DNA of 64,000 nt from a virus. The position numbers and the translations under genes were made by a program. Each line of letters begins with the position of its first letter. The stretch's first letter is position 1. Location of the stretch: positions 1 through 64,000 of IMG/VR virus record IMGVR_UViG_3300020474_000004. One strand, 5' to 3'. The notes beneath the pieces are model-generated. The model was given only the letters and a program-made list of their open reading frames with translations. It had not been told where the DNA came from and ran no database searches. Positions 1 through 64,000 of this stretch are shown in pieces.

Positions 1-1
1 A

Positions 2-58
2 GTTGTTGATGTTGTGTTCAATCAAGGTCAACCAGCTATCAGTGAGGTCCGCAAATGA
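2..58 (+). CDS. C-terminal end of an upstream gene (partial)
   Basis: An open frame enters from the left edge and ends at TGA 56-58. Only the last 18 residues are visible, ending ISEVRK. The stop overlaps the next start as ATGA, the coupling seen repeatedly further on, which supports a real coding end. There is too little sequence to assign a function. Confidence 0.45.
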   Translation, partial: VVDVVFNQGQPAISEVRK

Positions 59-288
59 GTCAGCAACCAACAAATAGTAACATACTTGACCCTCAATGTG
101 GACCTCTGGGGTTCGTTGTTGGGGACTGGGATGACATAAATGGATTTTATGCTGCTGTTCCCTGCGGCAAGGGTCTTATGGTCATCCACCAAGGGAAACA
201 ACTTAAAAAATGCAGAAACTCAACTAGCGCCCACAATTTCATAGAACGACACAAAAGGAAAAGGTCTGTCGCCCGTCTGCCTGTGTGA
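55..288 (+). CDS. Small hypothetical protein, 77 aa
   Basis: The ATG at 55 overlaps the stop of the preceding frame (ATGA), so the two are probably translationally coupled. The N-terminal half is neutral and Gly/Asp-containing (GFVVGDWDDINGFY). The C-terminal part is strongly basic (KQLKKCRN, then ERHKRKRSVAR), which could suit nucleic-acid binding, although that is only inference from charge. No family is recognised and no membrane segment is seen. It is followed by a new promoter at 314-342, so it closes the upstream operon. Confidence 0.55.
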   Translation: MSQQPTNSNILDPQCGPLGFVVGDWDDINGFYAAVPCGKGLMVIHQGKQLKKCRNSTSAHNFIERHKRKRSVARLPV

Positions 289-313
289 CGGTCGGCAAAC
301 CGGAGCAGATCCC

Positions 314-342
314 TTGACCTCTGCTTGAAACCATAATATATT
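314..342 (+). promoter_or_regulatory. Sigma70-type promoter upstream of the nuclease-like gene
   Basis: TTGACC (314-319), a 17-bp spacer and TATATT (337-342) are close to the bacterial housekeeping consensus. Transcription would start near 349 and give a leader of about 75 nt that contains the hairpin at 377-397. Confidence 0.65.
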
Positions 343-376
343 AGGTTCATGGGAGAGCAATCGCCTTAAAGGATGC

Positions 377-397
377 ACTGGTGGAGTCGCCACCAGT
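377..397 (+). promoter_or_regulatory. Leader hairpin, 8-bp stem
   Basis: ACTGGTGG and CCACCAGT form a perfect 8-bp stem with a 5-nt loop, in the untranslated leader 25 nt before the ATG at 423. There is no T-run after it, so it is not a typical terminator. It may affect translation or RNA stability. The GTG at 381 lies inside this stem, which argues against that codon being the start. Confidence 0.5.
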
Positions 398-422
398 CCA
401 AATAAACCAATTTTATTTCAAC

Positions 423-1166
423 ATGTCTTATGTAACTGACGGTTCCGTTCACTATTCTGGAATCAAGAACGAAGGTAAAACAGCAGAAATTCTAACAGAA
501 AAAAACACTTTTGGATGCAACGTAGAAACCCGTGGAGGCACAAAGTTCAAGGAAGATATGGTAGCAGGAGAAGTTAAAATCTCTGCCAAAGACAAGAAGA
601 GACTGTCTACTGGTTCTTTTGATTGGGTCAATACCAGTAAGGTAGTATCCGGTATTTTTGGCGATCATTTTGATACTTTCAAACGGGAAGTATATGGGAT
701 TCGTGAGATGGACATTGATGATCGTGTGACCTATTTTTCCACCATCCGTAAGAAGTTTGCTGATATTTGCTCTGCGGGATTTGATTATCTCTCTAAGGAT
801 CAAGTTTGCAATCTCATCGTTAATTCTATCACTCATGGAATTGACTGGGTATTTGTAAATGATAAGGAGCACAATGTACTCTATCAATTCAATCCGCAAG
901 ATCATCCTGCCGTAAAGATGGCACAAATCTGCGACTTTGTAAAATTCGCTGGTCGTGGTAAGTCCTCACGAAAAGTAATCTTTGTAAAGGATGGAGTTGA
1001 ATATGATTATGGTATTCGTCTTCGTATTACTTCTAACAACGGAGTGACTGCATTTCTCGGTCTTTCAAAGGCAAACAACAACTCTCAGATCGTGCTCAAA
1101 CTTCAGCAGGATTCTGCTCACAAACTCGTTAAGCAGTGGATCAACTGCACTACTATTTCTTACTGA
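423..1166 (+). CDS. Possible PD-(D/E)XK-type endonuclease, 247 aa
   Basis: I chose the ATG at 423 because the upstream in-frame GTG (381) sits inside the leader hairpin and the residues between look like leader. The N-terminal region has the layout of a restriction-endonuclease-like core: Glu16 in a helix, then RGGTKFKED (37-45) and a strand with E50-V-K52 and K56. Asp45 and Glu50/Lys52 or Lys56 are candidate metal-site residues, but the Asp-to-ExK spacing is short for the family, so this is a fold guess rather than a confident match. A GTKxxxD...K pattern followed by a GSFDWVNTSK stretch also fits. It is the first gene of a cassette with ParB-like, methyltransferase and ligase-like genes, which favours a DNA-processing role. 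It could instead be an unrelated cyanophage protein. Confidence 0.7.
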   Translation: MSYVTDGSVHYSGIKNEGKTAEILTEKNTFGCNVETRGGTKFKEDMVAGEVKISAKDKKRLSTGSFDWVNTSKVVSGIFGDHFDTFKREVYGIREMDIDDRVTYFSTIRKKFADICSAGFDYLSKDQVCNLIVNSITHGIDWVFVNDKEHNVLYQFNPQDHPAVKMAQICDFVKFAGRGKSSRKVIFVKDGVEYDYGIRLRITSNNGVTAFLGLSKANNNSQIVLKLQQDSAHKLVKQWINCTTISY

Positions 1167-1187
1167 TTCTTTTTTATCTTATACATC

Positions 1188-1397
1188 ATGGGACTCGGAC
1201 ACCACTGCGCTCTGCGAATCAAAAACAAATCATGGACTGCTGGCATCGATGATCCTTCCAAGGCAAACTACACTGTCGCTCAAAAATACTTTGAGGCAGA
1301 ATTGACCTGGAAGGAAAACATGAAAGCAACTATTGAACCATTTGTTGATTCTTTGGGTCATCAAGGTTTCAAAATCAAGGTAGCACACATCGGTTAG
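1188..1397 (+). CDS. Small hypothetical protein, 69 aa
   Basis: It begins 21 nt after the nuclease-like gene and probably shares its transcript. The leader before the ATG is T/A-rich with no Shine-Dalgarno site. The protein is mixed-charge (NYTVAQKYFEAELTWKENMK) with a predicted helical middle, no Cys pair and no membrane segment. No family is recognised. The inverted-repeat promoter of the next gene starts 9 nt after its stop. Confidence 0.6.
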   Translation: MGLGHHCALRIKNKSWTAGIDDPSKANYTVAQKYFEAELTWKENMKATIEPFVDSLGHQGFKIKVAHIG

Positions 1398-1405
1398 TTT
1401 TGCTT

Positions 1406-1440
1406 TAGCACTTGACAAAAGATGTCAAGTGCTATATAAT
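1406..1440 (+). promoter_or_regulatory. Consensus sigma70 promoter inside an 11-bp inverted repeat
   Basis: TTGACA (1412-1417), a 17-bp spacer and TATAAT (1435-1440) are a perfect match to the sigma70 consensus. The arms TAGCACTTGAC (1406-1416) and GTCAAGTGCTA (1424-1434) form a perfect 11-bp inverted repeat around a 7-nt centre. The repeat covers the -35 and the spacer up to the -10. It could be an operator, or a hairpin in read-through RNA from the upstream gene. Confidence 0.8.
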
Positions 1441-1464
1441 CACATTATTACCAACTGACAACAG

Positions 1465-2658
1465 ATGACAACTTCAATTCTGGTTCCTCAGATTCAAGTT
1501 CATGACGATAAGTATCAAGGTCAACGTATTGTTGAAACTTATCACAGAATTAAGGTTCACACCAATGAAGCACCTAAGATTCAAGATGTTACCAAGCGTC
1601 TTCTTAGACAGGAATCTTCACAATTAAAATATACTAATGAAATTATTAGGTTAGACCCTAAGGAAGTCAAACCAATGCAAACTAGGACAGCAGATCTTGT
1701 CCTGAGTAATGTTGCAGAAATCCTTCAATTCCTCAATAAAGAAGGGTATGATCCTACAGAACTTCCTCCTTGTGTGGTAAAGTTTCGTGGTGAGTATTAT
1801 ATCATAAACGGACACCATCAGACTGCTGCATTGATTGAACGAGGACAATCTCTGTGGATTTATGATTTATATGAATATACTGGTCCTAATGATTTTGATA
1901 GTTTTGAGAAGGCAGTAAAGAGTCTTGGTAAAAAGATCAATCTTGTTGGTGCTACACCAAAGCACGATCAAAAACCATTTGAACTTGTCAACGGTTACAT
2001 CCTAGATATTCAAAAGAATTATGAGAAAACTGGTGTAGCACATTTGCTTTGTGATGCAGATGGAATTCCAATTCCACTCACCAAAAAATGTGTAGAAACT
2101 GTCCTAGATGATGATGGATTTACTGCCCACTGGGGACCAGATAAATCCTCTGGTTTGAAGAGTGTTTATACTAAAGCAGTTCAAAAGATTCTTGAATGGG
2201 AAAATCACAACGCATCTAATATCCGCTCTTTTACTGATCCTTGGAAAAAGAAATTGATCCGTGCTGGTAAATTCAAGAGTGACGGAAAGATGTCTGCTGA
2301 TGGATATAAGTGCTTTATGGTTTGCACAGACAATCCAAACTCTGACGGTGTTAAGTTGTTTCTTCAAGCAATGTCTAGCACCTCTCCAGTCAGATTTCTT
2401 AGTTATTCTAAGGAAACTGATGATCCTCAAAAGGTGATTGAAAATGAAAAAGCATATCTTAAGAAAGCATATAATACTTATGTTGAGTCTGTAAAATTTC
2501 ACAATGATATGGTTGAGGATTTTGAAGATGATCGAGTCCGTGATAAACTGAAGAGTGTACCATATTCTTTTGAACAGTTTCTATCCCGTTTTGAATGGTG
2601 GGCAGTTGCACAACTAGATGATGAGGGTATTGATGTTATCCAACGGAACGTGCTATAA
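1465..2658 (+). CDS. ParB/Srx-fold domain protein, 397 aa
   Basis: Residues about 55-140 resemble the N-terminal ParB/sulfiredoxin fold: a segment setting up positions to modify (IRLDPKEVKPMQTR), then a strand, YYIINGHHQTAALIERG (111-127), where GHHQ takes the place of the ParB GHRR nucleotide-binding box. The remaining 250 residues are unassigned, rich in Lys and aromatic residues. Phage ParB-fold proteins are often found beside or fused to DNA methyltransferases, and here a methyltransferase follows directly, so a role in DNA recognition, nicking or modification is likely but unproven. It is driven by the inverted-repeat promoter at 1406-1440 with a leader of only about 18 nt. Its 3' end contains the promoter for the methyltransferase. 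Confidence 0.85.
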   Translation: MTTSILVPQIQVHDDKYQGQRIVETYHRIKVHTNEAPKIQDVTKRLLRQESSQLKYTNEIIRLDPKEVKPMQTRTADLVLSNVAEILQFLNKEGYDPTELPPCVVKFRGEYYIINGHHQTAALIERGQSLWIYDLYEYTGPNDFDSFEKAVKSLGKKINLVGATPKHDQKPFELVNGYILDIQKNYEKTGVAHLLCDADGIPIPLTKKCVETVLDDDGFTAHWGPDKSSGLKSVYTKAVQKILEWENHNASNIRSFTDPWKKKLIRAGKFKSDGKMSADGYKCFMVCTDNPNSDGVKLFLQAMSSTSPVRFLSYSKETDDPQKVIENEKAYLKKAYNTYVESVKFHNDMVEDFEDDRVRDKLKSVPYSFEQFLSRFEWWAVAQLDDEGIDVIQRNVL

Positions 2659-2659
2659 T
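2630..2659 (+). promoter_or_regulatory. Extended -10 promoter for the methyltransferase gene
   Basis: TTGATG (2630-2635), an 18-bp spacer and TATAAT (2654-2659), with TGC directly before the -10. It overlaps the end of the ParB-like gene and would start a transcript shortly before the ATG at 2681. Confidence 0.55.
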
Positions 2660-2680
2660 AGAAAAAGAGTAATTGTGTGA

Positions 2681-3703
2681 ATGTCGAATATTCAAATCTT
2701 AGAACAACCTGCTGAAGAGATGGTAAATCTAGACCAGACATTTGATCTTGTCTATATGGATCCACCATTCGGATTGCAGCGTGATTTTAAGATGCAAGAG
2801 TCTGATGGTTCGGAGAAAAGTTTCTCTGACCATTGGACTTCTTTTGATGCTTACACTGACTGGTATGCAGATATTATTAACAAAGCATGGTCTAAGTTGA
2901 ACAAAAATGGTTGGATGTACTGCCATAATAATTTCATCGGTAATGCTCTAGTAATGTCCAAGATTGATAAAAAGATTAGAGACGCATTTTATACTAACAT
3001 TTCATGGAAACGTAGTGGACCAAAGAATAATATCAAGAATGGTTGGGGTAACATTGTAGATTCAATTATTGTATTCAGAAAAGGTAGTCCGATGTTTGTC
3101 GTCGAATATACCTCACTTGATCCTGTTTATGCTGCAAATAGTTTTCAGAATAGAGATGACATCGGTCACTATGCTCTCGCAAAAGTAACAGGAGAAAAGA
3201 GCAGACCATGTGCTAAGTTTGAATTTACTGTTGAAACTAACGAATTGGATTATATGGGAGAGAAAATTAAAAAAACATACAATCCCGACTATGGGTTTCG
3301 TGTAACTAGGGAAAAATTGGAAGAACTGGACGCACAGGATAGATTGCACTACGGTACAAATAATATCTACAAAAAAATCTATTCTCATGAGTCCAAAGGT
3401 GTTCCCGTGCAAAATCTATGGGATGATGTATATTTTATCAGCAGAAGTGAGAAGAACAAACGTAAGTATCCTACACAAAAACCTCTTAAATTGTTAGAAC
3501 GTATCATAAAGTCATCATGTCCTGATGACGGATGGGTTCTAGATCCTTTCTGCGGATCAGGAACAACAGCAATCTCATCATATAACTTAGGCAGGAATTG
3601 TGTGACGATGGATGTTAATCCAGACTCTATTCGGATTGCACAAGAGACAATCGATGAACTGTCCACTAACACTTGCAATTCCTTGATGAATACGCTATCT
3701 TAG
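2681..3703 (+). CDS. DNA methyltransferase, beta class (N6-adenine or N4-cytosine), 340 aa
   Basis: Motif IV, DPPF (27-30), lies near the N terminus. The AdoMet-binding motif I, DPFCGSG (288-294), lies near the C terminus, preceded by YPTQKP, which is motif X. The order IV, target-recognition region, X, I defines class beta amino-methyltransferases, which act on N6 of adenine or N4 of cytosine in DNA. The target-recognition segment should fall around residues 110-250; the recognised site cannot be read from the sequence. The likely role is to modify phage DNA against host nucleases or to act in regulation. It follows a ParB-like gene and precedes a ligase-like gene. The last 50 bp of the gene also carry a copy of the recurring promoter cassette. 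Confidence 0.92.
   Translation: MSNIQILEQPAEEMVNLDQTFDLVYMDPPFGLQRDFKMQESDGSEKSFSDHWTSFDAYTDWYADIINKAWSKLNKNGWMYCHNNFIGNALVMSKIDKKIRDAFYTNISWKRSGPKNNIKNGWGNIVDSIIVFRKGSPMFVVEYTSLDPVYAANSFQNRDDIGHYALAKVTGEKSRPCAKFEFTVETNELDYMGEKIKKTYNPDYGFRVTREKLEELDAQDRLHYGTNNIYKKIYSHESKGVPVQNLWDDVYFISRSEKNKRKYPTQKPLKLLERIIKSSCPDDGWVLDPFCGSGTTAISSYNLGRNCVTMDVNPDSIRIAQETIDELSTNTCNSLMNTLS
3660..3701 (+). promoter_or_regulatory. Promoter cassette copy 1 (divergent)
   Basis: GTCCACTAACACTTGCAA (3661-3678) matches the element GTCCACTACCCCTTGC found at 4623 and 5901. TTGCAA (3673-3678), a 17-bp spacer and TATCTT (3696-3701) give promoter geometry. It lies within the end of the methyltransferase gene and directly before the ATG at 3708. 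Confidence 0.5.
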
Positions 3704-3707
3704 GAAT

Positions 3708-4616
3708 ATGAAAAACACACACCTCCAACATCCCGAAGATTCCATCCTGACGGGTGATCTTTCTGCACTTGATTGGTTTCTTGCTGATAGTGATTTATCA
3801 GTAAAGATTGATGGTGCTCCCGCTATTGTTTACGGTACAAACCCTGCTAATGGAAAATTCTTCGTCGGCACCAAAAGTGTCTTCAACAAAGTCAAAATCA
3901 AAATTAACCAAACGCATGAAGAAATTGAGCAAAATCACACTGGGGCAGTTGCTAAAATTCTGCATCATTCTCTTGATTGCCTCACTCCTACCACCGATGT
4001 TATACAATGTGATTTTATTGGGTTTGGTGGTGATGATACTTTCACACCTAATACGCTGACCTATGTGTTTGATGATATTATCTATCAGGATATTATCGTA
4101 GCACCTCATACAATCTACACAACCGACACAAATGATCTGCGTGATGCTGTTGCTCACCCGTTGGTAGATTACGACTTCACTGATACTGACCGCTGTAAGT
4201 ATGTGCGTCCTCGTGCATGGCAACTCGACGAAGATTTCGATCAGATCGTAGCTTTTGCCCGTCAAATGTCCACCATGTGTGATTTCATCGACGCGAAGCA
4301 ATCACGTCAGATTCAGCAACAACTTAACAGCATCATTCGTGCTGGGTTGGATATTGATGACATCACGCTAGAAGCACTGGCATTTGCGAATCAAATCGAT
4401 CTAAGTTTGCTACGTCTGTGGTCATTAGTCAAGTCAATCAAGGATGATATGCTGTTTTTGATGCGTAACAATGGACCCAAAGCGTTCATCGGTCGCAAGC
4501 AATGTGGTGGCGAAGGATATGTTCGCACCAACGAATATGGCATGTTTAAGTTAGTCAATCGCTCGTCATTCTCTCACGCAAACTTCAACAATACCCGGTT
4601 CTCCTGTGCCAGTTGA
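3708..4616 (+). CDS. Nucleotidyltransferase-like protein with DNA/RNA-ligase KxDG motif, 302 aa
   Basis: Residues 31-43 read SVKIDGAPAIVYG, the KxDG(x6)G motif I of covalent nucleotidyltransferases (ATP or NAD ligases, capping enzymes), with Lys33 as the candidate adenylylated residue. KFFVGTKS (50-57) and VIQCDFIGFGG (about 98-108) follow as strand motifs. EGYVRTN and FKLVNRS (Lys281) near the C terminus suit motifs IV and V. There is no OB-fold domain of normal size after motif V, so it may be a minimal or divergent transferase rather than a standard ligase. From memory, phage proteins of this type are grouped in a DUF family (DUF6267), which I could not verify. It follows the methyltransferase by 4 nt, and repair, end-sealing or nucleotide modification are all possible. 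Confidence 0.8.
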   Translation: MKNTHLQHPEDSILTGDLSALDWFLADSDLSVKIDGAPAIVYGTNPANGKFFVGTKSVFNKVKIKINQTHEEIEQNHTGAVAKILHHSLDCLTPTTDVIQCDFIGFGGDDTFTPNTLTYVFDDIIYQDIIVAPHTIYTTDTNDLRDAVAHPLVDYDFTDTDRCKYVRPRAWQLDEDFDQIVAFARQMSTMCDFIDAKQSRQIQQQLNSIIRAGLDIDDITLEALAFANQIDLSLLRLWSLVKSIKDDMLFLMRNNGPKAFIGRKQCGGEGYVRTNEYGMFKLVNRSSFSHANFNNTRFSCAS

Positions 4617-4683
4617 TCAAAGTGTCCACTACCCCTTGCGCTTTGCCGCTTGGGGTGCCATACTATAGGAGTAGTCAAGGGAG
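4605..4683 (+). promoter_or_regulatory. Promoter cassette copy 2
   Basis: TGTGCCAGT (4605-4613), then GTGTCCACTACCCCTTGCG (4622-4640), then an extended -10: TTGCGC (4636-4641), 17 bp, CATACT (4659-4664) with TGC before it. It ends AGTAGTCAAGGGA. The same order recurs at 5884 and 8124. The cassette starts in the last codons of the upstream gene. Confidence 0.65.
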
Positions 4684-4693
4684 TCCCCCTCAC

Positions 4694-4882
4694 ATGCGTT
4701 GCACCAAAGCACAAGTTGTTCAACAGTTCCGCTACAACTGGCAAGTCTATGTCAAACAGAACCCCAATCGCCGTGGTGATGTGATTGCCAAGCGTGAATC
4801 ATGGAACAACTTTGTTGATCGATTAAACGAAGAAGGTTATGTCACTGACAACCAAGCATACAACTGGACTAACCCTTTTTGA
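4694..4882 (+). CDS. Small hypothetical protein, 62 aa
   Basis: The reading frame is open from 4613, but its first 27 codons cover promoter cassette copy 2, so I chose the ATG at 4694. The protein starts MRCTKAQVV and is basic, with several Trp and Asn residues (YNWQVYVKQNPNRRG, then ESWNNFVDRLNEEG). It looks like one compact helical domain and resembles small conserved cyanophage proteins of unknown function. It is the first gene of the small-gene operon that runs to about 5894. Confidence 0.7.
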   Translation: MRCTKAQVVQQFRYNWQVYVKQNPNRRGDVIAKRESWNNFVDRLNEEGYVTDNQAYNWTNPF

Positions 4883-4923
4883 TGCCCACTCTTTACATTC
4901 ACCCATCACACATTTCAAACATC

Positions 4924-5265
4924 ATGACATTTTGTGCTCCTACAAACAAAGCAGAGTATCTCACCGAGTGCCTGCTTGAAGTTGTCAACAACCGTTGGAA
5001 GGTTGATGCTATTGAGTCCGGTCGCAGTTTCTATCACAAACTGACCTACAAGGTTGGCAGAAAGTACATCAAAGTGATGGACAGCACAGTTGGTATCAAG
5101 AATCAATCCAACGGTGTGTTCATGTTCGTCGATAAAGAGACCGGTGCATGTTACAAACCCGCATCATGGGCAGCACCTGCTAAGGGTATTCGTTTCTACA
5201 TTGAATCACTTGTAGAAACCCCTGAAGTTGTTGATCCTTACGGTTCCTTCCTGTATATCCGATGA
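4924..5265 (+). CDS. Hypothetical protein, 113 aa
   Basis: Two starts are possible: 4879, overlapping the previous stop (TGATG), and 4924, preceded by a G-free leader (CATTTCAAACATC). The second is favoured because many neighbours share that leader style. The protein looks like a small alpha/beta domain: WKVDAIESGRSFYHKLTYKVGRKYIKV, then NGVFMFVDKETGACYKPASW. The pattern of a strand, turn and a VDKETG..YKPASW hairpin suggests a single-domain fold. I know no function. The stop overlaps the next gene as ATGA. Confidence 0.7.
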   Translation: MTFCAPTNKAEYLTECLLEVVNNRWKVDAIESGRSFYHKLTYKVGRKYIKVMDSTVGIKNQSNGVFMFVDKETGACYKPASWAAPAKGIRFYIESLVETPEVVDPYGSFLYIR

Positions 5266-5522
5266 GAGACATTTTTTCCGATTCACTACGTAAACTCAAC
5301 AAACTTTCTATCTACAAACCAATGCAGTATCGTATCACAGAGATTGACATTGACTTCTCTGATTCTCTTGATGATATTACACAAGAGGAGCAGAATGAAG
5401 TGATTGATGAAGTCATGGCAACAACATGGGAAGCAGTTGATGCTGACGATCTCGTAGAGGAGATTACAGCAGCAACCGGATGGTGTGTCAATTCGATTGA
5501 CTATTGCTACGTTCTTCAATGA
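5262..5522 (+). CDS. Small acidic hypothetical protein, 86 aa
   Basis: The start at 5262 overlaps the previous stop (ATGA); Met21 at 5322 is an alternative start. The protein is acidic after residue 28 (DIDFSDSLDDITQEEQNEVIDEV, quoted in part), with a C-terminal Cys/Tyr segment (WCVNSIDYCYVLQ). No known family. It is the first of a series of very acidic small proteins in this block, a property that in phages sometimes goes with host-protein binding or DNA mimicry, though nothing here shows that directly. The stop overlaps the next gene. Confidence 0.65.
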   Translation: MRDIFSDSLRKLNKLSIYKPMQYRITEIDIDFSDSLDDITQEEQNEVIDEVMATTWEAVDADDLVEEITAATGWCVNSIDYCYVLQ

Positions 5523-5650
5523 ATGATGACTTGAAACGTTCGATCCTTGAGTTACAACTTAGACGCTCTGATCTAGTAGAGGAACTCAAGGAAATCGATC
5601 TTCAAATACAATTCCTCACTGAACAACTGGAGAAAGACTATGATCTTTAA
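5519..5650 (+). CDS. 43-aa coiled-coil miniprotein
   Basis: ATG at 5519 in an ATGA overlap with the previous stop; TAA at 5648-5650. The protein is almost wholly a charged heptad-like helix (SILELQLRRSDLVEELKEID, then LQIQFLTEQLEKDYDL), so a short coiled coil that may dimerise. The coupled start, the strong helix pattern and the overlap with the next gene's start at 5640 support it as a real gene despite its size. Confidence 0.6.
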   Translation: MNDDLKRSILELQLRRSDLVEELKEIDLQIQFLTEQLEKDYDL

Positions 5651-5894
5651 GGGCACTAATCCATCCCCCGTTTATGTTAGCCAAGGACGCGACAACTATA
5701 GTGTATCGGTCTATAGTTCGACCAAGTTTGATACTCAGGGAGTGATTGAGCATCACTACAAGACATTCAGAACAAAGTATCAAAGTTACTTTGCAGCAGA
5801 AGATGCTGGGTGGAATTATATTAACTCACGACAATCATGGCAAGCATGGAGAGGAACAATCAAAGCATACGAGAACGCAGCAGTGTGCCAGTGA
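5640..5894 (+). CDS. Small hypothetical protein, 84 aa
   Basis: The start lies inside the last codons of the coiled-coil gene (11-bp overlap). The protein is rich in Ser, Tyr and Trp, with two beta-like strands at the N terminus (PVYVSQGRDNYSVSVYSS) and a helical C terminus (AAEDAGWNYINSRQSWQAW). The SWxxW pattern near the end recalls the SWNNF pattern of the protein at 4694, possibly a distant relation. Its last codons are part of promoter cassette copy 3. Confidence 0.65.
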   Translation: MIFKGTNPSPVYVSQGRDNYSVSVYSSTKFDTQGVIEHHYKTFRTKYQSYFAAEDAGWNYINSRQSWQAWRGTIKAYENAAVCQ

Positions 5895-5960
5895 ACGAAC
5901 TGTCCACTACCCCTTGCGTTCTGTTCTGATCCGTGCCATTATAGAAGAGTCAAAGGAACG
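5884..5960 (+). promoter_or_regulatory. Promoter cassette copy 3
   Basis: TGTGCCAGT (5884-5892), TGTCCACTACCCCTTGCG (5901-5918), then TTGCGT (5914-5919), 17 bp, CATTAT (5937-5942) with TGC before it, then AGAGTCAAAGGA. It matches copy 2 block by block with different filler between the blocks, so the blocks themselves are conserved. Confidence 0.65.
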
Positions 5961-5971
5961 CTTCTCTCCCC

Positions 5972-6223
5972 ATGCAACTCACTTCTAAAGACGGCAACAT
6001 GGTTGTTGACTTCTACCCCGTCAAGTTTGCTGACGGAACTATTCACAACCGTCTCATCCTCAAAGTTGTAACTTTCGTCGGTGCAACTCAATCCAAGCGT
6101 TATATCAACAAGAAAGATATGGCGTATGAGATTGATTCTCGTGTTGAGGGTTATGGTTATCAAATCACCGATGATTCGATGATTCCTCAGCTTCTCAACT
6201 CTGCAATGTGTCTTGCTTGCTGA
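5972..6223 (+). CDS. Small hypothetical protein, 83 aa
   Basis: First gene after promoter cassette copy 3, with a leader of about 25 nt. The sequence suggests a small beta-rich fold: GNMVVDFYPVKFADGTIHNR, then LILKVVTFVGATQSKRYINK, followed by a helix (KKDMAYEIDSRVEG) and a short Cys-containing tail (MCLAC). No catalytic motif is visible. Its last codons overlap the longest possible version of the next gene. Confidence 0.65.
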   Translation: MQLTSKDGNMVVDFYPVKFADGTIHNRLILKVVTFVGATQSKRYINKKDMAYEIDSRVEGYGYQITDDSMIPQLLNSAMCLAC

Positions 6224-6258
6224 TTATGTCTCTCATCAAAAACTACCTTCACGCTAAC

Positions 6259-6426
6259 ATGAACGACCTGCAAATGCTCACTGCTCGCGAACAACTTATG
6301 GAGGACATTGATTGCATTATCTCTGAGTTCTTCAATGATACTTGGGGTGATTATGATGAGGCAGAATGTAATCAACTGATCGAAACAGTTTGTGATGCTG
6401 TCTGCAAGAACTTTCCCACTAAGTAA
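6259..6426 (+). CDS. Small acidic hypothetical protein, 55 aa
   Basis: The frame is open from 6208, with ATGs at 6208, 6226 and 6259. I favour 6259, which is preceded by the G-poor leader CTTCACGCTAAC, much like TTCACTGATTCTAACACC before the next gene. The protein is acidic and helical (MLTAREQLMEDIDCIISEFF) and has three Cys. No family is recognised. If 6226 is used instead, 11 residues are added. Confidence 0.6.
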   Translation: MNDLQMLTAREQLMEDIDCIISEFFNDTWGDYDEAECNQLIETVCDAVCKNFPTK

Positions 6427-6461
6427 TGTCTTTCGTCTCCAACTTCACTGATTCTAACACC

Positions 6462-6653
6462 ATGAACAACAACAAAATCATCGACCGCGATCAACTTCAA
6501 GATGCCATGATTCAGCAGATCTTGGATGACATGGACATCAAAACAATGATGGCAATTCTTTATGATAGCATGAGTGAGGATTATGATATGTATTCGGACG
6601 AAGAAATCATGGAAGAGGTGAAAGAATACTACCCACATTTGATGGAGGAGTGA
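6462..6653 (+). CDS. Small acidic hypothetical protein, 63 aa
   Basis: The frame is open from the TAATG at 6426, but the ATG at 6462 with the leader TTCACTGATTCTAACACC is the likelier start. It is very acidic and Met-rich (DAMIQQILDDMDIKTMMAIL, then SEDYDMYSDEEIMEEVKEYY). It probably forms two or three helices. Its composition resembles the flanking genes more than any known enzyme. Confidence 0.62.
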   Translation: MNNNKIIDRDQLQDAMIQQILDDMDIKTMMAILYDSMSEDYDMYSDEEIMEEVKEYYPHLMEE

Positions 6654-6658
6654 ACTTA

Positions 6659-6721
6659 TAGGACCGTCACCGACCCATAAGTCACGCTAATCGGTCAATC
6701 CCTGAAACGGTAGCAACCGAT
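6659..6721 (+). repeat. Inverted repeats in the gap before the 59-aa gene
   Basis: The intergenic stretch holds ATCGGT (6690-6695) facing ACCGAT (6716-6721), and a second imperfect pair made of CTTATAGG near 6655 and CCCATAAG near 6675. They could fold in RNA as a leader or weak terminator. No T-run follows. Confidence 0.35.
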
Positions 6722-6740
6722 ACAGCAAAAAACCCAAATC

Positions 6741-6757
6741 TGTGCCATATTAGAATC
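6741..6757 (+). promoter_or_regulatory. Extended -10 promoter, half cassette
   Basis: TGTGCCATATTAGAATC carries the -10 block shared with copies 2 to 4 (TGC then CATATT at 6746-6751). The GTCCACTACCCC block is absent and the -35 is weak. The ATG at 6758 comes seven bases after the hexamer. Confidence 0.45.
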
Positions 6758-6937
6758 ATGGAAAACAAAGCAACCTTCTCAACCGAAAACCTAACTGAAC
6801 TTCAGGACTTTATGTTCGATACTATGTGCTCCAACGATATGGCAGTTGATTGGTTCTGCGATCGTTTCGGAGTTAATGCAACTGACGAAGTGATTGATTT
6901 CGTCCTTGATGCACATGATGCTTTCTTCGGTAACTGA
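6758..6937 (+). CDS. Small acidic protein, 59 aa; paralogue of the protein at 8247
   Basis: ATG 6758, TGA 6935-6937. It is acidic and helical. The segment DMAVDWFCDRFGV aligns with DMAYDFVCEQLGI in the protein at 8247, and the residues before it (QDFMFDTM versus WDYVMGQM) also match, so the two look like diverged duplicates. Both follow a GCCATATTAG promoter. The start codon sits so near the -10 that the message may be leaderless, unless translation starts at Met19. Function unknown. Confidence 0.65.
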   Translation: MENKATFSTENLTELQDFMFDTMCSNDMAVDWFCDRFGVNATDEVIDFVLDAHDAFFGN

Positions 6938-6950
6938 ACCTTACTCTATT

Positions 6951-7112
6951 ATGAACATGAACATCTACAACGAAATCCTCAAAGTTTGGAACAACGAAAC
7001 ACCTGATGATTTTGCTATCTTCAGTGACTTCTATTACCAGATGTTCGGTGAGGATTTTAACATTCCCTACACCACTGATTCAAATACTTCTTCATTTTTT
7101 CCCTACGACTGA
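6951..7112 (+). CDS. Small acidic hypothetical protein, 53 aa
   Basis: The frame is open further upstream inside the previous gene; ATG codons at 6951 and 6957 are both plausible, each followed by AAC, after a leader (CTTACTCTATT) with no G. The protein is acidic and aromatic (NETPDDFAIFSDFYYQMFGE), ending in a Ser/Thr/Asp-rich tail. No similarity is recognised. It is 13 nt downstream of the 59-aa gene and probably shares its transcript. Confidence 0.55.
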   Translation: MNMNIYNEILKVWNNETPDDFAIFSDFYYQMFGEDFNIPYTTDSNTSSFFPYD

Positions 7113-7123
7113 TTAACAACAAC

Positions 7124-7324
7124 ATGACTGAATCTAAGTTCAATCTTTACGGCGAACACATCCGCCCTAATGGTCATCAACAGTACGACATTTTGAGTTA
7201 CATTGCTGAGACAAGAGAGGATGCTATTGCTACATGTAGGAAGAACAATCCTTACTTTAACATTATTACAATTCAGGTAGATGATACAGCACCTGAAGTT
7301 GTCAAACTGCAATCTCTTATCTGA
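7124..7324 (+). CDS. Small hypothetical protein, 66 aa
   Basis: A clear leader, TTAACAACAAC, stands directly before the ATG. The protein looks like a ferredoxin-like or small alpha/beta fold: strand (KFNLYGEHI), helix (ETREDAIATCRKNN) and strand (FNIITIQVDD). The AxxxCRxxNP helix end is typical of small domains that pack a helix on a sheet. There is no metal motif. Function unknown. Confidence 0.65.
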   Translation: MTESKFNLYGEHIRPNGHQQYDILSYIAETREDAIATCRKNNPYFNIITIQVDDTAPEVVKLQSLI

Positions 7325-7334
7325 TTTTCTGATC

Positions 7335-7616
7335 ATGAACAACACACTCAAAGATCATCTGGAACTTGTCAACGAACTAATTGAAAAGCACGGTGAAGAT
7401 GCACATTGTGCCGCATGGGTTTTCACTGCTGAAAATTGCATTGTTTTTCATGAAGATACAGAGGAGTATCATTTTGTGGCAGAAGGTAATTCCGAGCTAG
7501 CAGAAAGAATCCTCAGCAATGTTTGTGACGATGATCACATCTTTCAGGAGATTCAGGCACTCGTAGATGAGGTTACAGAGGAGCAATATATGCTCTATCA
7601 ACAGGAGTTAGTATGA
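7335..7616 (+). CDS. Small acidic hypothetical protein, 93 aa
   Basis: The frame is open from 7281, but that stretch overlaps the previous gene; ATG 7335, 10 nt after its stop, is the better start. The protein is acidic (ELVNELIEKHGEDAHCAAWV, then VFHEDTEEYHFVAEG) and contains several His and two Cys. A helix, strand and hairpin, then a C-terminal acidic helix (FQEIQALVDEVTEEQYMLYQ) are likely. The stop overlaps the next start as ATGA. Confidence 0.62.
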   Translation: MNNTLKDHLELVNELIEKHGEDAHCAAWVFTAENCIVFHEDTEEYHFVAEGNSELAERILSNVCDDDHIFQEIQALVDEVTEEQYMLYQQELV

Positions 7617-7804
7617 ACACAACAACCGCAACTTACAAAATTGATGTGACACAAGAGTGTGGAAATGTTCTCACTTATATGAGAACGATGCCCACACGCC
7701 CAACAACACATAGAGGCATTAAATCACACAACACAAAACTAGAAAATTGGGCAAAGAATGTTTGCCATAACTGGAAAGAAATCAACGTCACTTTGCTTCC
7801 CTAA
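7613..7804 (+). CDS. Small basic hypothetical protein, 63 aa
   Basis: ATGA overlap with the previous stop. Unlike its neighbours it is basic (TMPTRPTTHRGIKSHNTKLE, then WAKNVCHNW), with a Pro/Thr/His-rich centre. It is 1 nt from the HExxH gene start. It may act with the adjacent acidic protein, but that rests only on the coupling. Confidence 0.6.
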   Translation: MNTTTATYKIDVTQECGNVLTYMRTMPTRPTTHRGIKSHNTKLENWAKNVCHNWKEINVTLLP

Positions 7805-7805
7805 A

Positions 7806-8165
7806 ATGTTATTTGTTTCAGGTAAATCAAGGTTCTCCGATCTTACTTCGAGAGTTTACGAGTTTTTTACTGCGATATACGAGATTCGCAGCGACGTAGA
7901 AATTTACTCCTGCAATCTACGAGATGAGAACGCCCTTGGATTTACAGAGGTAAATGGTGATGAGCAATTTGTTCAGGTACATCATAGTCTGACATATGAG
8001 GAGCATGTGAAAACAATTCTCCACGAACTTGTCCATGTTGTTCAGAACGAGAATGGTATGATTGACGAGGTTGAGAGAGAATCACAAGCATATAATATGG
8101 AGGAGGTTCTTTACAAGAAGTGGTGTGCCAGTCAGAGAAGTGTCACAACCCCCCTTGTAATTTGA
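7806..8165 (+). CDS. Minimal HExxH zinc metallopeptidase-like protein, 119 aa
   Basis: ATG 7806 is one base after the previous stop; an upstream ATG at 7758 is in-frame but lies in the preceding gene. The motif HELVHVVQ (73-80) has HExxH with His73 and His77 as zinc ligands and Glu74 as the general base. Glu92, in ERESQAY, is the likely third ligand, a layout found in gluzincin or SprT-like and IrrE-like domains. At 119 aa this is a minimal version. Short phage proteins of this kind might cut host or phage proteins or act only as metal-binding domains. The final codons are shared with promoter cassette copy 4. Confidence 0.78.
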   Translation: MLFVSGKSRFSDLTSRVYEFFTAIYEIRSDVEIYSCNLRDENALGFTEVNGDEQFVQVHHSLTYEEHVKTILHELVHVVQNENGMIDEVERESQAYNMEEVLYKKWCASQRSVTTPLVI

Positions 8166-8195
8166 GGTCAGATCTGCCATATTAGATACATGGGA
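8124..8195 (+). promoter_or_regulatory. Promoter cassette copy 4
   Basis: TGTGCCAGT (8124-8132), GTGTCACAACCCCCCTTG (8140-8157), then TTGTAA (8155-8160), 17 bp, CATATT (8178-8183) with TGC before it. The block order is that of copies 2 and 3 with more divergence. Confidence 0.6.
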
Positions 8196-8246
8196 GGGAA
8201 GGACAGAAACCGACCCTCACTCCAAAATCTTCACTCTACTCTGACA

Positions 8247-8462
8247 ATGGCAACTCCAATCTTCACACTCTCTCCCGAAATGCAAGAATCCTGGGATTAT
8301 GTAATGGGACAAATGTTGTCCTTCGTTAATGACACAAATGCCGATGTAGATATGGCATATGATTTTGTATGTGAGCAACTGGGAATTGATTCCTTTGTTG
8401 ATAATGAAAAAGCATGGGATGATTTCTACATGTATTGGGAAGCAGCAGACAATCGTAACTAA
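8247..8462 (+). CDS. Small acidic protein, 71 aa; paralogue of the protein at 6758
   Basis: The frame is open from 8190, but that ATG coincides with the predicted transcription start. ATG 8247, after the leader CTTCACTCTACTCTGACA, is favoured. The protein is acidic, with a helix pair and DMAYDFVCEQLGI, which aligns with the 6758 protein. The tail WDDFYMYWEAADNRN is aromatic and acidic. The shared motif (DMA, aromatic, Cys, Gly-hydrophobic) suggests one small fold used twice. No function is known. Confidence 0.65.
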   Translation: MATPIFTLSPEMQESWDYVMGQMLSFVNDTNADVDMAYDFVCEQLGIDSFVDNEKAWDDFYMYWEAADNRN

Positions 8463-8522
8463 ACCCAATACAACTTTGCTTGATTCTTAACACTTACTCA
8501 TTCACCTTATCTAACAACAATC

Positions 8523-8870
8523 ATGCGTAAAATCGAACGTCAAATGTGTGATGCAGTCCAGGGCAATCGCAACTGGAAAAATGCTAACACTGAAGTCAAA
8601 ATTGATCTGGAAACTAAAGTTTCTTCAGTCTATCTTTACGGTAAGTTGATTGCTACTGTTTCAGATGATGATATGGTTATCTATGATGGTGGTTGGCAAA
8701 CTAACACTACTAAGTCACGATTGAACGCTCTATGTAATGAGTTCTGTATTACTGGTGAGTGTGTATTTCAGAAAGATTTTGCATGGTATGTGAAAAAGTT
8801 TGTTGGATGTATCAATGGAAAAAATATCTTCAAGACTGAAGATTTTGACAACGGTTACATCTTTGCCTAA
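8523..8870 (+). CDS. Conserved-looking hypothetical protein, 115 aa
   Basis: The leader TATCTAACAACAATC precedes ATG 8523. The sequence reads as a small alpha+beta domain: an N-terminal helix (RKIERQMCDAVQGN), strands (TEVKIDLETKVSSVYLYGKL), then IYDGGWQTNTTKSRLNALCN. The GGWxTxTTKSRLNAL segment looks familiar from cyanophage hypothetical proteins. No enzyme motif. The stop is followed by a possible ATG at 8870 (one base shared), but the real next start is probably 8924. Confidence 0.7.
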   Translation: MRKIERQMCDAVQGNRNWKNANTEVKIDLETKVSSVYLYGKLIATVSDDDMVIYDGGWQTNTTKSRLNALCNEFCITGECVFQKDFAWYVKKFVGCINGKNIFKTEDFDNGYIFA

Positions 8871-8923
8871 TGCTCAAAGTACTATCTAAACCCAGATCTT
8901 CCAAACAACATCTCATCATTCAC

Positions 8924-9082
8924 ATGAAATTCATTCTTCTTGCTATCATCGGTGTTCTTCTCTGGCAGTCAGATAGTGCTCGTTCTTTCACTGCTGATAC
9001 ACTATACAAAGCAGCAGAGATTGTTGAACCCGATGTGAGTAATCGTACAATCGGTGAAACCATTGATAGTTTTCTGAACTAA
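8924..9082 (+). CDS. Small membrane or exported protein, 52 aa
   Basis: ATG 8924 comes after the leader CATCTCATCATTCAC; the frame is open from 8870, but the earlier residues are basic and look like leader. The protein starts MKFILLAIIGVLLWQSD, a lysine plus hydrophobic stretch that could be a signal peptide or membrane anchor. It is followed by a short acidic helix (FTADTLYKAAEIVEPD). Small host-envelope-directed proteins of this type are common in cyanophages. The exact role is unknown. Confidence 0.65.
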   Translation: MKFILLAIIGVLLWQSDSARSFTADTLYKAAEIVEPDVSNRTIGETIDSFLN

Positions 9083-9153
9083 TCTATCAGACCTTGGATG
9101 TCTCTAAACTCATCAATTTTCCCTTTCATTGTTGACACTTTCACTTCGTTATT

Positions 9154-9297
9154 ATGACCCGTTCAACTGCACTTGGTATGCTCAAGGTTGGCAACACCGG
9201 AGAAGAGATTCTTCAGATTCTCGATGTTATCGTTGATGAGATTGAGCAAGAAAATATCAATGATGTTGCTGAGTATTATGCTTCTATTAGTGCATGA
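9154..9297 (+). CDS. 47-aa conserved-looking cyanophage miniprotein
   Basis: ATG 9154, TGA 9295-9297. The protein starts MTRSTALGMLKVGNTGEEIL and ends in an acidic helix (VIVDEIEQENINDVAEYYAS). I recall very similar MTRSTALGML miniproteins from cyanophages, from memory only. It looks like two helices with a conserved Gly-Asn-Thr-Gly turn. It is the last gene before the terminator at 9320. Confidence 0.7.
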   Translation: MTRSTALGMLKVGNTGEEILQILDVIVDEIEQENINDVAEYYASISA

Positions 9298-9319
9298 TCT
9301 GTAATCCTCGATAATACTC

Positions 9320-9345
9320 AAAGGGGTGCCAAAAACGCCCCTTTT
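9320..9345 (+). terminator. Hairpin terminator after the miniprotein gene
   Basis: AAAGGGGTG and CGCCCCTTT form a 9-bp stem (one G-T wobble) with a 7-nt loop, followed by TTTGTGC. It lies 22 nt past the stop of the 47-aa gene and would end the small-gene operon. Confidence 0.65.
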
Positions 9346-9432
9346 GTGCTATTATACATAAAGATTACCCTTTTTTTATATTAAAAATGGTAATTAAAAT
9401 GTATTTGTGTTTTATATCGTTTTTAACAATGT

Positions 9433-9484
9433 TGTGGAAAAAGGTATGAAATAGTGTGGATAAAGGTGTTAGTATTGTGGAAAA
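9433..9484 (+). repeat. Three DnaA-box-like repeats, two helical turns apart
   Basis: TGTGGAAAA (9433-9441), TGTGGATAA (9455-9463) and TGTGGAAAA (9476-9484), spaced 22 and 21 bp. The middle box is the complement of the DnaA box TTATCCACA; the outer two differ by one base. All point the same way, in an AT-rich, gene-free stretch. They could bind host DnaA or act as a phage origin or regulatory iteron. Confidence 0.6.
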
Positions 9485-9630
9485 GTGTCTGATTTAATGT
9501 GCTCAGGGGTAGTGATCTAAGCGAGCAGTCTATCACACACTCGCAGAAATGTCAAGACCCTCCGTGAACTTTTTATGGGGACATGGTGATACAAAAATAT
9601 CAGTAGTCCTTATAAATATACGGCAGAGGG

Positions 9631-9659
9631 TTGACAATATCTCTCAGGTATTCTATACT
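9631..9659 (+). promoter_or_regulatory. Sigma70-type promoter for the 59-aa gene at 9689
   Basis: TTGACA (9631-9636), a 17-bp spacer and TATACT (9654-9659). It is followed by a short leader with an ACGGAG Shine-Dalgarno site and the ATG at 9689. Confidence 0.75.
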
Positions 9660-9688
9660 TACTAAGTCACACCAACGGAGACCGATTC

Positions 9689-9868
9689 ATGTCAGTTGCA
9701 TATCAGCAGGCACAGAAGCAGCGTTATCGAATCACTCTGGAATTAGAGACGCTCGAAGACTTTGACCCACATCAGATTGACTGGGAGCAGTTGTTTGAAC
9801 TTCAAGGATCAGAGCGAGTAATTGACAGTTACGTAGAGGACCTGAGTAAACCTGTCAGTTGGCAATAG
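9689..9868 (+). CDS. 59-aa small protein
   Basis: ATG 9689, TAG 9866-9868, with the Shine-Dalgarno-like ACGGAG 9-14 nt upstream, rare among the small genes here. The protein is acidic in the middle (LELETLEDFDPHQIDWEQLF) with a basic N terminus (AYQQAQKQRYR). It looks like one strand or helix followed by a helix. The strong promoter just upstream suggests high early expression. No family is recognised. Confidence 0.7.
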   Translation: MSVAYQQAQKQRYRITLELETLEDFDPHQIDWEQLFELQGSERVIDSYVEDLSKPVSWQ

Positions 9869-9896
9869 CAGTCTTATGTGACACTTAAAGATATGG

Positions 9897-9931
9897 AGGG
9901 GTTGACACCATCAGCACCCCTATGTTATACT
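9897..9931 (+). promoter_or_regulatory. Sigma70-type promoter with inverted repeat across the -35
   Basis: TTGACA (9902-9907), 18 bp, TATACT (9926-9931). AGGGGT (9897-9902) and ACCCCT (9916-9921) flank the -35 and most of the spacer, similar in principle to the promoter at 1406. Confidence 0.6.
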
Positions 9932-9970
9932 GTGAGTAACACTCTGAGGACAGTGTTTTGATGCCGTTCG

Positions 9971-9999
9971 TTTATATCGGGCGGCGGGCGCGATATAAA
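9971..9999 (+). ncRNA. Candidate leader RNA hairpin with GC-rich loop
   Basis: TTTATATCG (9971-9979) and CGATATAAA (9991-9999) are perfect 9-bp arms around an 11-nt loop of G and C only (GGCGGCGGGCG). It lies about 40 nt downstream of the promoter at 9902 and 100 nt before the next start. It could be a regulatory RNA or a protein-binding loop. It does not match a riboswitch family I know. Confidence 0.3.
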
Positions 10000-10098
10000 A
10001 TTAATGGGTCCCTGTAACCTACAGAGGTGACAAACCGCGAGCGATATATAATGCGGATTACAAATCCATTTTCTACAAAAAAATTCCCGAGGTAAAAA

Positions 10099-10293
10099 AT
10101 GACCCCAAAGGAAAAAACATTTCATATCTATTTGAAAGACGAGTGTATATTTGCGAGTGTGAAAGAAGAAGAATTTAATATTACTTGGAGCACCCTCAAC
10201 GGTATGGTTGGTTTAATGAAAACCGATTATGAGTTGGGGGATTTAACTTATGAGGAGTTAACCGTACATAAATTTGGTGAAGCATCATATTGA
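10099..10293 (+). CDS. Small hypothetical protein, 64 aa
   Basis: ATG 10099 is preceded by GAGGT at a good distance. The protein starts MTPKEKTFHIYLKDECIFAS and runs into EEEFNITWSTLNGMVGLMKT. The EEEFNxxWxxLxxMV pattern looks like a short beta-hairpin and helix unit that I associate with small cyanophage proteins. No function can be assigned. It is first in the transcript that leads to the glycosyltransferase-like gene. Confidence 0.7.
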   Translation: MTPKEKTFHIYLKDECIFASVKEEEFNITWSTLNGMVGLMKTDYELGDLTYEELTVHKFGEASY

Positions 10294-10341
10294 CAAGAGA
10301 TACATATTGAGATAGAATTGAACTGAAGTAAATTAATCAAC

Positions 10342-11112
10342 ATGGCTAAAGGATTTACTGTAAAAGCAAAACCACCTGCAAAGAAACCAGAAGTAGAGTG
10401 GGACATTGATGATATTAAGCAAAGAATGCGAGGTAAGACAATTGTATTTTGTCTACCAGGTCGAGGATGTTCTTTTGTATTTCTGAAGAACTTTGTACAA
10501 CTGTGCTTTGATATGGTACAGAATGGAATGAGTATTCAGATCAGTCAAGATTATTCTTCCATGGTAAACTTTGCCCGCTGTAAGTGTCTTGGAGCAAATG
10601 TACTTCGAGGACCTAAGCAGATTCCTTGGGATGGTAAATTGAATTATGATTATCAATTATGGATTGATAGTGATATTGTATTCAACACAGAGAAGTTCTG
10701 GCAGTTATGTGACATGGCAATCACCGAAGAAGGTGAAGAGCGTGAGATTGTTGCCGGATGGTATGCCACTGAGGATGGACAAACTACATCTGTAGCACAT
10801 TGGTTAGAGGAAGATGATTTCCGTAAGAATGGTGGAGTGATGAATCACGAAACTGTCGAATCCATTCAGAAACGTCGGAAACCGTTTACTGCTGATTATA
10901 CAGGATTTGGTTGGGTATTAATTAAGAAGGGAGTCTTTGAGAATCTTGAATATCCTTGGTTTGCTCCTAAGATGCAAGTCTTTGAGAGTGGAAATGTACA
11001 GGACATGTGTGGTGAGGATGTCTCATTCTGTCTTGATGCAAAGGAAGAGGGATATGAGATCTGGTGTGACCCTCGTATTCGTGTGGGTCATGAAAAAACT
11101 CGTGTTATTTGA
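10342..11112 (+). CDS. Glycosyltransferase-like protein (GT-A fold), 256 aa
   Basis: Residues 31-120 suit a nucleotide-sugar-binding Rossmann half: a strand (KTIVFCLPG), a helix with a polar turn, then LWIDSDIVF with the DxD motif Asp109-Ser-Asp111 that binds the metal and sugar nucleotide. Near the C terminus, GEDVSFC (224-230) supplies an acidic catalytic position, followed by DPRIRVGHEK (about 243-252) with a His typical of GT-A enzymes. The target is unknown; DNA base glucosylation, as in T-even phages, or modification of a structural protein are options. It lies just ahead of the baseplate genes. Confidence 0.82.
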   Translation: MAKGFTVKAKPPAKKPEVEWDIDDIKQRMRGKTIVFCLPGRGCSFVFLKNFVQLCFDMVQNGMSIQISQDYSSMVNFARCKCLGANVLRGPKQIPWDGKLNYDYQLWIDSDIVFNTEKFWQLCDMAITEEGEEREIVAGWYATEDGQTTSVAHWLEEDDFRKNGGVMNHETVESIQKRRKPFTADYTGFGWVLIKKGVFENLEYPWFAPKMQVFESGNVQDMCGEDVSFCLDAKEEGYEIWCDPRIRVGHEKTRVI

Positions 11113-11123
11113 GGTAAACTATT

Positions 11124-11258
11124 ATGGCAATTATGAAAGGTGGTGGGTTTGTGGTTGGAAAACCGAAAAAAACTCGTCAAGGAAGCTCGCAACATACACT
11201 CTATGCCGCGACTTCTCGCAATAAAGCAAAAAAAGCATATCGTGGACAAGGTAAATAG
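11124..11258 (+). CDS. 44-aa basic miniprotein
   Basis: ATG 11124 has GAGGT upstream; TAG at 11256-11258. The protein is strongly basic: MAIMKGGGFVVGKPKKTRQG, then SSQHTLYAATSRNKAKKAYR. The pattern GKPKKTRQG....Y.ATSRN....YRGQG recalls conserved small cyanophage proteins with similar Gly/Lys-rich ends. It may bind nucleic acid. It sits between the glycosyltransferase-like gene and the gene at 11280 and would share their transcript. Confidence 0.7.
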   Translation: MAIMKGGGFVVGKPKKTRQGSSQHTLYAATSRNKAKKAYRGQGK

Positions 11259-11279
11259 GTGAAGTTATATTAATTCATA

Positions 11280-11993
11280 ATGGCAGCACTTATTTGCAAC
11301 CTCCCCTCGGTTGAAGTATGGGTTCGTAAAGAGTATCTAACGGATCATCAATCTGGTCATGGTGAATTTGTTAAAGGCGTCTGGGTATCGGCTAAGTCGA
11401 TTCCTGGGCGCACTTTTTATTTTGAGACATATTTACCTGAATATGCGGCAATGTATGACAAACTACCGATTAGTGCGTTTGTTTCTGATCCGCAAACACC
11501 AAAACCTGATATGGATCTTCCAAATTTACAATTTTGGAACTGTATGGACTATGGTGTTGTTGCAGTTCAGAAGCAATTTATCGGTTCTATGGATTATGAA
11601 CTGTATACAAGAGACTTTGGCATTCAAAAAGGGACCTATATTTGTACTTTAGACAATTATCATCAAGATCCTGATGCGATTGACTATGCAACAAGTGAAA
11701 ATCCAGCAGAACATAAGTCACATAACCTTGTTGAACTTGAAAATGGTCAGTATGCACTGTATCCAAACAACAGAATGCGTATATACGACAATAGTTTAAC
11801 TCCTGTTGACCCCAAAATGCCAGATTTTAAGGTTTCAACGCAATATTATCAAGTTGAAAATGGTTTTGAACGACTTGGAATGGGTCGTGAGGACGAATAT
11901 TTCTGGAAAACGTCTAAAGAACGCGAAAAAGAACAAGAAAATCCGGTTGACATGTATAAATCACAAGAAGATCGACCTTTGGACTCTCAATAA
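11280..11993 (+). CDS. Conserved-looking cyanophage late protein, 237 aa
   Basis: It is adjacent to gp25 and upstream of the late promoter motif at 12008. The N-terminal part reads ICNLPSVEVWVRKEYLTDHQ, then GVWVSAKSIPGRTFYFETYL, DLPNLQFWNCMDYGV and SMDYELYTRDFGIQKGTYIC. That is a mixed alpha/beta protein with many aromatic residues and no enzyme motif. I recall highly similar proteins at this position in cyanophage genomes, with no characterised function. The C terminus (about 205-237) is charged and probably disordered. A baseplate or tail-assembly role is plausible from context alone. Confidence 0.8.
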   Translation: MAALICNLPSVEVWVRKEYLTDHQSGHGEFVKGVWVSAKSIPGRTFYFETYLPEYAAMYDKLPISAFVSDPQTPKPDMDLPNLQFWNCMDYGVVAVQKQFIGSMDYELYTRDFGIQKGTYICTLDNYHQDPDAIDYATSENPAEHKSHNLVELENGQYALYPNNRMRIYDNSLTPVDPKMPDFKVSTQYYQVENGFERLGMGREDEYFWKTSKEREKEQENPVDMYKSQEDRPLDSQ

Positions 11994-12007
11994 ATCATAA
12001 AAACCTT

Positions 12008-12015
12008 GATAAATA
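12008..12015 (+). promoter_or_regulatory. T4-like late promoter motif before gp25
   Basis: GATAAATA, 22 nt ahead of the GTG start of gp25. It fits the T4 late consensus TATAAATA, which is recognised by the phage late sigma factor with the sliding clamp. Confidence 0.5.
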
Positions 12016-12036
12016 ATACATAACTGCCAATTTGTT

Positions 12037-12438
12037 GTGCCTTTACAGAGGATAAGTCAAGGTTTTAAGGATATTAGTATGACTTTTCAGAGTAATCCTC
12101 TGACAAAGGACTTAATTGTTCTTAAAAATGAAAATGCAATCGCTAGATCCATTAAAAATATCGTTTTTACTACTCCTGGCGAAAAACCATTTCAACCAAA
12201 CTTTGGATCTCGTATTACAGGGTCACTTTTTGAAAATATTGATGATATTACTGCTCTTGAAATTGAATCTGAATTGAGAGAATCAATTTCAAGACAAGAA
12301 CCACGAGTAAAACTAAGAAAATTAAAAGCATCTCCAGATATTGATGGAAATGGATTTGATGTTGTTATAAATTATGATATTATCGGAGCTGATGTTCCAC
12401 CACAACAATTAGAATTCGTATTGCTACCAACAAGGTAA
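12037..12438 (+). CDS. gp25: gp25-like baseplate wedge subunit, 133 aa
   Basis: gp25 is a small lysozyme-like-fold subunit of the T4 baseplate wedge. The pattern here is the family one: IARSIKNIVFTTPGEKPFQP, NFGSRITGSLFENIDD (Asn-Phe-Gly, then LFEN), ELRESISRQEPRVKLRKL, and a final pair of strands. The length matches T4 gp25 (132 aa). The start is a GTG at 12037, giving MPLQRISQGFKDIS; the next in-frame ATG (Met15) would drop the N-terminal part. gp6 begins one base after the stop. It joins gp6, gp7 and gp8 to form the wedge. Confidence 0.9.
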   Translation: MPLQRISQGFKDISMTFQSNPLTKDLIVLKNENAIARSIKNIVFTTPGEKPFQPNFGSRITGSLFENIDDITALEIESELRESISRQEPRVKLRKLKASPDIDGNGFDVVINYDIIGADVPPQQLEFVLLPTR

Positions 12439-12439
12439 A

Positions 12440-14569
12440 ATGCCGTTAGTTAATTTTACAAATCTAGACTTTGATCAAGTCAAATCATCATTACGTGCAT
12501 ATTTGGAAGCAAATTCCAACTTCACGGATTATAATTTTGATGGATCAAACTTATCATCAATATTAGATGTACTTGCGTATAACACGTACATCACTTCATA
12601 TAATGCTAACATGGTAGCAAATGAAGTTTTTATTGATAGTGCTACTTTAAGAGAGAATGTCGTAGCATTAGCAAGAAATATTGGATACATCCCTAGATCA
12701 AGAAAAGCATCAACATCTGCAATTACATTCTTTGTAGATACTAGTAATATTCAACCTCATCCTGCCTCTCTAACCCTCCGTAAAGGAACTGTAGCAGCGT
12801 CTAAAGGTTCTTTTGGGGGGTCATCCAGTACATTCTGTATTTTAGATGATATCACAGTTCCGGTTATAAGAGATGTTGCATCTTTTAATAGCATTCCTGT
12901 TTATGAGGGAACGTTTTTAACAAAAAGTTATACATATAATTCTTCAAATGCAAGTCAAAGATTTGTTTTACCAAATGCTGGAGTTGATACTGATCTCATA
13001 AGATTATCTGTAAAGAATAACTCTTCATCCGCAGCATCAATAAAATATTCTATGCATAATAGTTTATTTGATGTTGGACCCGAATCGAAAATATATTATA
13101 TTCAAGAAATAGAAAATGAAAGATATGAAATTATTTTTGGTGATGGTGTTTTTGGTAAAAAGTTAGAAGATCAGAATTTTATAACCACTGAATATGTTGT
13201 AACCAATGGTAGTGAAGGAAATGGAGTGTCTCAATTACGCTTTAATGGTAGATTGACATATATTAAAGATGGTAATGAATTTATCGTCAATGAGGGAATT
13301 TCCTTAGTAACTGCAGAATATAGTTCGAGAGGTGGAGAATCAATAGAGTCGGTTGATTCGGTGAAAAAATATGCTCCTAGGATTTACGCATCTCAAAATA
13401 GAGCTGTAACCGCAGATGATTATGAATCTTTAATACCTTCAAAGATTTATCCTGAAACTGAATCTATATCTGTTTTTGGTGGCGAAGAACTAAACCCACC
13501 ACAATATGGTAAAGTTTTTATCAGTATTAAACCAAGATTTGGAGATTTCTTACCCAATCTCATCAAAGAAAACATCAAATTAAAATTAAAGAAATATGCT
13601 ATATCTGGAATTGTACCAGAAATATTAGATTTAAAATATTTGTTTGTTGAGATTAGTTCTAACATATATTATAATACAAATTTAGCTCCTTCTGCTGCTG
13701 ATGTATCCACAAGAGTTCAAAATAATGCTTTAACTTATTCAAATTCAACAGAATTAAATAAGTATGGTGCTAGATTTAAGTATAGTAAGTTTTTGAAAAT
13801 TATTGATGATAGTCATGAGTCAGTAACATCAAACATTACTCTTGTAAGAATGAGAAGAGACTTGAGAGTTGTTCCAAATGCTTTTGCCGAATATCAGATA
13901 GGATTTGGTAATCGTATGCATATTGCAAGTTTCACTGGATTTAATATAAAGTCAACCGGGTTTAGAGTTTCTTCAGTTCAGGGAGTTGTTTATTTAAGTG
14001 ATATACCTAATGCTGATGGTTTAACAGGATCTTTATTCTTATTTACAGTACCAAACATTGGATCACAAAATCCAACTATTGTAAGAACTGATATTGGTAG
14101 GATAGATTATGTAAACGGAATCATTGTAATTAACGCGATTAATATCATCTCGGGGATTGAAAAAGATGGTCAGCAAGTTATTGAAATACAAGCAACTCCA
14201 ACATCAAATGATATTGTCGGATTACAGGATCTTTATTTGCAACTAGATATTAATAACAGTTCTTTTGAAATGATATCAGACCAAATAGCTTCAGGAATTG
14301 ATCCATCTGCATCTAACTACATTGTTTCTTCTTCTTATAGTGGAGGTAGTTTGGTTAGGTCAGGTGAACCAGTCATAACAACCTCTGACAGTGTGGTTGA
14401 TTCGTTAGGAAATCAACTTACAACATATACTGGTCAAGGTCAGCAATCCACAAATGTGGTTTCAAATACAACTACAACTGGATCTACAACTACAACTGGA
14501 TCTACAGGTTCTACTGGATCATCCACAACACCGTCTTCGGGCGGTGGTGGTTATGGTGGCGGTTACTAA
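12440..14569 (+). CDS. gp6: gp6-like baseplate wedge subunit, 709 aa
   Basis: gp6 is a main wedge protein that ties neighbouring wedges together. The N-terminal region (1-95) has the typical pattern LDVLAYNTYITSYNANMVAN, then FIDSATLRENVVALARNIGY with the ARNIGY turn. A baseplate-J-like core follows at about 230-480 with Gly-rich YEIIFGDGVFGKKLEDQ. The position after gp25 and before gp7 is the T4 order. It is about 50 residues longer than T4 gp6. The excess is a low-complexity tail (about 675-709) of Thr/Ser/Gly repeats ending GGGGYGGGY, not expected in the wedge core; it may be flexible and surface-exposed. The N-terminal part is secure; the middle is inferred from synteny and pattern. Confidence 0.88.
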   Translation: MPLVNFTNLDFDQVKSSLRAYLEANSNFTDYNFDGSNLSSILDVLAYNTYITSYNANMVANEVFIDSATLRENVVALARNIGYIPRSRKASTSAITFFVDTSNIQPHPASLTLRKGTVAASKGSFGGSSSTFCILDDITVPVIRDVASFNSIPVYEGTFLTKSYTYNSSNASQRFVLPNAGVDTDLIRLSVKNNSSSAASIKYSMHNSLFDVGPESKIYYIQEIENERYEIIFGDGVFGKKLEDQNFITTEYVVTNGSEGNGVSQLRFNGRLTYIKDGNEFIVNEGISLVTAEYSSRGGESIESVDSVKKYAPRIYASQNRAVTADDYESLIPSKIYPETESISVFGGEELNPPQYGKVFISIKPRFGDFLPNLIKENIKLKLKKYAISGIVPEILDLKYLFVEISSNIYYNTNLAPSAADVSTRVQNNALTYSNSTELNKYGARFKYSKFLKIIDDSHESVTSNITLVRMRRDLRVVPNAFAEYQIGFGNRMHIASFTGFNIKSTGFRVSSVQGVVYLSDIPNADGLTGSLFLFTVPNIGSQNPTIVRTDIGRIDYVNGIIVINAINIISGIEKDGQQVIEIQATPTSNDIVGLQDLYLQLDINNSSFEMISDQIASGIDPSASNYIVSSSYSGGSLVRSGEPVITTSDSVVDSLGNQLTTYTGQGQQSTNVVSNTTTTGSTTTTGSTGSTGSSTTPSSGGGGYGGGY

Positions 14570-14592
14570 TTCAAAGGATTAAGATATAAAAA

Positions 14593-17500
14593 ATGACAGA
14601 GACAAGAATCAAATTCAGTAGTATTGTTAAGAATCAACTCCCAACATATGTTGAGAATGAGTTTCCTTTAATCGGGGAGTTTCTTAAGGAATATTATAAC
14701 TCACAAGAATATAAGAGTGGTCCTTTAGATATAATTCAAAATATTGATCAGTATATCAAAGTTGATGAACAGACAACTTTAAATCATGAAGTATTTTTGA
14801 GATTGGATATTGATGAATTTGATGATGTAATAACTATTGACCTTAGAAATTCACCTTTTGGAACCGATAGATTTCCAGATTCTTATGGGTTGATAAAAAT
14901 TGATGATGAAATAATATTATATACCGCAAAAACTGATTCTACCTTTACAGGATGTGTACGAGGATTTAGTGGAGTAACCTCATATAGATCAGATTCAAAC
15001 CAAGGGGATCTTGTATTTAAATCTACCGAGGCATCTAATCATGATAAAGGTGCCTCAATTGAAAATTTAACATGCACTTTTCTTAAAGAATTTCTACTTA
15101 AGACAAAAATACAGCTTCTTCCAGGATTATCCCAGAGAAAATTAAGTTCGAAGTTGGATGTAAGCACGTTTATTAAACATTCAAAAGATTTTTATTCAAG
15201 TAAAGGAACTGATCAATCCTATAAAATTTTATTTAATGTATTATATGGAGAAAATGTTAATATTATTCGACCTAGAGAAAACTTATTTACTCCATCAAAT
15301 GCATTTAATCTAGTCTCATCCAATTTTGTTGTTGAAGAAATAACAGGAGACCCATTAGAGTTATCAAATAAAACTATTTTTCAAGATTTTAAAGGATCCA
15401 AAGCATATACTCCAATATACAACGTAGAAAAAACAAGTAATAATGACAAATATTTTAAAGTTACTTTTGATGGAGGATACAATAGAGACTCTAGAGTTGT
15501 TGGATCAACTTATGGCGACTTTAAAGTAAGTTCAAAAACTAATATCATTGGAGACGTTGCAATTGGATCTACAATTATTGATGTTGATTCGACGATTGGT
15601 TTTCCAAATTCTGGTGAATTGTATGTAACTTATCCAACAGGACTCACTGCTACAACAGGAATTGTATCATATACATCGAGAACTTCAACACAATTTCTTG
15701 GATGCACCAATATTATCGAACCTTTACTTGATGGAAACAATATCACTGATAGAAATTTTCTATTCACACAAGCATCAGACGATTCAGATTCTATTACTGT
15801 CAGATTAGGACCTATTTTAAGTCAATTTTCTAATCAAAGTGATGTATATGATTTAAAATCTGGTGATGGAATAAGTGTGAAAACTCTGGGAGTGGAGGAA
15901 GATACTTTCGAATTCAACAACTGGATATACAATAACTCAGTCCAATATTTTATATCTAAGATTGATTATGTATCAATTCAAAAGTATGAATTAACTTTAG
16001 AAAAAAATCATTATATAAGACTTGGTGATACTGTATTAATAATTGACAGAAAATCTAACAATTCTATTCAATCAGAAGTTCTTGATATTATAACATCAAA
16101 AAGGATAGTAGTAGTATTGAAATCAGAATCTGTACTTGATACTGACTTAGTATATTATATAAAAAAACCAATCAAAAAAGTAAACTCAGAAACTTTTCCA
16201 TATTTGAGTGGTTTTCATGCAAACGTACAGAATGTATATAAAAAGCAATATAGCGATTCATTATTAATAGCATCCAATTCTCTACCAGCATATCAATCAC
16301 AATCTATAGTTTCAAATAAGAATAGAGTTTTGTTCAGTGGTACGTTTACTGGAGACACTTTAGAATTATTGGACCATGGTTATTATACTGGAGAATTGAT
16401 ATATTACACTCCAGAAAAGAGATTTGTTGAAACGGAAAATGATGATGGTACAAAACGGACAAGAATTTATATTGATTCTTCTTTATTTGATGTAAGAGGT
16501 GGTGGTGAGGGTGAATACTTTTTGCATAGGGTTGATAATAATCATATAAGATTAGCAAAATCAAGGTCAGATTTATATTTTTCCAAATTTATTCAACTTA
16601 GTGGTTCAAAAACTGTATCCAATAATTCTATTGAACCTGCTTTTGTAAGTTTAAAAAATTTAGAACCACAAAAGATTTATAGAGAAATTTCTCCACCACT
16701 ATATTCAGGAAAATATACTAAAACAAAGCCTGGTACAACTGGAATATTAGTTAATGGTGTTGAAGTTTTAAATTATAAATCGAAGGATTTTATCCAATAT
16801 GGAAAATTAGATGAAATTAAAGTGATTTCTCCGGGAATAGGATTTGATGTTATTAATCCACCTCTTTTGAAAATTCAAGATGATGTTGGGATAGGAGCTA
16901 CAGGTTTTCTAGCAATAAATGGTAACCTATCAGAAATTAGAATAGTTAATCCAGGATTTGATTTGGTTGGTACACCTATCGTATCAATTACCGGTGGAAA
17001 CGGACAAAATGCTAAAGCTTTAGCATCTACAAAATTAATTAAACATTCCCCAGAATTTTCTGCCAATATCCAGGTTTCATTAACAAATAATACAATAGGA
17101 TTTTCCACATTCCACAAATTCCGTGGCGGAGAAGAAGTCGTATACAAAACTAACTCACAAAAAGGTGTTGGTGGTTTATCAACCGATTTTAGATATTATG
17201 CATCGGTGGTTGATGGAAACACAGTAAAATTGCATACTGACTTAGGAGATTCCTTAGCGGGTATTAACACTGTTGTTTTAACAACTACAGGTATTGGAAA
17301 GCATTCTCTTGAATGTGTGGAAAAAAAATCTATAGTTAGCGCAATCAATATAGTAGATAGAGGAACTGGATATGAAAATAAAAAAAGATCTGTTACTTCT
17401 GCAGGAATTAGTACATCATCCGATATTATAACCATAAAAGATCACGATTATAAATCGGGAGAAATTATAAAATATCTTGGTTCAACAAAAAATCCAATCG

Positions 17501-20500
17501 CTGGTATATCAACAACTAATGAATATTATGTAACTGTTGTTGATAAGGATAATTTTAAGTTATCAAATGCTACATCATCCACACAGGAAAAGAATTTTTT
17601 CTATAAAACAAAACAATATGTAGATATAACCTCGCAAGGATCTGGATTTCATTCTTTTAATTATCCATCAATTAATGTAACTGTAAGTGGATTAATTGGA
17701 ATATCATCCATCGGAAATGAAACCTTTGGCGTTAAAGTAGATCCAATCTTCAGAGGAGAGGTATCTTCAGTTCATCTTCAAGATGGAGGATCTCAATATG
17801 GTGCAAGTGATATAATAAATTTTATTAAAAATCCAAGAATTACTGTAGAGAGTGGAAAAAATGCTCAAGTATTGCCAGTCATCACTGATGGAAAAATAAG
17901 TGAAGTGATAGTTTTGAATCCAGGAAGTGGATATGTGTCGAGTATAGATCTCACTATATTTGGATCAGGAATTGGATGCGTATTAACTCCAATTTTAGAA
18001 AATGGAAGACTTATTGAAGTCAAAGTAATAGAATCTGGAGCAGGATATATCTCCGGAGAAACTGAAATAGTTGTTTCGAATACTGAAGCAGAATATGAAT
18101 TTTCGGGAACTGTAAACAGATGGATGATAAATTCATTTGAAAAATTATACCAAAATAACTTCTTGTTGAAGGATGATATTATTTTAGAAAATTCTTCAAG
18201 TGACAAGTATGGTCTACAGGCATACTACATGTATGCACCCAGAAAATTGAGAGAAATGTTGTATTCTGTCAATGAGGGTGGAGAGGTTCTTTATGGAAAA
18301 CCAGATCTTAAATTAGTTGATTCGCAAGAAACTATATTCCAAGATCATTCTCCAATCATAGGTTGGGCATATGATGGAAGCCCAATATACGGACCTTATG
18401 GATACTCCTCAAATAGCGGTGGAGTGGTCACCATTATGAAGTCTGGATATAAACTTAATCAAAATAGACTTGATGGACCACCAACTTCCGTATATCCATT
18501 AGGATTTTTTGTGGAGGATTATACTCATTACACATACGAGGATGATAGTTATCTTGATGAAAATAATGGAAGATTTTGTGTAACTCCAGAATATCCAAAT
18601 GGGACTTATGCATATTTTGCCACAATAGACGAAAATTCTGTCCAATCGGATAATTTATCCGAATTTAAAAATTATAGATTGCCTAAGTTTCCATATTTAA
18701 TTGGCGACAAGTATAATTCAGAACCCATAGAATTTAATTTTAAAAAATCATCAAATCAGGAAGATTATGATATTGAAAATAATGGTTGGTGTAGAAATAC
18801 ATTTCCATATAACTTGAGAGATGAAAAAGTAAAATATCCATATATCCATTTTCCAAAAACATCAGACGAATCTGCAGTTGTTTCTTCATCCAGTTTAGGT
18901 AATATACAAAAGATTAATATTAAAACCGCAGGTGATTTTTATAAAGTAGGAGACACTTTAAATTTTGATAATAGATCCACAACCGGAATTGGGGCTGCTG
19001 CTAGAGTTTCCTTACTAAAAGGAAAATCTGTAGAGTCAATCGTTACTGATACAGTAAAACTCACTAACGCTGAGTTAATACCCTCCGATATAAAAAATCA
19101 ATACTTTATAGAAAAAGATACACCACATTCTTTTAATAATCTCGACTTTATTAACATTACTGGTGTATCGACAATATCAACAAATATCGAAGGATCTTAT
19201 CAAATCGGAGTTTCAAGTGAAACTTTCAAACTCGTGGGGATTGGAACCACAAATAATATTGCAGTAGGTTCAACATCTGTGACTGGTTTAGTTACATTTT
19301 TCTCAGTGTCTGGTAGTTTATCCGCTACAAAAATTGTACCTAATGATATTTTAGGAATTGGAACTGAAAGGGTTAAAGTTTTAAATATTGACACAGTAAA
19401 TTCGAGATTTAGAGTATTACGAGAGATTGATGGACCAGTTGGACTTAGCCATACAGTCGGATCGATACTATCAGAAGATTCCAGAAGATTTTCAATAAAT
19501 GTTGGTTTAAACACTACGTATGAATTTAGAAAAAATATTGAAATTTATTTTAATCCAGCAGAAAATGTTGGGTTGGGTACTACGGTTGTTGGGATAGGAT
19601 CAGTCCTAACATTTTCTAATTATGGATTAAATTCTTTGGGTCTAAACACCACTGGATCAAGAAATATATCAGTGCAACTTGGATCAATTTACATTAAAAA
19701 CCATAACTTCCAAACAGGAGATATTTTAACTTACTCCTCTAATGGTGGGAATGGAATTGTCTGTAATGAACAGTCTACAGTTGGAATAGCAACCACTTTG
19801 TCCGATGGTCAAAAATTATTTGTTGCAAAAATTACAAATGATTTAATAGGAATCGCAACTCAAAAAGTTGGTCTTGGTACAACGGGAGAATTCGTTGGGC
19901 TTGGAAATACTGCTAAGATACTTTTCTTTGTGGGGGTTGGAAGTGGTAGCAACCATAGTTTTAAAACAAATTATGAAAACTTAACTGTTGAATCTTCAAG
20001 GCATAATGTCACGGTCACCACGGACCAAGACCACTTATTACATGAAGGTCATAATGTATTCATAGATGTAAATCCTCAAACAACATTAAATTACAAAATT
20101 AAATTTAATGATTTAAATCGAAGAGTTCTTGTAGGCATTAAAACTTTTTCTAATGTCGGAGTTAATACGAACAATAATACTATTACCATACAAAATCACA
20201 ATTATGAAAGTGGAGATAAGGTAGTATATTCATCGGCAGATCCTTGCGAAGGATTAGAAAATAATAAAATTTATTACATTGTGAAAATTGATGCAGATAA
20301 GTTTAATTTATCAAATACTCTTTATGGTTCAACATTATCTAATCCTAATATAGTAGGAATTGCTAGCACTAGTCTTACTTTTGGAGAAATAGGATTAGTC
20401 AATCCGATAATTTCTGCCTATAGAGATTCTACTTTAGAATTTGATATTTCTGATACTTCTTTGGCATATGAAAAAGAATCTACATTATATTCCGCATTTA

Positions 20501-23500
20501 AACTTAATTTTTATATTGATAAAAATTATACAAAATTATGGGAGTCTGATTTATCTTCGTCAGTATTTAATGTAACTAGAGAAAACAAGTCCGGATTATC
20601 TACTACATCGAAAGTTTCGGTATCTATTGGAAAAACAACACCATCTATTCTGTATTATAGATTAGATCCTGTTACTAATAATAACCTTCCAAAAATAAAA
20701 TCTGAAGTAATGGTTGATGATGAAATTATTGGAAGTGGTAGTATTGAGGTAAGAGATAGTGTTTATAGTGGACTTAGAAAAGTATCCACTGCTGGAACCA
20801 ATTTCTTTAATTTCTCTATAAACGAAATCCCAGAAAATAATTCTTATGTGTCCACTTCATCTTCAATAACGTATACTACAGACTGTATTCATACAAATGG
20901 ACCAATATCTACGGTAGAAATAGTAAACCCAGGAAGAAATTATGATTCATTACCAGATATTGCTTCCATAAATTCTAATAACGGATCAAGAGCTGAACTT
21001 TTATGTCTTAGCGAAAATATTGGAAAAATTGAAAATGTTTCTATAAAAGATATTGGATATGATTATCCAAGTGATAAAACACTAAAACCAAGTGCAATTC
21101 TTCCTCAAATTATTAAAGTTGACTCCTCTGCAATAATTAACACTATTTCCGTATCTTCAAATGCAAAGGGTTATACTTCGGCACCAAAACTAGTAACATT
21201 TGATGGAAAAACTAATAAGATAGTATCTGACTTGGATTTAAAGTATTCTATTAAGGATAATGAAGTAATCATTTTACAGAATACAAGAGGAATGAATAAT
21301 TCTACTCCTACAATTATTCCGGTTGAAAATAATAATGGAGTCGGTATTAATAATGTTGAATTTGACGATTCATCTAAGGAAGTGACCATAAGATTATCAT
21401 CTGGATTCTCATCATTGAATGACTTCCCATTTGAAGTTGGTGGTAAAGTTTTTGTTGAAAATGTAAGTGTAGGAATAAATTCAACTGCGAAAGGATTTAA
21501 TTCAAAGAACTATGGATATAAGTTATTCACTTTAACTTCAGTTACTCCAAATATTGGAGGTATCGGAACTGTTTCATATAATCTTTCTGAGGATTTAAAT
21601 GATGGTGAAATTCCAGGAAAGGCGGATCTCATCAGATCTTCTGGAATTATTACTCCTGAGAAATATTTTCCAACTTTTGTTATTGATTTAGCAACAAAGG
21701 ACTTTATTCCTGGCGAAAAAATTGTTTCATCTACTAAAACAGGAACAGTTCAAAGTTGGGATAGTACCACTAAAACCCTGAGAATTCTATCTCAAGATAC
21801 CTTTAAAGTTGGTGAAAAAATAAGAGGATTAACCTCAGACTCATTAGCAACAAACTCTGAGGTAAAATCATATGAAACTTATTTTAATGTCGATACAAAA
21901 ACAGATATATTTGAAGGTAATCAGACTATTTCTGGATATTTAAATAACAATCTTCAGAGAGTTCAGGATAATCACTATTATCAAAATTTCTCATATTCAA
22001 TTAAATCTAGGATTCCACTAGCAGAATGGGATGATATTGTTTCAAGCACCAATCATTCTATAGGATTTAAAAAGTTTGGGGATCTTCAAATTGAATCTAG
22101 GAATGATGAACAACCAGCTAATATTGGATTGACAACAGCACTTACCGATATGACAATTGATTATGGAATATCGGAGTATATTGATACAAATTGCGTTTTT
22201 GATTTTGATTTGGGAAGAGAGAATAATATTAATTTTGATGAAACCACTATTTTGTCAGATGAAATTGTACTTAAGAGTAAAGTTCTTTCCGATTTTAGTG
22301 AGTCCGTTGGAAATAGAGTTGTATCAATAGATGATGTGAGTCCTCAATTTAATAATACACCAAGAGCGACTGCTTTTGTTGCTTTAGACTCCTTTAATTT
22401 AAGTGATTTTAGAAGTAAAAAGTATTTTATTTATCTTAAAGACACTAGATTTGTAAAGGAAAGGCAATTTGAGATTGTAAGTCTTATTCATGATAGTGCT
22501 TCAAATGGATATCTAAATCAGTATGCAAAGACAGACTCTGTAAGAGATTTGGGTTCTTTTGATTTTGCAATCTCTGGATCTGTAGGTGAATTTAGATTTT
22601 TCCCAATAAATTCAAGAGTAAATGATTACGATGTATGTGCATTATCTTTCAACTTGGATGACAATCTACTGGGAATTGGAACTACATCTATTGGCGAATC
22701 TATCATACAAAGTAATAGTGTTTCAGTTCCATCCACACCAACAAACATTGTAAGCATTGGAAATACATATCACTCACTTAAGGTTTTAGTAACCATAGCA
22801 CCTGATGTTGAGAATGTATCATTTGGATCTACTGCTACATTTAACTCAAGAGAATTTGAATATCAAGAATTGAATATTTGTCATGATGGAACTGATGTTT
22901 CATTAATAGAGTTTGGTAAACTAACAACATCTATTGGTGAAGTATCTGCTGCCGGATTTGGAACTTATAACGCATATCTTGATGGTAGTGATCTTAAAGT
23001 AGATTTCCATCCAGAGGTTGGTATTGGAACGACTTCGGTAGTTAATACCATTGTTGTTGGACTCTCCACTGCCTCTTCTGGAATATCAACTGTAGACATG
23101 AAGCACGCTAGATTAGAGTCTAGAATAACTCAAATCTCTTCTTCTGGATCTCCAACTGAAAATGTTGTTGGTCAGTATCCAAGTCACATTTCACAAGAAG
23201 TTGATAGGTATGATTCATCATATTGTTTGATTCAACTTCATGATACCACTAATGATAGATATGAGTTCTTAGAGCATATAGTAGTTGATGATCATGTTGA
23301 AGGAGTATTAATTAATCAAACTTTTGATACTGAATTTGCAAATGTGAGGACACACAGTGGTCTCGGAACTTTTGGAAGTAAAATAGTTACGGATGGAGTT
23401 GGTATTGCAGCAACAACACAAATTCTCTTCACTCCAGAACCTAACATTAATGTAAATGTCCACGTTTATATGAATGCACTTAGAGTTGAGGATGACACCA

Positions 23501-26500
23501 AAGACTTTATTAACTTTAACAACGGAACATATTCTACATCATTTACGAAGTATACGGGCACTGATAGAGATGTAATAAGATCTTTCCCAATTAAGCACGT
23601 ATTTAGTCCCATTTTTGAAAAAGTATTTGATGGAAGTGATTCCACTATAGTTAAAACAGTTGGAGATACCATCACTATTCCCGATCATTTCTTTGTCACT
23701 GGTGAAAGGGTTAGATACAATTCAGCTGGATTATCAACAACAGATAAAATTGGTATTGCTCAGACTACCTTCCCCGAAATTGGTATTACAACATCATTCA
23801 TCCCAGATAGTGGATTATTCATTGTTAAGGTTGACGACGAAACAATTCAATTATCAAGAAGTGCAGAGGATGCACTTAAAGCTGTTCCCAAGGTTCTTGA
23901 GTTTACTTCAGTGGGGATTGGTGCTTCACATAAATTTATTGCTACCAATCAGAATCCAAAAGTTCTAATAGCACTCGACAATATTATTCAATCTCCTATT
24001 GTATCAACTGGTGATACAACAATTTTACTGCAGAGTGTTGTGACTACGGATGACCTTATAAAATTAAGTAGTGTTGAAAATTTAACCGGTGGCGACTTAT
24101 TGAAAATTGATAGCGAAATAGTAAAAATTGAAGGACTTGGAATAGGTGCTACTAACACCATAAGAGTTCGTAGATCTTGGTTAGGTACACCTCTATCTGG
24201 ATTCTCTACTGGTGCTTTGGTTACTAAAATTATTGGTAACTATAATATTGTTGACAATACACTTAATTTTGCAGACGCTCCTTTTGGTAATGCAATAACT
24301 GCAGGTGATGCACAGAGTAGTTTCCAGGGAAGAGTATTCACTAGAAGTGGAGTTCCTCAAAGTTCAAATGAACCATATTATAAAAATGTTGTTATTGACG
24401 ATATATCAAAACAGTTTGATGGTGTCAAAAATAACTTTACTATCAAATCTCAAAATGCAAATATCTCAGGCATTGCTAATGAGGGAATACTTGCACTTGT
24501 TAACGACATATTCCAAACAGTTGGTAATGAAAATAATTATGAACTTATAGAGTCCTCAGGCATTACTACAGTTTCTTTTGTTGGAACTGCAAGAGATTTG
24601 ACGAGAGATGTGGGAATATCAACTCTACCTAGAGGTGGTATGATTCTTTCTGTTGGATCTACCACAGGATTTGGATATCAACCTCTCATAGGTGCTGGTG
24701 GAACTGCAGTGGTTTCTGGTCTCGGAACAATTTCTTCTGTTTCTATTGGAAATAGTGGTTCTGGTTATAGAGTTGGTGTTCAGACAGTGAATGTAAGTGT
24801 TGGTACTTCTTCTTTAGGAAGTGGAAATTTTGTTTCTATAGGAACTGCTGTTGTCAATAATAATGGAAACATTGTCAGTATTGCCATTACAAATCCAGGA
24901 GTAGGATATACTCAAACAAATCCACCATTTGTTGTTATTGACGATCCACTTTCATACTCAGGAATAGCTTTAACTTATAGTTCTGTCTCAACAGGAATTG
25001 GAAGTGGTATTGGTGCTGTTGCTGATATTGTTGTTGGTCAAGGATCCAGTGTTATTAGCTTTAATTTAAAAAATACTGGATATGGATATCAAGAGGGTGA
25101 AATATTAACAGTTCCTACTAGTGGTCTTTCCGGAGTTCTTACTACATCTCAGTTTAGTGGTGATGAATTCCAAATCTCGATTGATAAAGTACATTATGAT
25201 GAATTTACAGGATGGTCGGTTGGTGTACTTGATAATTTTGATGATATAAGTGAGTATCCTGATGGCAAGAGATTGGATTTCCCACTTATTAAGTCTGGAA
25301 ATCTTGTTTCTATCAATAAGAAGAAAGGATCAAAAATTGATCTTAATCAAGTTTTGATTGTATTCATTAATAATATTCTACAAGTTCCCGGAGACTCTTA
25401 TAGATTCCCTGGTGGTTCTAGAATTATATTCAGCGAACCACCAAGAGTTGGTGATGATATTAAAATTATTTTCTACAAGGGAAGTGGAGATGATCTGGAT
25501 GTTATTGATAGAGAAGTAGTTGAATCATTGAAGATAGGAGATGAAGTAACTTTAAATTATGATCCAGGACAAAATCAAAGTATACTACTTCAACAAAATG
25601 CAAGAACAGTTAACACAACAGTTTCTATTGATGCTGTTAAAACTAATCCATATTTTGGTCCTGGTTTAACTGATAAACAGGAATTAGAGAGACCAATCAC
25701 ATGGTGTAGACAAACTGAGGATAAACTGATAAACGGTCAGGAGATCACAAAAGATAGAGAACTTTATGAATCAATAATTAGTCCGGTTGCTAATATTATC
25801 AGTCCGGTTGGAATTACAACTGAAATAATATATGTTGATAGATTGAGACCACTATTTGATAGTTTTATAGAGAATCCTGATATTAACATTCGTGCAGGTA
25901 TTCAGAAGAAAGTCACTATCATTCCGACGCACGTTACAGTTGGAGCTTCTGCCACCGCAGTTGTTTCTGCTGCTGGAACTATTAGTTCCATTATTGTAAA
26001 TAATGGGGGGGTTGGTTATTCAACAACTCCTGGTGTAAGTATAGCAAGCACTATTGGTGTAGGAATAGGAACAACCAATACAGCACTCGCTGTCACAACA
26101 ATAAGTGTTGGTGGAACCGTATCTCAAATATCTGTTACTAATGGTGGTATTGGATATACCAGTTCTCCATCAGTAATTATTGGTGAACCTACATATTCAA
26201 CAGAGGAAAATGGCGTTACTAATTATATTGGAGACTCTGGTATTGTTGTTGGATTCGGTACTCAATTTATTGGTGCTGGAACCACACAAATGATCTTTGA
26301 TCTACATATCCCATATAATTCAAAACTAAGAGATACGAATATTGTTGGAACTGCTATAACTCTTAGTGGATTATCGGTTGGAGATTATTTTACTATCACG
26401 GATTCAAATATAGGTTCTGCAAGCACAAGCATAACATCTTTGTCTAATGACAATTCTACAATTGTTGGAATTAGTAGAGAGCATCTTGATGGTGTTTATG

Positions 26501-26805
26501 TTGCAAATTCTGTTCAGTATGTGAGTAAAAGTGTTGCTGGAGTTTCGACTCAAGTAGCAAGAATTATTGTTAATACTACAAGTCATCCTACAGGAGCAGG
26601 AATAACCGTAGGTGTTACAACAGCACCATTCATCGGTAATTTCTCTTGGGGTAAAGTTACTCTCACTGGAAGAAGTAAAAACCTGGCATATCCAGCACAA
26701 ACCATGTCGGGGATAGGAACTGATAATAATACTGGTATATCAACTTCTACAAAACTTGTTAGAACTAGATACATCAGATTTAAAAATTCTTCTAACTATA
26801 CTTAA
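14593..26805 (+). CDS. gp7: Giant gp7-like baseplate wedge initiator, 4070 aa
   Basis: By position between gp6 and gp8, and by its N-terminal FSSIVKNQLPTYVENEFPLI, this is the gp7 (wedge initiator) counterpart. At 4070 aa it is about four times T4 gp7 (about 1030 aa). Visible modules: tail-type beta units with EII..(T)GC(V)RG pattern at about 80-150, 312-393 and 3133-3213; GxGY-containing beta repeats throughout (for example VTNGGIGYTSSPSVIIG near 3850); and a YHYH-domain-like segment at about 1215-1347 with GWAYDGSPIYGPYGY (1257-1271) and NNGRFCVTPEYPNGTYAYFA (near 1325). The long middle may form an extended fibrous or beta-helical extension of the wedge. It carries no late promoter motif of its own directly upstream, so it is probably expressed from the gp25/gp6 transcript. 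Confidence 0.85.
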   Translation: MTETRIKFSSIVKNQLPTYVENEFPLIGEFLKEYYNSQEYKSGPLDIIQNIDQYIKVDEQTTLNHEVFLRLDIDEFDDVITIDLRNSPFGTDRFPDSYGLIKIDDEIILYTAKTDSTFTGCVRGFSGVTSYRSDSNQGDLVFKSTEASNHDKGASIENLTCTFLKEFLLKTKIQLLPGLSQRKLSSKLDVSTFIKHSKDFYSSKGTDQSYKILFNVLYGENVNIIRPRENLFTPSNAFNLVSSNFVVEEITGDPLELSNKTIFQDFKGSKAYTPIYNVEKTSNNDKYFKVTFDGGYNRDSRVVGSTYGDFKVSSKTNIIGDVAIGSTIIDVDSTIGFPNSGELYVTYPTGLTATTGIVSYTSRTSTQFLGCTNIIEPLLDGNNITDRNFLFTQASDDSDSITVRLGPILSQFSNQSDVYDLKSGDGISVKTLGVEEDTFEFNNWIYNNSVQYFISKIDYVSIQKYELTLEKNHYIRLGDTVLIIDRKSNNSIQSEVLDIITSKRIVVVLKSESVLDTDLVYYIKKPIKKVNSETFPYLSGFHANVQNVYKKQYSDSLLIASNSLPAYQSQSIVSNKNRVLFSGTFTGDTLELLDHGYYTGELIYYTPEKRFVETENDDGTKRTRIYIDSSLFDVRGGGEGEYFLHRVDNNHIRLAKSRSDLYFSKFIQLSGSKTVSNNSIEPAFVSLKNLEPQKIYREISPPLYSGKYTKTKPGTTGILVNGVEVLNYKSKDFIQYGKLDEIKVISPGIGFDVINPPLLKIQDDVGIGATGFLAINGNLSEIRIVNPGFDLVGTPIVSITGGNGQNAKALASTKLIKHSPEFSANIQVSLTNNTIGFSTFHKFRGGEEVVYKTNSQKGVGGLSTDFRYYASVVDGNTVKLHTDLGDSLAGINTVVLTTTGIGKHSLECVEKKSIVSAINIVDRGTGYENKKRSVTSAGISTSSDIITIKDHDYKSGEIIKYLGSTKNPIAGISTTNEYYVTVVDKDNFKLSNATSSTQEKNFFYKTKQYVDITSQGSGFHSFNYPSINVTVSGLIGISSIGNETFGVKVDPIFRGEVSSVHLQDGGSQYGASDIINFIKNPRITVESGKNAQVLPVITDGKISEVIVLNPGSGYVSSIDLTIFGSGIGCVLTPILENGRLIEVKVIESGAGYISGETEIVVSNTEAEYEFSGTVNRWMINSFEKLYQNNFLLKDDIILENSSSDKYGLQAYYMYAPRKLREMLYSVNEGGEVLYGKPDLKLVDSQETIFQDHSPIIGWAYDGSPIYGPYGYSSNSGGVVTIMKSGYKLNQNRLDGPPTSVYPLGFFVEDYTHYTYEDDSYLDENNGRFCVTPEYPNGTYAYFATIDENSVQSDNLSEFKNYRLPKFPYLIGDKYNSEPIEFNFKKSSNQEDYDIENNGWCRNTFPYNLRDEKVKYPYIHFPKTSDESAVVSSSSLGNIQKINIKTAGDFYKVGDTLNFDNRSTTGIGAAARVSLLKGKSVESIVTDTVKLTNAELIPSDIKNQYFIEKDTPHSFNNLDFINITGVSTISTNIEGSYQIGVSSETFKLVGIGTTNNIAVGSTSVTGLVTFFSVSGSLSATKIVPNDILGIGTERVKVLNIDTVNSRFRVLREIDGPVGLSHTVGSILSEDSRRFSINVGLNTTYEFRKNIEIYFNPAENVGLGTTVVGIGSVLTFSNYGLNSLGLNTTGSRNISVQLGSIYIKNHNFQTGDILTYSSNGGNGIVCNEQSTVGIATTLSDGQKLFVAKITNDLIGIATQKVGLGTTGEFVGLGNTAKILFFVGVGSGSNHSFKTNYENLTVESSRHNVTVTTDQDHLLHEGHNVFIDVNPQTTLNYKIKFNDLNRRVLVGIKTFSNVGVNTNNNTITIQNHNYESGDKVVYSSADPCEGLENNKIYYIVKIDADKFNLSNTLYGSTLSNPNIVGIASTSLTFGEIGLVNPIISAYRDSTLEFDISDTSLAYEKESTLYSAFKLNFYIDKNYTKLWESDLSSSVFNVTRENKSGLSTTSKVSVSIGKTTPSILYYRLDPVTNNNLPKIKSEVMVDDEIIGSGSIEVRDSVYSGLRKVSTAGTNFFNFSINEIPENNSYVSTSSSITYTTDCIHTNGPISTVEIVNPGRNYDSLPDIASINSNNGSRAELLCLSENIGKIENVSIKDIGYDYPSDKTLKPSAILPQIIKVDSSAIINTISVSSNAKGYTSAPKLVTFDGKTNKIVSDLDLKYSIKDNEVIILQNTRGMNNSTPTIIPVENNNGVGINNVEFDDSSKEVTIRLSSGFSSLNDFPFEVGGKVFVENVSVGINSTAKGFNSKNYGYKLFTLTSVTPNIGGIGTVSYNLSEDLNDGEIPGKADLIRSSGIITPEKYFPTFVIDLATKDFIPGEKIVSSTKTGTVQSWDSTTKTLRILSQDTFKVGEKIRGLTSDSLATNSEVKSYETYFNVDTKTDIFEGNQTISGYLNNNLQRVQDNHYYQNFSYSIKSRIPLAEWDDIVSSTNHSIGFKKFGDLQIESRNDEQPANIGLTTALTDMTIDYGISEYIDTNCVFDFDLGRENNINFDETTILSDEIVLKSKVLSDFSESVGNRVVSIDDVSPQFNNTPRATAFVALDSFNLSDFRSKKYFIYLKDTRFVKERQFEIVSLIHDSASNGYLNQYAKTDSVRDLGSFDFAISGSVGEFRFFPINSRVNDYDVCALSFNLDDNLLGIGTTSIGESIIQSNSVSVPSTPTNIVSIGNTYHSLKVLVTIAPDVENVSFGSTATFNSREFEYQELNICHDGTDVSLIEFGKLTTSIGEVSAAGFGTYNAYLDGSDLKVDFHPEVGIGTTSVVNTIVVGLSTASSGISTVDMKHARLESRITQISSSGSPTENVVGQYPSHISQEVDRYDSSYCLIQLHDTTNDRYEFLEHIVVDDHVEGVLINQTFDTEFANVRTHSGLGTFGSKIVTDGVGIAATTQILFTPEPNINVNVHVYMNALRVEDDTKDFINFNNGTYSTSFTKYTGTDRDVIRSFPIKHVFSPIFEKVFDGSDSTIVKTVGDTITIPDHFFVTGERVRYNSAGLSTTDKIGIAQTTFPEIGITTSFIPDSGLFIVKVDDETIQLSRSAEDALKAVPKVLEFTSVGIGASHKFIATNQNPKVLIALDNIIQSPIVSTGDTTILLQSVVTTDDLIKLSSVENLTGGDLLKIDSEIVKIEGLGIGATNTIRVRRSWLGTPLSGFSTGALVTKIIGNYNIVDNTLNFADAPFGNAITAGDAQSSFQGRVFTRSGVPQSSNEPYYKNVVIDDISKQFDGVKNNFTIKSQNANISGIANEGILALVNDIFQTVGNENNYELIESSGITTVSFVGTARDLTRDVGISTLPRGGMILSVGSTTGFGYQPLIGAGGTAVVSGLGTISSVSIGNSGSGYRVGVQTVNVSVGTSSLGSGNFVSIGTAVVNNNGNIVSIAITNPGVGYTQTNPPFVVIDDPLSYSGIALTYSSVSTGIGSGIGAVADIVVGQGSSVISFNLKNTGYGYQEGEILTVPTSGLSGVLTTSQFSGDEFQISIDKVHYDEFTGWSVGVLDNFDDISEYPDGKRLDFPLIKSGNLVSINKKKGSKIDLNQVLIVFINNILQVPGDSYRFPGGSRIIFSEPPRVGDDIKIIFYKGSGDDLDVIDREVVESLKIGDEVTLNYDPGQNQSILLQQNARTVNTTVSIDAVKTNPYFGPGLTDKQELERPITWCRQTEDKLINGQEITKDRELYESIISPVANIISPVGITTEIIYVDRLRPLFDSFIENPDINIRAGIQKKVTIIPTHVTVGASATAVVSAAGTISSIIVNNGGVGYSTTPGVSIASTIGVGIGTTNTALAVTTISVGGTVSQISVTNGGIGYTSSPSVIIGEPTYSTEENGVTNYIGDSGIVVGFGTQFIGAGTTQMIFDLHIPYNSKLRDTNIVGTAITLSGLSVGDYFTITDSNIGSASTSITSLSNDNSTIVGISREHLDGVYVANSVQYVSKSVAGVSTQVARIIVNTTSHPTGAGITVGVTTAPFIGNFSWGKVTLTGRSKNLAYPAQTMSGIGTDNNTGISTSTKLVRTRYIRFKNSSNYT

Positions 26806-26811
26806 TAAATA
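26804..26811 (+). promoter_or_regulatory. T4-like late promoter motif before gp8
   Basis: AATAAATA overlaps the gp7 stop and lies 18 nt ahead of the gp8 start. Confidence 0.45.
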
Positions 26812-26829
26812 AAGAAAAAGTCTATAAAA

Positions 26830-28380
26830 ATGGCTGCAATCATAACTGATCAAATTAGAATATTAAACGCAAAGAATTTTGTTGCGGGAATTGCTAATGC
26901 TAACAATTCCTACTATTCCTTCGTCGGATTACCAAATCCACTTGATTATTCTTCAACTTGGAATCAAAATCCTCCATCACCAAAGGATAATTTTGATCAG
27001 GAGAATGATTATTGGGATAGTATGATTGCTATGAAGAGAATCAATACTACTGATGTAAGACAAGTAGTTCCAAAGAGAGTTTGGTCTTCTGGAAGTTCTT
27101 ATGACATGTATAGGCATGATTATAGTAGATCAAACACTGCTCCTATTTCTGGTTCGACCAATTTATATTCATCTACTTTTTATGTCATTAATAGTGATTT
27201 TAGAGTATACCTATGTCTCCAGAATGGGTCAAACCCCGAAACTCCAAATGGTAGACCTTCTTTAGATGAACCAACTTTTATTGATTTAGAACCAAGATCT
27301 GCAGGAACAAGTGGAGATGGTTATATTTGGAAATACTTGTATACAATTAAACCAGCAGATATTATAAAATTTGATTCAACAGAATTTATGCCAGTTCCAA
27401 CTAATTGGGAAACTGACAATGATGTTTCACTAGTTAGAGACAACGCTGTAGATGGATCAATAAAAATTATTACTGTCAAAAATCGTGGAGTTGGATTAGG
27501 AACTGCTAATGTAACTTATAGTAATGTTCCAATTGAGGGTGATGGATCTGGAGCAGAATGCTCTATTACAATTGACGGAGATTCTAGAGTCGAATCTGTT
27601 GCTATGTCATCTCAGGGTTCTGGTTATACTTTTGGAACAGTAAACTTTTCTGCAGCAGGAATTCCAGAAGGAACTACGAGACCTCAATTTGATGTGATTA
27701 TTACTCCACAAGGAGGTCATGGAGCAGATATCTATAGAGAACTAGGTGCATATAATATTTTAATGTATTCTAGGATTGAAAGTGATAATGAAAATCCCGA
27801 TTTTATCACTGGAAATCAATTTGCAAGAATTGGTATTGTTCAGAACCCACAGTCTGCAGGTGGATCGCTTTTATCTTTAGATAAAGCAAGTGCTGTTAGT
27901 GCTTTAAAACTTACTGGAATTGGATATAGTGAAGCAATCTTTGATGTTGATTCAGAGGTGACTCAATTAGTTGGGACTGGAAAAACATCTGTGGGTAAAG
28001 TTATAAATTATGATCAAAACACTGGTGTCTTGAAACTATGGCAAAATAGAAATAATCATGGATTTGATGTAAATGGAAATAGAGAAACAAGTTCTGATTA
28101 TGGATTTGAATTAAATGAATTTACGGGTAGTCCAGAATCTGGAGGTAACGTTTCCATTGTTCCTACCGTAGGACTTCAGTTATCAATTGACCAAGCATTT
28201 AATGATAACAAAACCACGATAAATAATCGTACGTATTATCTTGGGATGAATTTCAGTAGTGGTGTTGCTGCTCCAGAGGTGAAGCAACATTCTGGTAACA
28301 TCATTTATGTAGATAATAGACCCGCCATTACGCGCTCGTCGAATCAAAAGGAAGACATAAAAGTTATTTTGCAGTTCTAA
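26830..28380 (+). CDS. gp8: gp8-like baseplate wedge subunit, 516 aa
   Basis: gp8 joins gp7 and gp10 in the T4 wedge. The first 200 residues follow the gp8 pattern: NAKNFVAGIANANNSYYSFV, a WNQNPPSPKDNFDQENDYWD insertion, VVPKRVWSSGSSYDMYRHDY, then FYVINSDFRVYLCLQNGSNP and GDGYIWKYLYTIKPADIIKF. From about 215 the protein adds beta repeats with GVGLG and GSGYTFG turns, like those of gp7 and gp14. This explains the length (T4 gp8 is about 334 aa). The N-terminal assignment is strong; the C-terminal half (380-516) is only partly interpretable. Confidence 0.9.
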   Translation: MAAIITDQIRILNAKNFVAGIANANNSYYSFVGLPNPLDYSSTWNQNPPSPKDNFDQENDYWDSMIAMKRINTTDVRQVVPKRVWSSGSSYDMYRHDYSRSNTAPISGSTNLYSSTFYVINSDFRVYLCLQNGSNPETPNGRPSLDEPTFIDLEPRSAGTSGDGYIWKYLYTIKPADIIKFDSTEFMPVPTNWETDNDVSLVRDNAVDGSIKIITVKNRGVGLGTANVTYSNVPIEGDGSGAECSITIDGDSRVESVAMSSQGSGYTFGTVNFSAAGIPEGTTRPQFDVIITPQGGHGADIYRELGAYNILMYSRIESDNENPDFITGNQFARIGIVQNPQSAGGSLLSLDKASAVSALKLTGIGYSEAIFDVDSEVTQLVGTGKTSVGKVINYDQNTGVLKLWQNRNNHGFDVNGNRETSSDYGFELNEFTGSPESGGNVSIVPTVGLQLSIDQAFNDNKTTINNRTYYLGMNFSSGVAAPEVKQHSGNIIYVDNRPAITRSSNQKEDIKVILQF

Positions 28381-28386
28381 AGAATT

Positions 28387-31300
28387 ATGCCACAGCAAAC
28401 GAATCTAAATGTAGCGCCATATTTTGACGATTTTGATCCGACGAACGAGTATCAAAAAGTATTATTTAAGCCTGGATATCCTGTTCAGGCTAGAGAATTA
28501 ACTACATTACAATCTATACTACAGAACCAAGTTGAAAAGTTTGGTCAACACTTCTTTAAAGAAGGTGCCAAGGTCATTCCTGGAAATACTGGATATTCTC
28601 AGCTATATTATGCAGTGCAGTTATCTAGCACATTCCAAGGAGTTCCTGTTGAAGCGTATGCAAGTCAATTGATTGGATCTACAATCACAGGACAAACCTC
28701 TGGGGTAACCGCAACGGTTGATAATGTATTATTTTCTGCTGACTCTGAAAGAGGAAATTTAACTCTTTATGTTGCATATGTAGGATCTTCCACAGCAGAT
28801 AATACAACACAAACTTTCTTTGATGGTGAGGAACTATCTTCCAATCAGATAATATCTTCTGGACTTTTTGGAAACTCGACTATTGAACCTGGCACTCCAT
28901 TTGCAACCACTATAATTAATGGTGCTGCTGCAACGGGTTCCGTCTTTCAGATTGACTCTGGAGTATATTTTATTCGTGGTCATTTTATCAGTGTCAATAA
29001 AGAATCTTTAATATTAGATCAATATAGCAATACTCCTAGTTACAGAGTGGGACTTTTTGTTAATGAAGAGATTGTTAATTCAAATGCAGATGAATCTTTA
29101 AATGATAATTCTCAAGGATTTAATAATTATGGAGCACCAGGTGCTGACAGATTACGAATGTCTGTTGGATTATTCAAAAAATCTCTTACCGATACAAATG
29201 ATGATAATTTTATAGAATTAGCAACTATTGAAAATGGAAATTTAAAAACATCTCAGACTAGAAGGGGTAGTGCTGCTAGAGGGAATGGTGGTGTATTTTA
29301 TGATGATCTTACGGATGTTCTAGCAAGAAGAACTTATGATGAAAGTGGTCACTATATTGTTAAACCTTTTAATGTTTCTATTGTTAACTCACTTAACAAT
29401 AATAGAGGAAATCAAGGAGTATTTCAAGCGGGACAGTTTACTTATAGTGGTGGAACACCCTCAAATGATTTAGCACTTTGTAGAATATCTCCAGGTAAAG
29501 CATATGTGCGAGGATATGAAATAGAAACTATCGCACCAACTTTTATTGATGTCCCCAAACCCAGAACAACTAAGACAGTTGAAGATCAGTTTATAGAATA
29601 CAATACTGGTCCAACTTTAAAGTTGAATAGTGTTTTTAGAACTCCAACAGTTGGTGTCGGAAACACCTTCGTAGTCAGTCTTAGAAGTGATAGAGTTGGA
29701 TCTGATCCACAAGTCGCATCAGGGAAAGAAGTAGGATTAGCTAGAGTATTTGATTTTAGATTAGAGTCTGGTTCTTATGATGCTTCACTACCAGATACAA
29801 ATGAGTGGGGAATATCCTTATTTGATGTTCAATCGTTCACAGAAATTGCAGTTAATCAAAATGTGACATTATCAGTTCCAGCATATGTTGAGGGGGATAG
29901 TAGTGGTGCGACAGCATTTCTAAGAAGTTCTGTTAATGTCGGAACAGCACTAACAGTCTATGATAAAAAAGGCGAATTTATAAAAGATGAAAAACTTATT
30001 TTTAGAAGTGGAATTTCTAATGATAAAATTACTGAGAGTAGAGTCGCTATAGCAATCACTTCACAAAGTTTATCTGACGCTAAATCTTTATTTGGAGATT
30101 TTGGTGTTGGCGCATCTGCCTCCGGAGATAATAGAGTTGGTATCAATACTTTTAGTGCCAATGTTGTTCAGTCATCTCTATCAAGCGTAGGGATTGTTAC
30201 GGTAACTGCTACAAGTGGTGGTGCAAGCACAGTTAGAGGTACTAGCCCTACGATTCCTAGTATATTTAAAGAAGGTAATATCGTCAGATTTACTCAAACT
30301 AGCAGCGCCAGTGATGATAAAGTTTTAGCAAAGGTTTCTGGAGTCGGAACTGATAGCATCACGATCAGTCAGGGTATTAGTGTGCCTGGAGTATGTGATA
30401 GATTAGATTTAAGTGCTGTTACAACAGTTAATGATCTTGAACTCGTAACAACTAATCTTGATACATCTTCTGATAATACATTATACACCAGGTTTCCGAA
30501 AGAACACATTGCTACTGTCGATCTAACCGATGCGACTCTCACAATCAGAAAAACTTTCACCGTTAGTATTACTAACGGACAGTTGTCAGCAGTGAGTATA
30601 ACTGACACGACTTTACCTGAGGGAGAGATATATTTACCATTCACAAGTGCTAGATATTCATTGATAAGATCCAACGGAGTAACCGAACCTCTAACAAGAG
30701 ATAAGATTGCATTTGCTTCTGATGGAAAAGTTATTAGAATACGTAATTTAGGAGCAAATGATACTGGTGCAAAACTAATTGTTACAGTATCTAAATCTAA
30801 AGTAAAATCTAAGAAAAAATTAGTCAATGCTGCAAAAAGTTTAGTTGTAGATAAATCAACTAATCCAGCATCCGGAATTGGATCAACGACTATAAATGAT
30901 GGATTGGATTATGGAAATTATGCCTTCGGAATTAGAGTTCAGGATAAGTTAATCTCGTTAAATACTCCAGATATAATTGAAATCCATGGAGTTTATGAGT
31001 GCTCTGATCCTACTTTAGGTGATGCTTCTTTTGGAGCACCACAAATGTCACTCACTCAGATGAATGGCGTATCTGGAACAACTGCCGATGTAACACTTGG
31101 AGAACTTTTTGTTGGGCAGAGCAGCGGTGCATCTGCAGTATATGGAGAATTTGTTAACAATTCCACAATTAGATATCTTGTAAAAAATAATTTTGGATTT
31201 GTAGAAGGAGAAACTGTTATCTTCCAAGAAACTGGAGTACAAGGTGTGGTCAGTAATTTAACTACAACATCTTTTGATCTAACCACCAACTATACCTTTA

Positions 31301-34300
31301 ATGCTGGACAGAAAGACACCTTTTTTGACTTTGGAGCATTAAGAAGAAAGGATGGGTTTGATTCTCCAACTAATAAGATTAAGATTTATTTTAAGAGTGC
31401 ATCGTTTGATTCGACGGATGATGGAGATATTGTAACAGTAGAATCTTATAATGATTTCAATTACTCTACAGAAGTTAAGGGTATAAAAGGAGTTTTGAAT
31501 ACAGATCTAATAGATCTTAGACCAAGAGTCAGTGATCATTCTGTATTAGAAAACTCTAGATCTCCACTAGAGTTTTTGGGTAGAAGTTTTAGTTCTGTTG
31601 GAAGTTCGGTTCCAAATATTTTAGCATCCAATGAAAATATTTTCTTAGATTATTCTTATTTTCAATCTAGAATAGATAGACTTTTCTTACATAAAGATGG
31701 AAAATTCCAATTCAAATTTGGAACTCCATCCGATGACCCATCAAGATCTAGACCAGAACCAGTTGATAATGCAATAGAGATTGCAGAAATAATATATCCA
31801 CCATATCTCCATAATGTAGAGCAGGCATCTATTAAATTCCTGAAATACAAGAGATTCCAAATGAAGGATATTAAGAAACTTGAGGATAGAATCAAGAATC
31901 TTGAATATTACACTCAACTTTCTTTACTTGAGACTAACACAGCAAATATGCTTGTGTTGGATGAAAATGGAACTAATAGGTTTAAGTCAGGTTTCTTCGT
32001 TGATAACTTTACTTCTTTTAAGTCGCAAGAAACTGGAGTAGAGAAGAAAAATTCTATAGATCAAGTTCATAAGCATTTAAGACCAAAACATTTTACAACT
32101 TCAGTTGATCTTCAAACTGGACCAGTTATAAATGTTGATGAAAATGAAGATAAGAGAACATCTCCAATTGAAGGAATTAATGTAAGAAAGCAAAATGATA
32201 TTATTAGTCTGGAGCACTCTGAAGAGGTATATATTGAACAGAGTTTTGCAACAAGAACTGAAAGTGTTACACCTTTCTTAATTAGTTTCTGGCAGGGAAC
32301 TATTACACTCACTCCATCTTCAGATACTTGGATTGATCAAACCAGAATATCTGCTAAGACTATTGACACCATGGGCAACTATGCAATGGCATTGGCTGCT
32401 GCAGAAGAACAATTTGGTATTGATCCACAAACAGGATTCTCCGGAGAAGTATGGAATTCTTGGGAAAATGATTGGTCTGGAACATATACTTATGAGATTG
32501 AGTCCGTTCAAAGAAATGAGTACTCAGAGGTAACTTTTGGACGTGGTGGATGGATTAATGGGGATCCAGCTTCATCTCCAGCACAATGGGTTAGACAGTC
32601 CTCTAATCAGGTTATTGAAGATGATAAGCAACATACTATAGAATCTGGAGATAAAACTAGAACAGGTATTCAACATTATATTGTCGAAGAATTTGAAAAT
32701 GTAAGTGTTGGTGACAAGGTTGTTAGCACTGAGGTAGTAAAGTCTGTTCGTTCTAGAAACATTGAGTTCTACGCTACTAACTTAAAACCAAGCACTAGAA
32801 TTTATGCATTCTTTGATGGTAGAGATGTCACTAATTTCTGCGTTCCTAAACTGCTTGAAATTAGAATGACATCGGGAACTTTTGAAGTTGGCGAAAGAGT
32901 TGTAGGTACAACTTCTTCAACAACCACTGCAGATTCTGAACGCTCTATAAGATTTAGAGTAGCACAATCTAATCATAGAAGAGGTGATTATAACGCACCA
33001 GATGAAATATACTCTGATAATCCATATGTACCTGGCGGATTAATACCTGCTAACTATTCCTCAACTTCTACGACACTGAACGTAGATACATATTCACTTT
33101 CAAATCAACCACAAGGTGAGTATTATGGATATGTAGTTACTGGCATGACTTTGAAGGGAGTCAGAAGTGGCGCTACTGCAGAGGTTGTAAACGTAAGATT
33201 GATATCTGATAATTCCTCAGCACTTGGTGGAAGTTTTTATATTCCCCAATCTAGCAATAGGGATAATCCTACCTTTGAAACTGGATCAAATGTATTTACT
33301 TTAACAAATAATTCAGATAATGATCAGAATACTGCTACTACAGTGGCAGAGGAAGCATATGCTACTTCTGGACTTCTAGAGACTCTACAGGACCAAATAC
33401 TTTCAATTAGAAATGCTAGAGTAGAATCTAAGAAAATCTTCCAAAGTGAAGTAATAAACAGAACTATTGGAACAGAAATAGTTTCATCTAGAAATCTTGG
33501 TGCTGCAGATGTCAGCGAGGAAATTGTTGGGTACTATGATCCATTAGCCCAATCATTTGAGGTAAAAGATGCTACTGGAGTATTTGTTACTAAGTGTGAT
33601 GTCTTCTTTAGAACTAAAGACGATGCAAATACCCCTATAAGATTCCAAATCAGAACCATGAAGGATGGTTTCCCCACTGCGAAATATTTTGATCTCTCTG
33701 AAGTAATTCTATATCCAGAAGATGTAATTACTTCAACAGATGGATCTATTGCTACGACATTTGAATTTGCTGCTCCTGTTTATCTTGAAGGTGGAAATGA
33801 GTATGCAATCTGCTTGATTTCAAATTCAACAAAATATAGTGTTTATATTTCTAGAGTTGGTGAAAATGATATTCTTTCTGATACATTTATTTCCAATCAA
33901 CCAACACTCGGATCATTATTTAAATCTCAAAATGCATCAACATGGGAAGCAAGTCAGTGGGAAGACTTAAAGTTTACCATGTATAGAGCAGAGTTTGTAG
34001 AATCTGGATCTATTGACCTTTACAGTCCAGAGTTATCTGGTGGTAATAAGCAAGTCGCTACCTTAATGAATAATTCGCTTAATGTAATTTCTAATCAAAT
34101 TCGTGTTGGTCTGGGAACTACAGTTGCAGATAATCGTTATAACCTTGGTAATACATTCTTCCAGGCAGGAAGTGATGCTACAGGCGATTTAGTTGGTGTT
34201 GCAGCAAGTGCGACAGGATCCCTATCTATAACAAATCCTGGTATTGGATATACTCCAGTATCTGGATCCTTTACTTTCTCAGATGTAAATCTTGTCACAG

Positions 34301-36030
34301 TTACAGGTGATGGTTCTGGTGCAACTGCTGAGGTAAGCGTAGCAAATGGTGTTGCGGTAGCAGCAACTATTACCGGTAATGGAGGAAATGGATATCAAGT
34401 CGGTGATGTTGTTTCTATTAGTGCAATTGGTGAGGCTAGTATTGGAAGAAATGCTAGATTTACTTTAACATCGATTGGACATACTTCACAATTACTTCTT
34501 GATAATGTACAGGGAGAATTTATTACAGGTGCAGCAGGAACCATCAGTTTCTTTGATGCTGATGGAGTGGCAAGAGTGCTTAATAATGGAACATTTAATG
34601 GAACTGCTTTTGGTGGTGATGTTACAATACCTTCTACGGGAATAACAAGTGTAAGCGATGGTTTACATATTAAAGTGAACCATAAAAATCATGGAATGTA
34701 TTTTGCAGATAACTTTGTTAGAATAACTGGAGTCTTACCAGATATTAAACCAGTTAAGTTGACTGCACCTTATAGCGTATCATCTACAGACCCAATACAA
34801 GTATCAGATGGATCAATCTTTAGTTCATTCGAAAATGTAGGTATAGGAACGACTAATACTGGATTGTTATTAATTGGAGATGAAGTTATTGAATACACCA
34901 GCACTACCAGTTCATCAGTTGGTGGAAATATTACTAGAGGTATTAATAATACTTTAGTCAAATCATATCCTATTGATACACCAGTCTATAAGTATGAACT
35001 TGGCGGAGTTAATTTGTCCAGAATCAATAAAACCCATGATTTACAAGATGTTTCTATCTCCGATCCAATTACCTTAGATTCTTATCATATCAAGTTAGAT
35101 ATGAGTCAAAAATATGGATCTTTAGGTATAAACAATAATGCGGATAGATCAACTGGACAATCATTCCCCAAACTGTCTATTGGTGGAAGTAAATCTACAG
35201 GCGGAGAAACAATTACTGCTACACAGAATATACCATTTGAGATGATTAAACCATCTATTCATAATATTTCGGTTGAAGGAACTTCTATTTCTGGTCAAGT
35301 AAGAACGACTACATCACAAAGTATTAGTGGCACTGAAATACCATATGTTAATAGTGGATTTGAAGATGTAACTCTTAATGCTAATAATTATCTTGATTCT
35401 CCTAGAGCGATATATTCCAAAGTTAATGAAGATAGAAAACTTGACTTTATTGAGGGAAATAAGTCTCTTCAAATGAGATTATTCCTTAATACAACCAACA
35501 CAAAACTCTCCCCACAAATTGAACTTCAGAGATGTAATGTTATAACAACATCAAATAGAGTAAACAGTGTGATTTCTAATTATGCAACTGATTCTAGAGT
35601 AAATGGTATTGAAACTGATCCAACTGCATGTCAGTATATTTCAAAAGAAATTGTTATTGAAAATCCAGCAACATCTCTTAAGGTAATGCTAGATGCTCAT
35701 GTAAATGCAACTTCGGATATCAGAGTATTCTATGCTATAAGTGGTGACTCTGGATCTGAACCCATATTCACACCTTTCCCAGGATACTTAAATATTAATT
35801 CCAGAGGATTAGTGATTGATGAAAAAGATAATGATGGAAGATCAAACAAACTTGTTACTCATTCTAATAAAGATGGATTTGGATACACAGACTGCCATTT
35901 CAAAGAATATGTTTTTGAAGTGGATCGACTTCCTTCATTCAGATCATATAGGATTAAAATCGTCATGACATCAACAAGTCAAGTGTTTGTACCTAGAATG
36001 AGAGACTTGAGAGTATTAGCATTAGCATAA
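28387..36030 (+). CDS. Large virion structural protein, 2547 aa (DUF4815-type N terminus)
   Basis: The N-terminal 70 residues read LNVAPYFDDFDPTNEYQKVL, FKPGYPVQARELTTLQSILQ and NQVEKFGQHFFKEGAKVIPG, the pattern of large cyanophage tail proteins that I associate with DUF4815. It occupies the slot of T4 gp9 to gp12, so it may supply short or long tail-fibre or baseplate attachments. Further features: a helix-rich stretch near 1160-1220 (FLKYKRFQMKDIKKLEDRIK), a Trp-rich block at 1305-1405, a GxGY beta repeat at about 1940-2010 (NPGIGYTPVSG, GGNGYQVGD), and a receptor-type beta unit at about 2123-2208 with LLLIGDEVIEYTSTTS and ITRGINNTLV. No enzymatic motif is seen. The product is secure as a structural protein; the exact T4 counterpart is not. 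Confidence 0.82.
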   Translation: MPQQTNLNVAPYFDDFDPTNEYQKVLFKPGYPVQARELTTLQSILQNQVEKFGQHFFKEGAKVIPGNTGYSQLYYAVQLSSTFQGVPVEAYASQLIGSTITGQTSGVTATVDNVLFSADSERGNLTLYVAYVGSSTADNTTQTFFDGEELSSNQIISSGLFGNSTIEPGTPFATTIINGAAATGSVFQIDSGVYFIRGHFISVNKESLILDQYSNTPSYRVGLFVNEEIVNSNADESLNDNSQGFNNYGAPGADRLRMSVGLFKKSLTDTNDDNFIELATIENGNLKTSQTRRGSAARGNGGVFYDDLTDVLARRTYDESGHYIVKPFNVSIVNSLNNNRGNQGVFQAGQFTYSGGTPSNDLALCRISPGKAYVRGYEIETIAPTFIDVPKPRTTKTVEDQFIEYNTGPTLKLNSVFRTPTVGVGNTFVVSLRSDRVGSDPQVASGKEVGLARVFDFRLESGSYDASLPDTNEWGISLFDVQSFTEIAVNQNVTLSVPAYVEGDSSGATAFLRSSVNVGTALTVYDKKGEFIKDEKLIFRSGISNDKITESRVAIAITSQSLSDAKSLFGDFGVGASASGDNRVGINTFSANVVQSSLSSVGIVTVTATSGGASTVRGTSPTIPSIFKEGNIVRFTQTSSASDDKVLAKVSGVGTDSITISQGISVPGVCDRLDLSAVTTVNDLELVTTNLDTSSDNTLYTRFPKEHIATVDLTDATLTIRKTFTVSITNGQLSAVSITDTTLPEGEIYLPFTSARYSLIRSNGVTEPLTRDKIAFASDGKVIRIRNLGANDTGAKLIVTVSKSKVKSKKKLVNAAKSLVVDKSTNPASGIGSTTINDGLDYGNYAFGIRVQDKLISLNTPDIIEIHGVYECSDPTLGDASFGAPQMSLTQMNGVSGTTADVTLGELFVGQSSGASAVYGEFVNNSTIRYLVKNNFGFVEGETVIFQETGVQGVVSNLTTTSFDLTTNYTFNAGQKDTFFDFGALRRKDGFDSPTNKIKIYFKSASFDSTDDGDIVTVESYNDFNYSTEVKGIKGVLNTDLIDLRPRVSDHSVLENSRSPLEFLGRSFSSVGSSVPNILASNENIFLDYSYFQSRIDRLFLHKDGKFQFKFGTPSDDPSRSRPEPVDNAIEIAEIIYPPYLHNVEQASIKFLKYKRFQMKDIKKLEDRIKNLEYYTQLSLLETNTANMLVLDENGTNRFKSGFFVDNFTSFKSQETGVEKKNSIDQVHKHLRPKHFTTSVDLQTGPVINVDENEDKRTSPIEGINVRKQNDIISLEHSEEVYIEQSFATRTESVTPFLISFWQGTITLTPSSDTWIDQTRISAKTIDTMGNYAMALAAAEEQFGIDPQTGFSGEVWNSWENDWSGTYTYEIESVQRNEYSEVTFGRGGWINGDPASSPAQWVRQSSNQVIEDDKQHTIESGDKTRTGIQHYIVEEFENVSVGDKVVSTEVVKSVRSRNIEFYATNLKPSTRIYAFFDGRDVTNFCVPKLLEIRMTSGTFEVGERVVGTTSSTTTADSERSIRFRVAQSNHRRGDYNAPDEIYSDNPYVPGGLIPANYSSTSTTLNVDTYSLSNQPQGEYYGYVVTGMTLKGVRSGATAEVVNVRLISDNSSALGGSFYIPQSSNRDNPTFETGSNVFTLTNNSDNDQNTATTVAEEAYATSGLLETLQDQILSIRNARVESKKIFQSEVINRTIGTEIVSSRNLGAADVSEEIVGYYDPLAQSFEVKDATGVFVTKCDVFFRTKDDANTPIRFQIRTMKDGFPTAKYFDLSEVILYPEDVITSTDGSIATTFEFAAPVYLEGGNEYAICLISNSTKYSVYISRVGENDILSDTFISNQPTLGSLFKSQNASTWEASQWEDLKFTMYRAEFVESGSIDLYSPELSGGNKQVATLMNNSLNVISNQIRVGLGTTVADNRYNLGNTFFQAGSDATGDLVGVAASATGSLSITNPGIGYTPVSGSFTFSDVNLVTVTGDGSGATAEVSVANGVAVAATITGNGGNGYQVGDVVSISAIGEASIGRNARFTLTSIGHTSQLLLDNVQGEFITGAAGTISFFDADGVARVLNNGTFNGTAFGGDVTIPSTGITSVSDGLHIKVNHKNHGMYFADNFVRITGVLPDIKPVKLTAPYSVSSTDPIQVSDGSIFSSFENVGIGTTNTGLLLIGDEVIEYTSTTSSSVGGNITRGINNTLVKSYPIDTPVYKYELGGVNLSRINKTHDLQDVSISDPITLDSYHIKLDMSQKYGSLGINNNADRSTGQSFPKLSIGGSKSTGGETITATQNIPFEMIKPSIHNISVEGTSISGQVRTTTSQSISGTEIPYVNSGFEDVTLNANNYLDSPRAIYSKVNEDRKLDFIEGNKSLQMRLFLNTTNTKLSPQIELQRCNVITTSNRVNSVISNYATDSRVNGIETDPTACQYISKEIVIENPATSLKVMLDAHVNATSDIRVFYAISGDSGSEPIFTPFPGYLNINSRGLVIDEKDNDGRSNKLVTHSNKDGFGYTDCHFKEYVFEVDRLPSFRSYRIKIVMTSTSQVFVPRMRDLRVLALA

Positions 36031-36031
36031 C

Positions 36032-36259
36032 ATGGGTACTTACACAGTCAAAGGTCACAAGGATCTCGCAAGAGATCCCAATACTAATAATATTGTCAAT
36101 GTCAACAATGTGGAGTATGATCAATACATAGCAACCAGAGAATCAAAGAGCAAAAAGAATGAAAAAATACAGAATATAGAGGATGAGGTTGCTAGTATGA
36201 AGAACGACATTAATGACATCAAGTCTTTACTAAAGGAGTTAGTCAATGGATCCAAATGA
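36032..36259 (+). CDS. Small coiled-coil late protein, 75 aa
   Basis: It starts one base after the stop of the 2547-aa gene. The N-terminal part is polar (MGTYTVKGHKDLARDPNTNN). The C-terminal 40 residues are a charged heptad helix (EKIQNIEDEVASMKNDINDI, then KSLLKELVN), so a coiled coil is likely. It overlaps the next gene by 14 bp. Small coiled-coil proteins at this position recur in cyanophages and could be chaperones for fibre or baseplate assembly, but that is inference. Confidence 0.72.
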   Translation: MGTYTVKGHKDLARDPNTNNIVNVNNVEYDQYIATRESKSKKNEKIQNIEDEVASMKNDINDIKSLLKELVNGSK

Positions 36260-36428
36260 AATTCAATTGAATAATCTTTCAAAAAGTTTTGCATATCAAA
36301 AAATAGCATCTGATATTGACGAATGCAATGATCGCGATATGCTTAAAGATATTGCAAAATCTTTCTGCAAACTTTACTATAAGCAGCAAGAAACTATGCA
36401 GACTATTGGATTATCTTACGGCGACTAA
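36246..36428 (+). CDS. Small late protein, 60 aa
   Basis: It overlaps the upstream gene by 14 bp and ends just before the late promoter motif that precedes gp13. The protein is helical and acidic (EIQLNNLSKSFAYQKIASDI, then DECNDRDMLKDIAKSFCKLY), with a DECNDxxMLKxxxKxxxKLY pattern that I recall from short cyanophage late proteins. No function known; coupling suggests partnership with the 75-aa coiled-coil protein. Confidence 0.7.
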   Translation: MDPNEIQLNNLSKSFAYQKIASDIDECNDRDMLKDIAKSFCKLYYKQQETMQTIGLSYGD

Positions 36429-36431
36429 ATA
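36424..36431 (+). promoter_or_regulatory. T4-like late promoter motif before gp13
   Basis: ACTAAATA overlaps the stop of the 60-aa gene, 22 nt before the gp13 start. Confidence 0.45.
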
Positions 36432-36453
36432 CACTTAGGAAACTTGTGAATAA

Positions 36454-37296
36454 ATGGCAAAACCAGCAAGTAGATCAGAATTAATAGATTACTGTAAGAG
36501 GCAACTGGGAGCTCCTGTATTGGAGATCAACGTTGCCGATGAGCAGCTTGATGACTTGGTTGATGATGCCTTACAGGTATTCCAAGAACGTGATTATGAT
36601 GGAACGACAAATACATACTTGAAGTATAAGATCACTCAAGATGATATTGATAGGGGAAGAGGTAGAGGTGGATCCAATCCAATTGGAATTGTAACAACAA
36701 CAGCTACCTCAACGGTTGGTGTTTCTACTACATTTTCATTTGAAGAAAATAGTAATTATCTTCAAGTTCCTCCTGAAGTATTGGGAGTTACAAAGATATT
36801 CCATTTTAGTGGTGCTAATACCACAGCAAATAATATGTTTAGTATTAAATATCAATTATTCTTAAATGATATTTACTACTTCGGATCGACTGAAATACTC
36901 ACCTATGCAATGACAAAAAGATATCTTGAAGATATTGATTTTGCTTTGACTACACAAAAACAGATTAGATTTAATATTAGACAAGATAGACTTTATTTGG
37001 ATATAGACTGGGCTAGTGTTGATGTAGATGATTATCTTGTAATCGATTGCTATAGACTCATTGACCCTAATGATTTTCCGAGAGTATATAATGATGCTTT
37101 TTTAAAGCGTTATTTGACTGCACTTATTAAAAGGCAATGGGGTCAAAATTTAATTAAGTTTCAAGGAGTCAAACTACCAGGTGGAGTTGAGTTAAATGGT
37201 AGACAAATATATGATGACGCAGAAAGAGAATTGGATAAGATTAAAGAGGTAATGTCGAATACCTATGAACTACCACCTCTTGACATGATAGGATAA
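36454..37296 (+). CDS. gp13: gp13-like neck protein, 280 aa
   Basis: gp13 forms the neck ring below the portal with gp14. The N-terminal helix (SRSELIDYCKRQLGAPVLEI) and the adjacent DEQLDDLVDDALQVFQERDY are the family hallmark. A central insertion (about 65-105) is Gly/Thr-rich, and the C-terminal half contains FLKRYLTALIKRQWGQNLIK and LPGGVELNGRQIYDDAEREL, which also match. It is near T4 size (309 aa). gp14 begins in a TAATG overlap at the stop, so the two are co-translated. Confidence 0.92.
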   Translation: MAKPASRSELIDYCKRQLGAPVLEINVADEQLDDLVDDALQVFQERDYDGTTNTYLKYKITQDDIDRGRGRGGSNPIGIVTTTATSTVGVSTTFSFEENSNYLQVPPEVLGVTKIFHFSGANTTANNMFSIKYQLFLNDIYYFGSTEILTYAMTKRYLEDIDFALTTQKQIRFNIRQDRLYLDIDWASVDVDDYLVIDCYRLIDPNDFPRVYNDAFLKRYLTALIKRQWGQNLIKFQGVKLPGGVELNGRQIYDDAERELDKIKEVMSNTYELPPLDMIG

Positions 37297-38756
37297 TGGT
37301 ACTTAATCCTTTTTTCTTACAAGGTTCTCATGGAGAACAAAGTCTTGTACAAGATATCATAAATGAGCAACTTAAAATATATGGGGTAGAAGTACATTAT
37401 ATGCCCCGCAAATATCTTACGGAGTCTAGTGTAATAAGAGAGGTAATTCAATCTTCTTTCGATCAAGCATATCCTATAGAAGCATACGTTAATAATTTTG
37501 ACGGATATGGAGATAATACTACAATATTATCTAAATTTGGAATTCAACAAACTCAGGAAATAAGTTTAATAATTTCTAAGGAAAGATTTGAAACATATAT
37601 TTCAACATTGATGAGTCTTGAAGAAAATATGAAGTTAACTACAAGACCAAAAGAGGGTGATCTAATTTACTTTCCACTTGGTGATAGGTTATTCGAAATA
37701 AAATTTGTAGAACACGAAAAACCATTCTATCAACTGAGAAAAAATTATGTTTATGAACTAACTTGCGAGTTGTTCAGATATGAAGATGAGGTTATTGATA
37801 CTGGTAATGATGAAATAGATGATGTATTAATTGGTGGAGAATCTGATGGTTTGACTGATGATAATATTTCTACAATTATTGGACCGACTCAGACACTTAC
37901 TATGATTGGAGTTGGAGTTACAGCAACTGCTATTGCTGGAAATCCTCAGAATGGTGGAGTTAGAAGTTTTGCTATATCAAATAGAGGAGCTGGATATCTT
38001 TCCATCCCATCTGTCACACTCTCCAATGTTCCTTCTGGTGGAATAATTGGAATAGGGTCAGTGACCAAAATGATTGGTGGAATTAATTTTTGCAATCTTA
38101 ATGCAAATCCAGGAGCACAATCAGTTCAACAATTAGATGTTGTAAATCCAGGTCGTGGATATGTTGAACCACCTAAGGTCAAATTTAAAAAGACTAGTGG
38201 AAGAACAGGAACTGGAGCAGCTGCTACTTCAATCATTGGAGATGGTGTTGTTGGAATTATAACTGTTACAGATGGTGGTGGGGGATATACTGTTCCACCA
38301 GAAATTACTTTTAGTAATGAAAACTTCTTAAGTGGAGTGACTACTGTATCAGCTGCCGCAACAGCAATAGTTAGTGCTGCGGGCACTATTACTGAAATAA
38401 GATTTATGGAAGCAGGTGCTGGATATAGTGCGGCACCAACAATAACCATTGGAAATCCTCATATTGGATCAACTGGAGAGTTTATATTTAATGAAACTAT
38501 CACTGGTTCTACTAGTGGAACAACAGCAAGAGTACGTATCTGGACAAATTCAACCAATGTTCTTGAAGTAGGAAATGTTGATGGTACATTTATTGTGGGA
38601 GAAACTATAGTTGGATCGGTATCAAGTGCATCTCATATTCTAAGAGTTATCGACAAAGAACCAGATAATGATCCATATGCTGATAATTTTGATATAGAAA
38701 CGGAAGCAGATAAGATAATTGACTTCTCCGAACGTAATCCCTTTGGAATTCCCTAA
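37296..38756 (+). CDS. gp14: gp14-like neck protein with beta-repeat extension, 486 aa
   Basis: The N-terminal part matches gp14: LNPFFLQGSHGEQSLVQDII, NEQLKIYGVEVHYMPRKYLT, then DLIYFPLGDRLFEIKFVEHE and KPFYQLRKNYVYELTCELFR. T4 gp14 is about 256 aa; here a second half of about 230 residues is added. That part has GxGY beta repeats (RGAGYLSIPSVTLSN, PGRGYVEPPKVKF, GGGGYTVPPEITF, AGAGYSAAPTITIG) and resembles the repeats in gp7 and gp8. The extension would hang as a collar decoration or a fibre. The stop is followed by a late promoter motif and a hairpin. Confidence 0.9.
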   Translation: MVLNPFFLQGSHGEQSLVQDIINEQLKIYGVEVHYMPRKYLTESSVIREVIQSSFDQAYPIEAYVNNFDGYGDNTTILSKFGIQQTQEISLIISKERFETYISTLMSLEENMKLTTRPKEGDLIYFPLGDRLFEIKFVEHEKPFYQLRKNYVYELTCELFRYEDEVIDTGNDEIDDVLIGGESDGLTDDNISTIIGPTQTLTMIGVGVTATAIAGNPQNGGVRSFAISNRGAGYLSIPSVTLSNVPSGGIIGIGSVTKMIGGINFCNLNANPGAQSVQQLDVVNPGRGYVEPPKVKFKKTSGRTGTGAAATSIIGDGVVGIITVTDGGGGYTVPPEITFSNENFLSGVTTVSAAATAIVSAAGTITEIRFMEAGAGYSAAPTITIGNPHIGSTGEFIFNETITGSTSGTTARVRIWTNSTNVLEVGNVDGTFIVGETIVGSVSSASHILRVIDKEPDNDPYADNFDIETEADKIIDFSERNPFGIP

Positions 38757-38759
38757 ATA
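38752..38759 (+). promoter_or_regulatory. T4-like late promoter motif before gp15
   Basis: CCTAAATA overlaps the gp14 stop, 35 nt ahead of the gp15 start and immediately before the hairpin at 38760. Confidence 0.4.
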
Positions 38760-38783
38760 AAAATATCTTCTTCAAGATATTTT
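38760..38783 (+). terminator. Hairpin between gp14 and gp15
   Basis: AAAATATCTT and AAGATATTTT are perfect 10-bp arms around the loop CTTC. The stem is AT-rich with a short T-run in its own 3' arm. It could end gp14 transcripts or protect the 5' end of gp15 messages started at the adjacent late motif. Confidence 0.45.
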
Positions 38784-38794
38784 AGGTTTTAGCA

Positions 38795-39796
38795 ATGTTT
38801 GAATATTTTTACAACGAAATTTTGAGGAGAACGATTATTTCGTTTGGTACTCTATTCAATTCTATCGAGATTAGACAAACAAATACAAGTGATAGCGTTG
38901 TAAATGTTGTCAGAGTTCCATTAGCATATGGACCAACACAGAAATTCTTAGCGAGATTAGAACAGTCACCAGATTTAAATAAATCTACTTCTTTATCGTT
39001 ACCTAGAATGTCGTTCGAGTTTACAGGACTGACATATGATCCGGGCAGAAAAGTAACAACCACCCAAACTTTTTTAGCAAAAGATAAAGATACTGGAACT
39101 GAAGTAAAGAAGGCATATATGCCAGTTCCTTATAATATGCAATTTGAATTGAGCATTATGACTAAACTAAATGATGATGCACTTCAAATAGTTGAACAGA
39201 TTCTTCCATATTTTCAACCAGCATATAATCTCACAATCGAACTAGTAGAAACTATAAAAGAAAAAAGAGATGTTCCAATCGTTTTAGAGAACATCACAAT
39301 GCAAGATGACTATGAGGGAGATTTTTCCTCCAGAAGAGTTTTACTTTATACTCTAAGATTTACTGCTAAGACTTACCTTTTTGGTCCTGTTTCTTCTGCA
39401 TCCAAAGATATTATCAAAAAGTCTACTATCAATTATCGTACTGGAGTCGATACTACAAATACACAAAGAGAGATATCATACTCTGCAATCCCAAGAGCAA
39501 CTAAAAATTATGTCGGTGATGCAGCAACTACACTTACTGCTGATATTGATAAGACAACCAAAATTATCGAAGTTGCAAATGCAAGTGGTTTATCTGCCAA
39601 CACATATATTGATATTGATGAGGAGCAAATCTTTATCAAGTCAATCACCGGCAATAAACTGACGGTCAGAAGAGGAGATGACAAGACAACAATTGCAGAT
39701 CATCTTAATGGAGCATCAGTATTTGTGATAGATTCCGCCGATAATGCTCAGATAGAAGTTGGCGATGATTTTGGATTCAGTGGAAGTTATTTCTGA
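38795..39796 (+). CDS. gp15: gp15-like tail terminator / sheath stabiliser, 333 aa
   Basis: gp15 caps the tail and stabilises the sheath at the neck. The first 200 residues are typical: FEYFYNEILRRTIISFGTLF, the FNSIEIRQ strand, RVPLAYGPTQKFLARLEQSP, then LPRMSFEFTGLTYDPGRKVT and MPVPYNMQFELSIMTKLNDD. T4 gp15 is about 272 aa; the extra length is a C-terminal domain (about 242-333) with IEVANASGLSANTYIDIDEE and ITGNKLTVRRGDDKTTIADH, the same EExI....L.VRRG pattern found in gp7 and the 2547-aa protein. gp16 starts one base after the stop. Confidence 0.9.
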   Translation: MFEYFYNEILRRTIISFGTLFNSIEIRQTNTSDSVVNVVRVPLAYGPTQKFLARLEQSPDLNKSTSLSLPRMSFEFTGLTYDPGRKVTTTQTFLAKDKDTGTEVKKAYMPVPYNMQFELSIMTKLNDDALQIVEQILPYFQPAYNLTIELVETIKEKRDVPIVLENITMQDDYEGDFSSRRVLLYTLRFTAKTYLFGPVSSASKDIIKKSTINYRTGVDTTNTQREISYSAIPRATKNYVGDAATTLTADIDKTTKIIEVANASGLSANTYIDIDEEQIFIKSITGNKLTVRRGDDKTTIADHLNGASVFVIDSADNAQIEVGDDFGFSGSYF

Positions 39797-39797
39797 T

Positions 39798-40214
39798 ATG
39801 AAAAATAAATTTGATAGTTTAAATGACGAGTTCAATGTCGATGATGACATTGTTCAGACTGAAGTTGTTAAAAGTAAAATAGAAAATATTAAAAAAACTT
39901 CTGATGACATTAAAAAAGATTATGATTACACACGAGGAAATCTGTATAGTATTATAGAGAAAGGTCAAGAGGCGATAAATGGTATACTTGAAATTGCTCA
40001 AGAAAGTGAGATGCCTAGAGCGTATGAGGTTGCTGGCCAGTTAATCAAAAATGTTGCTGATGCCACAGATAAATTAATGGAACTGCAGAAAAAATTAAAG
40101 GATGTTGAGGAAGAGTCTCAGAAAGGACCATCAACAGTAAATAATGCACTCTTTGTAGGATCTACTGCAGACTTAGCAAAGATGTTAAAAGGAATGAATG
40201 ATTCAGATAAATAA
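39798..40214 (+). CDS. gp16: gp16-like small terminase subunit, 138 aa
   Basis: ATG 39798 is directly after the gp15 stop; a longer open frame starting at 39759 overlaps gp15 and is less likely. The protein is helical with a coiled-coil centre (TRGNLYSIIEKGQEAINGIL, then RAYEVAGQLIKNVADATDKL and MELQKKLKDVEEES). This is the expected plan of T4-like gp16, which forms rings that recognise DNA and stimulate gp17. T4 gp16 is 164 aa. The large subunit gp17 is separated from it here by about 17.7 kb of fibre genes, while the two are adjacent in T4. Confidence 0.85.
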   Translation: MKNKFDSLNDEFNVDDDIVQTEVVKSKIENIKKTSDDIKKDYDYTRGNLYSIIEKGQEAINGILEIAQESEMPRAYEVAGQLIKNVADATDKLMELQKKLKDVEEESQKGPSTVNNALFVGSTADLAKMLKGMNDSDK

Positions 40215-40227
40215 CTAGAAACGGAAG

Positions 40228-40563
40228 ATGTCAAATCCAGTACTTAATATAGTAATATCTCAAGGTTTTGATTTTGAAGAAACCTTCCAGTCAACTGAGG
40301 CTAATGGAACTACCAGTAACTTGGCAGGATTTACTGCTTCCTCTGTGCTGAAAAAACACTCTGGTGCTTCTTCGTCTACACCATTTTCAGTTACTATTAC
40401 TGGTAATACTGGAACTGTTGCAATTGCAATGACAAGTGGAAAGACAGTAGATTTGACTCCAGGAAGATATGTATATGACGTAAGATTAGTTTCATCAGCA
40501 GGAAAAGTATCAAGACTAGTTGAAGGAATGGCGTTAGTTACTCCTGGTATCACTACTTCATAA
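40228..40563 (+). CDS. Small late structural protein, 111 aa
   Basis: It has a good Shine-Dalgarno region (GGAAG). The protein is all-beta: LNIVISQGFDFEETFQST, ASSVLKKHSGASSSTPFSVT, ITGNTGTVAIAMTSGKTVDL, TPGRYVYDVRLVSSAGKVSR. The layout of an N-terminal strand, a TGN-type beta hairpin and a final GRYVYDVRL strand resembles baseplate-upper or tail-accessory domains. It lies between small terminase and the tail-fibre genes. No specific T4 counterpart. Confidence 0.72.
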   Translation: MSNPVLNIVISQGFDFEETFQSTEANGTTSNLAGFTASSVLKKHSGASSSTPFSVTITGNTGTVAIAMTSGKTVDLTPGRYVYDVRLVSSAGKVSRLVEGMALVTPGITTS

Positions 40564-40566
40564 ATA
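40559..40566 (+). promoter_or_regulatory. T4-like late promoter motif before the 99-aa gene
   Basis: CATAAATA, overlapping the preceding stop, 17 nt before ATG 40584. Confidence 0.45.
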
Positions 40567-40583
40567 AAAATAAAATCCGTTCC

Positions 40584-40883
40584 ATGGCTAGAATAGTAAC
40601 TAAAAAGACCACAAGAACGAGATCAGTTCAGTCAGTAAAACCAGTGTCTAATCTGGAAGAATTGTCTGATGTAAATATCACTGGCGCACCGGATGCGTCG
40701 GTAGATGGGCATTTACTGAGTTTTGACTCAGCATCTAATAGTTTTGTTTTGATATCTCCCGATGAATACTTATCTAATACTGTAGCAGATGGAGATATTC
40801 CAGATCCATTTGTTACCCAGTTAGAAGGCGAACTTAACTTGGGAGACTTGCAGATTGAAAATCTTGATGGTGGTGCGTTCTAA
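40584..40883 (+). CDS. Small late protein with C-terminal IENLDGGAF, 99 aa
   Basis: The basic N terminus (TKKTTRTRSVQSVKPVSNLE) is followed by a compact beta unit (LSDVNITGAPDASVDGHLLS, FDSASNSFVLISPDEYLSN) and an acidic end: FVTQLEGELNLGDLQIENLD then GGAF. The central LxDVNxxG....DGxxLxFDxxxxxFV pattern is a phage fibre attachment-type repeat. The neighbouring 79-aa protein has a similar plan and ending. Both probably belong to the fibre assembly, perhaps as small fibre subunits or adaptors. The stop overlaps the next start (TAATG). Confidence 0.75.
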   Translation: MARIVTKKTTRTRSVQSVKPVSNLEELSDVNITGAPDASVDGHLLSFDSASNSFVLISPDEYLSNTVADGDIPDPFVTQLEGELNLGDLQIENLDGGAF

Positions 40884-41122
40884 TGTCAGTTCGTAGACTT
40901 CAAGATTTTGACAATACTAATTTTGGGTCATTAGATTCTGGTAAAGATAAAGATGTTGTTTTCTTTAATACGACAACTGGAAATTTTGAATTAAGAAAAA
41001 TTGGACAAACTTTAACAGCATCTACATCTACTGGTACTCCTTCAGCATTAGTCGATCAAATCGAGAGTGAACTCGATATTAGTAAGATTGATTTTAGAGG
41101 AATAGACGGAGGAGAATTTTGA
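40883..41122 (+). CDS. Small late protein with C-terminal IDGGEF, 79 aa
   Basis: TAATG overlap with the 99-aa gene. The plan is similar: DFDNTNFGSLDSGKDKDVVF, FNTTTGNFELRKIG, then LVDQIESELDISKIDFRGID and GGEF. The end ([LI]-x-x-Q-[LI]-E-x-E-L... ID-GG-[AE]-F) matches its neighbour, so the two are paralogues. The DVVFFNxxTGNFEL hairpin is the DGxxLxFDxxxxxFV unit again. Probably a fibre adaptor. Confidence 0.75.
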   Translation: MSVRRLQDFDNTNFGSLDSGKDKDVVFFNTTTGNFELRKIGQTLTASTSTGTPSALVDQIESELDISKIDFRGIDGGEF

Positions 41123-41129
41123 CTAAATA
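41122..41129 (+). promoter_or_regulatory. T4-like late promoter motif before the 1116-aa gene
   Basis: ACTAAATA overlaps the previous stop, 29 nt ahead of ATG 41159. Confidence 0.4.
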
Positions 41130-41158
41130 ATACTAACGATATATTGTAAATACACGAG

Positions 41159-44100
41159 ATGCCCGCACCTGTAATTCAGTTTAAACGTGGTATTCTTGCC
41201 AATCTACCCGCACTGAGGGCAGGTGAACCAGGTTTTACCACAGATACTAGCGATTTATATGTTGGTATTGACTCTACCACAAGTAATAATCAATTTGTAG
41301 GATCAGGAAGATTTTGGTCCACTGGATCTGCTACTGTAGGTAGTGGAGTCAAACTTGTCGAAGGCACTAATAATGGAACTAGTGCAATAACAATCAAGGC
41401 ACCAAATAGTCTTGGTTCTGATGTTACATTCACCTTTCCGGGATCTGATGGAACTAACGGTCAGGTTCTATCAACGAATGGTTCTGGGACATTATCTTTT
41501 ATTGATTCTGCCGCAACGCTAAACATTGTAGGTGATTCAGGATCTGATGCTGTTGCACTTCTTTCAGATAACCTGACCTTTAGTGGAACTTCAAACGAAG
41601 TTGTTACTGCAGTCACGAATAATACGATAACCATAAGTCTGCCTGATGACGTAACAATCGGTCAAGATTTAACTGTTACTAGAGATTTATCAGTTAATAG
41701 AAATGTCGCTATTACTGGAAACACAGTATTAAGTAGCACTGGTTCTATTCAGATTCCAAAAGGAACAACTGCTCAGAGATTAAGCGGTGTTCTTGGTCAA
41801 ATCAGATATAACACAACCTTATCACAGTTTGAGGGATATGGTGCTGGTAACGCATGGGGATCTCTTGGTGGCGTAAAAGACGTAGATGGGGATACATTTA
41901 TCAGAGCAGAATCTGCTGCTGGACAGGATGAAGATTCGCTTGAGTTCTTAACGGGAAGCAGCGTTAGAGTTTCGATTGACTCTGTTGGTAACGTTGGTGT
42001 TGGAACTACCGGTGGTCCCAGTGCAGATTCTACAAACGATACAGTGCTTAATGTTGGTATCGTTACTGCAAACAACTATTATGGAACTGGTGGAGATCTC
42101 AAGTTGGGATCTGCTGGTGACGGAAGTTTAACTACATCTGGAGCACTTAATACGTTTACAACGGCATCAACTATTGTTAATAGTATTGATGATCTGAATG
42201 AAGTAGCATTCAATATCATTAAGAATACTGCTGTAACAGATGTTGGATTTACAGCAGACTCTACTTCAGGTGCTGCAACACTTACAGTTACTTTAACTAT
42301 CACCTCTTCTGGCAACGCAAACCAGTTTATTATCAACTGGGGTGACGGAAGTGCATTAGAAACAACCACAGACTCTACACCAACACACAACTATACTGAT
42401 TCTGGTGGTGGTACTTATAATGTAACAGTCATAGCAAGGAACTCTTCTGGTGTAGGTGCAGGTCACTCCCAATCTTTGACAAAGAGTAATTTTATTACAG
42501 TATTCACTCCTGCTCCTGTAATGGGATTCAGTTTGTTCAGGGCATCCTCTGGCGGATCAGCACTGAGTGGAAATGACCTCTATGTCATCGATAATGGCGG
42601 TGGTCCTAGTAACTATCATACTCTGCATCTTGACAACACTACACAAAATGCAACGGGTGTTGGTGCAACATTCACAATCAACTGGGGAGATGGATCTTCT
42701 GTACAAACTGTAACCACTGATAATGCTGCTGGTGGCGCAGGTGGATCTGCTGGAAGACTTTCTCACCAGTGGGCAGATGGTACAAGCAGTGGCACTAGCA
42801 CAGATAACGTCACTCTTACTATTACTAACCATACAACAACTGATCCATCTGAGATTCCAAAGGCCACATCGACAGCGATCAAGGTTTACCAAGATGATGT
42901 TGCTGCTCCTGCTAATCTTGGAACTAAGACACTTTCGAACGTTTCCAGTCAAGGAACTTCGCCAAGACTCGCATCTGGATTTTCTGCTAACGGGGTAAGT
43001 GGACTCAACGCTGGTGATTCTGTCACAAGAGTCTCTAGTGGAACAGCAACTGCTGGTCCTATAACAACCTTTGCTTATGATGGAAATAACGGAACACTCT
43101 CTGCTAATGTAACTGGATCCACTGATGGTAGCAGGGGACTTACTTCTGGTGATGACACTGGAAACTATACAAGTCTTCAGATCACCGATGAAAGTGATTA
43201 TCAACTCTTAGATTCTTCTGGTTCAACAACATCTTTCGCAAACAGCATTTACTATCCCGGACTTTACAAAGGATTTAAGGCAAGAGTTTCTAAATCTGTT
43301 GCTTCTCTATCGACCGGTGCAAACAGTATGCAACTGGTTCATAGCACTCAGGGTTCAACAAACGTTGTCAAGTTTGTAAAGGACAACCTAACTGCAAGTC
43401 CAAGCATCTCTGCAACAGGAAGTCTTGCTCAGGGAACCGCAGGAACATTTAGATATATCTCTGGTATTCCTTACTACAACTCTGGTTCTCCTACTTTAAC
43501 TCTCTCTGGAGTTACTATTTCTAATTTAGTTGGTCAGTGTCATACTAACCAGTCAAATATTGTTGAGGTAGATGATGGAAGCAACCAAGAGGGAACATCA
43601 TCAAACGCAATTACTAACACAGATTATACATATGCCCAGATTGATGGGTCTACAACCATGTTAAGTAGTGGTGTGCCACTCGCCAATACGGGAACTTCCT
43701 CTGCATATGCAATTGGTAATCTCACAGTTCCAATTACTTCTTCAAGTGTCAGAACTATTAGTAGAGTCAAGGCTCGTGCTCGTAATGTAAATGGTGTTGG
43801 TTCTTACGGGTCTGACATTACTACAAACGTTCAGGTTCATACAGCATCACAAAGCGGAATTAGTGAGATCGCGATTGCAGTTTCTGATTCTCTGGGTGAT
43901 GGATTTGATGATGATGGAGTAAGAATCTATGACTTTAAGGATGCTGCTGCCGATAATCCATCATTTAACGGAAGCACAAACTTCTATACAAATCAACCAT
44001 ATACTGAGTCATTAGCTTCTGGAACTGTTGGCGTGAAAGAAGCAATCCTCAGACTTGGAGTTATCAAGTTTGACCAGACAGATTTCTCTTCTGGATATCT

Positions 44101-44509
44101 CCCTGCAGGTCCAGATAGAAGTTCTGCTCCTGCGAAACAATATTTCACGTTTGCCTTCCGACGAACACCGCTTGCTAACTTCAATATAAATATTACATCA
44201 AGTGGGATAACAGGTCTCTGGATAGCAGCACCTGGAACTCAGATAGATAGTACTAGTGGTATCAATGGTTGGTTAAAGGCGGATACTCAATACGCTGGAT
44301 CCGGAATTCCTGGAAGCGGCACAGGTGGTAATGGTAGTGATGGATGTGCTTCAACTGGTTCTGATAGAATTCAAGCAGATACTGCATTAAGTGGAAGTTA
44401 TACAATGACTCTTGGATCAGAAAACCTCAGTAATGCTACTGGTAATGTTGTTTTGATAAGAATTGCATTAGATTCTGGTCAATCCGTAACAGCTCTTTCC
44501 GTATCCTAA
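41159..44509 (+). CDS. PKD-domain structural/fibre protein, 1116 aa
   Basis: The N terminus (VIQFKRGILANLPALRAGEP, then GFTTDTSDLYVGIDS) is the RGxxANLPALxxGEPGFxTDTxxLYVG leader typical of phage fibre and receptor-binding proteins. Two PKD-like domains follow: FIINWGDGSALETTTDSTPT, then HNY, at about 389-431, and FTINWGDGSSVQTV with SHQWADGTSS at about 504-559. The NWGDGS loop is the PKD core. The C-terminal part (about 900-1116) carries a distinct globular-looking domain, with SEIAIAVSDSLGDGFDDDGV and a Gly/Ser-rich stretch near 1060, a candidate for receptor binding. It precedes the cupredoxin-containing fibre. Confidence 0.82.
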   Translation: MPAPVIQFKRGILANLPALRAGEPGFTTDTSDLYVGIDSTTSNNQFVGSGRFWSTGSATVGSGVKLVEGTNNGTSAITIKAPNSLGSDVTFTFPGSDGTNGQVLSTNGSGTLSFIDSAATLNIVGDSGSDAVALLSDNLTFSGTSNEVVTAVTNNTITISLPDDVTIGQDLTVTRDLSVNRNVAITGNTVLSSTGSIQIPKGTTAQRLSGVLGQIRYNTTLSQFEGYGAGNAWGSLGGVKDVDGDTFIRAESAAGQDEDSLEFLTGSSVRVSIDSVGNVGVGTTGGPSADSTNDTVLNVGIVTANNYYGTGGDLKLGSAGDGSLTTSGALNTFTTASTIVNSIDDLNEVAFNIIKNTAVTDVGFTADSTSGAATLTVTLTITSSGNANQFIINWGDGSALETTTDSTPTHNYTDSGGGTYNVTVIARNSSGVGAGHSQSLTKSNFITVFTPAPVMGFSLFRASSGGSALSGNDLYVIDNGGGPSNYHTLHLDNTTQNATGVGATFTINWGDGSSVQTVTTDNAAGGAGGSAGRLSHQWADGTSSGTSTDNVTLTITNHTTTDPSEIPKATSTAIKVYQDDVAAPANLGTKTLSNVSSQGTSPRLASGFSANGVSGLNAGDSVTRVSSGTATAGPITTFAYDGNNGTLSANVTGSTDGSRGLTSGDDTGNYTSLQITDESDYQLLDSSGSTTSFANSIYYPGLYKGFKARVSKSVASLSTGANSMQLVHSTQGSTNVVKFVKDNLTASPSISATGSLAQGTAGTFRYISGIPYYNSGSPTLTLSGVTISNLVGQCHTNQSNIVEVDDGSNQEGTSSNAITNTDYTYAQIDGSTTMLSSGVPLANTGTSSAYAIGNLTVPITSSSVRTISRVKARARNVNGVGSYGSDITTNVQVHTASQSGISEIAIAVSDSLGDGFDDDGVRIYDFKDAAADNPSFNGSTNFYTNQPYTESLASGTVGVKEAILRLGVIKFDQTDFSSGYLPAGPDRSSAPAKQYFTFAFRRTPLANFNINITSSGITGLWIAAPGTQIDSTSGINGWLKADTQYAGSGIPGSGTGGNGSDGCASTGSDRIQADTALSGSYTMTLGSENLSNATGNVVLIRIALDSGQSVTALSVS

Positions 44510-44522
44510 GGTTATTAAGTAA

Positions 44523-47500
44523 ATGGCAATTTCAGAAGCACAAAAGGTTGACTTTCTTTGGAAGAAACTTGGTTACGGAGTTTCCAAGACCGATACTAAT
44601 GCCAACAAGAAGGCAACTAATGAATCAATAGCAAGTCCTCTACTTCTAAGAGGAAATAATGTATGGTCTCAGGCAGACCTAATCCCTGGCACAATGCCAG
44701 CATCTTCTGCTGGTGTAGTTACTGTATATCCAACGACTGCACCAGATGAAACTACAGCAGATGCATCGGCATCATCTAATAGAACTTGGAAAACTGGATT
44801 AACTGATTGGATACCACCAGAGATTGGATCAACTTATCTTGTAAAGGTATATGTTCATACTGCTGGCGATGCTGCTAATGCTGCTGGTAGTGGAACTCAG
44901 GTATTTGGTGCTGGTTCTGGTAACAATGACGAATGGTTCTTTGACTATCAATCGGGCACTTTACACTTTATTGGAACAAATCTTCCAAACGGTGTAAATT
45001 TTTCTGGAAAGAGTGTTTACGTAAGTGGTGCAAGATATACCGGTATTAAAGGTGTATCTGTTCCTGGATCTACCGCGACATTTAGTGATGTTAATGCAAC
45101 TGGTATTGGTACATTCCAATCTGGTGGTAGATTAGATGACGTTCAGATTGGTAGAACTGCAGCTAATGAGATTGATACAACGGCAGGAAATCTTATCTTA
45201 GATTCTGCTGGTGGAACAGTTCAGATTACTGACAATGCATCTGTTACCGGTAATACAACACTTAGTGGAACACTAGATGTAGATGGGCAGACTGATTTAG
45301 ATGTATTAAACGTTGCTGAGACCGCCACATTTAGTGCTGCAATCGACGCAAATGGGTCTTTGGATGTCGATGGTCATACAGAACTTGATGACGTTAATAT
45401 CGCTGGTATAGCAACCGCTACGGCAGTTCATTTAGGTGCTGAGGGATCGGCACTTCGTCTTACCACTAATACAATTTCTGGTCCTGCGACTATTACGATT
45501 GACCCTGCTGGTGTCGGAGATAACACAGGAACACTCGTTGTTGCTGGTAATCTCCAAGTTGACGGAACACAAACTACCATCAACTCAACGACAGTCAATA
45601 TAGACGATAAAAACATTCAGGTTGCCACTGGTGCTGCTAATGACGCAGCTGCTGATGGTGCTGGTATTACGGTTGATTCTGGTGAGGGAGACAAGACGTT
45701 CCAGTTTGAAGCAACCGGTGATAACTGGGGTGCATCAGAGAATTTAAATCTTGCCTCTGGTAAAGCATATAAGATTAATAACACAAGCGTTCTTAACGCT
45801 ACAACTCTTGGTGGAGCAGTTGTAAACTCTTCACTTACAAGTGTTGGAACTCTTACTGGTCTTACGGTTTCAGGTAATGCATCTGTTGAGGGTAATGTAG
45901 ATCTTGGTAACGCTACCTCGGATACAATCACTGCAACTGGTAGATTTGACAGTGATTTAGTTCCATCTTCAGATGATGCAAGAGACTTAGGAACTTCTGC
46001 ATTAAAGTGGAAAGATATTTACATTGATGGTGTTGCATATGTTGATGATATTCACGCTGCAGATTGTGATATTAATGGTGGTAGCATCGATGGTGCTGCG
46101 ATTGGTGCTAACTCTGCCTCGACTGGTGCTTTTACAAGTGTCACTGCAAGTGGTAATGCTACGGTAACAGGCAATATAGATGTAGATGGACATACAAATC
46201 TCGATAACGTAAGTATTGCAGGTCTCACAACTCATGCTGCTGGAGTAACATTCTCTGGTGCAATTGATGCTAACTCTACTGCTACATTTGCTACAGCAGT
46301 TATAGAAGATCTCACCAACAATCGTGTAGTTATTGCTGGTTCTGGTGGAGAACTCGAAGATAGTGCAAATCTTACCTTTGATGGGTCAACTCTTAATGTT
46401 GTCGGACTTGCAGATCTTGATAATGTAAATGTATCGAGTGCTGCAACTGTATCAACACTAATTGATGTTCAGGGTTATATAAAGGGATATAAGTTCCTCT
46501 CTGCTCCTTACGGAAGCACAACAACAATTACTGTTACTGTTGCGAGTAAAGATGCAACTCACAGATACCAAGGAACTGGTAGTGGATCTGGATATTTACT
46601 AGACGGAGTTCAATCTCCAATTCTCACGTTAACTCCAGGTAGAACTTACAGATTCGATACATCACATACAAGTAACGGTGGTCACCCATTCCTCTTCTAT
46701 ATGGAAGCGGATAAGACTACTCAGTATACTACAAACGTTACCACAAACGGCACAGCAGGTAATGCTGGAGCATACACGCAGATTGTAGTCGGAGATGAAA
46801 CTCCATCGGTTCTCCACTATCAGTGCTCTGCTCATGGTTACATGGGTAACGCTGTTGTTACCAACTCTAATGCAATTAACTCAAACTATGCCGCAACTCT
46901 TCGCGGTGGATTGAGTGTTACTGGAACAACAACGCTTGGAACTCTCGCATTCTCTGCTGGTGGTTCTTCGGTAACTGGTGTTCTTGATGAAGATAATTTT
47001 GCAAGCAACAGCAATACTAAACTCGCGACTCAACAATCAATCAAGGCATATGTTGATTCTCAAATCACTGGATCTGATTTAGATTTCCAAGGCGATAGTG
47101 GTGGCGCACTTTCTATCGATCTTGATAGTGAAACTCTGACGATTGCTGGAACAGCAAATGAGATTGTAACATCTGGATCTGGAAATACATTGACTATTAG
47201 TCTTCCAACCACAGTTACCAATGATAATTTCCAAACCACTGCTGCTGGTAGAGTTACTACTGGTCTTATTGCGTCCGAAAACAATACAGATGGATTAACA
47301 TTAGCAACTGGTGGTGGCAAAAAGTGGTTAAAAGGAACTGCTAATGCACAAGTTGAACTTTTTCATAATAATAATAAAAAATTTGAAACTACTTCATCCG
47401 GTGTTATCGTTACTGGCATTTCATCTGCAACAAGTTTAAGATTAGGCACTAGCACATTAGTAAGTGGTGTTCTTGATGAGGACAACTTGGCAAGTGACAG

Positions 47501-48518
47501 TGCCACTTCGCTTGCAACTCAACAGTCTATCAAGGCATATGTTGATGGTCAAATAACTGGTGGTACTGCACAAGCTGCTAGTGTTGCTGTTCAATCAACA
47601 AGCACCAACTCGATTCACTATTTGACATTTGTCGATTCAAACAACGGCAGTGCAACTCAGGAATCACTTCTCACTGATGGTGGTATTCAATACAATCCTA
47701 GTTCCAATCTTTTAAATGCAACTGGTACAGTTGCTGCTGGAACTTTAAGTCTTGGATCGGGAACTGCTACTGCGATTCTTGATGAAGATAATATGTCGTC
47801 AAATAGTGCAACAGCACTTGCGACACAACAATCAATCAAGGCATATGTTGATGCTGAGGTTGGTGCAGTTGATACCACAACATCAACCGCAGCAGATTCT
47901 GGAACAGGGTCATTCGCAACTTCTCAAACTCTGACCATTTCTGGTACGGCAAATGAAGTTGAAACTTCTGTATCTAATCAAACCTTTACGATTGGACTTC
48001 CTAATACAGTTAATGTAACAACTGCGATTGATGTTCCAACGATTGAAGCAACTAACCTCAAAGCAAGAGATGGCACAGCAGCAATCACAATCGCAAATAG
48101 CACTGGTGCTGTTGAAACTGCCGCTAATCTGACTGTTCAGGGTAATCTGATTGTTAATGGATCTACCACACAGGTTGATTCTCAAGCAGTCACTATTGAA
48201 GACCAACTCATTGAACTGGGTATGGTTAATGGTGCTGCTCCTACATCTGATCTCAACAGAGATGTCGGTGTTATATTCAACTGGCACGATGGTAGTAACG
48301 CATTTAAGGCAGGTGTTTACTTTGATGATAGCACCGGTCGTATTGTTGCAGCAAAGAAAGTTTCTGAGTCTGGTGGAGTTCTCACCAATAATGAAGGATC
48401 AGGATTTGAGGCAGCAGAATACTATATCAGCGGATGCACTGGAACTCAAAGAATCTTTGGTTGCAATAGTGGAGAAATCATCCTGGAGAACACAACAATC
48501 GATGCTGGAGCGTTCTGA
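44523..48518 (+). CDS. Tail-fibre protein with cupredoxin-like domain, 1331 aa
   Basis: The N terminus reads AQKVDFLWKKLGYGVSKTDT, typical of a family of cyanophage structural proteins. Repeats (DxxxTLSGTLDVDGQTDLDVL, LDEDNxASNSxTxLATQQSIKAYVD) make a fibre shaft. Residues 650-782 form a separate beta domain: HRYQGTGSGSGYLLDGVQSP, LTPGRTYRFDTSHTSNGGHP, then LHYQCSAHGYMGNAVV. His721, Cys768, His771 and Met774 give the type-1 copper ligand set, with CxxHxxM spacing as in amicyanin. Whether copper is bound is untested. The last ten residues (ENTTIDAGAF) end like the 99- and 79-aa proteins. A segment at about 893-958 is nearly identical to one in the 2411-aa fibre. Confidence 0.84.
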   Translation: MAISEAQKVDFLWKKLGYGVSKTDTNANKKATNESIASPLLLRGNNVWSQADLIPGTMPASSAGVVTVYPTTAPDETTADASASSNRTWKTGLTDWIPPEIGSTYLVKVYVHTAGDAANAAGSGTQVFGAGSGNNDEWFFDYQSGTLHFIGTNLPNGVNFSGKSVYVSGARYTGIKGVSVPGSTATFSDVNATGIGTFQSGGRLDDVQIGRTAANEIDTTAGNLILDSAGGTVQITDNASVTGNTTLSGTLDVDGQTDLDVLNVAETATFSAAIDANGSLDVDGHTELDDVNIAGIATATAVHLGAEGSALRLTTNTISGPATITIDPAGVGDNTGTLVVAGNLQVDGTQTTINSTTVNIDDKNIQVATGAANDAAADGAGITVDSGEGDKTFQFEATGDNWGASENLNLASGKAYKINNTSVLNATTLGGAVVNSSLTSVGTLTGLTVSGNASVEGNVDLGNATSDTITATGRFDSDLVPSSDDARDLGTSALKWKDIYIDGVAYVDDIHAADCDINGGSIDGAAIGANSASTGAFTSVTASGNATVTGNIDVDGHTNLDNVSIAGLTTHAAGVTFSGAIDANSTATFATAVIEDLTNNRVVIAGSGGELEDSANLTFDGSTLNVVGLADLDNVNVSSAATVSTLIDVQGYIKGYKFLSAPYGSTTTITVTVASKDATHRYQGTGSGSGYLLDGVQSPILTLTPGRTYRFDTSHTSNGGHPFLFYMEADKTTQYTTNVTTNGTAGNAGAYTQIVVGDETPSVLHYQCSAHGYMGNAVVTNSNAINSNYAATLRGGLSVTGTTTLGTLAFSAGGSSVTGVLDEDNFASNSNTKLATQQSIKAYVDSQITGSDLDFQGDSGGALSIDLDSETLTIAGTANEIVTSGSGNTLTISLPTTVTNDNFQTTAAGRVTTGLIASENNTDGLTLATGGGKKWLKGTANAQVELFHNNNKKFETTSSGVIVTGISSATSLRLGTSTLVSGVLDEDNLASDSATSLATQQSIKAYVDGQITGGTAQAASVAVQSTSTNSIHYLTFVDSNNGSATQESLLTDGGIQYNPSSNLLNATGTVAAGTLSLGSGTATAILDEDNMSSNSATALATQQSIKAYVDAEVGAVDTTTSTAADSGTGSFATSQTLTISGTANEVETSVSNQTFTIGLPNTVNVTTAIDVPTIEATNLKARDGTAAITIANSTGAVETAANLTVQGNLIVNGSTTQVDSQAVTIEDQLIELGMVNGAAPTSDLNRDVGVIFNWHDGSNAFKAGVYFDDSTGRIVAAKKVSESGGVLTNNEGSGFEAAEYYISGCTGTQRIFGCNSGEIILENTTIDAGAF

Positions 48519-48524
48519 TAAATA
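48517..48524 (+). promoter_or_regulatory. T4-like late promoter motif before the 107-aa gene
   Basis: GATAAATA, overlapping the stop of the 1331-aa gene, 21 nt before ATG 48546. Confidence 0.45.
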
Positions 48525-48545
48525 GGGGAAGAATGACTTCCTCAT

Positions 48546-48869
48546 ATGGATGAACAAGATTATAAAAATTTGATTGCGATTTATCAACAAAAAGCGCAAG
48601 ATTTCTTCAATCAAACGGTTGCTGCTGAAACCAGAGAGATGAAGTATAAGCAGCAAGCAGAAGTCTATGCTAATAGAATTACTGAACTTCAGAAGCAGTT
48701 AGGTTCTGCAAGTGAGGCAGTAAATTCTAGTAACGAATCTGCTCGTTCTTTGAAAGAGCAACTTTCGCAAGTAACAAGAGAACTTGAAGAAGAAAGAAAT
48801 AAACCAGCACCTACTCCCACAAGGTCACGAAAGGCAAAATCAAAGGATTTAGTCGCCGAAGAGTTCTAA
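48546..48869 (+). CDS. Coiled-coil late protein, 107 aa
   Basis: Almost the entire protein is a charged coiled coil: QDFFNQTVAAETREMKYKQQ, AEVYANRITELQKQLGSASE, then SARSLKEQLSQVTRELEEER. It ends in a Pro/Ser/Arg/Lys tail (PAPTPTRSRKAKSKDL) and EEF. It may help trimerise or fold the neighbouring fibres (chaperone or fibre segment). It stands alone between two late motifs, in the middle of the fibre cluster. No T4 counterpart is assigned. Confidence 0.75.
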   Translation: MDEQDYKNLIAIYQQKAQDFFNQTVAAETREMKYKQQAEVYANRITELQKQLGSASEAVNSSNESARSLKEQLSQVTRELEEERNKPAPTPTRSRKAKSKDLVAEEF

Positions 48870-48875
48870 TAAATA
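48868..48875 (+). promoter_or_regulatory. T4-like late promoter motif before the 2411-aa gene
   Basis: AATAAATA overlaps the end of the 107-aa gene, 53 nt ahead of ATG 48929. The palindrome at 48884 lies between. Confidence 0.42.
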
Positions 48876-48883
48876 TCTAAAGC

Positions 48884-48899
48884 ACCAGTATATACTGGT
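48884..48899 (+). repeat. 16-bp perfect palindrome
   Basis: ACCAGTATATACTGGT reads the same on both strands. In RNA it gives a 6-bp stem with a 4-nt loop. It sits in the leader of the 2411-aa fibre gene and could be a protein-binding site, an RNA processing signal or a weak terminator. Confidence 0.5.
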
Positions 48900-48928
48900 C
48901 ATAGAATGACTACATAGACGCATAAAAA

Positions 48929-51900
48929 ATGGCAGATCCAAAGATTAAGTTTAAGAGGTCGGCTGTAGCCGGTAAAATTCCTACCGCCGCACAAGTTCCA
49001 TTAGGAGAACTTGCTTTAAACACTAACGATGGTCTTCTATATACGTCAAAAGATGTTGGTGCTGGAGCAACAGTCATCGCCGTTAACCCATTTAGGGTAG
49101 GCACAGGGACAGATAGTTATAACGCATTTTTTACTGCTGGTAATGTTGGTATAGGTTCTACATTACCAACGGCAAAACTTGATGTATCCGGTCAAGTAAA
49201 TATAACAAATTCAGAATCACAAGGTTCTGCTACTACTGGCGCAGTTGAGTTTGATGGGAATGATTCTCTCAGGGTGGTGCATGACTCAGGGTTCAACTTA
49301 GGATCAAATAATTTCACTGTAGAAGCATGGTTTAAATATACTGGAACAATAAGTAATTATCATAGTATCTTCGCATTTTCAGGTGGCAACATCAATATTA
49401 GGCTTAGATTATTAAGTGGTAATGTAAGACTTGATTATAGAATTGCTGCTCTTGGTGCTACTTTATCAGGATCTGATGCTACTGTTGCGCTTTCATCTGG
49501 AACATGGTATCACGTTGCCCTTGTAAGGAATGGTAATAATTTAAATCTTTACTTGGATGGCGTTTCTAAACTTAGTTCAACAACATTTACTCAATCCTTT
49601 TCTGATCAAAATGGCGAAGGATTTAGTATAGGATCCCATGCAAACGCAACGCCAGGACATTTCTTCCCAGGTGATATTTCTAACGTTCGTCTTGTAAATG
49701 GAACTGCTGTATATACTTCGGCATTTACAGTGCCCACAACACAACTTTCAAATATAACAAATACGAAAGTTCTCTGCTGCCAATCAACAAGTTCAGTCAC
49801 AGCAGAAGCAACTGGCAAAACAATTAATACTACTGGAGACCCATCAGTTGCATCCAGTAATCCAGGATTAACATATACAGCGACTATTAGTGCTCCAAGT
49901 CATTTAAATGTATCTGGAATAACAACTACATCTGTATTAAAAGTAGGAACTGGTATAACTGCTTCTGGTGGTATTGTAACTGCTACAACTTTCAGTGGTT
50001 CTGGTGCATCTCTTACCAATCTTCCTGCTGCAAACATAACAGGAACTTTACCAGCAATAAGTGGTGCTAACTTAACGAACTTAAATGCGTCGAATCTTGC
50101 TTCAGGCACTGTTCCTGATGGTAGATTCCCTGCCACACTTCCTGCTGCTAGTGGCGCTAATTTAACAAACTTACCAGCAGCAAATGTAACTGGTACACTT
50201 CCTGCAATTAGTGGTGCTAACTTAACGAACTTAAATGCTTCTAATCTTGCTTCAGGCACCGTTCCCACAGCAAGAATTCCTACACTCAATCAGGATACAA
50301 CAGGAACTGCTGCTGGATTAACTGGTACTCCAAATATAACAGTTGGAACTGTCACAGGAGCATCTTTAGATATTTCCGGTAACGTTGATATTGATGGAAC
50401 CTTAGAAGCAGATGCCATTACTGTTGATGGTACAACATTAGCAGAAACTATTTCAGATACTGTAGGTGCAATGGTTTCTAGTAATACCGAATCTGGTATT
50501 ACTGTTACATATCAAGATAGTGATAATACTCTTGATTTTAGTGTAGCATCACAAACTGATGAAAACTTTACGACTGCTGATCATTCCAAATTAGATGGTA
50601 TTGAAGCAAGTGCTGATGTAACTGACGCAACTAATGTGGCAGCAGCTGGTGCTGTTATGGAGTCAGATTCTACTACTGCAAGTATGAGTTTTGTTGTAGA
50701 TGAAGATAATATGTCTTCTAATTCTGCTACAAAAGTACCAACTCAACAGTCTGTTAAAGCATACGTTGATTCTCAGGTAACGGCACAAGATTTAGATCTT
50801 ACAACTGATAGTGGGACTATCGCTATTGATCTCGATAGTGAAACTCTTACCATTCAAGGTACAACAAACGAAATTGAGACAAGTGCAACTGGTAATACTG
50901 TCACTGTCGGTCTTCCCAATAATGTAACCGTAGGAAATAATCTTACAGTTGGAAATGACTTGGTTGTAACCGGATCATTAACATATGAAGATGTAACTAA
51001 TATTGATTCCGTAGGATTATCAACATTTAGAGCAGGAGTTAATATCACTGGAACAGCGACCGCAACATTATTTTCCGGTTCTGGTGCATCACTCACCAAT
51101 CTTCCTGCTGCTAATCTTACAGGAACTCTACCTGCTATTAGTGGTGCAAACTTAACGAACTTAGATGCTACCGATCTTGCCTCTGGAACTATCCCAGATG
51201 CACGATTCCCAGCAGCACTTCCTGCGATTGATGGATCTGCACTTACAGGTATCACAGCATCAGGAACTGGTGCTATTGGTGGTCTAACCATTAAGAATCA
51301 AAGTGGTGCTGTTGTTGGTACTGCAGGTAGTGTTTCTACGATTGACTTTGATGGATCTGCAGGAGTTACTGTTTCTGCTACAACTGGTGCTGCCGGTATT
51401 GCTACCGTGCTCATCTCTGCAGATCTTGTAACAGATACATCTCCACAACTTGGTGGCAATTTAGATCTCAACGGCAATAATATCACTGGATCTGGTAATA
51501 TTCCTGCTGCTAATGTAACTGGCACACTTCCTGCGATTAGTATTGGTGGTGACTTATCTATCGTCGATAAGATAGTTCACACTGGAGATACCAATACATC
51601 TATTGGATTCCCTTCTGATGATAAAATACAACTTGCCACAAATGGATCTCCAAAAATGACACTCGACAACGTAGGTCGCGTGTTGATTGGAACTACAGGT
51701 GCTCCATCTGGCACTGATGCTCAATATAGTAAATTAGTAATTAGAGGAAATACTTCATCGGCCACAGCAGTTGCTTATTTGTCATTAGGAAACGGGAAAA
51801 CAACATCAGATACAGGAACAAACGAAAACTTAGGAATACTTACTTTTAATGATAATGATAACGACGCAGGTGAATACGCACGTATTATAGGTGCATCAGA

Positions 51901-54900
51901 TGGTTCGAATGGAACTGACGATTATCCAGGAAAACTGATATTTTCTACAACTGCTGATGGTGGTTCAAGTCCAACAGAAAGACTTCGTATCAACAGCTCG
52001 GGTCAGGTGCTGATTGGTGCCACAAGCGGCGGCGGTTTATTTTCGGTTCATCAGGCTACTAGTTCGACCTCTAATTACATAAACATTACCAATGACGCCA
52101 CTGGTTCTTCTTCGTGGGCGAATGGAATGCTCTTGGGTAACAATGCGTCTGGCGATGCATTGGTCTGGCAAAATGAAAACCTAAATTTAATTTTTGGAAC
52201 CAACAATAACGAGCGGATGCGTATAACCGCTACTGGAAGAATGGGATTGGGAACCCAAAATCCAACATCAACATTACATGTTAGTGGTACTGTAACTGCT
52301 ACAACTTTCAGTGGTTCCGGTGCATCACTCACCAATATTCCTGCTGCTAATCTTACAGGAACACTCCCAGCGATTAGTGGTGCTAATCTCACTAATCTTG
52401 ATGCTTCAGACCTCGCTTCAGGCACAGTTCCTGATGGTAGATTCCCTGCCACACTTCCTGCAGCTAGTGGCGCTAATTTAACAAATTTACCAGCTGCAAA
52501 CATAACAGGAACTTTACCGGCAATCAGCGGTGCAAACTTAACGAACTTAAATGGTTCGAATATTTCTTCGGGAACAGTTGCTGCCGCGAGGGTTGGTGCT
52601 CTTCCCGCAAGTAAAATCACTACAGGCACATTTGATGCTGCTAGAATTCCTACTCTTAATCAGGATACAACAGGAACTGCTGCTGGGTTAACGGGAACTC
52701 CAAATATAACTGTTGGAACTGTAACAGCAGCATCTTTAGATATTTCTGGAAACGTTGATGTTGATGGGACACTAGAAGCAGATGCTATCACTATTGATGG
52801 AGCAACTCTCGCAGAAACTATTTCCGACACTGTAGGAGCAATGGTTTCCAGTAATACCGAAACTGGCATTACTGTTGCATATCAAGATAGTGATAATACT
52901 CTTGATTTTTCCATTGGAACATTAAATCAAGATACAACAGGAACTGCTGCACTTGCAGAGGGTCTGACTGGTTCACCTACTATTGGCGTCAGCACAATTA
53001 CAACTACTGGTAGTGTAGGAATAGGTTCCACACTACCAACAGGTAAACTTGACGTTTTAGGTCAAGTAAACATCAAATCTACATCGACCACAACAACATC
53101 CGGAATAGCAACATCATATACTGGATCTGTTTATCTTGATGGCAATAGTGATTATCTAACAGTTCCTGGTCCTGGAACATTAGCAGCAAGTTCTAACTGG
53201 ACTTTAGAATGCTATTTCTATTGCACTGGTACTTCTAGTGGAACTTATAGAATTGTTGGTGCCAATGAAAGTGTAAATGGATCTCAATATTCTTTTATTA
53301 GGATCAGGAATGGTCAGTATCAGTTTTTTACTGATAATGCATATAGTAGTACAGTTGGAACTGCTACTTTTAATGCATGGCACCATATTGCATTTACAAA
53401 AACTGGAACAACTCTGCGTGGTTTTGTTGATGGGGTCAAAATTTATGAGGCAACAGACAATAATTCAGATAGTATTACAACATTTGTTGTTGGATGGGGT
53501 TATGGAAGTGAATATTTCCCAGGATATATTTCAAATGTAAGATTTGTAAATGGCACTTCTCTTTACAAAGAGAACTTCACTCCCCAGACAGCAGAACTTA
53601 CCAAAATTTATAATACTACTCACCTTTTAGCACAGTCTTCAAGTTCAGCAACTGCAGAAGCGACTGGCAAAACTGTGACTGCTGTTGGCACTGCTGCAGC
53701 ATCAACAACAAATCCAAGTCTTGTAAAAGGATTTGATTTGTCTGGTTCTGTTGAACTTGATGGAACTGGTGATTATCTTAGTGTAACTCATTCTGATTTA
53801 GCATTAGGTACGGGAGACTTTACACTTGAATTTTGGACGTACATACACACTCAAAACGCTGGATATGATGCAGTATTTGAAAGTCGATCATCTACTAGCG
53901 CAACTGATGGATTTACTATTGGAAGATTTGGAACTTCTGGTCATGTTAATAAGTTTTCAATGTTTTTCGGTGGAAATTATAGATCAGAAGCAGATACAAC
54001 AGTTGCAAACAATACATGGTCTCATGTAGCACTTGTTAGATTTAATGGTACAACTACATTATACTTAAATGGTATAGCAGGGTCCACAACTTATAGTGAC
54101 TCAAATAATTATAGCAACACTTCTGTAAAGATTGGTGTTAATGCAAGTAACTCTAACGATTTTGATGGAAATATCTCCAACTTACGTTTAGTTAAAGGAA
54201 CCGCACTTTATACATCTAACTTCTCCCCAACATTTACTGAACTTACAAATTTACCAAATACAAAACTTCTTGCGTTTCAATCATCAAGTTCTGCAACAGC
54301 TGAAGCAACTGGTAAAACTATTACTGCTGTTGGTAATGCTGCTGCATCAACAACAAGTCCCGGATTAATCTCACCAAATAGTCTCACTGGTTCTGTTGAT
54401 TTTGATGGAACAGGTGATTACTTAACAGTCGCCGATAGTTCTTTAAATCCAGGAACAGGTGATTTTGCTGTAGAGGCATTTGTTAAATTTGCAAGCAATT
54501 CTGGAACTAGAAGAGCAGTGGTTATGGACACCACTGCATATGGTTCCAATAGTTTAAGTATTCAACAATATAATAATGGATTTGAATTTTATTGTGGTGG
54601 TCAAAATCACTATACAAGTGGTTTTGACATGACAATATGGCATCACGCGCTGATCACAAGAAAGAGTAATACAATAAGATATATTGTCGATGGTAAAATA
54701 ATAGGAACAGATACTAGTTCTAACAACATTTATGGTGAACCTACAAATACATTAACTATTGGTGGATATAATAGTGTTTCCAATAGTGAGTATATGGGGG
54801 GTTATATTAGTAATGTAAGATTAGTTGTAGGTTCTGTTCCATCTGAGTATGAAACGACATCTACATCTGTTGGAACACAAGTATTTACTCCTACAAGAGA

Positions 54901-56164
54901 AGAATTAACTAATGTTACTGATACCAAGTTTCTTGGATTGCAGTCAGCAAGTTCTGCAACAGCATATGCTGTTTCTCCTGCATCAATCTCTGCTTATGGA
55001 GATGCATCAGCATCATCGACATCTCCTGGTTTGGTCAAAGCATATACTAATGCTAGTGGACAAACAACGACCACAACAACAACCTCAGGTAATTTATTAG
55101 TAAGTGGCATTACAACTGCTACGAATAGAATTGATATTAAGAGTGATGATTCTACACCAGGACGTATTGATTTCTATTGCGAATCCAGTAATGCTCATTA
55201 TACCCAACTTAGATCTGCTGCTCATGCAAGTTATTCTGGTATAGCAACAGTAACTTTACCAACCTCAACGGGAACTTTACTTCTTACTGATGGTTCCGGT
55301 GCATCACTTACCAATCTTCCCGCTGCTAATTTAACAGGAACTTTACCAGCAATTAGTGGTGCTAATCTGACTAATCTGGATGCGTCAGACCTTGCCTCAG
55401 GTACAGTTCCAGATGCACGATTCCCTGCTACATTACCTGCTGCTAGTGGTGCTAATTTAACAAACTTACCAGCAGCAAATATAACTGGGACTTTACCCGC
55501 AATTAGTGGTGCCAATCTTACAGGAATAGATATTGGCATTGCTGGTGACAGTGGAACTGGTACGGTTAATACCTCACAATCATTAACTATCGCTGGAACA
55601 TCAAGTGAGATTGTAACTTCAGCATCTGGACAGACTATTACTCTTAGCCTTCCAACCACAGTTACCAATGATAATTTTGAAACCACTGCTGCTGGTAGAG
55701 TTACCACCGGTCTTATTGCATCTCAAAATAATACGGATGGATTAACATTAGCAACTGGAGGTGGCAAAAAGTGGTTGGTTGGACGTGCTAATGCAGAAGT
55801 AGAACTTTATTATAATAACAATTTAAAATTTGAAACCACTAACGATGGTGCAGTTGTAACTGGTATTGTAACTGCCACATCTTTTTCTGGTTCTGGCGCT
55901 AATCTTACAAATGTAAACGCTACTGTTGCTGGTATTAGTACAACAGGAACAAGCACATTTAATCATGTATCTGTCACTGGTGTTGCGACAGTATCAACTG
56001 CATTCTATCTTCCACAGTATACAACTACTGCAAGAGACGCAGGTACATTTAATGAAGGTGCAATGATTTACAATACAACATTGAAGAAAATGGAATTCTA
56101 TGATGGTACTAACTGGGTCACTCTACCTGGCGTTACTCTTGGACTTGGTATGGGGGTATTTTAA
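48929..56164 (+). CDS. Giant tail-fibre protein with four LamG-like domains, 2411 aa
   Basis: The N terminus (IKFKRSAVAGKIPTAAQVPL, GELALNTNDGLLYTSKDVGA) is a phage fibre leader. Four concanavalin/LamG-like sandwiches follow at about 104-311, 1398-1598, 1604-1813 and 1820-2034. Each begins like VxFDGxxxYLxVxxS and contains WxHVALVR or WHHIAFTK and the FPGxISNVRLVNGT turn. Between them lie arrays of short Asn/Ala/Leu repeats (NLPAANxTGTLPAISGANL, SGTVPDGRFPATLPAAS) in blocks near 355, 715, 1128 and 2121, probably shaft-forming. A trypsin-like-fibre end (TTARDAGTFNEGAMIYNTTL) closes the protein. LamG-like domains usually bind carbohydrate, so receptor binding on the host surface is a fair inference. 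Confidence 0.85.
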   Translation: MADPKIKFKRSAVAGKIPTAAQVPLGELALNTNDGLLYTSKDVGAGATVIAVNPFRVGTGTDSYNAFFTAGNVGIGSTLPTAKLDVSGQVNITNSESQGSATTGAVEFDGNDSLRVVHDSGFNLGSNNFTVEAWFKYTGTISNYHSIFAFSGGNINIRLRLLSGNVRLDYRIAALGATLSGSDATVALSSGTWYHVALVRNGNNLNLYLDGVSKLSSTTFTQSFSDQNGEGFSIGSHANATPGHFFPGDISNVRLVNGTAVYTSAFTVPTTQLSNITNTKVLCCQSTSSVTAEATGKTINTTGDPSVASSNPGLTYTATISAPSHLNVSGITTTSVLKVGTGITASGGIVTATTFSGSGASLTNLPAANITGTLPAISGANLTNLNASNLASGTVPDGRFPATLPAASGANLTNLPAANVTGTLPAISGANLTNLNASNLASGTVPTARIPTLNQDTTGTAAGLTGTPNITVGTVTGASLDISGNVDIDGTLEADAITVDGTTLAETISDTVGAMVSSNTESGITVTYQDSDNTLDFSVASQTDENFTTADHSKLDGIEASADVTDATNVAAAGAVMESDSTTASMSFVVDEDNMSSNSATKVPTQQSVKAYVDSQVTAQDLDLTTDSGTIAIDLDSETLTIQGTTNEIETSATGNTVTVGLPNNVTVGNNLTVGNDLVVTGSLTYEDVTNIDSVGLSTFRAGVNITGTATATLFSGSGASLTNLPAANLTGTLPAISGANLTNLDATDLASGTIPDARFPAALPAIDGSALTGITASGTGAIGGLTIKNQSGAVVGTAGSVSTIDFDGSAGVTVSATTGAAGIATVLISADLVTDTSPQLGGNLDLNGNNITGSGNIPAANVTGTLPAISIGGDLSIVDKIVHTGDTNTSIGFPSDDKIQLATNGSPKMTLDNVGRVLIGTTGAPSGTDAQYSKLVIRGNTSSATAVAYLSLGNGKTTSDTGTNENLGILTFNDNDNDAGEYARIIGASDGSNGTDDYPGKLIFSTTADGGSSPTERLRINSSGQVLIGATSGGGLFSVHQATSSTSNYINITNDATGSSSWANGMLLGNNASGDALVWQNENLNLIFGTNNNERMRITATGRMGLGTQNPTSTLHVSGTVTATTFSGSGASLTNIPAANLTGTLPAISGANLTNLDASDLASGTVPDGRFPATLPAASGANLTNLPAANITGTLPAISGANLTNLNGSNISSGTVAAARVGALPASKITTGTFDAARIPTLNQDTTGTAAGLTGTPNITVGTVTAASLDISGNVDVDGTLEADAITIDGATLAETISDTVGAMVSSNTETGITVAYQDSDNTLDFSIGTLNQDTTGTAALAEGLTGSPTIGVSTITTTGSVGIGSTLPTGKLDVLGQVNIKSTSTTTTSGIATSYTGSVYLDGNSDYLTVPGPGTLAASSNWTLECYFYCTGTSSGTYRIVGANESVNGSQYSFIRIRNGQYQFFTDNAYSSTVGTATFNAWHHIAFTKTGTTLRGFVDGVKIYEATDNNSDSITTFVVGWGYGSEYFPGYISNVRFVNGTSLYKENFTPQTAELTKIYNTTHLLAQSSSSATAEATGKTVTAVGTAAASTTNPSLVKGFDLSGSVELDGTGDYLSVTHSDLALGTGDFTLEFWTYIHTQNAGYDAVFESRSSTSATDGFTIGRFGTSGHVNKFSMFFGGNYRSEADTTVANNTWSHVALVRFNGTTTLYLNGIAGSTTYSDSNNYSNTSVKIGVNASNSNDFDGNISNLRLVKGTALYTSNFSPTFTELTNLPNTKLLAFQSSSSATAEATGKTITAVGNAAASTTSPGLISPNSLTGSVDFDGTGDYLTVADSSLNPGTGDFAVEAFVKFASNSGTRRAVVMDTTAYGSNSLSIQQYNNGFEFYCGGQNHYTSGFDMTIWHHALITRKSNTIRYIVDGKIIGTDTSSNNIYGEPTNTLTIGGYNSVSNSEYMGGYISNVRLVVGSVPSEYETTSTSVGTQVFTPTREELTNVTDTKFLGLQSASSATAYAVSPASISAYGDASASSTSPGLVKAYTNASGQTTTTTTTSGNLLVSGITTATNRIDIKSDDSTPGRIDFYCESSNAHYTQLRSAAHASYSGIATVTLPTSTGTLLLTDGSGASLTNLPAANLTGTLPAISGANLTNLDASDLASGTVPDARFPATLPAASGANLTNLPAANITGTLPAISGANLTGIDIGIAGDSGTGTVNTSQSLTIAGTSSEIVTSASGQTITLSLPTTVTNDNFETTAAGRVTTGLIASQNNTDGLTLATGGGKKWLVGRANAEVELYYNNNLKFETTNDGAVVTGIVTATSFSGSGANLTNVNATVAGISTTGTSTFNHVSVTGVATVSTAFYLPQYTTTARDAGTFNEGAMIYNTTLKKMEFYDGTNWVTLPGVTLGLGMGVF

Positions 56165-56166
56165 AT

Positions 56167-56174
56167 CATAAATA
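56167..56174 (+). promoter_or_regulatory. T4-like late promoter motif before the 562-aa gene
   Basis: CATAAATA, 21 nt before ATG 56196, directly after the fibre gene's stop. Confidence 0.48.
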
Positions 56175-56195
56175 ATTGATATTAACTGTGTTTTG

Positions 56196-57884
56196 ATGGC
56201 TAAGAACGGTCGTTGTCCAGCAGGGCAGTATTACTGTTACACTGATGAAAAGTGTAAACCAATTCCAGCAGGATTCAAGGTAGTTGGTCGTGCTGGAATG
56301 CTCCGTAAGGAGAATGGTCATTCTGTAGATGATGAAGGCGAAACAAAGAATGGTAATGGAAACGGTAATGGTAATGGCGGTGGTAACGGTGGAGGATCCG
56401 TAAGTGAAGCTAACAAAAGTGGCGATAATTCTTTGCGTGACTGGTTTGGCAAGAGTCGCTCTAGTGATGGCAAGCCTGGCTGGGTTCAGTTGGGTGGCAA
56501 GTACGCAGGAAAACCCTGTGCCAGACAACCAGGACAAACCACAAAACCAAAGTGTGGTTCAAGCAAAATGAAGCGTAACCTCAGTAAAAGCGAGGAAGAT
56601 GCTGCATTTAGACGTAAGAATGCGAAAGATCCAAATCCAGATAGAAAAGGGAAGGCAATCAACGTGAAAACAGAAGAATTTACAACTCTACCATTACAGA
56701 TTGAAATCCCAACAGAGATAAGAGATTTTAATCTTGGACTCATGTTCAGAGAAAGTCTGGATACAAATAGTGGAATGTTATTCATCTTTGATGAAGTAGC
56801 ACAACAATCATTCCACATGAGAGAGACAAAGATTCCTCTGGATATCGCATTTATCAGAGAAGATGGAATCATCGAAAGTATCAAGCAGTTAGAACCAAAT
56901 GATGAAACTGCTGTAGAATCTGATGGAGATATTCTTTGTGCATTAGAAGTAAATCGTGGATGGTTTGCGGAGAATAATGTAGAAGTTGGCGACGAAATTG
57001 ATATTACAGAGGGTGAGAAGGATGCTTGTTATCATAAGGTCAAGTCTCGTTATTCGGTATGGCCCTCTGCATACGCTTCAGGAGCATTAGTTAAGTGTCG
57101 CAAAGTTGGTGCGAAGAACTGGGGCAATAAAACTAAGAAGGAGGGATATGATTATTCAAACTGGAGATCTGAGTTTAAACCAACAGAGTATGAAACAATT
57201 GATCTGATTACTCCCGATCCATTAGAACCAACTGAGGGTATTGGAAGTAAGATGCTTGGTGAGAAGTGCTGGCCTGGTTATAAGAAAAAGGGTATGAAGA
57301 CGATGTTTGGAAAGAGATATCCAAACTGTGTCAAAGCAAATGAGGAGACAGACTGTTCTCATACTAAAAAAGGAAAGGATTGCCCAGTTCATGGTGCAGA
57401 TGCTTGTCCTGATGATGTGGAAGAAGCAGTTCAGATCCCAAGAAAGACAGGCAACATTGTCGAAGTATTCTTGACCTGGCGGGGCAAGATGTTGATGATT
57501 AAGATGTTCTTCCCATCTGTGAAGAAACCAAGTCGTTCTGAAGTTCAGGATCAACTTGATAAGGTATATCCAGGTTCTAAGGTAAGTTCTTACAGGGTTT
57601 CTGACATCAAACCAGGAGAACAGTTTCTACAGACAGAAGGTGCTGCTTGGACAAAAAAAGAAGGTAAGAATAAAAGTGGAGGTCTGAATGAAAAGGGTAG
57701 AAAGTCGTATGAACGCGAAAACCCAGGAAGCGATCTTAAAGCACCTTCAAAAAAAGTTGGGAACCCTCGTAGAAAAAGTTTTTGTGCGAGAATGAGAGGT
57801 ATGAAGAAAAAATTAACCTCTGCTAAAACTGCTAGAGATCCAGATAGCAGAATCAATAAGTCATTAAGAGCTTGGAATTGCTGA
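56196..57884 (+). CDS. Multi-domain protein with DUF192 core, 562 aa
   Basis: ATG 56196 is chosen over a TTG three bases upstream. Order of parts: a Cys-rich N terminus (CPAGQYYCYTDEKCKPIP), a low-complexity GNGNGNGGGNGGG linker (about 50-68), a segment SLRDWFGKSRSSDGKPGWVQ that I associate from memory with DUF5872, then a clear DUF192 domain at about 163-270: GLMFRESLDTNSGMLFIFDE, FHMRETKIPLDIAFIREDGI, then LCALEVNRGWFAENNVEVGD. The rest has short Cys-rich motifs (VWPSAYASGALVKC, CWPGYKKKGMKTMFG, RKSFCARMRGMKKKL) typical of large DNA-virus proteins. Cys pairs could bind metals. It sits directly before the terminase, and the function is unknown. Confidence 0.82.
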   Translation: MAKNGRCPAGQYYCYTDEKCKPIPAGFKVVGRAGMLRKENGHSVDDEGETKNGNGNGNGNGGGNGGGSVSEANKSGDNSLRDWFGKSRSSDGKPGWVQLGGKYAGKPCARQPGQTTKPKCGSSKMKRNLSKSEEDAAFRRKNAKDPNPDRKGKAINVKTEEFTTLPLQIEIPTEIRDFNLGLMFRESLDTNSGMLFIFDEVAQQSFHMRETKIPLDIAFIREDGIIESIKQLEPNDETAVESDGDILCALEVNRGWFAENNVEVGDEIDITEGEKDACYHKVKSRYSVWPSAYASGALVKCRKVGAKNWGNKTKKEGYDYSNWRSEFKPTEYETIDLITPDPLEPTEGIGSKMLGEKCWPGYKKKGMKTMFGKRYPNCVKANEETDCSHTKKGKDCPVHGADACPDDVEEAVQIPRKTGNIVEVFLTWRGKMLMIKMFFPSVKKPSRSEVQDQLDKVYPGSKVSSYRVSDIKPGEQFLQTEGAAWTKKEGKNKSGGLNEKGRKSYERENPGSDLKAPSKKVGNPRRKSFCARMRGMKKKLTSAKTARDPDSRINKSLRAWNC

Positions 57885-57891
57885 TCGGTTT

Positions 57892-59538
57892 ATGTCTGAT
57901 AATGTATATCTTGGTAATCCTAATCTAAAAAAAGCAAATACTCCTATTGAGTTTACTCAAGAACAAATTCTTGAGTTTATGAAATGTAAGGAGGATCCCG
58001 TTTACTTTGCAAATAATTATATCAAGATTGTTTCTCTTGATGAAGGATTAACTCAGTTTCATCCATATGATTTTCAAGAAAAACTAATTAATAACTTTCA
58101 TAATAATAGATTTAATATCTGCAAGATGCCACGACAGACTGGTAAATCAACCACTGTGGTATCTTATCTTCTTCATTATGCTATCTTTAATGATAGTGTC
58201 AATATTGGTATTCTAGCAAACAAGGCAGCAACAGCAAGAGAACTACTTAATAGACTACAGACTGCTTACGAGAACCTCCCTAAGTGGATGCAGCAGGGTG
58301 TTCTTGTGTGGAATAGAGGATCTCTAGAACTTGATAACGGTTCTAAAATCTTAGCAGCATCGACCTCTGCTAGTGCTGTTCGAGGTATGTCTTTTAATAT
58401 TCTATTCTTGGACGAATTTGCGTTCGTTCCAAATCATGTGGCAGATTCATTCTTTGCGTCTGTTTATCCTACGATTACTTCTGGTAAAAAAACAAAAGTA
58501 ATTATTGTATCTACTCCACACGGTATGAATCACTTCTATCGAATGTGGCATGATGCAGAAAGGAGCAAAAACGAATATGTTCCAACAGATGTTCACTGGT
58601 CCGAAGTTCCAGGTAGAGATTCTATATGGAAAGATCAGACAATTTCTAACACATCAGAACAACAATTCAAAGTTGAGTTTGAATGCGAGTTTCTAGGATC
58701 CGTTGATACTCTGATTGCTCCAAGCAAGTTGAAGTCTATGGTATATGACAACCCACAGACTCGAAATGCTGGACTTGATGTATATGCTTCAGTTGAAAAG
58801 GGGCATGATTATGTAATGACTGTTGACGTAGCAAGAGGAGTTGGTGAAGATTACTCTGCATTCATAGTTGTTGATATCACACAGTTCCCTCACAGATTAG
58901 TTGCCAAATATAGAAACAACGAAATCAAACCAATGTTGTTTCCCAATATCATCTATGAAGTAGCAAAGAACTATAATAGTGCATTCATTTTATGTGAAGT
59001 AAATGATATTGGTGATCAGGTAGCAAGTATCATACAGTATGACTTGGAATATCAGAATCTATTGATGTGTTCTATGAGAGGTAGAGCTGGTCAGATTGTT
59101 GGACAGGGATTCTCTGGTAAGAAAACACAACTTGGCGTTAAGATGTCTAAGACTGTTAAAAAAGTTGGGGCACTTAATCTTAAAACTCTGATTGAAGAAA
59201 ATAAACTTATATTCTGTGATTATGAAATTATTTCCGAGTTGACTACATTCATATCAAAGAAAAACTCATTTGAAGCAGAGGAAGGTTGTAATGATGACCT
59301 TGCTATGTGTTTGGTTATCTATGCTTGGTTGGTCCAGATGGATTACTTTAAGGAACTCACAGATCAAGATGTAAGAAAGAGACTTTATGAAGATCAAAAA
59401 GATCAGATAGAACAAGACATGGCACCTTTTGGATTTATGAATGATGGACTAGATGATACTAGTTTTGTTGATAATGAGGGTGATAGATGGTTTACTGATG
59501 AGTATGGTGATATGGGTCATATGTGGGAGTATAGGTAA
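57892..59538 (+). CDS. gp17: gp17-like terminase large subunit, 548 aa
   Basis: gp17 is the ATP-driven packaging motor with a C-terminal nuclease that cuts the concatemer. Walker A is RQTGKST (81-87). Walker B is ILFLDE (170-175) with the catalytic Glu175. The ST of VSTPHG (207-208) is the coupling motif. The nuclease part carries Asp312 (VDVARG), Glu369 (CEVND) and Asp469 (CNDDL), the three metal-site acids, in an RNase-H-like fold. T4 gp17 is 610 aa, so it is near full length. It overlaps the next gene by one base and follows the 562-aa gene closely. Confidence 0.95.
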   Translation: MSDNVYLGNPNLKKANTPIEFTQEQILEFMKCKEDPVYFANNYIKIVSLDEGLTQFHPYDFQEKLINNFHNNRFNICKMPRQTGKSTTVVSYLLHYAIFNDSVNIGILANKAATARELLNRLQTAYENLPKWMQQGVLVWNRGSLELDNGSKILAASTSASAVRGMSFNILFLDEFAFVPNHVADSFFASVYPTITSGKKTKVIIVSTPHGMNHFYRMWHDAERSKNEYVPTDVHWSEVPGRDSIWKDQTISNTSEQQFKVEFECEFLGSVDTLIAPSKLKSMVYDNPQTRNAGLDVYASVEKGHDYVMTVDVARGVGEDYSAFIVVDITQFPHRLVAKYRNNEIKPMLFPNIIYEVAKNYNSAFILCEVNDIGDQVASIIQYDLEYQNLLMCSMRGRAGQIVGQGFSGKKTQLGVKMSKTVKKVGALNLKTLIEENKLIFCDYEIISELTTFISKKNSFEAEEGCNDDLAMCLVIYAWLVQMDYFKELTDQDVRKRLYEDQKDQIEQDMAPFGFMNDGLDDTSFVDNEGDRWFTDEYGDMGHMWEYR

Positions 59539-59759
59539 TGGATTTAGATGGGCAGATTAAGTTAGGACATCTACTACTTCAAGATAGAACTTGTAAAAAA
59601 TGCGGTGAAACAAAAAACTTAGTTGATTGTTTTTATAGGACAAGAAAGGATAGAGGAGCAGTAGCATCATCATATTCTTATGAGTGTAAAGAATGCACTA
59701 TCAAAAGAATCATGAAGGGTAAAAAATCAAACAATACATGGGAATATCCTGATTGGTAA
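59538..59759 (+). CDS. Small zinc-ribbon-like protein, 73 aa
   Basis: It starts inside the gp17 stop (TAATG). Two Cys pairs, Cys19-x2-Cys22 and Cys50-x2-Cys53, could bind one zinc (CxxC, 27 residues, CxxC); an extra Cys31 is also present. The segment KCGETKNLVDCFYRTR recalls the zinc-binding N terminus of endonuclease VII/HNH-type phage proteins, but no HNH or catalytic residues are seen. It may act with the terminase or be a DNA-binding accessory. The end (NNTWEYPDW) is aromatic. Confidence 0.78.
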   Translation: MDLDGQIKLGHLLLQDRTCKKCGETKNLVDCFYRTRKDRGAVASSYSYECKECTIKRIMKGKKSNNTWEYPDW

Positions 59760-59795
59760 TTCACGTCATGTTTCCCCTGTGAAAAGTAACCTTTT

Positions 59796-59803
59796 GATAA
59801 ATA
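59796..59803 (+). promoter_or_regulatory. T4-like late promoter motif before gp18
   Basis: GATAAATA, 35 nt before ATG 59838, which has GGAG upstream. Confidence 0.5.
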
Positions 59804-59837
59804 TTTTCAGATAAACTGAGATCACGGAGAAACAAAC

Positions 59838-62066
59838 ATGGCGACTCCTCAATTATCTCCTGGAGTACTGGTAAGGGAGGTTGACCTAACAGTAGGAAGA
59901 GCTGATAATGTTTTAGATAACATTGGTGGCATTGCGGCACCATTTGAAATTGGACCTGTAGAAGAGGTAACTAATATCCCTACAGAGCAAAGACTTCTGT
60001 CTGTATTCGGAGAACCAAAGGAAGCAGATAGTCACTATGAGTATTGGATGAGTGCATCGTCCTACCTCTCATATGGTGGTGTTCTTAAGGTAGTAAGAGC
60101 AGACGATGACGATCTGAAGAACTCGAATGCAGGTGTAGGAATTGCAAATACAACTACACTGAAAATCAAGAACTACGACGACTACGGTAACAACTACGAG
60201 TCAGCAACTGACTTCTACTATGCTGCTAAGAATCCAGGTTCTTGGGCAGATGGACTGAAGGTTTGCTACATCGACGACCTTGCAGACCAGACACTTGGAG
60301 TTTCGACAAACAGCGCAGGTGCAAACCTTGGACTTGCTGGTTTAGGTGCTACAGTTGGAATGGGTGTTACTGCAGCAATTTCTGGAGTTCTTCCAAATGC
60401 ATCGACTGGTGGCACATCCTCTTTCACTGGATATCTGAAAGCAATTGTCACCGGAGTAAGCACAGCAACATCTGGAACCGCAAGTTCTATTGATGTAAAG
60501 ATTGTTTCGAGAGTAGACTCCGCAGGAACAGAAACAAGAATTGATTATGCAGAGGGAGATGGATTCTCATCCTTCGATACTGCTGATACATTATTCTTCA
60601 CATCTAATGCAGGAAATGTAACTACAGGACAAGCAGTAGCAACCGCAGTTGACTGGTATGATCAGCAGACTTTAGGTCTTACAAATTCCACAGTATACTG
60701 GAAGACTCTTGCTCCAAAACCAGGAACAAGTGTTTATGCTGATGAAAGACAAGGACATGGCGATGAACTTCACATCGCTGTTGTTGATGACAATGGAGAT
60801 TTAACCGGAGTCAAAGGTAATATCCTTGAGAAGCACACTGGTCTTTCCAAAGCAACAGATGCTGTATCTGCTGTTAATGCTCCACAAAAGATTTACTATA
60901 AAGATTATATTAGAGATTTATCTACCAACCTTTACGCTGGTAAAAATCCTCTCGCTGCTATTGATGCTCATCATGGAACTGCCCCAACGGCAACTGGATT
61001 TACTGCCTATACTGGAGTAAAATCAGCATCCTTTACCGCAGAAGGTGGCGCTGCAAACCAAGGTGGAGTTGCACAAGATAAGCAATTCCTTTCTATCGGT
61101 AATAAGACTTATACCTTCGCAGGTGGTAATGATTACCAGAGCACTGGTGGAGATGGTTACAAGGCAGACCTTGGAAAACTTATTTCCGCATACGGACTCT
61201 TTAGTAATAAGGATGAAACCGAAGTTGACTTCTTAATCATGGGACCTGGTTGTGATACTGAAGCACAATCTCAAGCAAAAGCAAATTATCTTATCTCTCT
61301 CGCAGGAGCAAGAAAAGATTGTATGGCAGTTGTTGGTCCTCATAGAGCAAACGTTGTCAACATCACAAACACTGAGACTCAGACAACCAATCTGATTAAC
61401 TATTTCAGCCCATTACAATCCTCTTCCTACGCGGTATTTGATTCCGGTTATAAGTATACCTTTGATCGTTTCAATAACAAGTTCCGTTATATTCCATGCA
61501 ACCCAGATGTTGCTGGAATGATGGCAAGAACTGCTCTCAACTCCTATCCATGGTTCTCACCAGCAGGTCAGCAGAGAGGTGTTATTAATAACGCTGTTAA
61601 ACTTGCTTACAACCCATCTAAGACTCAAAGAGATCGTCTCTATCCTAAGAGAATCAACTCCTTCATCACTTCGCCTGGTGCTGGAACATTCCTCTTCGGT
61701 GATAAGACTGCACTTGCTTATCAGTCTGCTTTCGACAGAATCAACGTTCGCCGCTTGTTCCTCACAATTGAGCAATCACTTGAGAGAGCAGCACAAGCAC
61801 AACTCTTCGAACTCAACGACGAGTTAACGAGAGCAAACTTTAGAAACATTGTTGAACCATACCTCCGTGATGTTCAAGCAAAGAGAGGACTGATTGACTT
61901 CCTCGTTATCTGTGATGAGTCGAATAACACACCAGATGTTATTGATAATAATGAATTTAGAGCAGACATCTTCCTGAAGCCTGCCAAGTCGATTAACTTC
62001 ATTACACTTACTTTCGTCGCCACACGTACTGGAGCAAGTTTCCAGGAAGTCGCTGGTAGAGTTTGA
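59838..62066 (+). CDS. gp18: gp18-like contractile tail sheath protein, 742 aa
   Basis: gp18 is the contractile sheath subunit. The N-terminal part LSPGVLVREVDLTVGRADNV is the family hallmark. The C-terminal third is conserved: FNNKFRYIPCNPDVAGMMAR, then NSYPWFSPAGQQRGVINNAV and GAGTFLFGDKTALAYQSAFD, and it ends FRADIFLKPAKSINFITLTF plus VATRTGASFQEV. It is about 80 residues longer than T4 gp18 (659 aa), with a Gly/Thr/Ser insertion around 155-300. The strong start context and position before gp19 leave little doubt. Confidence 0.95.
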   Translation: MATPQLSPGVLVREVDLTVGRADNVLDNIGGIAAPFEIGPVEEVTNIPTEQRLLSVFGEPKEADSHYEYWMSASSYLSYGGVLKVVRADDDDLKNSNAGVGIANTTTLKIKNYDDYGNNYESATDFYYAAKNPGSWADGLKVCYIDDLADQTLGVSTNSAGANLGLAGLGATVGMGVTAAISGVLPNASTGGTSSFTGYLKAIVTGVSTATSGTASSIDVKIVSRVDSAGTETRIDYAEGDGFSSFDTADTLFFTSNAGNVTTGQAVATAVDWYDQQTLGLTNSTVYWKTLAPKPGTSVYADERQGHGDELHIAVVDDNGDLTGVKGNILEKHTGLSKATDAVSAVNAPQKIYYKDYIRDLSTNLYAGKNPLAAIDAHHGTAPTATGFTAYTGVKSASFTAEGGAANQGGVAQDKQFLSIGNKTYTFAGGNDYQSTGGDGYKADLGKLISAYGLFSNKDETEVDFLIMGPGCDTEAQSQAKANYLISLAGARKDCMAVVGPHRANVVNITNTETQTTNLINYFSPLQSSSYAVFDSGYKYTFDRFNNKFRYIPCNPDVAGMMARTALNSYPWFSPAGQQRGVINNAVKLAYNPSKTQRDRLYPKRINSFITSPGAGTFLFGDKTALAYQSAFDRINVRRLFLTIEQSLERAAQAQLFELNDELTRANFRNIVEPYLRDVQAKRGLIDFLVICDESNNTPDVIDNNEFRADIFLKPAKSINFITLTFVATRTGASFQEVAGRV

Positions 62067-62099
62067 TCATAATCATAAAATAACGGAGGATTTCTAAAA

Positions 62100-62771
62100 A
62101 TGTCAAACTTACGCACGCTCACCTCTTTTAAATCCGCACTTTTGGGTGGGGGAGCAAGACCAAATTTATTCGAAGTTTCAATTCCAACATTCCCAGCAGC
62201 AGCATTACAATCTATTCCAAATCAAGAGTGGAATGCTGCTGCTCAAACGGATCTAAACTTCATGTGTAAGGCTGCCCAGTTGCCTGCATCTAATATTGCT
62301 TCTATCGATATTCCTTTTAGAGGTCGTACTCTGAAGGTTGCTGGTGATAGAACCATCGAAAACTGGACAATCACAATCCTTAATGATGAAGGATTCACTT
62401 TGAGAACTAAATTTGAAATTTGGATGAATGGTATTGCTAAATTGGATGACAATACTGGTGCTACAAGTCCAGCTGCTTATATGGCAGAAGCATACGTCTA
62501 TCAGTTAGGTAGAGGATATGCTAAGAACAAGCATAGTACATCCAATGGAGGAGCAGGTGATGCTGCTGCTGAACCACCAGTAAAAGTTAAGCCTCTTAGA
62601 TCTTATACTTTCCATTCCATCTTCCCAGTAAACGTATCTGCGATTGATCTCTCTTACGATTCGAGTGATACAATTGAAGAGTTTACAGTTGAGTTTGCTG
62701 TTCAGAGTATTTCTGCTAACGGAGCAACCGGTGAGACAGATCAGAACGGAGTAACAATCAACGGATTCTGA
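62100..62771 (+). CDS. gp19: gp19-like tail tube protein, 223 aa
   Basis: gp19 makes the inner tail tube. The Shine-Dalgarno GGAGG lies 12 nt upstream. The N-terminal LTSFKSALLGGGARPNLFEV, then the DLNFMCKAAQLPASNIASID segment and PFRGRTLKVAGDRTIENWTI, and LNDEGFTLRTKFEIWMNGIA match the family. It is longer than T4 gp19 (163 aa); the added residues include a Gly/Ala-rich loop (NGGAGDAAAEPPVKV). It follows gp18 by 33 nt, the standard order. Confidence 0.94.
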   Translation: MSNLRTLTSFKSALLGGGARPNLFEVSIPTFPAAALQSIPNQEWNAAAQTDLNFMCKAAQLPASNIASIDIPFRGRTLKVAGDRTIENWTITILNDEGFTLRTKFEIWMNGIAKLDDNTGATSPAAYMAEAYVYQLGRGYAKNKHSTSNGGAGDAAAEPPVKVKPLRSYTFHSIFPVNVSAIDLSYDSSDTIEEFTVEFAVQSISANGATGETDQNGVTINGF

Positions 62772-62791
62772 TTGACTCTATTTTCTCTCCT

Positions 62792-62799
62792 AATAAATA
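62792..62799 (+). promoter_or_regulatory. T4-like late promoter motif before gp20
   Basis: AATAAATA, 26 nt before the gp20 start at 62826. Confidence 0.48.
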
Positions 62800-62825
62800 G
62801 TAGAGATACAGTTTAGAGTTTAATA

Positions 62826-64000
62826 ATGTCCAAATTATTTGGGTTCTCTATTGAGGATACTGAACCACTCTCACCATCAGTAGTCTCCCCCGTCCCTCAG
62901 TCAAATGAGGACGGGGTTGACCACTATATGAGTAGTGGTTTTTTTGGTTCCTACGTAGATATTGAAGGCGTATATAAAACTGAATTTGATCTCATCAAGA
63001 GATATCGTGAGATGGCGCTTCATCCAGAGTGTGATAGTGCGATTGAAGATATTGTAAACGAGGCAATCGTTTCTGATAGTAACGATACTCCTGTTGAGAT
63101 TGAACTCTCAAACCTTAATGCTAGCGATGGTATTAAGAAATCTATTAGACAAGAATTTAAGCACATCATAGATTTACTGGATTTTAATAAGAAAGCACAT
63201 GAAATCTATAGGAATTGGTACATTGATGGTAGACTTTATTATCATAAAATAATCGATCTAAAGAAACCTGAAGATGGTATTCAGGAACTTCGTTATATTG
63301 ACGCAATGAAAATGCGTTATGTAAGGAAGCAAAAGAAGAATGAAAAGAAAGAACTAAATCGTCTCAATCCATTGAAGCAAGATCCAATGGATTATGATTT
63401 CCCAGAATTGGAAGAGTTTTTTATCTATAATCCAAAAGCGGGAATGGGTGGCAACCCAATGCAATCAAGTGCGAGTCAAGGTATTAAAATGACTAAAGAC
63501 TCAGTAGCTTATTGTACATCTGGTTTAGTAGATAGAAATAAAGGATCAACGCTTTCATATCTTCATAAAGCAATCAAGTCTCTCAATCAACTGAGAATGA
63601 TTGAGGATAGTCTCGTCATTTATAGACTTTCAAGAGCACCAGAACGTCGTATTTTCTATATTGATGTTGGCAATCTTCCAAAAATTAAAGCAGAACAGTA
63701 TCTGCGTGACGTTATGATGAGATATCGTAACAAGTTAGTATACGATGCGTCCACAGGAGAGATTCGTGATGACAAAAAGTACATGGCTATGCTTGAGGAC
63801 TTCTGGTTGCCCAGACGTGAAGGAGGCAGAGGAACTGAAATTTCTACTCTTCCTGGCGGTCAAAACCTGGGAGAAATCACTGACATTGAGTATTTTAAGA
63901 AGAAACTTTACAGGTCCCTTAATGTTCCGCCGTCACGTATGGACGGAGAAGGTGGATTTAATCTGGGTAGATCATCTGAAATACTTAGGGATGAACTGAA
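62826..64000 (+). CDS. gp20: gp20-like portal protein, truncated at the right edge
   Basis: The frame is open from ATG 62826 to the end of the window (391 codons, no stop). gp20 is the dodecameric portal through which DNA is packaged. It contains YKTEFDLIKRYREMALHPEC and DSAIEDIVNEAIVS, then RNWYIDGRLYYHKIIDLKKP and LRYIDAMKMRYVRKQKKNEK, RAPERRIFYIDVGNLPKIKA, and SLNVPPSRMDGEGGFNLGRS, all typical of cyanophage gp20, the standard cyanomyovirus marker gene. The start has no strong Shine-Dalgarno but lies after the late motif. About a quarter to a third of the protein is probably beyond the window. Confidence 0.95.
   Translation, partial: MSKLFGFSIEDTEPLSPSVVSPVPQSNEDGVDHYMSSGFFGSYVDIEGVYKTEFDLIKRYREMALHPECDSAIEDIVNEAIVSDSNDTPVEIELSNLNASDGIKKSIRQEFKHIIDLLDFNKKAHEIYRNWYIDGRLYYHKIIDLKKPEDGIQELRYIDAMKMRYVRKQKKNEKKELNRLNPLKQDPMDYDFPELEEFFIYNPKAGMGGNPMQSSASQGIKMTKDSVAYCTSGLVDRNKGSTLSYLHKAIKSLNQLRMIEDSLVIYRLSRAPERRIFYIDVGNLPKIKAEQYLRDVMMRYRNKLVYDASTGEIRDDKKYMAMLEDFWLPRREGGRGTEISTLPGGQNLGEITDIEYFKKKLYRSLNVPPSRMDGEGGFNLGRSSEILRDEL

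Follow-up and report, generated by a model that had tools for sequence, protein, structure and literature searches.

Restriction-modification (R-M) enzymes of chloroviruses are encoded by adjacent genes, and the endonucleases among them are believed to break down the DNA of the host (PMC7019647). In another group of proteins, the ParB-methylases, a nonspecific nicking activity has been reported for Bce_0392 (PMC5512222). The genes denA, ndd and denB, whose products degrade host DNA, are absent from cyanomyoviruses (PMC2984593). Here we describe a locus of an uncultured virus, related to the T4-like viruses that infect cyanobacteria of the ocean, in which a DNA methyltransferase gene is found together with genes for a nuclease-like and a ParB-like protein.

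The window, meaning the whole stretch of DNA analysed, comprises positions 1-64,000 of IMGVR_UViG_3300020474_000004. The genes of interest occupy positions 423-4616, all on the + strand (Table 1). The four open reading frames of the initial annotation were recovered with the same lengths, positions and strand. The genes are real, but they constitute two things: a variable insert at 423-3703 and a separate gene for a DUF6267 protein. A helicase gene lies upstream of the left edge of the window, as seen in a contig (L002) that is identical to the window and reaches 1002 bases further left.

Table 1. Features of the insert and its borders in the window
Feature	Position	Strand	Remarks
77-aa ORF	55..288	+	Precedes the insert; corresponds in position to S-SM2 SSM2_069
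F4 family protein, 247 aa, nuclease-like, proposed endonuclease	423..1166	+	Kept residues, predicted core
69-aa ORF	1188..1397	+	L003 has a relative in the corresponding position; missing from the initial annotation
Perfect sigma-70-type promoter with inverted repeat	1409..1440	+	Before the ParB-like gene
ParB/Srx-like protein, 397 aa	1465..2658	+	PF08857; GHH motif; C-terminal region without assigned function
Beta-class N6/N4 DNA methyltransferase, 340 aa	2681..3703	+	PF01555, phrog_67, PADLOC MTase_II
DUF6267 protein, 302 aa, ligase-like covalent nucleotidyltransferase	3708..4616	+	PF19782; right border of the insert

The limits of the insert are evident from S-SM2, which provides an empty site: there the UvsW-type helicase and DUF6267 directly flank SSM2_069, and the site lacks the genes for the nuclease-like protein, the ParB-like protein and the methyltransferase. 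The vicinity of the same helicase harbors other R-M genes: S-SM2 has a member of the MjaI endonuclease family (1.2e-46), and Bellamy has an Eco57I methylase accompanied by a second helicase. The initial annotation had treated all four genes as one modification, anti-restriction or repair system with ligase-like end joining. They are indeed adjacent and collinear here, in L003 and in L004, and nearly so in L060, where one opposite-strand ORF intervenes, but among the loci fetched the full order was found only in these contigs and L002. Moreover, the number of cyanophage records with DUF6267 comes close to that for gp6. The gene is common in cyanophages devoid of the other three, mostly lies away from any such methyltransferase and is often in the replication gene cluster. 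It is thus a near-universal cyanophage core gene that marks the right border of the insert and stands outside it, and a four-gene system appears very unlikely. The adjacency is genuine in this contig, whereas conservation of the four-gene order across cyanophages does not hold. What recurs is the nuclease-like gene with the methyltransferase gene only, which points to restriction-modification rather than to repair or end joining.

The methyltransferase is the most clearly identified member of the insert. It matches PF01555 (7.2e-35), phrog_67 (4.9e-42) and PADLOC MTase_II (2.1e-40), and 80 relatives, mostly 66-81% identical, were kept from IMG/VR. Because DPPF (residue 27) precedes DPFCGSGTT (residue 288), the enzyme belongs to the beta class, an assignment that, with the PF01555 match, is certain, as had been claimed. 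From the DPPF motif, the target is most likely N6-adenine. The PF01555 and MTase_II matches also bear out a class compatible with type II R-M systems.

The nuclease-like protein represents a previously unnamed virus protein family (F4), with a concrete predicted partner. In its 58 distinct members, E17, D45, D67 and W68 are invariant and S/T54-x-K56 is kept in essentially all. The predicted structure has an alpha-beta-beta-beta core (pLDDT 90.5), on which E17, D45 and S/T-x-K56 follow the secondary-structure order expected of PD-(D/E)XK enzymes, but with S in place of the usual E of ExK. The identification of F4 as a known endonuclease was dropped: neither NCBIfam nor PADLOC gave a match, Pfam gave none above the cut-off, and a PDB fold search gave none at E <= 0.001. 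The earlier description of the protein as nuclease-like thus stands on the invariant E, D and SxK positions and the predicted topology, no solved nuclease being matched significantly. No bacterial relatives of F4 were found in a scan that rests on short peptide patterns, and among the isolate phage records searched, tblastn gave no relatives of either F4 or the ParB-like protein. A fold match in the viral library pointed to S-CAM22, in which no F4 was found by profile.

The best PDB nuclease match of F4, although weak (probability 0.5, E 0.45), is the PD-(D/E)XK homing endonuclease I-Ssp6803I, and the viral-library search gave weak hits carrying the names NO VEIN C-terminal and RecU. F4 could accordingly be a nuclease that serves a different purpose (homing, junction resolution or DNA processing) and is kept near modification genes by chance. 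The location of F4 in some contigs, adjoining DUF6267 or near a phrog_1574-type gene in either case without a methyltransferase, would fit this reading, which we nonetheless consider improbable given the close coupling to the methyltransferase that many F4 loci show. The two genes overlap or are at most 42 bp apart in 15 of 24 distinct loci, whose gene surroundings vary.

The association is also seen at the level of contigs. A PF01555 methyltransferase is present in 5/5 F4 contigs of at least 100 kb and in 9/24 of at least 35 kb, vs. 1/22 contigs chosen on gp6 or DUF6267 (Fisher p 0.011). Conversely, F4 is present in 13/24 methyltransferase contigs vs. 0/22 of those chosen on gp6 or DUF6267 (p 3e-5). 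These tests take no account of common ancestry, and it was the adjacency of the two genes that led to some of the contigs. Several F4 contigs of 35-100 kb are without a methyltransferase, these contigs being fragments, and for many methyltransferases of the family there is no F4 in the vicinity. Linkage or co-occurrence of the two genes, as in type II R-M systems, is thus found, though in a sample partly chosen by neighborhood; as to a linked endonuclease of a recognized restriction family, F4 resembles one only in motif and topology (Pfam, NCBIfam, PADLOC and PDB).

An alternative is that the methyltransferase is an orphan that protects against host restriction, with F4 and the ParB-like gene being independent cargo at the same recombination hotspot. 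The partners of the methyltransferase are varied: in different phages the gene that precedes it is F4, a ParB-like gene, a helicase gene or a small gene, and on the methyltransferase tree the linkage to F4 changes at least 5 times and that to ParB at least 9 times. Similarities of F4 and methyltransferase are not clearly correlated (Mantel r 0.19, p 0.12; 24 loci), and therefore partners have been exchanged. An orphan enzyme explains less readily why the reading frames of F4 and methyltransferase overlap in many contexts, and why the two also co-occur within a contig at distances of kilobases. We regard this alternative as possible but rather doubtful.

The reading we prefer, and to which we would give an even chance, is that 423-3703 is a mobile, phage-borne R-M-like module of a T4-like cyanophage, used on host or competitor DNA. 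In its favor are, besides the linkage and the empty site, the R-M genes near the same helicase in S-SM2 and Bellamy, the absence of denA, ndd and denB from cyanomyoviruses, and the chlorovirus precedent. Judging from the genes, the methyltransferase would place its mark on its target sequence in the phage genome, and F4 would be the partner endonuclease, sharing that specificity and cutting DNA without the mark. Its targets may be the host chromosome, for nucleotide supply and host shut-off, co-infecting phages, or both. The ParB-like protein, made from its own palindromic promoter before the methyltransferase, could serve as an optional DNA-binding or nicking accessory. DUF6267 would only mark the insertion border.

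The ParB-like protein has a GHH motif at residues 116-118, and its gene is found upstream of the methyltransferase in several loci. The window protein matches ParBc_2 (PF08857) at 0.0033, below the cut-off, but its relative in L060 is above it (2e-5; 25.2 bits vs. 23.6), so that the ParB fold proposed earlier is supported through the relative, the match of the window protein itself being weak. In GmrSD and in ParB-methylase proteins, ParB-like domains accompany nicking or NTPase activity (PMC5512222). By analogy, the insert might be a type IV-like or modification-dependent nuclease module directed against the modified DNA of competitors, with the ParB-like protein as the NTP-dependent component. 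This we find hard to credit: GmrSD pairs its ParB-like GmrS with an HNH domain (PMC5512222), whereas no HNH family was matched here, and in most F4-methyltransferase pairs the two genes are not separated by a ParB gene.

Promoters had been annotated at 314, 1406, 2630 and 3660. The second is borne out by a site at 1412 with a perfect 12/12 match (TTGACA-17-TATAAT). Those at 314 and 2630 match at only 10/12, in a region with 22 promoter-like sites vs. 15.4 +/- 3.3 expected by chance, and none is listed near 3660. The -35 box and spacer of the perfect promoter form a 9-bp inverted repeat, which is preserved by a paired change in L003, replaced by a different repeat in L060, and imperfect in L004, L039, L040 and L046. 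The repeat is probably an operator or a hairpin.

The neighboring DUF6267 gene (PF19782, 1.2e-78) merits attention in its own right. Pfam and PHROGs give the family no function, and the literature searched has no mention of it by that name. K33, D35, G36, D102, E269, G270, K281 and R285 are invariant (134-136 sequences), confirming the annotated KxDG nucleotidyltransferase signature throughout the family. The motifs (KxDG, QGD, EG-x-V as EGYV, and K-x-V-x-R) are in covalent-nucleotidyltransferase order, and in this analysis the invariant residues are assigned, from the sequences, to ligase motifs I, III, IV and V. The top 12 matches in a PDB fold search were all DNA ligases, led by ATP-dependent ones (best E 0.028, probability 0.63). 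A Pfam scan gave no match to PF01068 or PF09414. Six Kyanoviridae genomes all have DUF6267, and none has a match to PF01068. Because cyanomyoviruses lack the T4 gp30 DNA ligase (PMC2984593), DUF6267 is a candidate for their missing ligase. Its role as a plain replacement of gp30 is weakened by Stenotrophomonas phage DLP6, which carries both.

A bolder proposal, which we consider unlikely, is that F4, the ParB-like protein and the methyltransferase would form a new virus-only R-M type that destroys host DNA in place of the missing denA, ndd and denB, and that DUF6267 would be the unrecognized cyanophage polynucleotide ligase taking the place of the missing gp30. With these genes, two long-standing gaps in the knowledge of cyanomyoviruses (PMC2984593) become testable: the way in which host DNA is degraded without denA, ndd and denB, and whether these viruses encode a ligase.

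Several known systems resemble parts of this locus. In chlorovirus R-M (e.g., CviJI), as here, a lytic virus has adjacent endonuclease and DNA methyltransferase genes, the endonuclease role of F4 being putative. The present case differs in virus lineage and host, in that F4 matches no known endonuclease family, and in the ParB-like partner of some loci. Nearer by descent, S-SM2 has an endonuclease-type gene, SSM2_066 (MjaI family, PF09568), upstream of the same helicase. Its D-x8-S-I-K spacing resembles the D-x8-S-x-K of 49/58 F4 proteins; no homology of the two groups was detected (profile comparison probability 6%), and the shared spacing is a lead only. SSM2_066 also lies on the opposite side of the helicase from the insert, next to SSM2_067, which has no Pfam match. 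Bellamy genes 85-88 (the extra helicase, the Eco57I-type methylase and two small proteins) are likewise modification-type cargo between the same helicase and DUF6267, but there the methylase is of another family, a second helicase is present, and the genome has no F4. DUF6267 itself shares with T4 gp30 and RNA ligases (PF01068, PF09414) the motif order, and with ATP-dependent DNA ligases the fold matches; it differs in having no sequence match to them, in that a helical insert separates motifs III and IV, and in that motif V is not followed by another domain. Finally, in ParB-methylase proteins (Bce_0392; PHROG 67, annotated as DNA methyltransferase) a ParB-like domain is coupled with an adenine methylase, as here, whereas in our locus the two are separate genes, the ParB-like protein has 397 aa with a long C-terminal region, and the F4 gene is added.

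The window covers the left 64 kb of a virus record 80.9 kb long. The record's nearest DNA relatives are Bellamy and S-SM2, T4-like cyanophages of the family Kyanoviridae. The initial annotation had joined nuclease-like, ParB-like, methyltransferase and ligase-like genes into one cassette. All four ORFs are found where it placed them, along with a 69-aa ORF that it had overlooked. A contig (L002), identical to the window across the shared 8.2 kb, adds 1002 bases on the left and reveals a UvsW-type helicase (PF04851, phrog_16) and then a 77-aa ORF. The corresponding S-SM2 region runs directly from the helicase through a 69-aa ORF to the ligase-like gene (DUF6267). The insert is absent there, and DNA similarity to the window restarts where DUF6267 begins.

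Coordinates of the features discussed
Feature	Sequence	Positions	Strand
F4, 247-aa nuclease-like protein	window	423-1166	+
69-aa ORF	window	1188-1397	+
ParB promoter, inverted repeat	window	1409-1440	
ParB-like protein, 397 aa	window	1465-2658	+
Methyltransferase	window	2681-3703	+
DUF6267 protein, 302 aa	window	3708-4616	+
135-aa HELVH protein	window	7758-8165	
MjaI-family endonuclease	S-SM2 (L150)	4682-5209	
Gene 87, 187 aa	Bellamy (L151)	5016-5579	
PHROG 455 (DUF6267 and neighbouring CTP_transf-like protein)	L157	5902-7044	

Two genes upstream of its helicase, S-SM2 carries an MjaI-family restriction endonuclease gene, annotated as type II (PF09568, 1.2e-46). In Bellamy, the interval between helicase and DUF6267 holds an Eco57I-type methylase, another helicase and a pair of small proteins, one of which gives a weak N6_Mtase match. 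Given the empty site and MjaI gene of S-SM2 and the methylase cargo of Bellamy, the helicase neighbourhood looks like a spot where restriction and modification genes have been inserted repeatedly. The MjaI-family endonuclease has 10 relatives in IMG/VR, S-SM2 itself being one, and its 379-aa neighbour had no match in a Pfam search. Bellamy gene 87 adjoins the Eco57I-type methylase; by eye, its D...QFKFK resembles a PD-(D/E)XK (QxK) nuclease. The window's HELVH protein gives weak zinc-metallopeptidase matches, with PF06114 slightly below cut-off.

The methyltransferase call is certain (PF01555, 7.2e-35), and the order of motifs, DPPF at residue 27 before DPFCGSGTT at 288, makes the enzyme beta class. 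Its relatives in IMG/VR number at least 85 (80 kept, mostly 66-81% identical). The most serious rival to a functional unit is that it is an orphan, the other genes being unrelated cargo gathered at a hotspot. F4 and the methyltransferase are found together at 24 distinct loci; in 15 of these the two genes overlap or are at most 42 bp apart, and in five a ParB-like gene sits between them. A PF01555 methyltransferase occurs in 9/24 F4 contigs that are 35 kb or longer (5/5 when the limit is set at 100 kb) and, over cut-off, in 1/22 contigs picked by gp6 or DUF6267; F4 occurs in 13/24 methyltransferase contigs vs. 0/22 of the gp6- or DUF6267-picked ones. Shared ancestry is not taken into account in these comparisons, which also rest on incomplete contigs, and the F4 and methyltransferase samples carry some adjacency bias. 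The methyltransferase tree requires at least five changes in F4 linkage and at least nine in ParB linkage. Taking all 24 loci together, the similarities of the two proteins show no clear correlation (r 0.19, p 0.12), but they do correlate among the 12 loci that contain a helicase (r 0.61, p 0.013). The pair is therefore recurrent, yet exchangeable. F4 genes without a nearby methyltransferase (L085-L104, L110-L146) often lie near DUF6267 or a gene of about 250-260 aa belonging to one family.

The F4 family was gathered from IMG/VR (133 relatives, 80 kept); none was found in isolate phage records by tblastn, nor in a pattern-limited scan of bacteria and archaea, one genome per species. The window protein matches no family profile over any cut-off. 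In 58 distinct aligned proteins, E17, D45, D67 and W68 are invariant, position 54 is S or T in all, K56 is present in 57, and the D-to-S spacing is eight residues in 49. In the structure model (pLDDT 90.5), E17 lies on a helix, D45 opens a strand pair and S54-x-K56 lies on the following strand, the predicted order, by our own assignment, being that expected of a PD-(D/E)XK core. Against the PDB, the model has no match at E 0.001 (best nuclease I-Ssp6803I, probability about 0.5), and its viral fold matches at probability 1.00 are proteins without a named function, two from Synechococcus phages. The nuclease-like call is thus likely, though short of proof.

The ParB-like call is above cut-off in a relative but weak in the window protein itself. 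Four promoters had been proposed; the site at 1412 is exceptional (12/12 match), but the others are not, and none is listed near 3660. The -35 box and spacer of the ParB promoter are spanned by an inverted repeat, CACTTGACA-AAAGA-TGTCAAGTG. Among the compared loci, L003 preserves the symmetry by a paired change, L060 has another perfect repeat in its place, and the repeat is imperfect in L004, L039, L040 and L046. An operator for self-regulation and a hairpin are both possible.

DUF6267 is near-universal among cyanophages: 467 phage records contain it, of which 369 bear the name Synechococcus and 61 Cyanophage (gp6, for comparison, matches 373 and 61). We saw it in the window, L150, L151, L152 and L154-L157. 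The KxDG signature noticed earlier is present in what proves to be a DUF6267 protein (1.2e-78). No variation is seen at K33, D35, G36, D102, E269, G270, K281 or R285 across 134-136 aligned sequences, and the motifs they form appear ligase-type. Matches to PDB folds are individually weak (best E 0.028), but DNA ligases fill the top 12 places. Several cyanophages have DUF6267 downstream of gp41 and MazG, with a CTP_transf-like gene after it; PHROG 455 spans both proteins, which hints at fused forms in some phages. A gp30 homologue is reported absent from cyanomyoviruses (PMC2984593), and six Kyanoviridae genomes have DUF6267 and lack both PF01068 and PF09414. Simple replacement of gp30 is not established, because a PF01068 ligase and DUF6267 occur together in Stenotrophomonas phage DLP6. 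No paper in the literature searched mentions DUF6267.

The best supported reading is that the methyltransferase would methylate phage DNA and the putative nuclease F4 would cut DNA without the mark, the ParB-like protein being an optional accessory. The targets may be host DNA or rival phages; host DNA is proposed because denA, ndd and denB are missing from cyanomyoviruses (PMC2984593). As far as the libraries and literature searched go, the F4 family and its pairing with the methyltransferase are undescribed. Virus-borne restriction-modification is already known, as is the annotated endonuclease of S-SM2, and the chloroviruses provide a precedent for such systems (PMC7019647).
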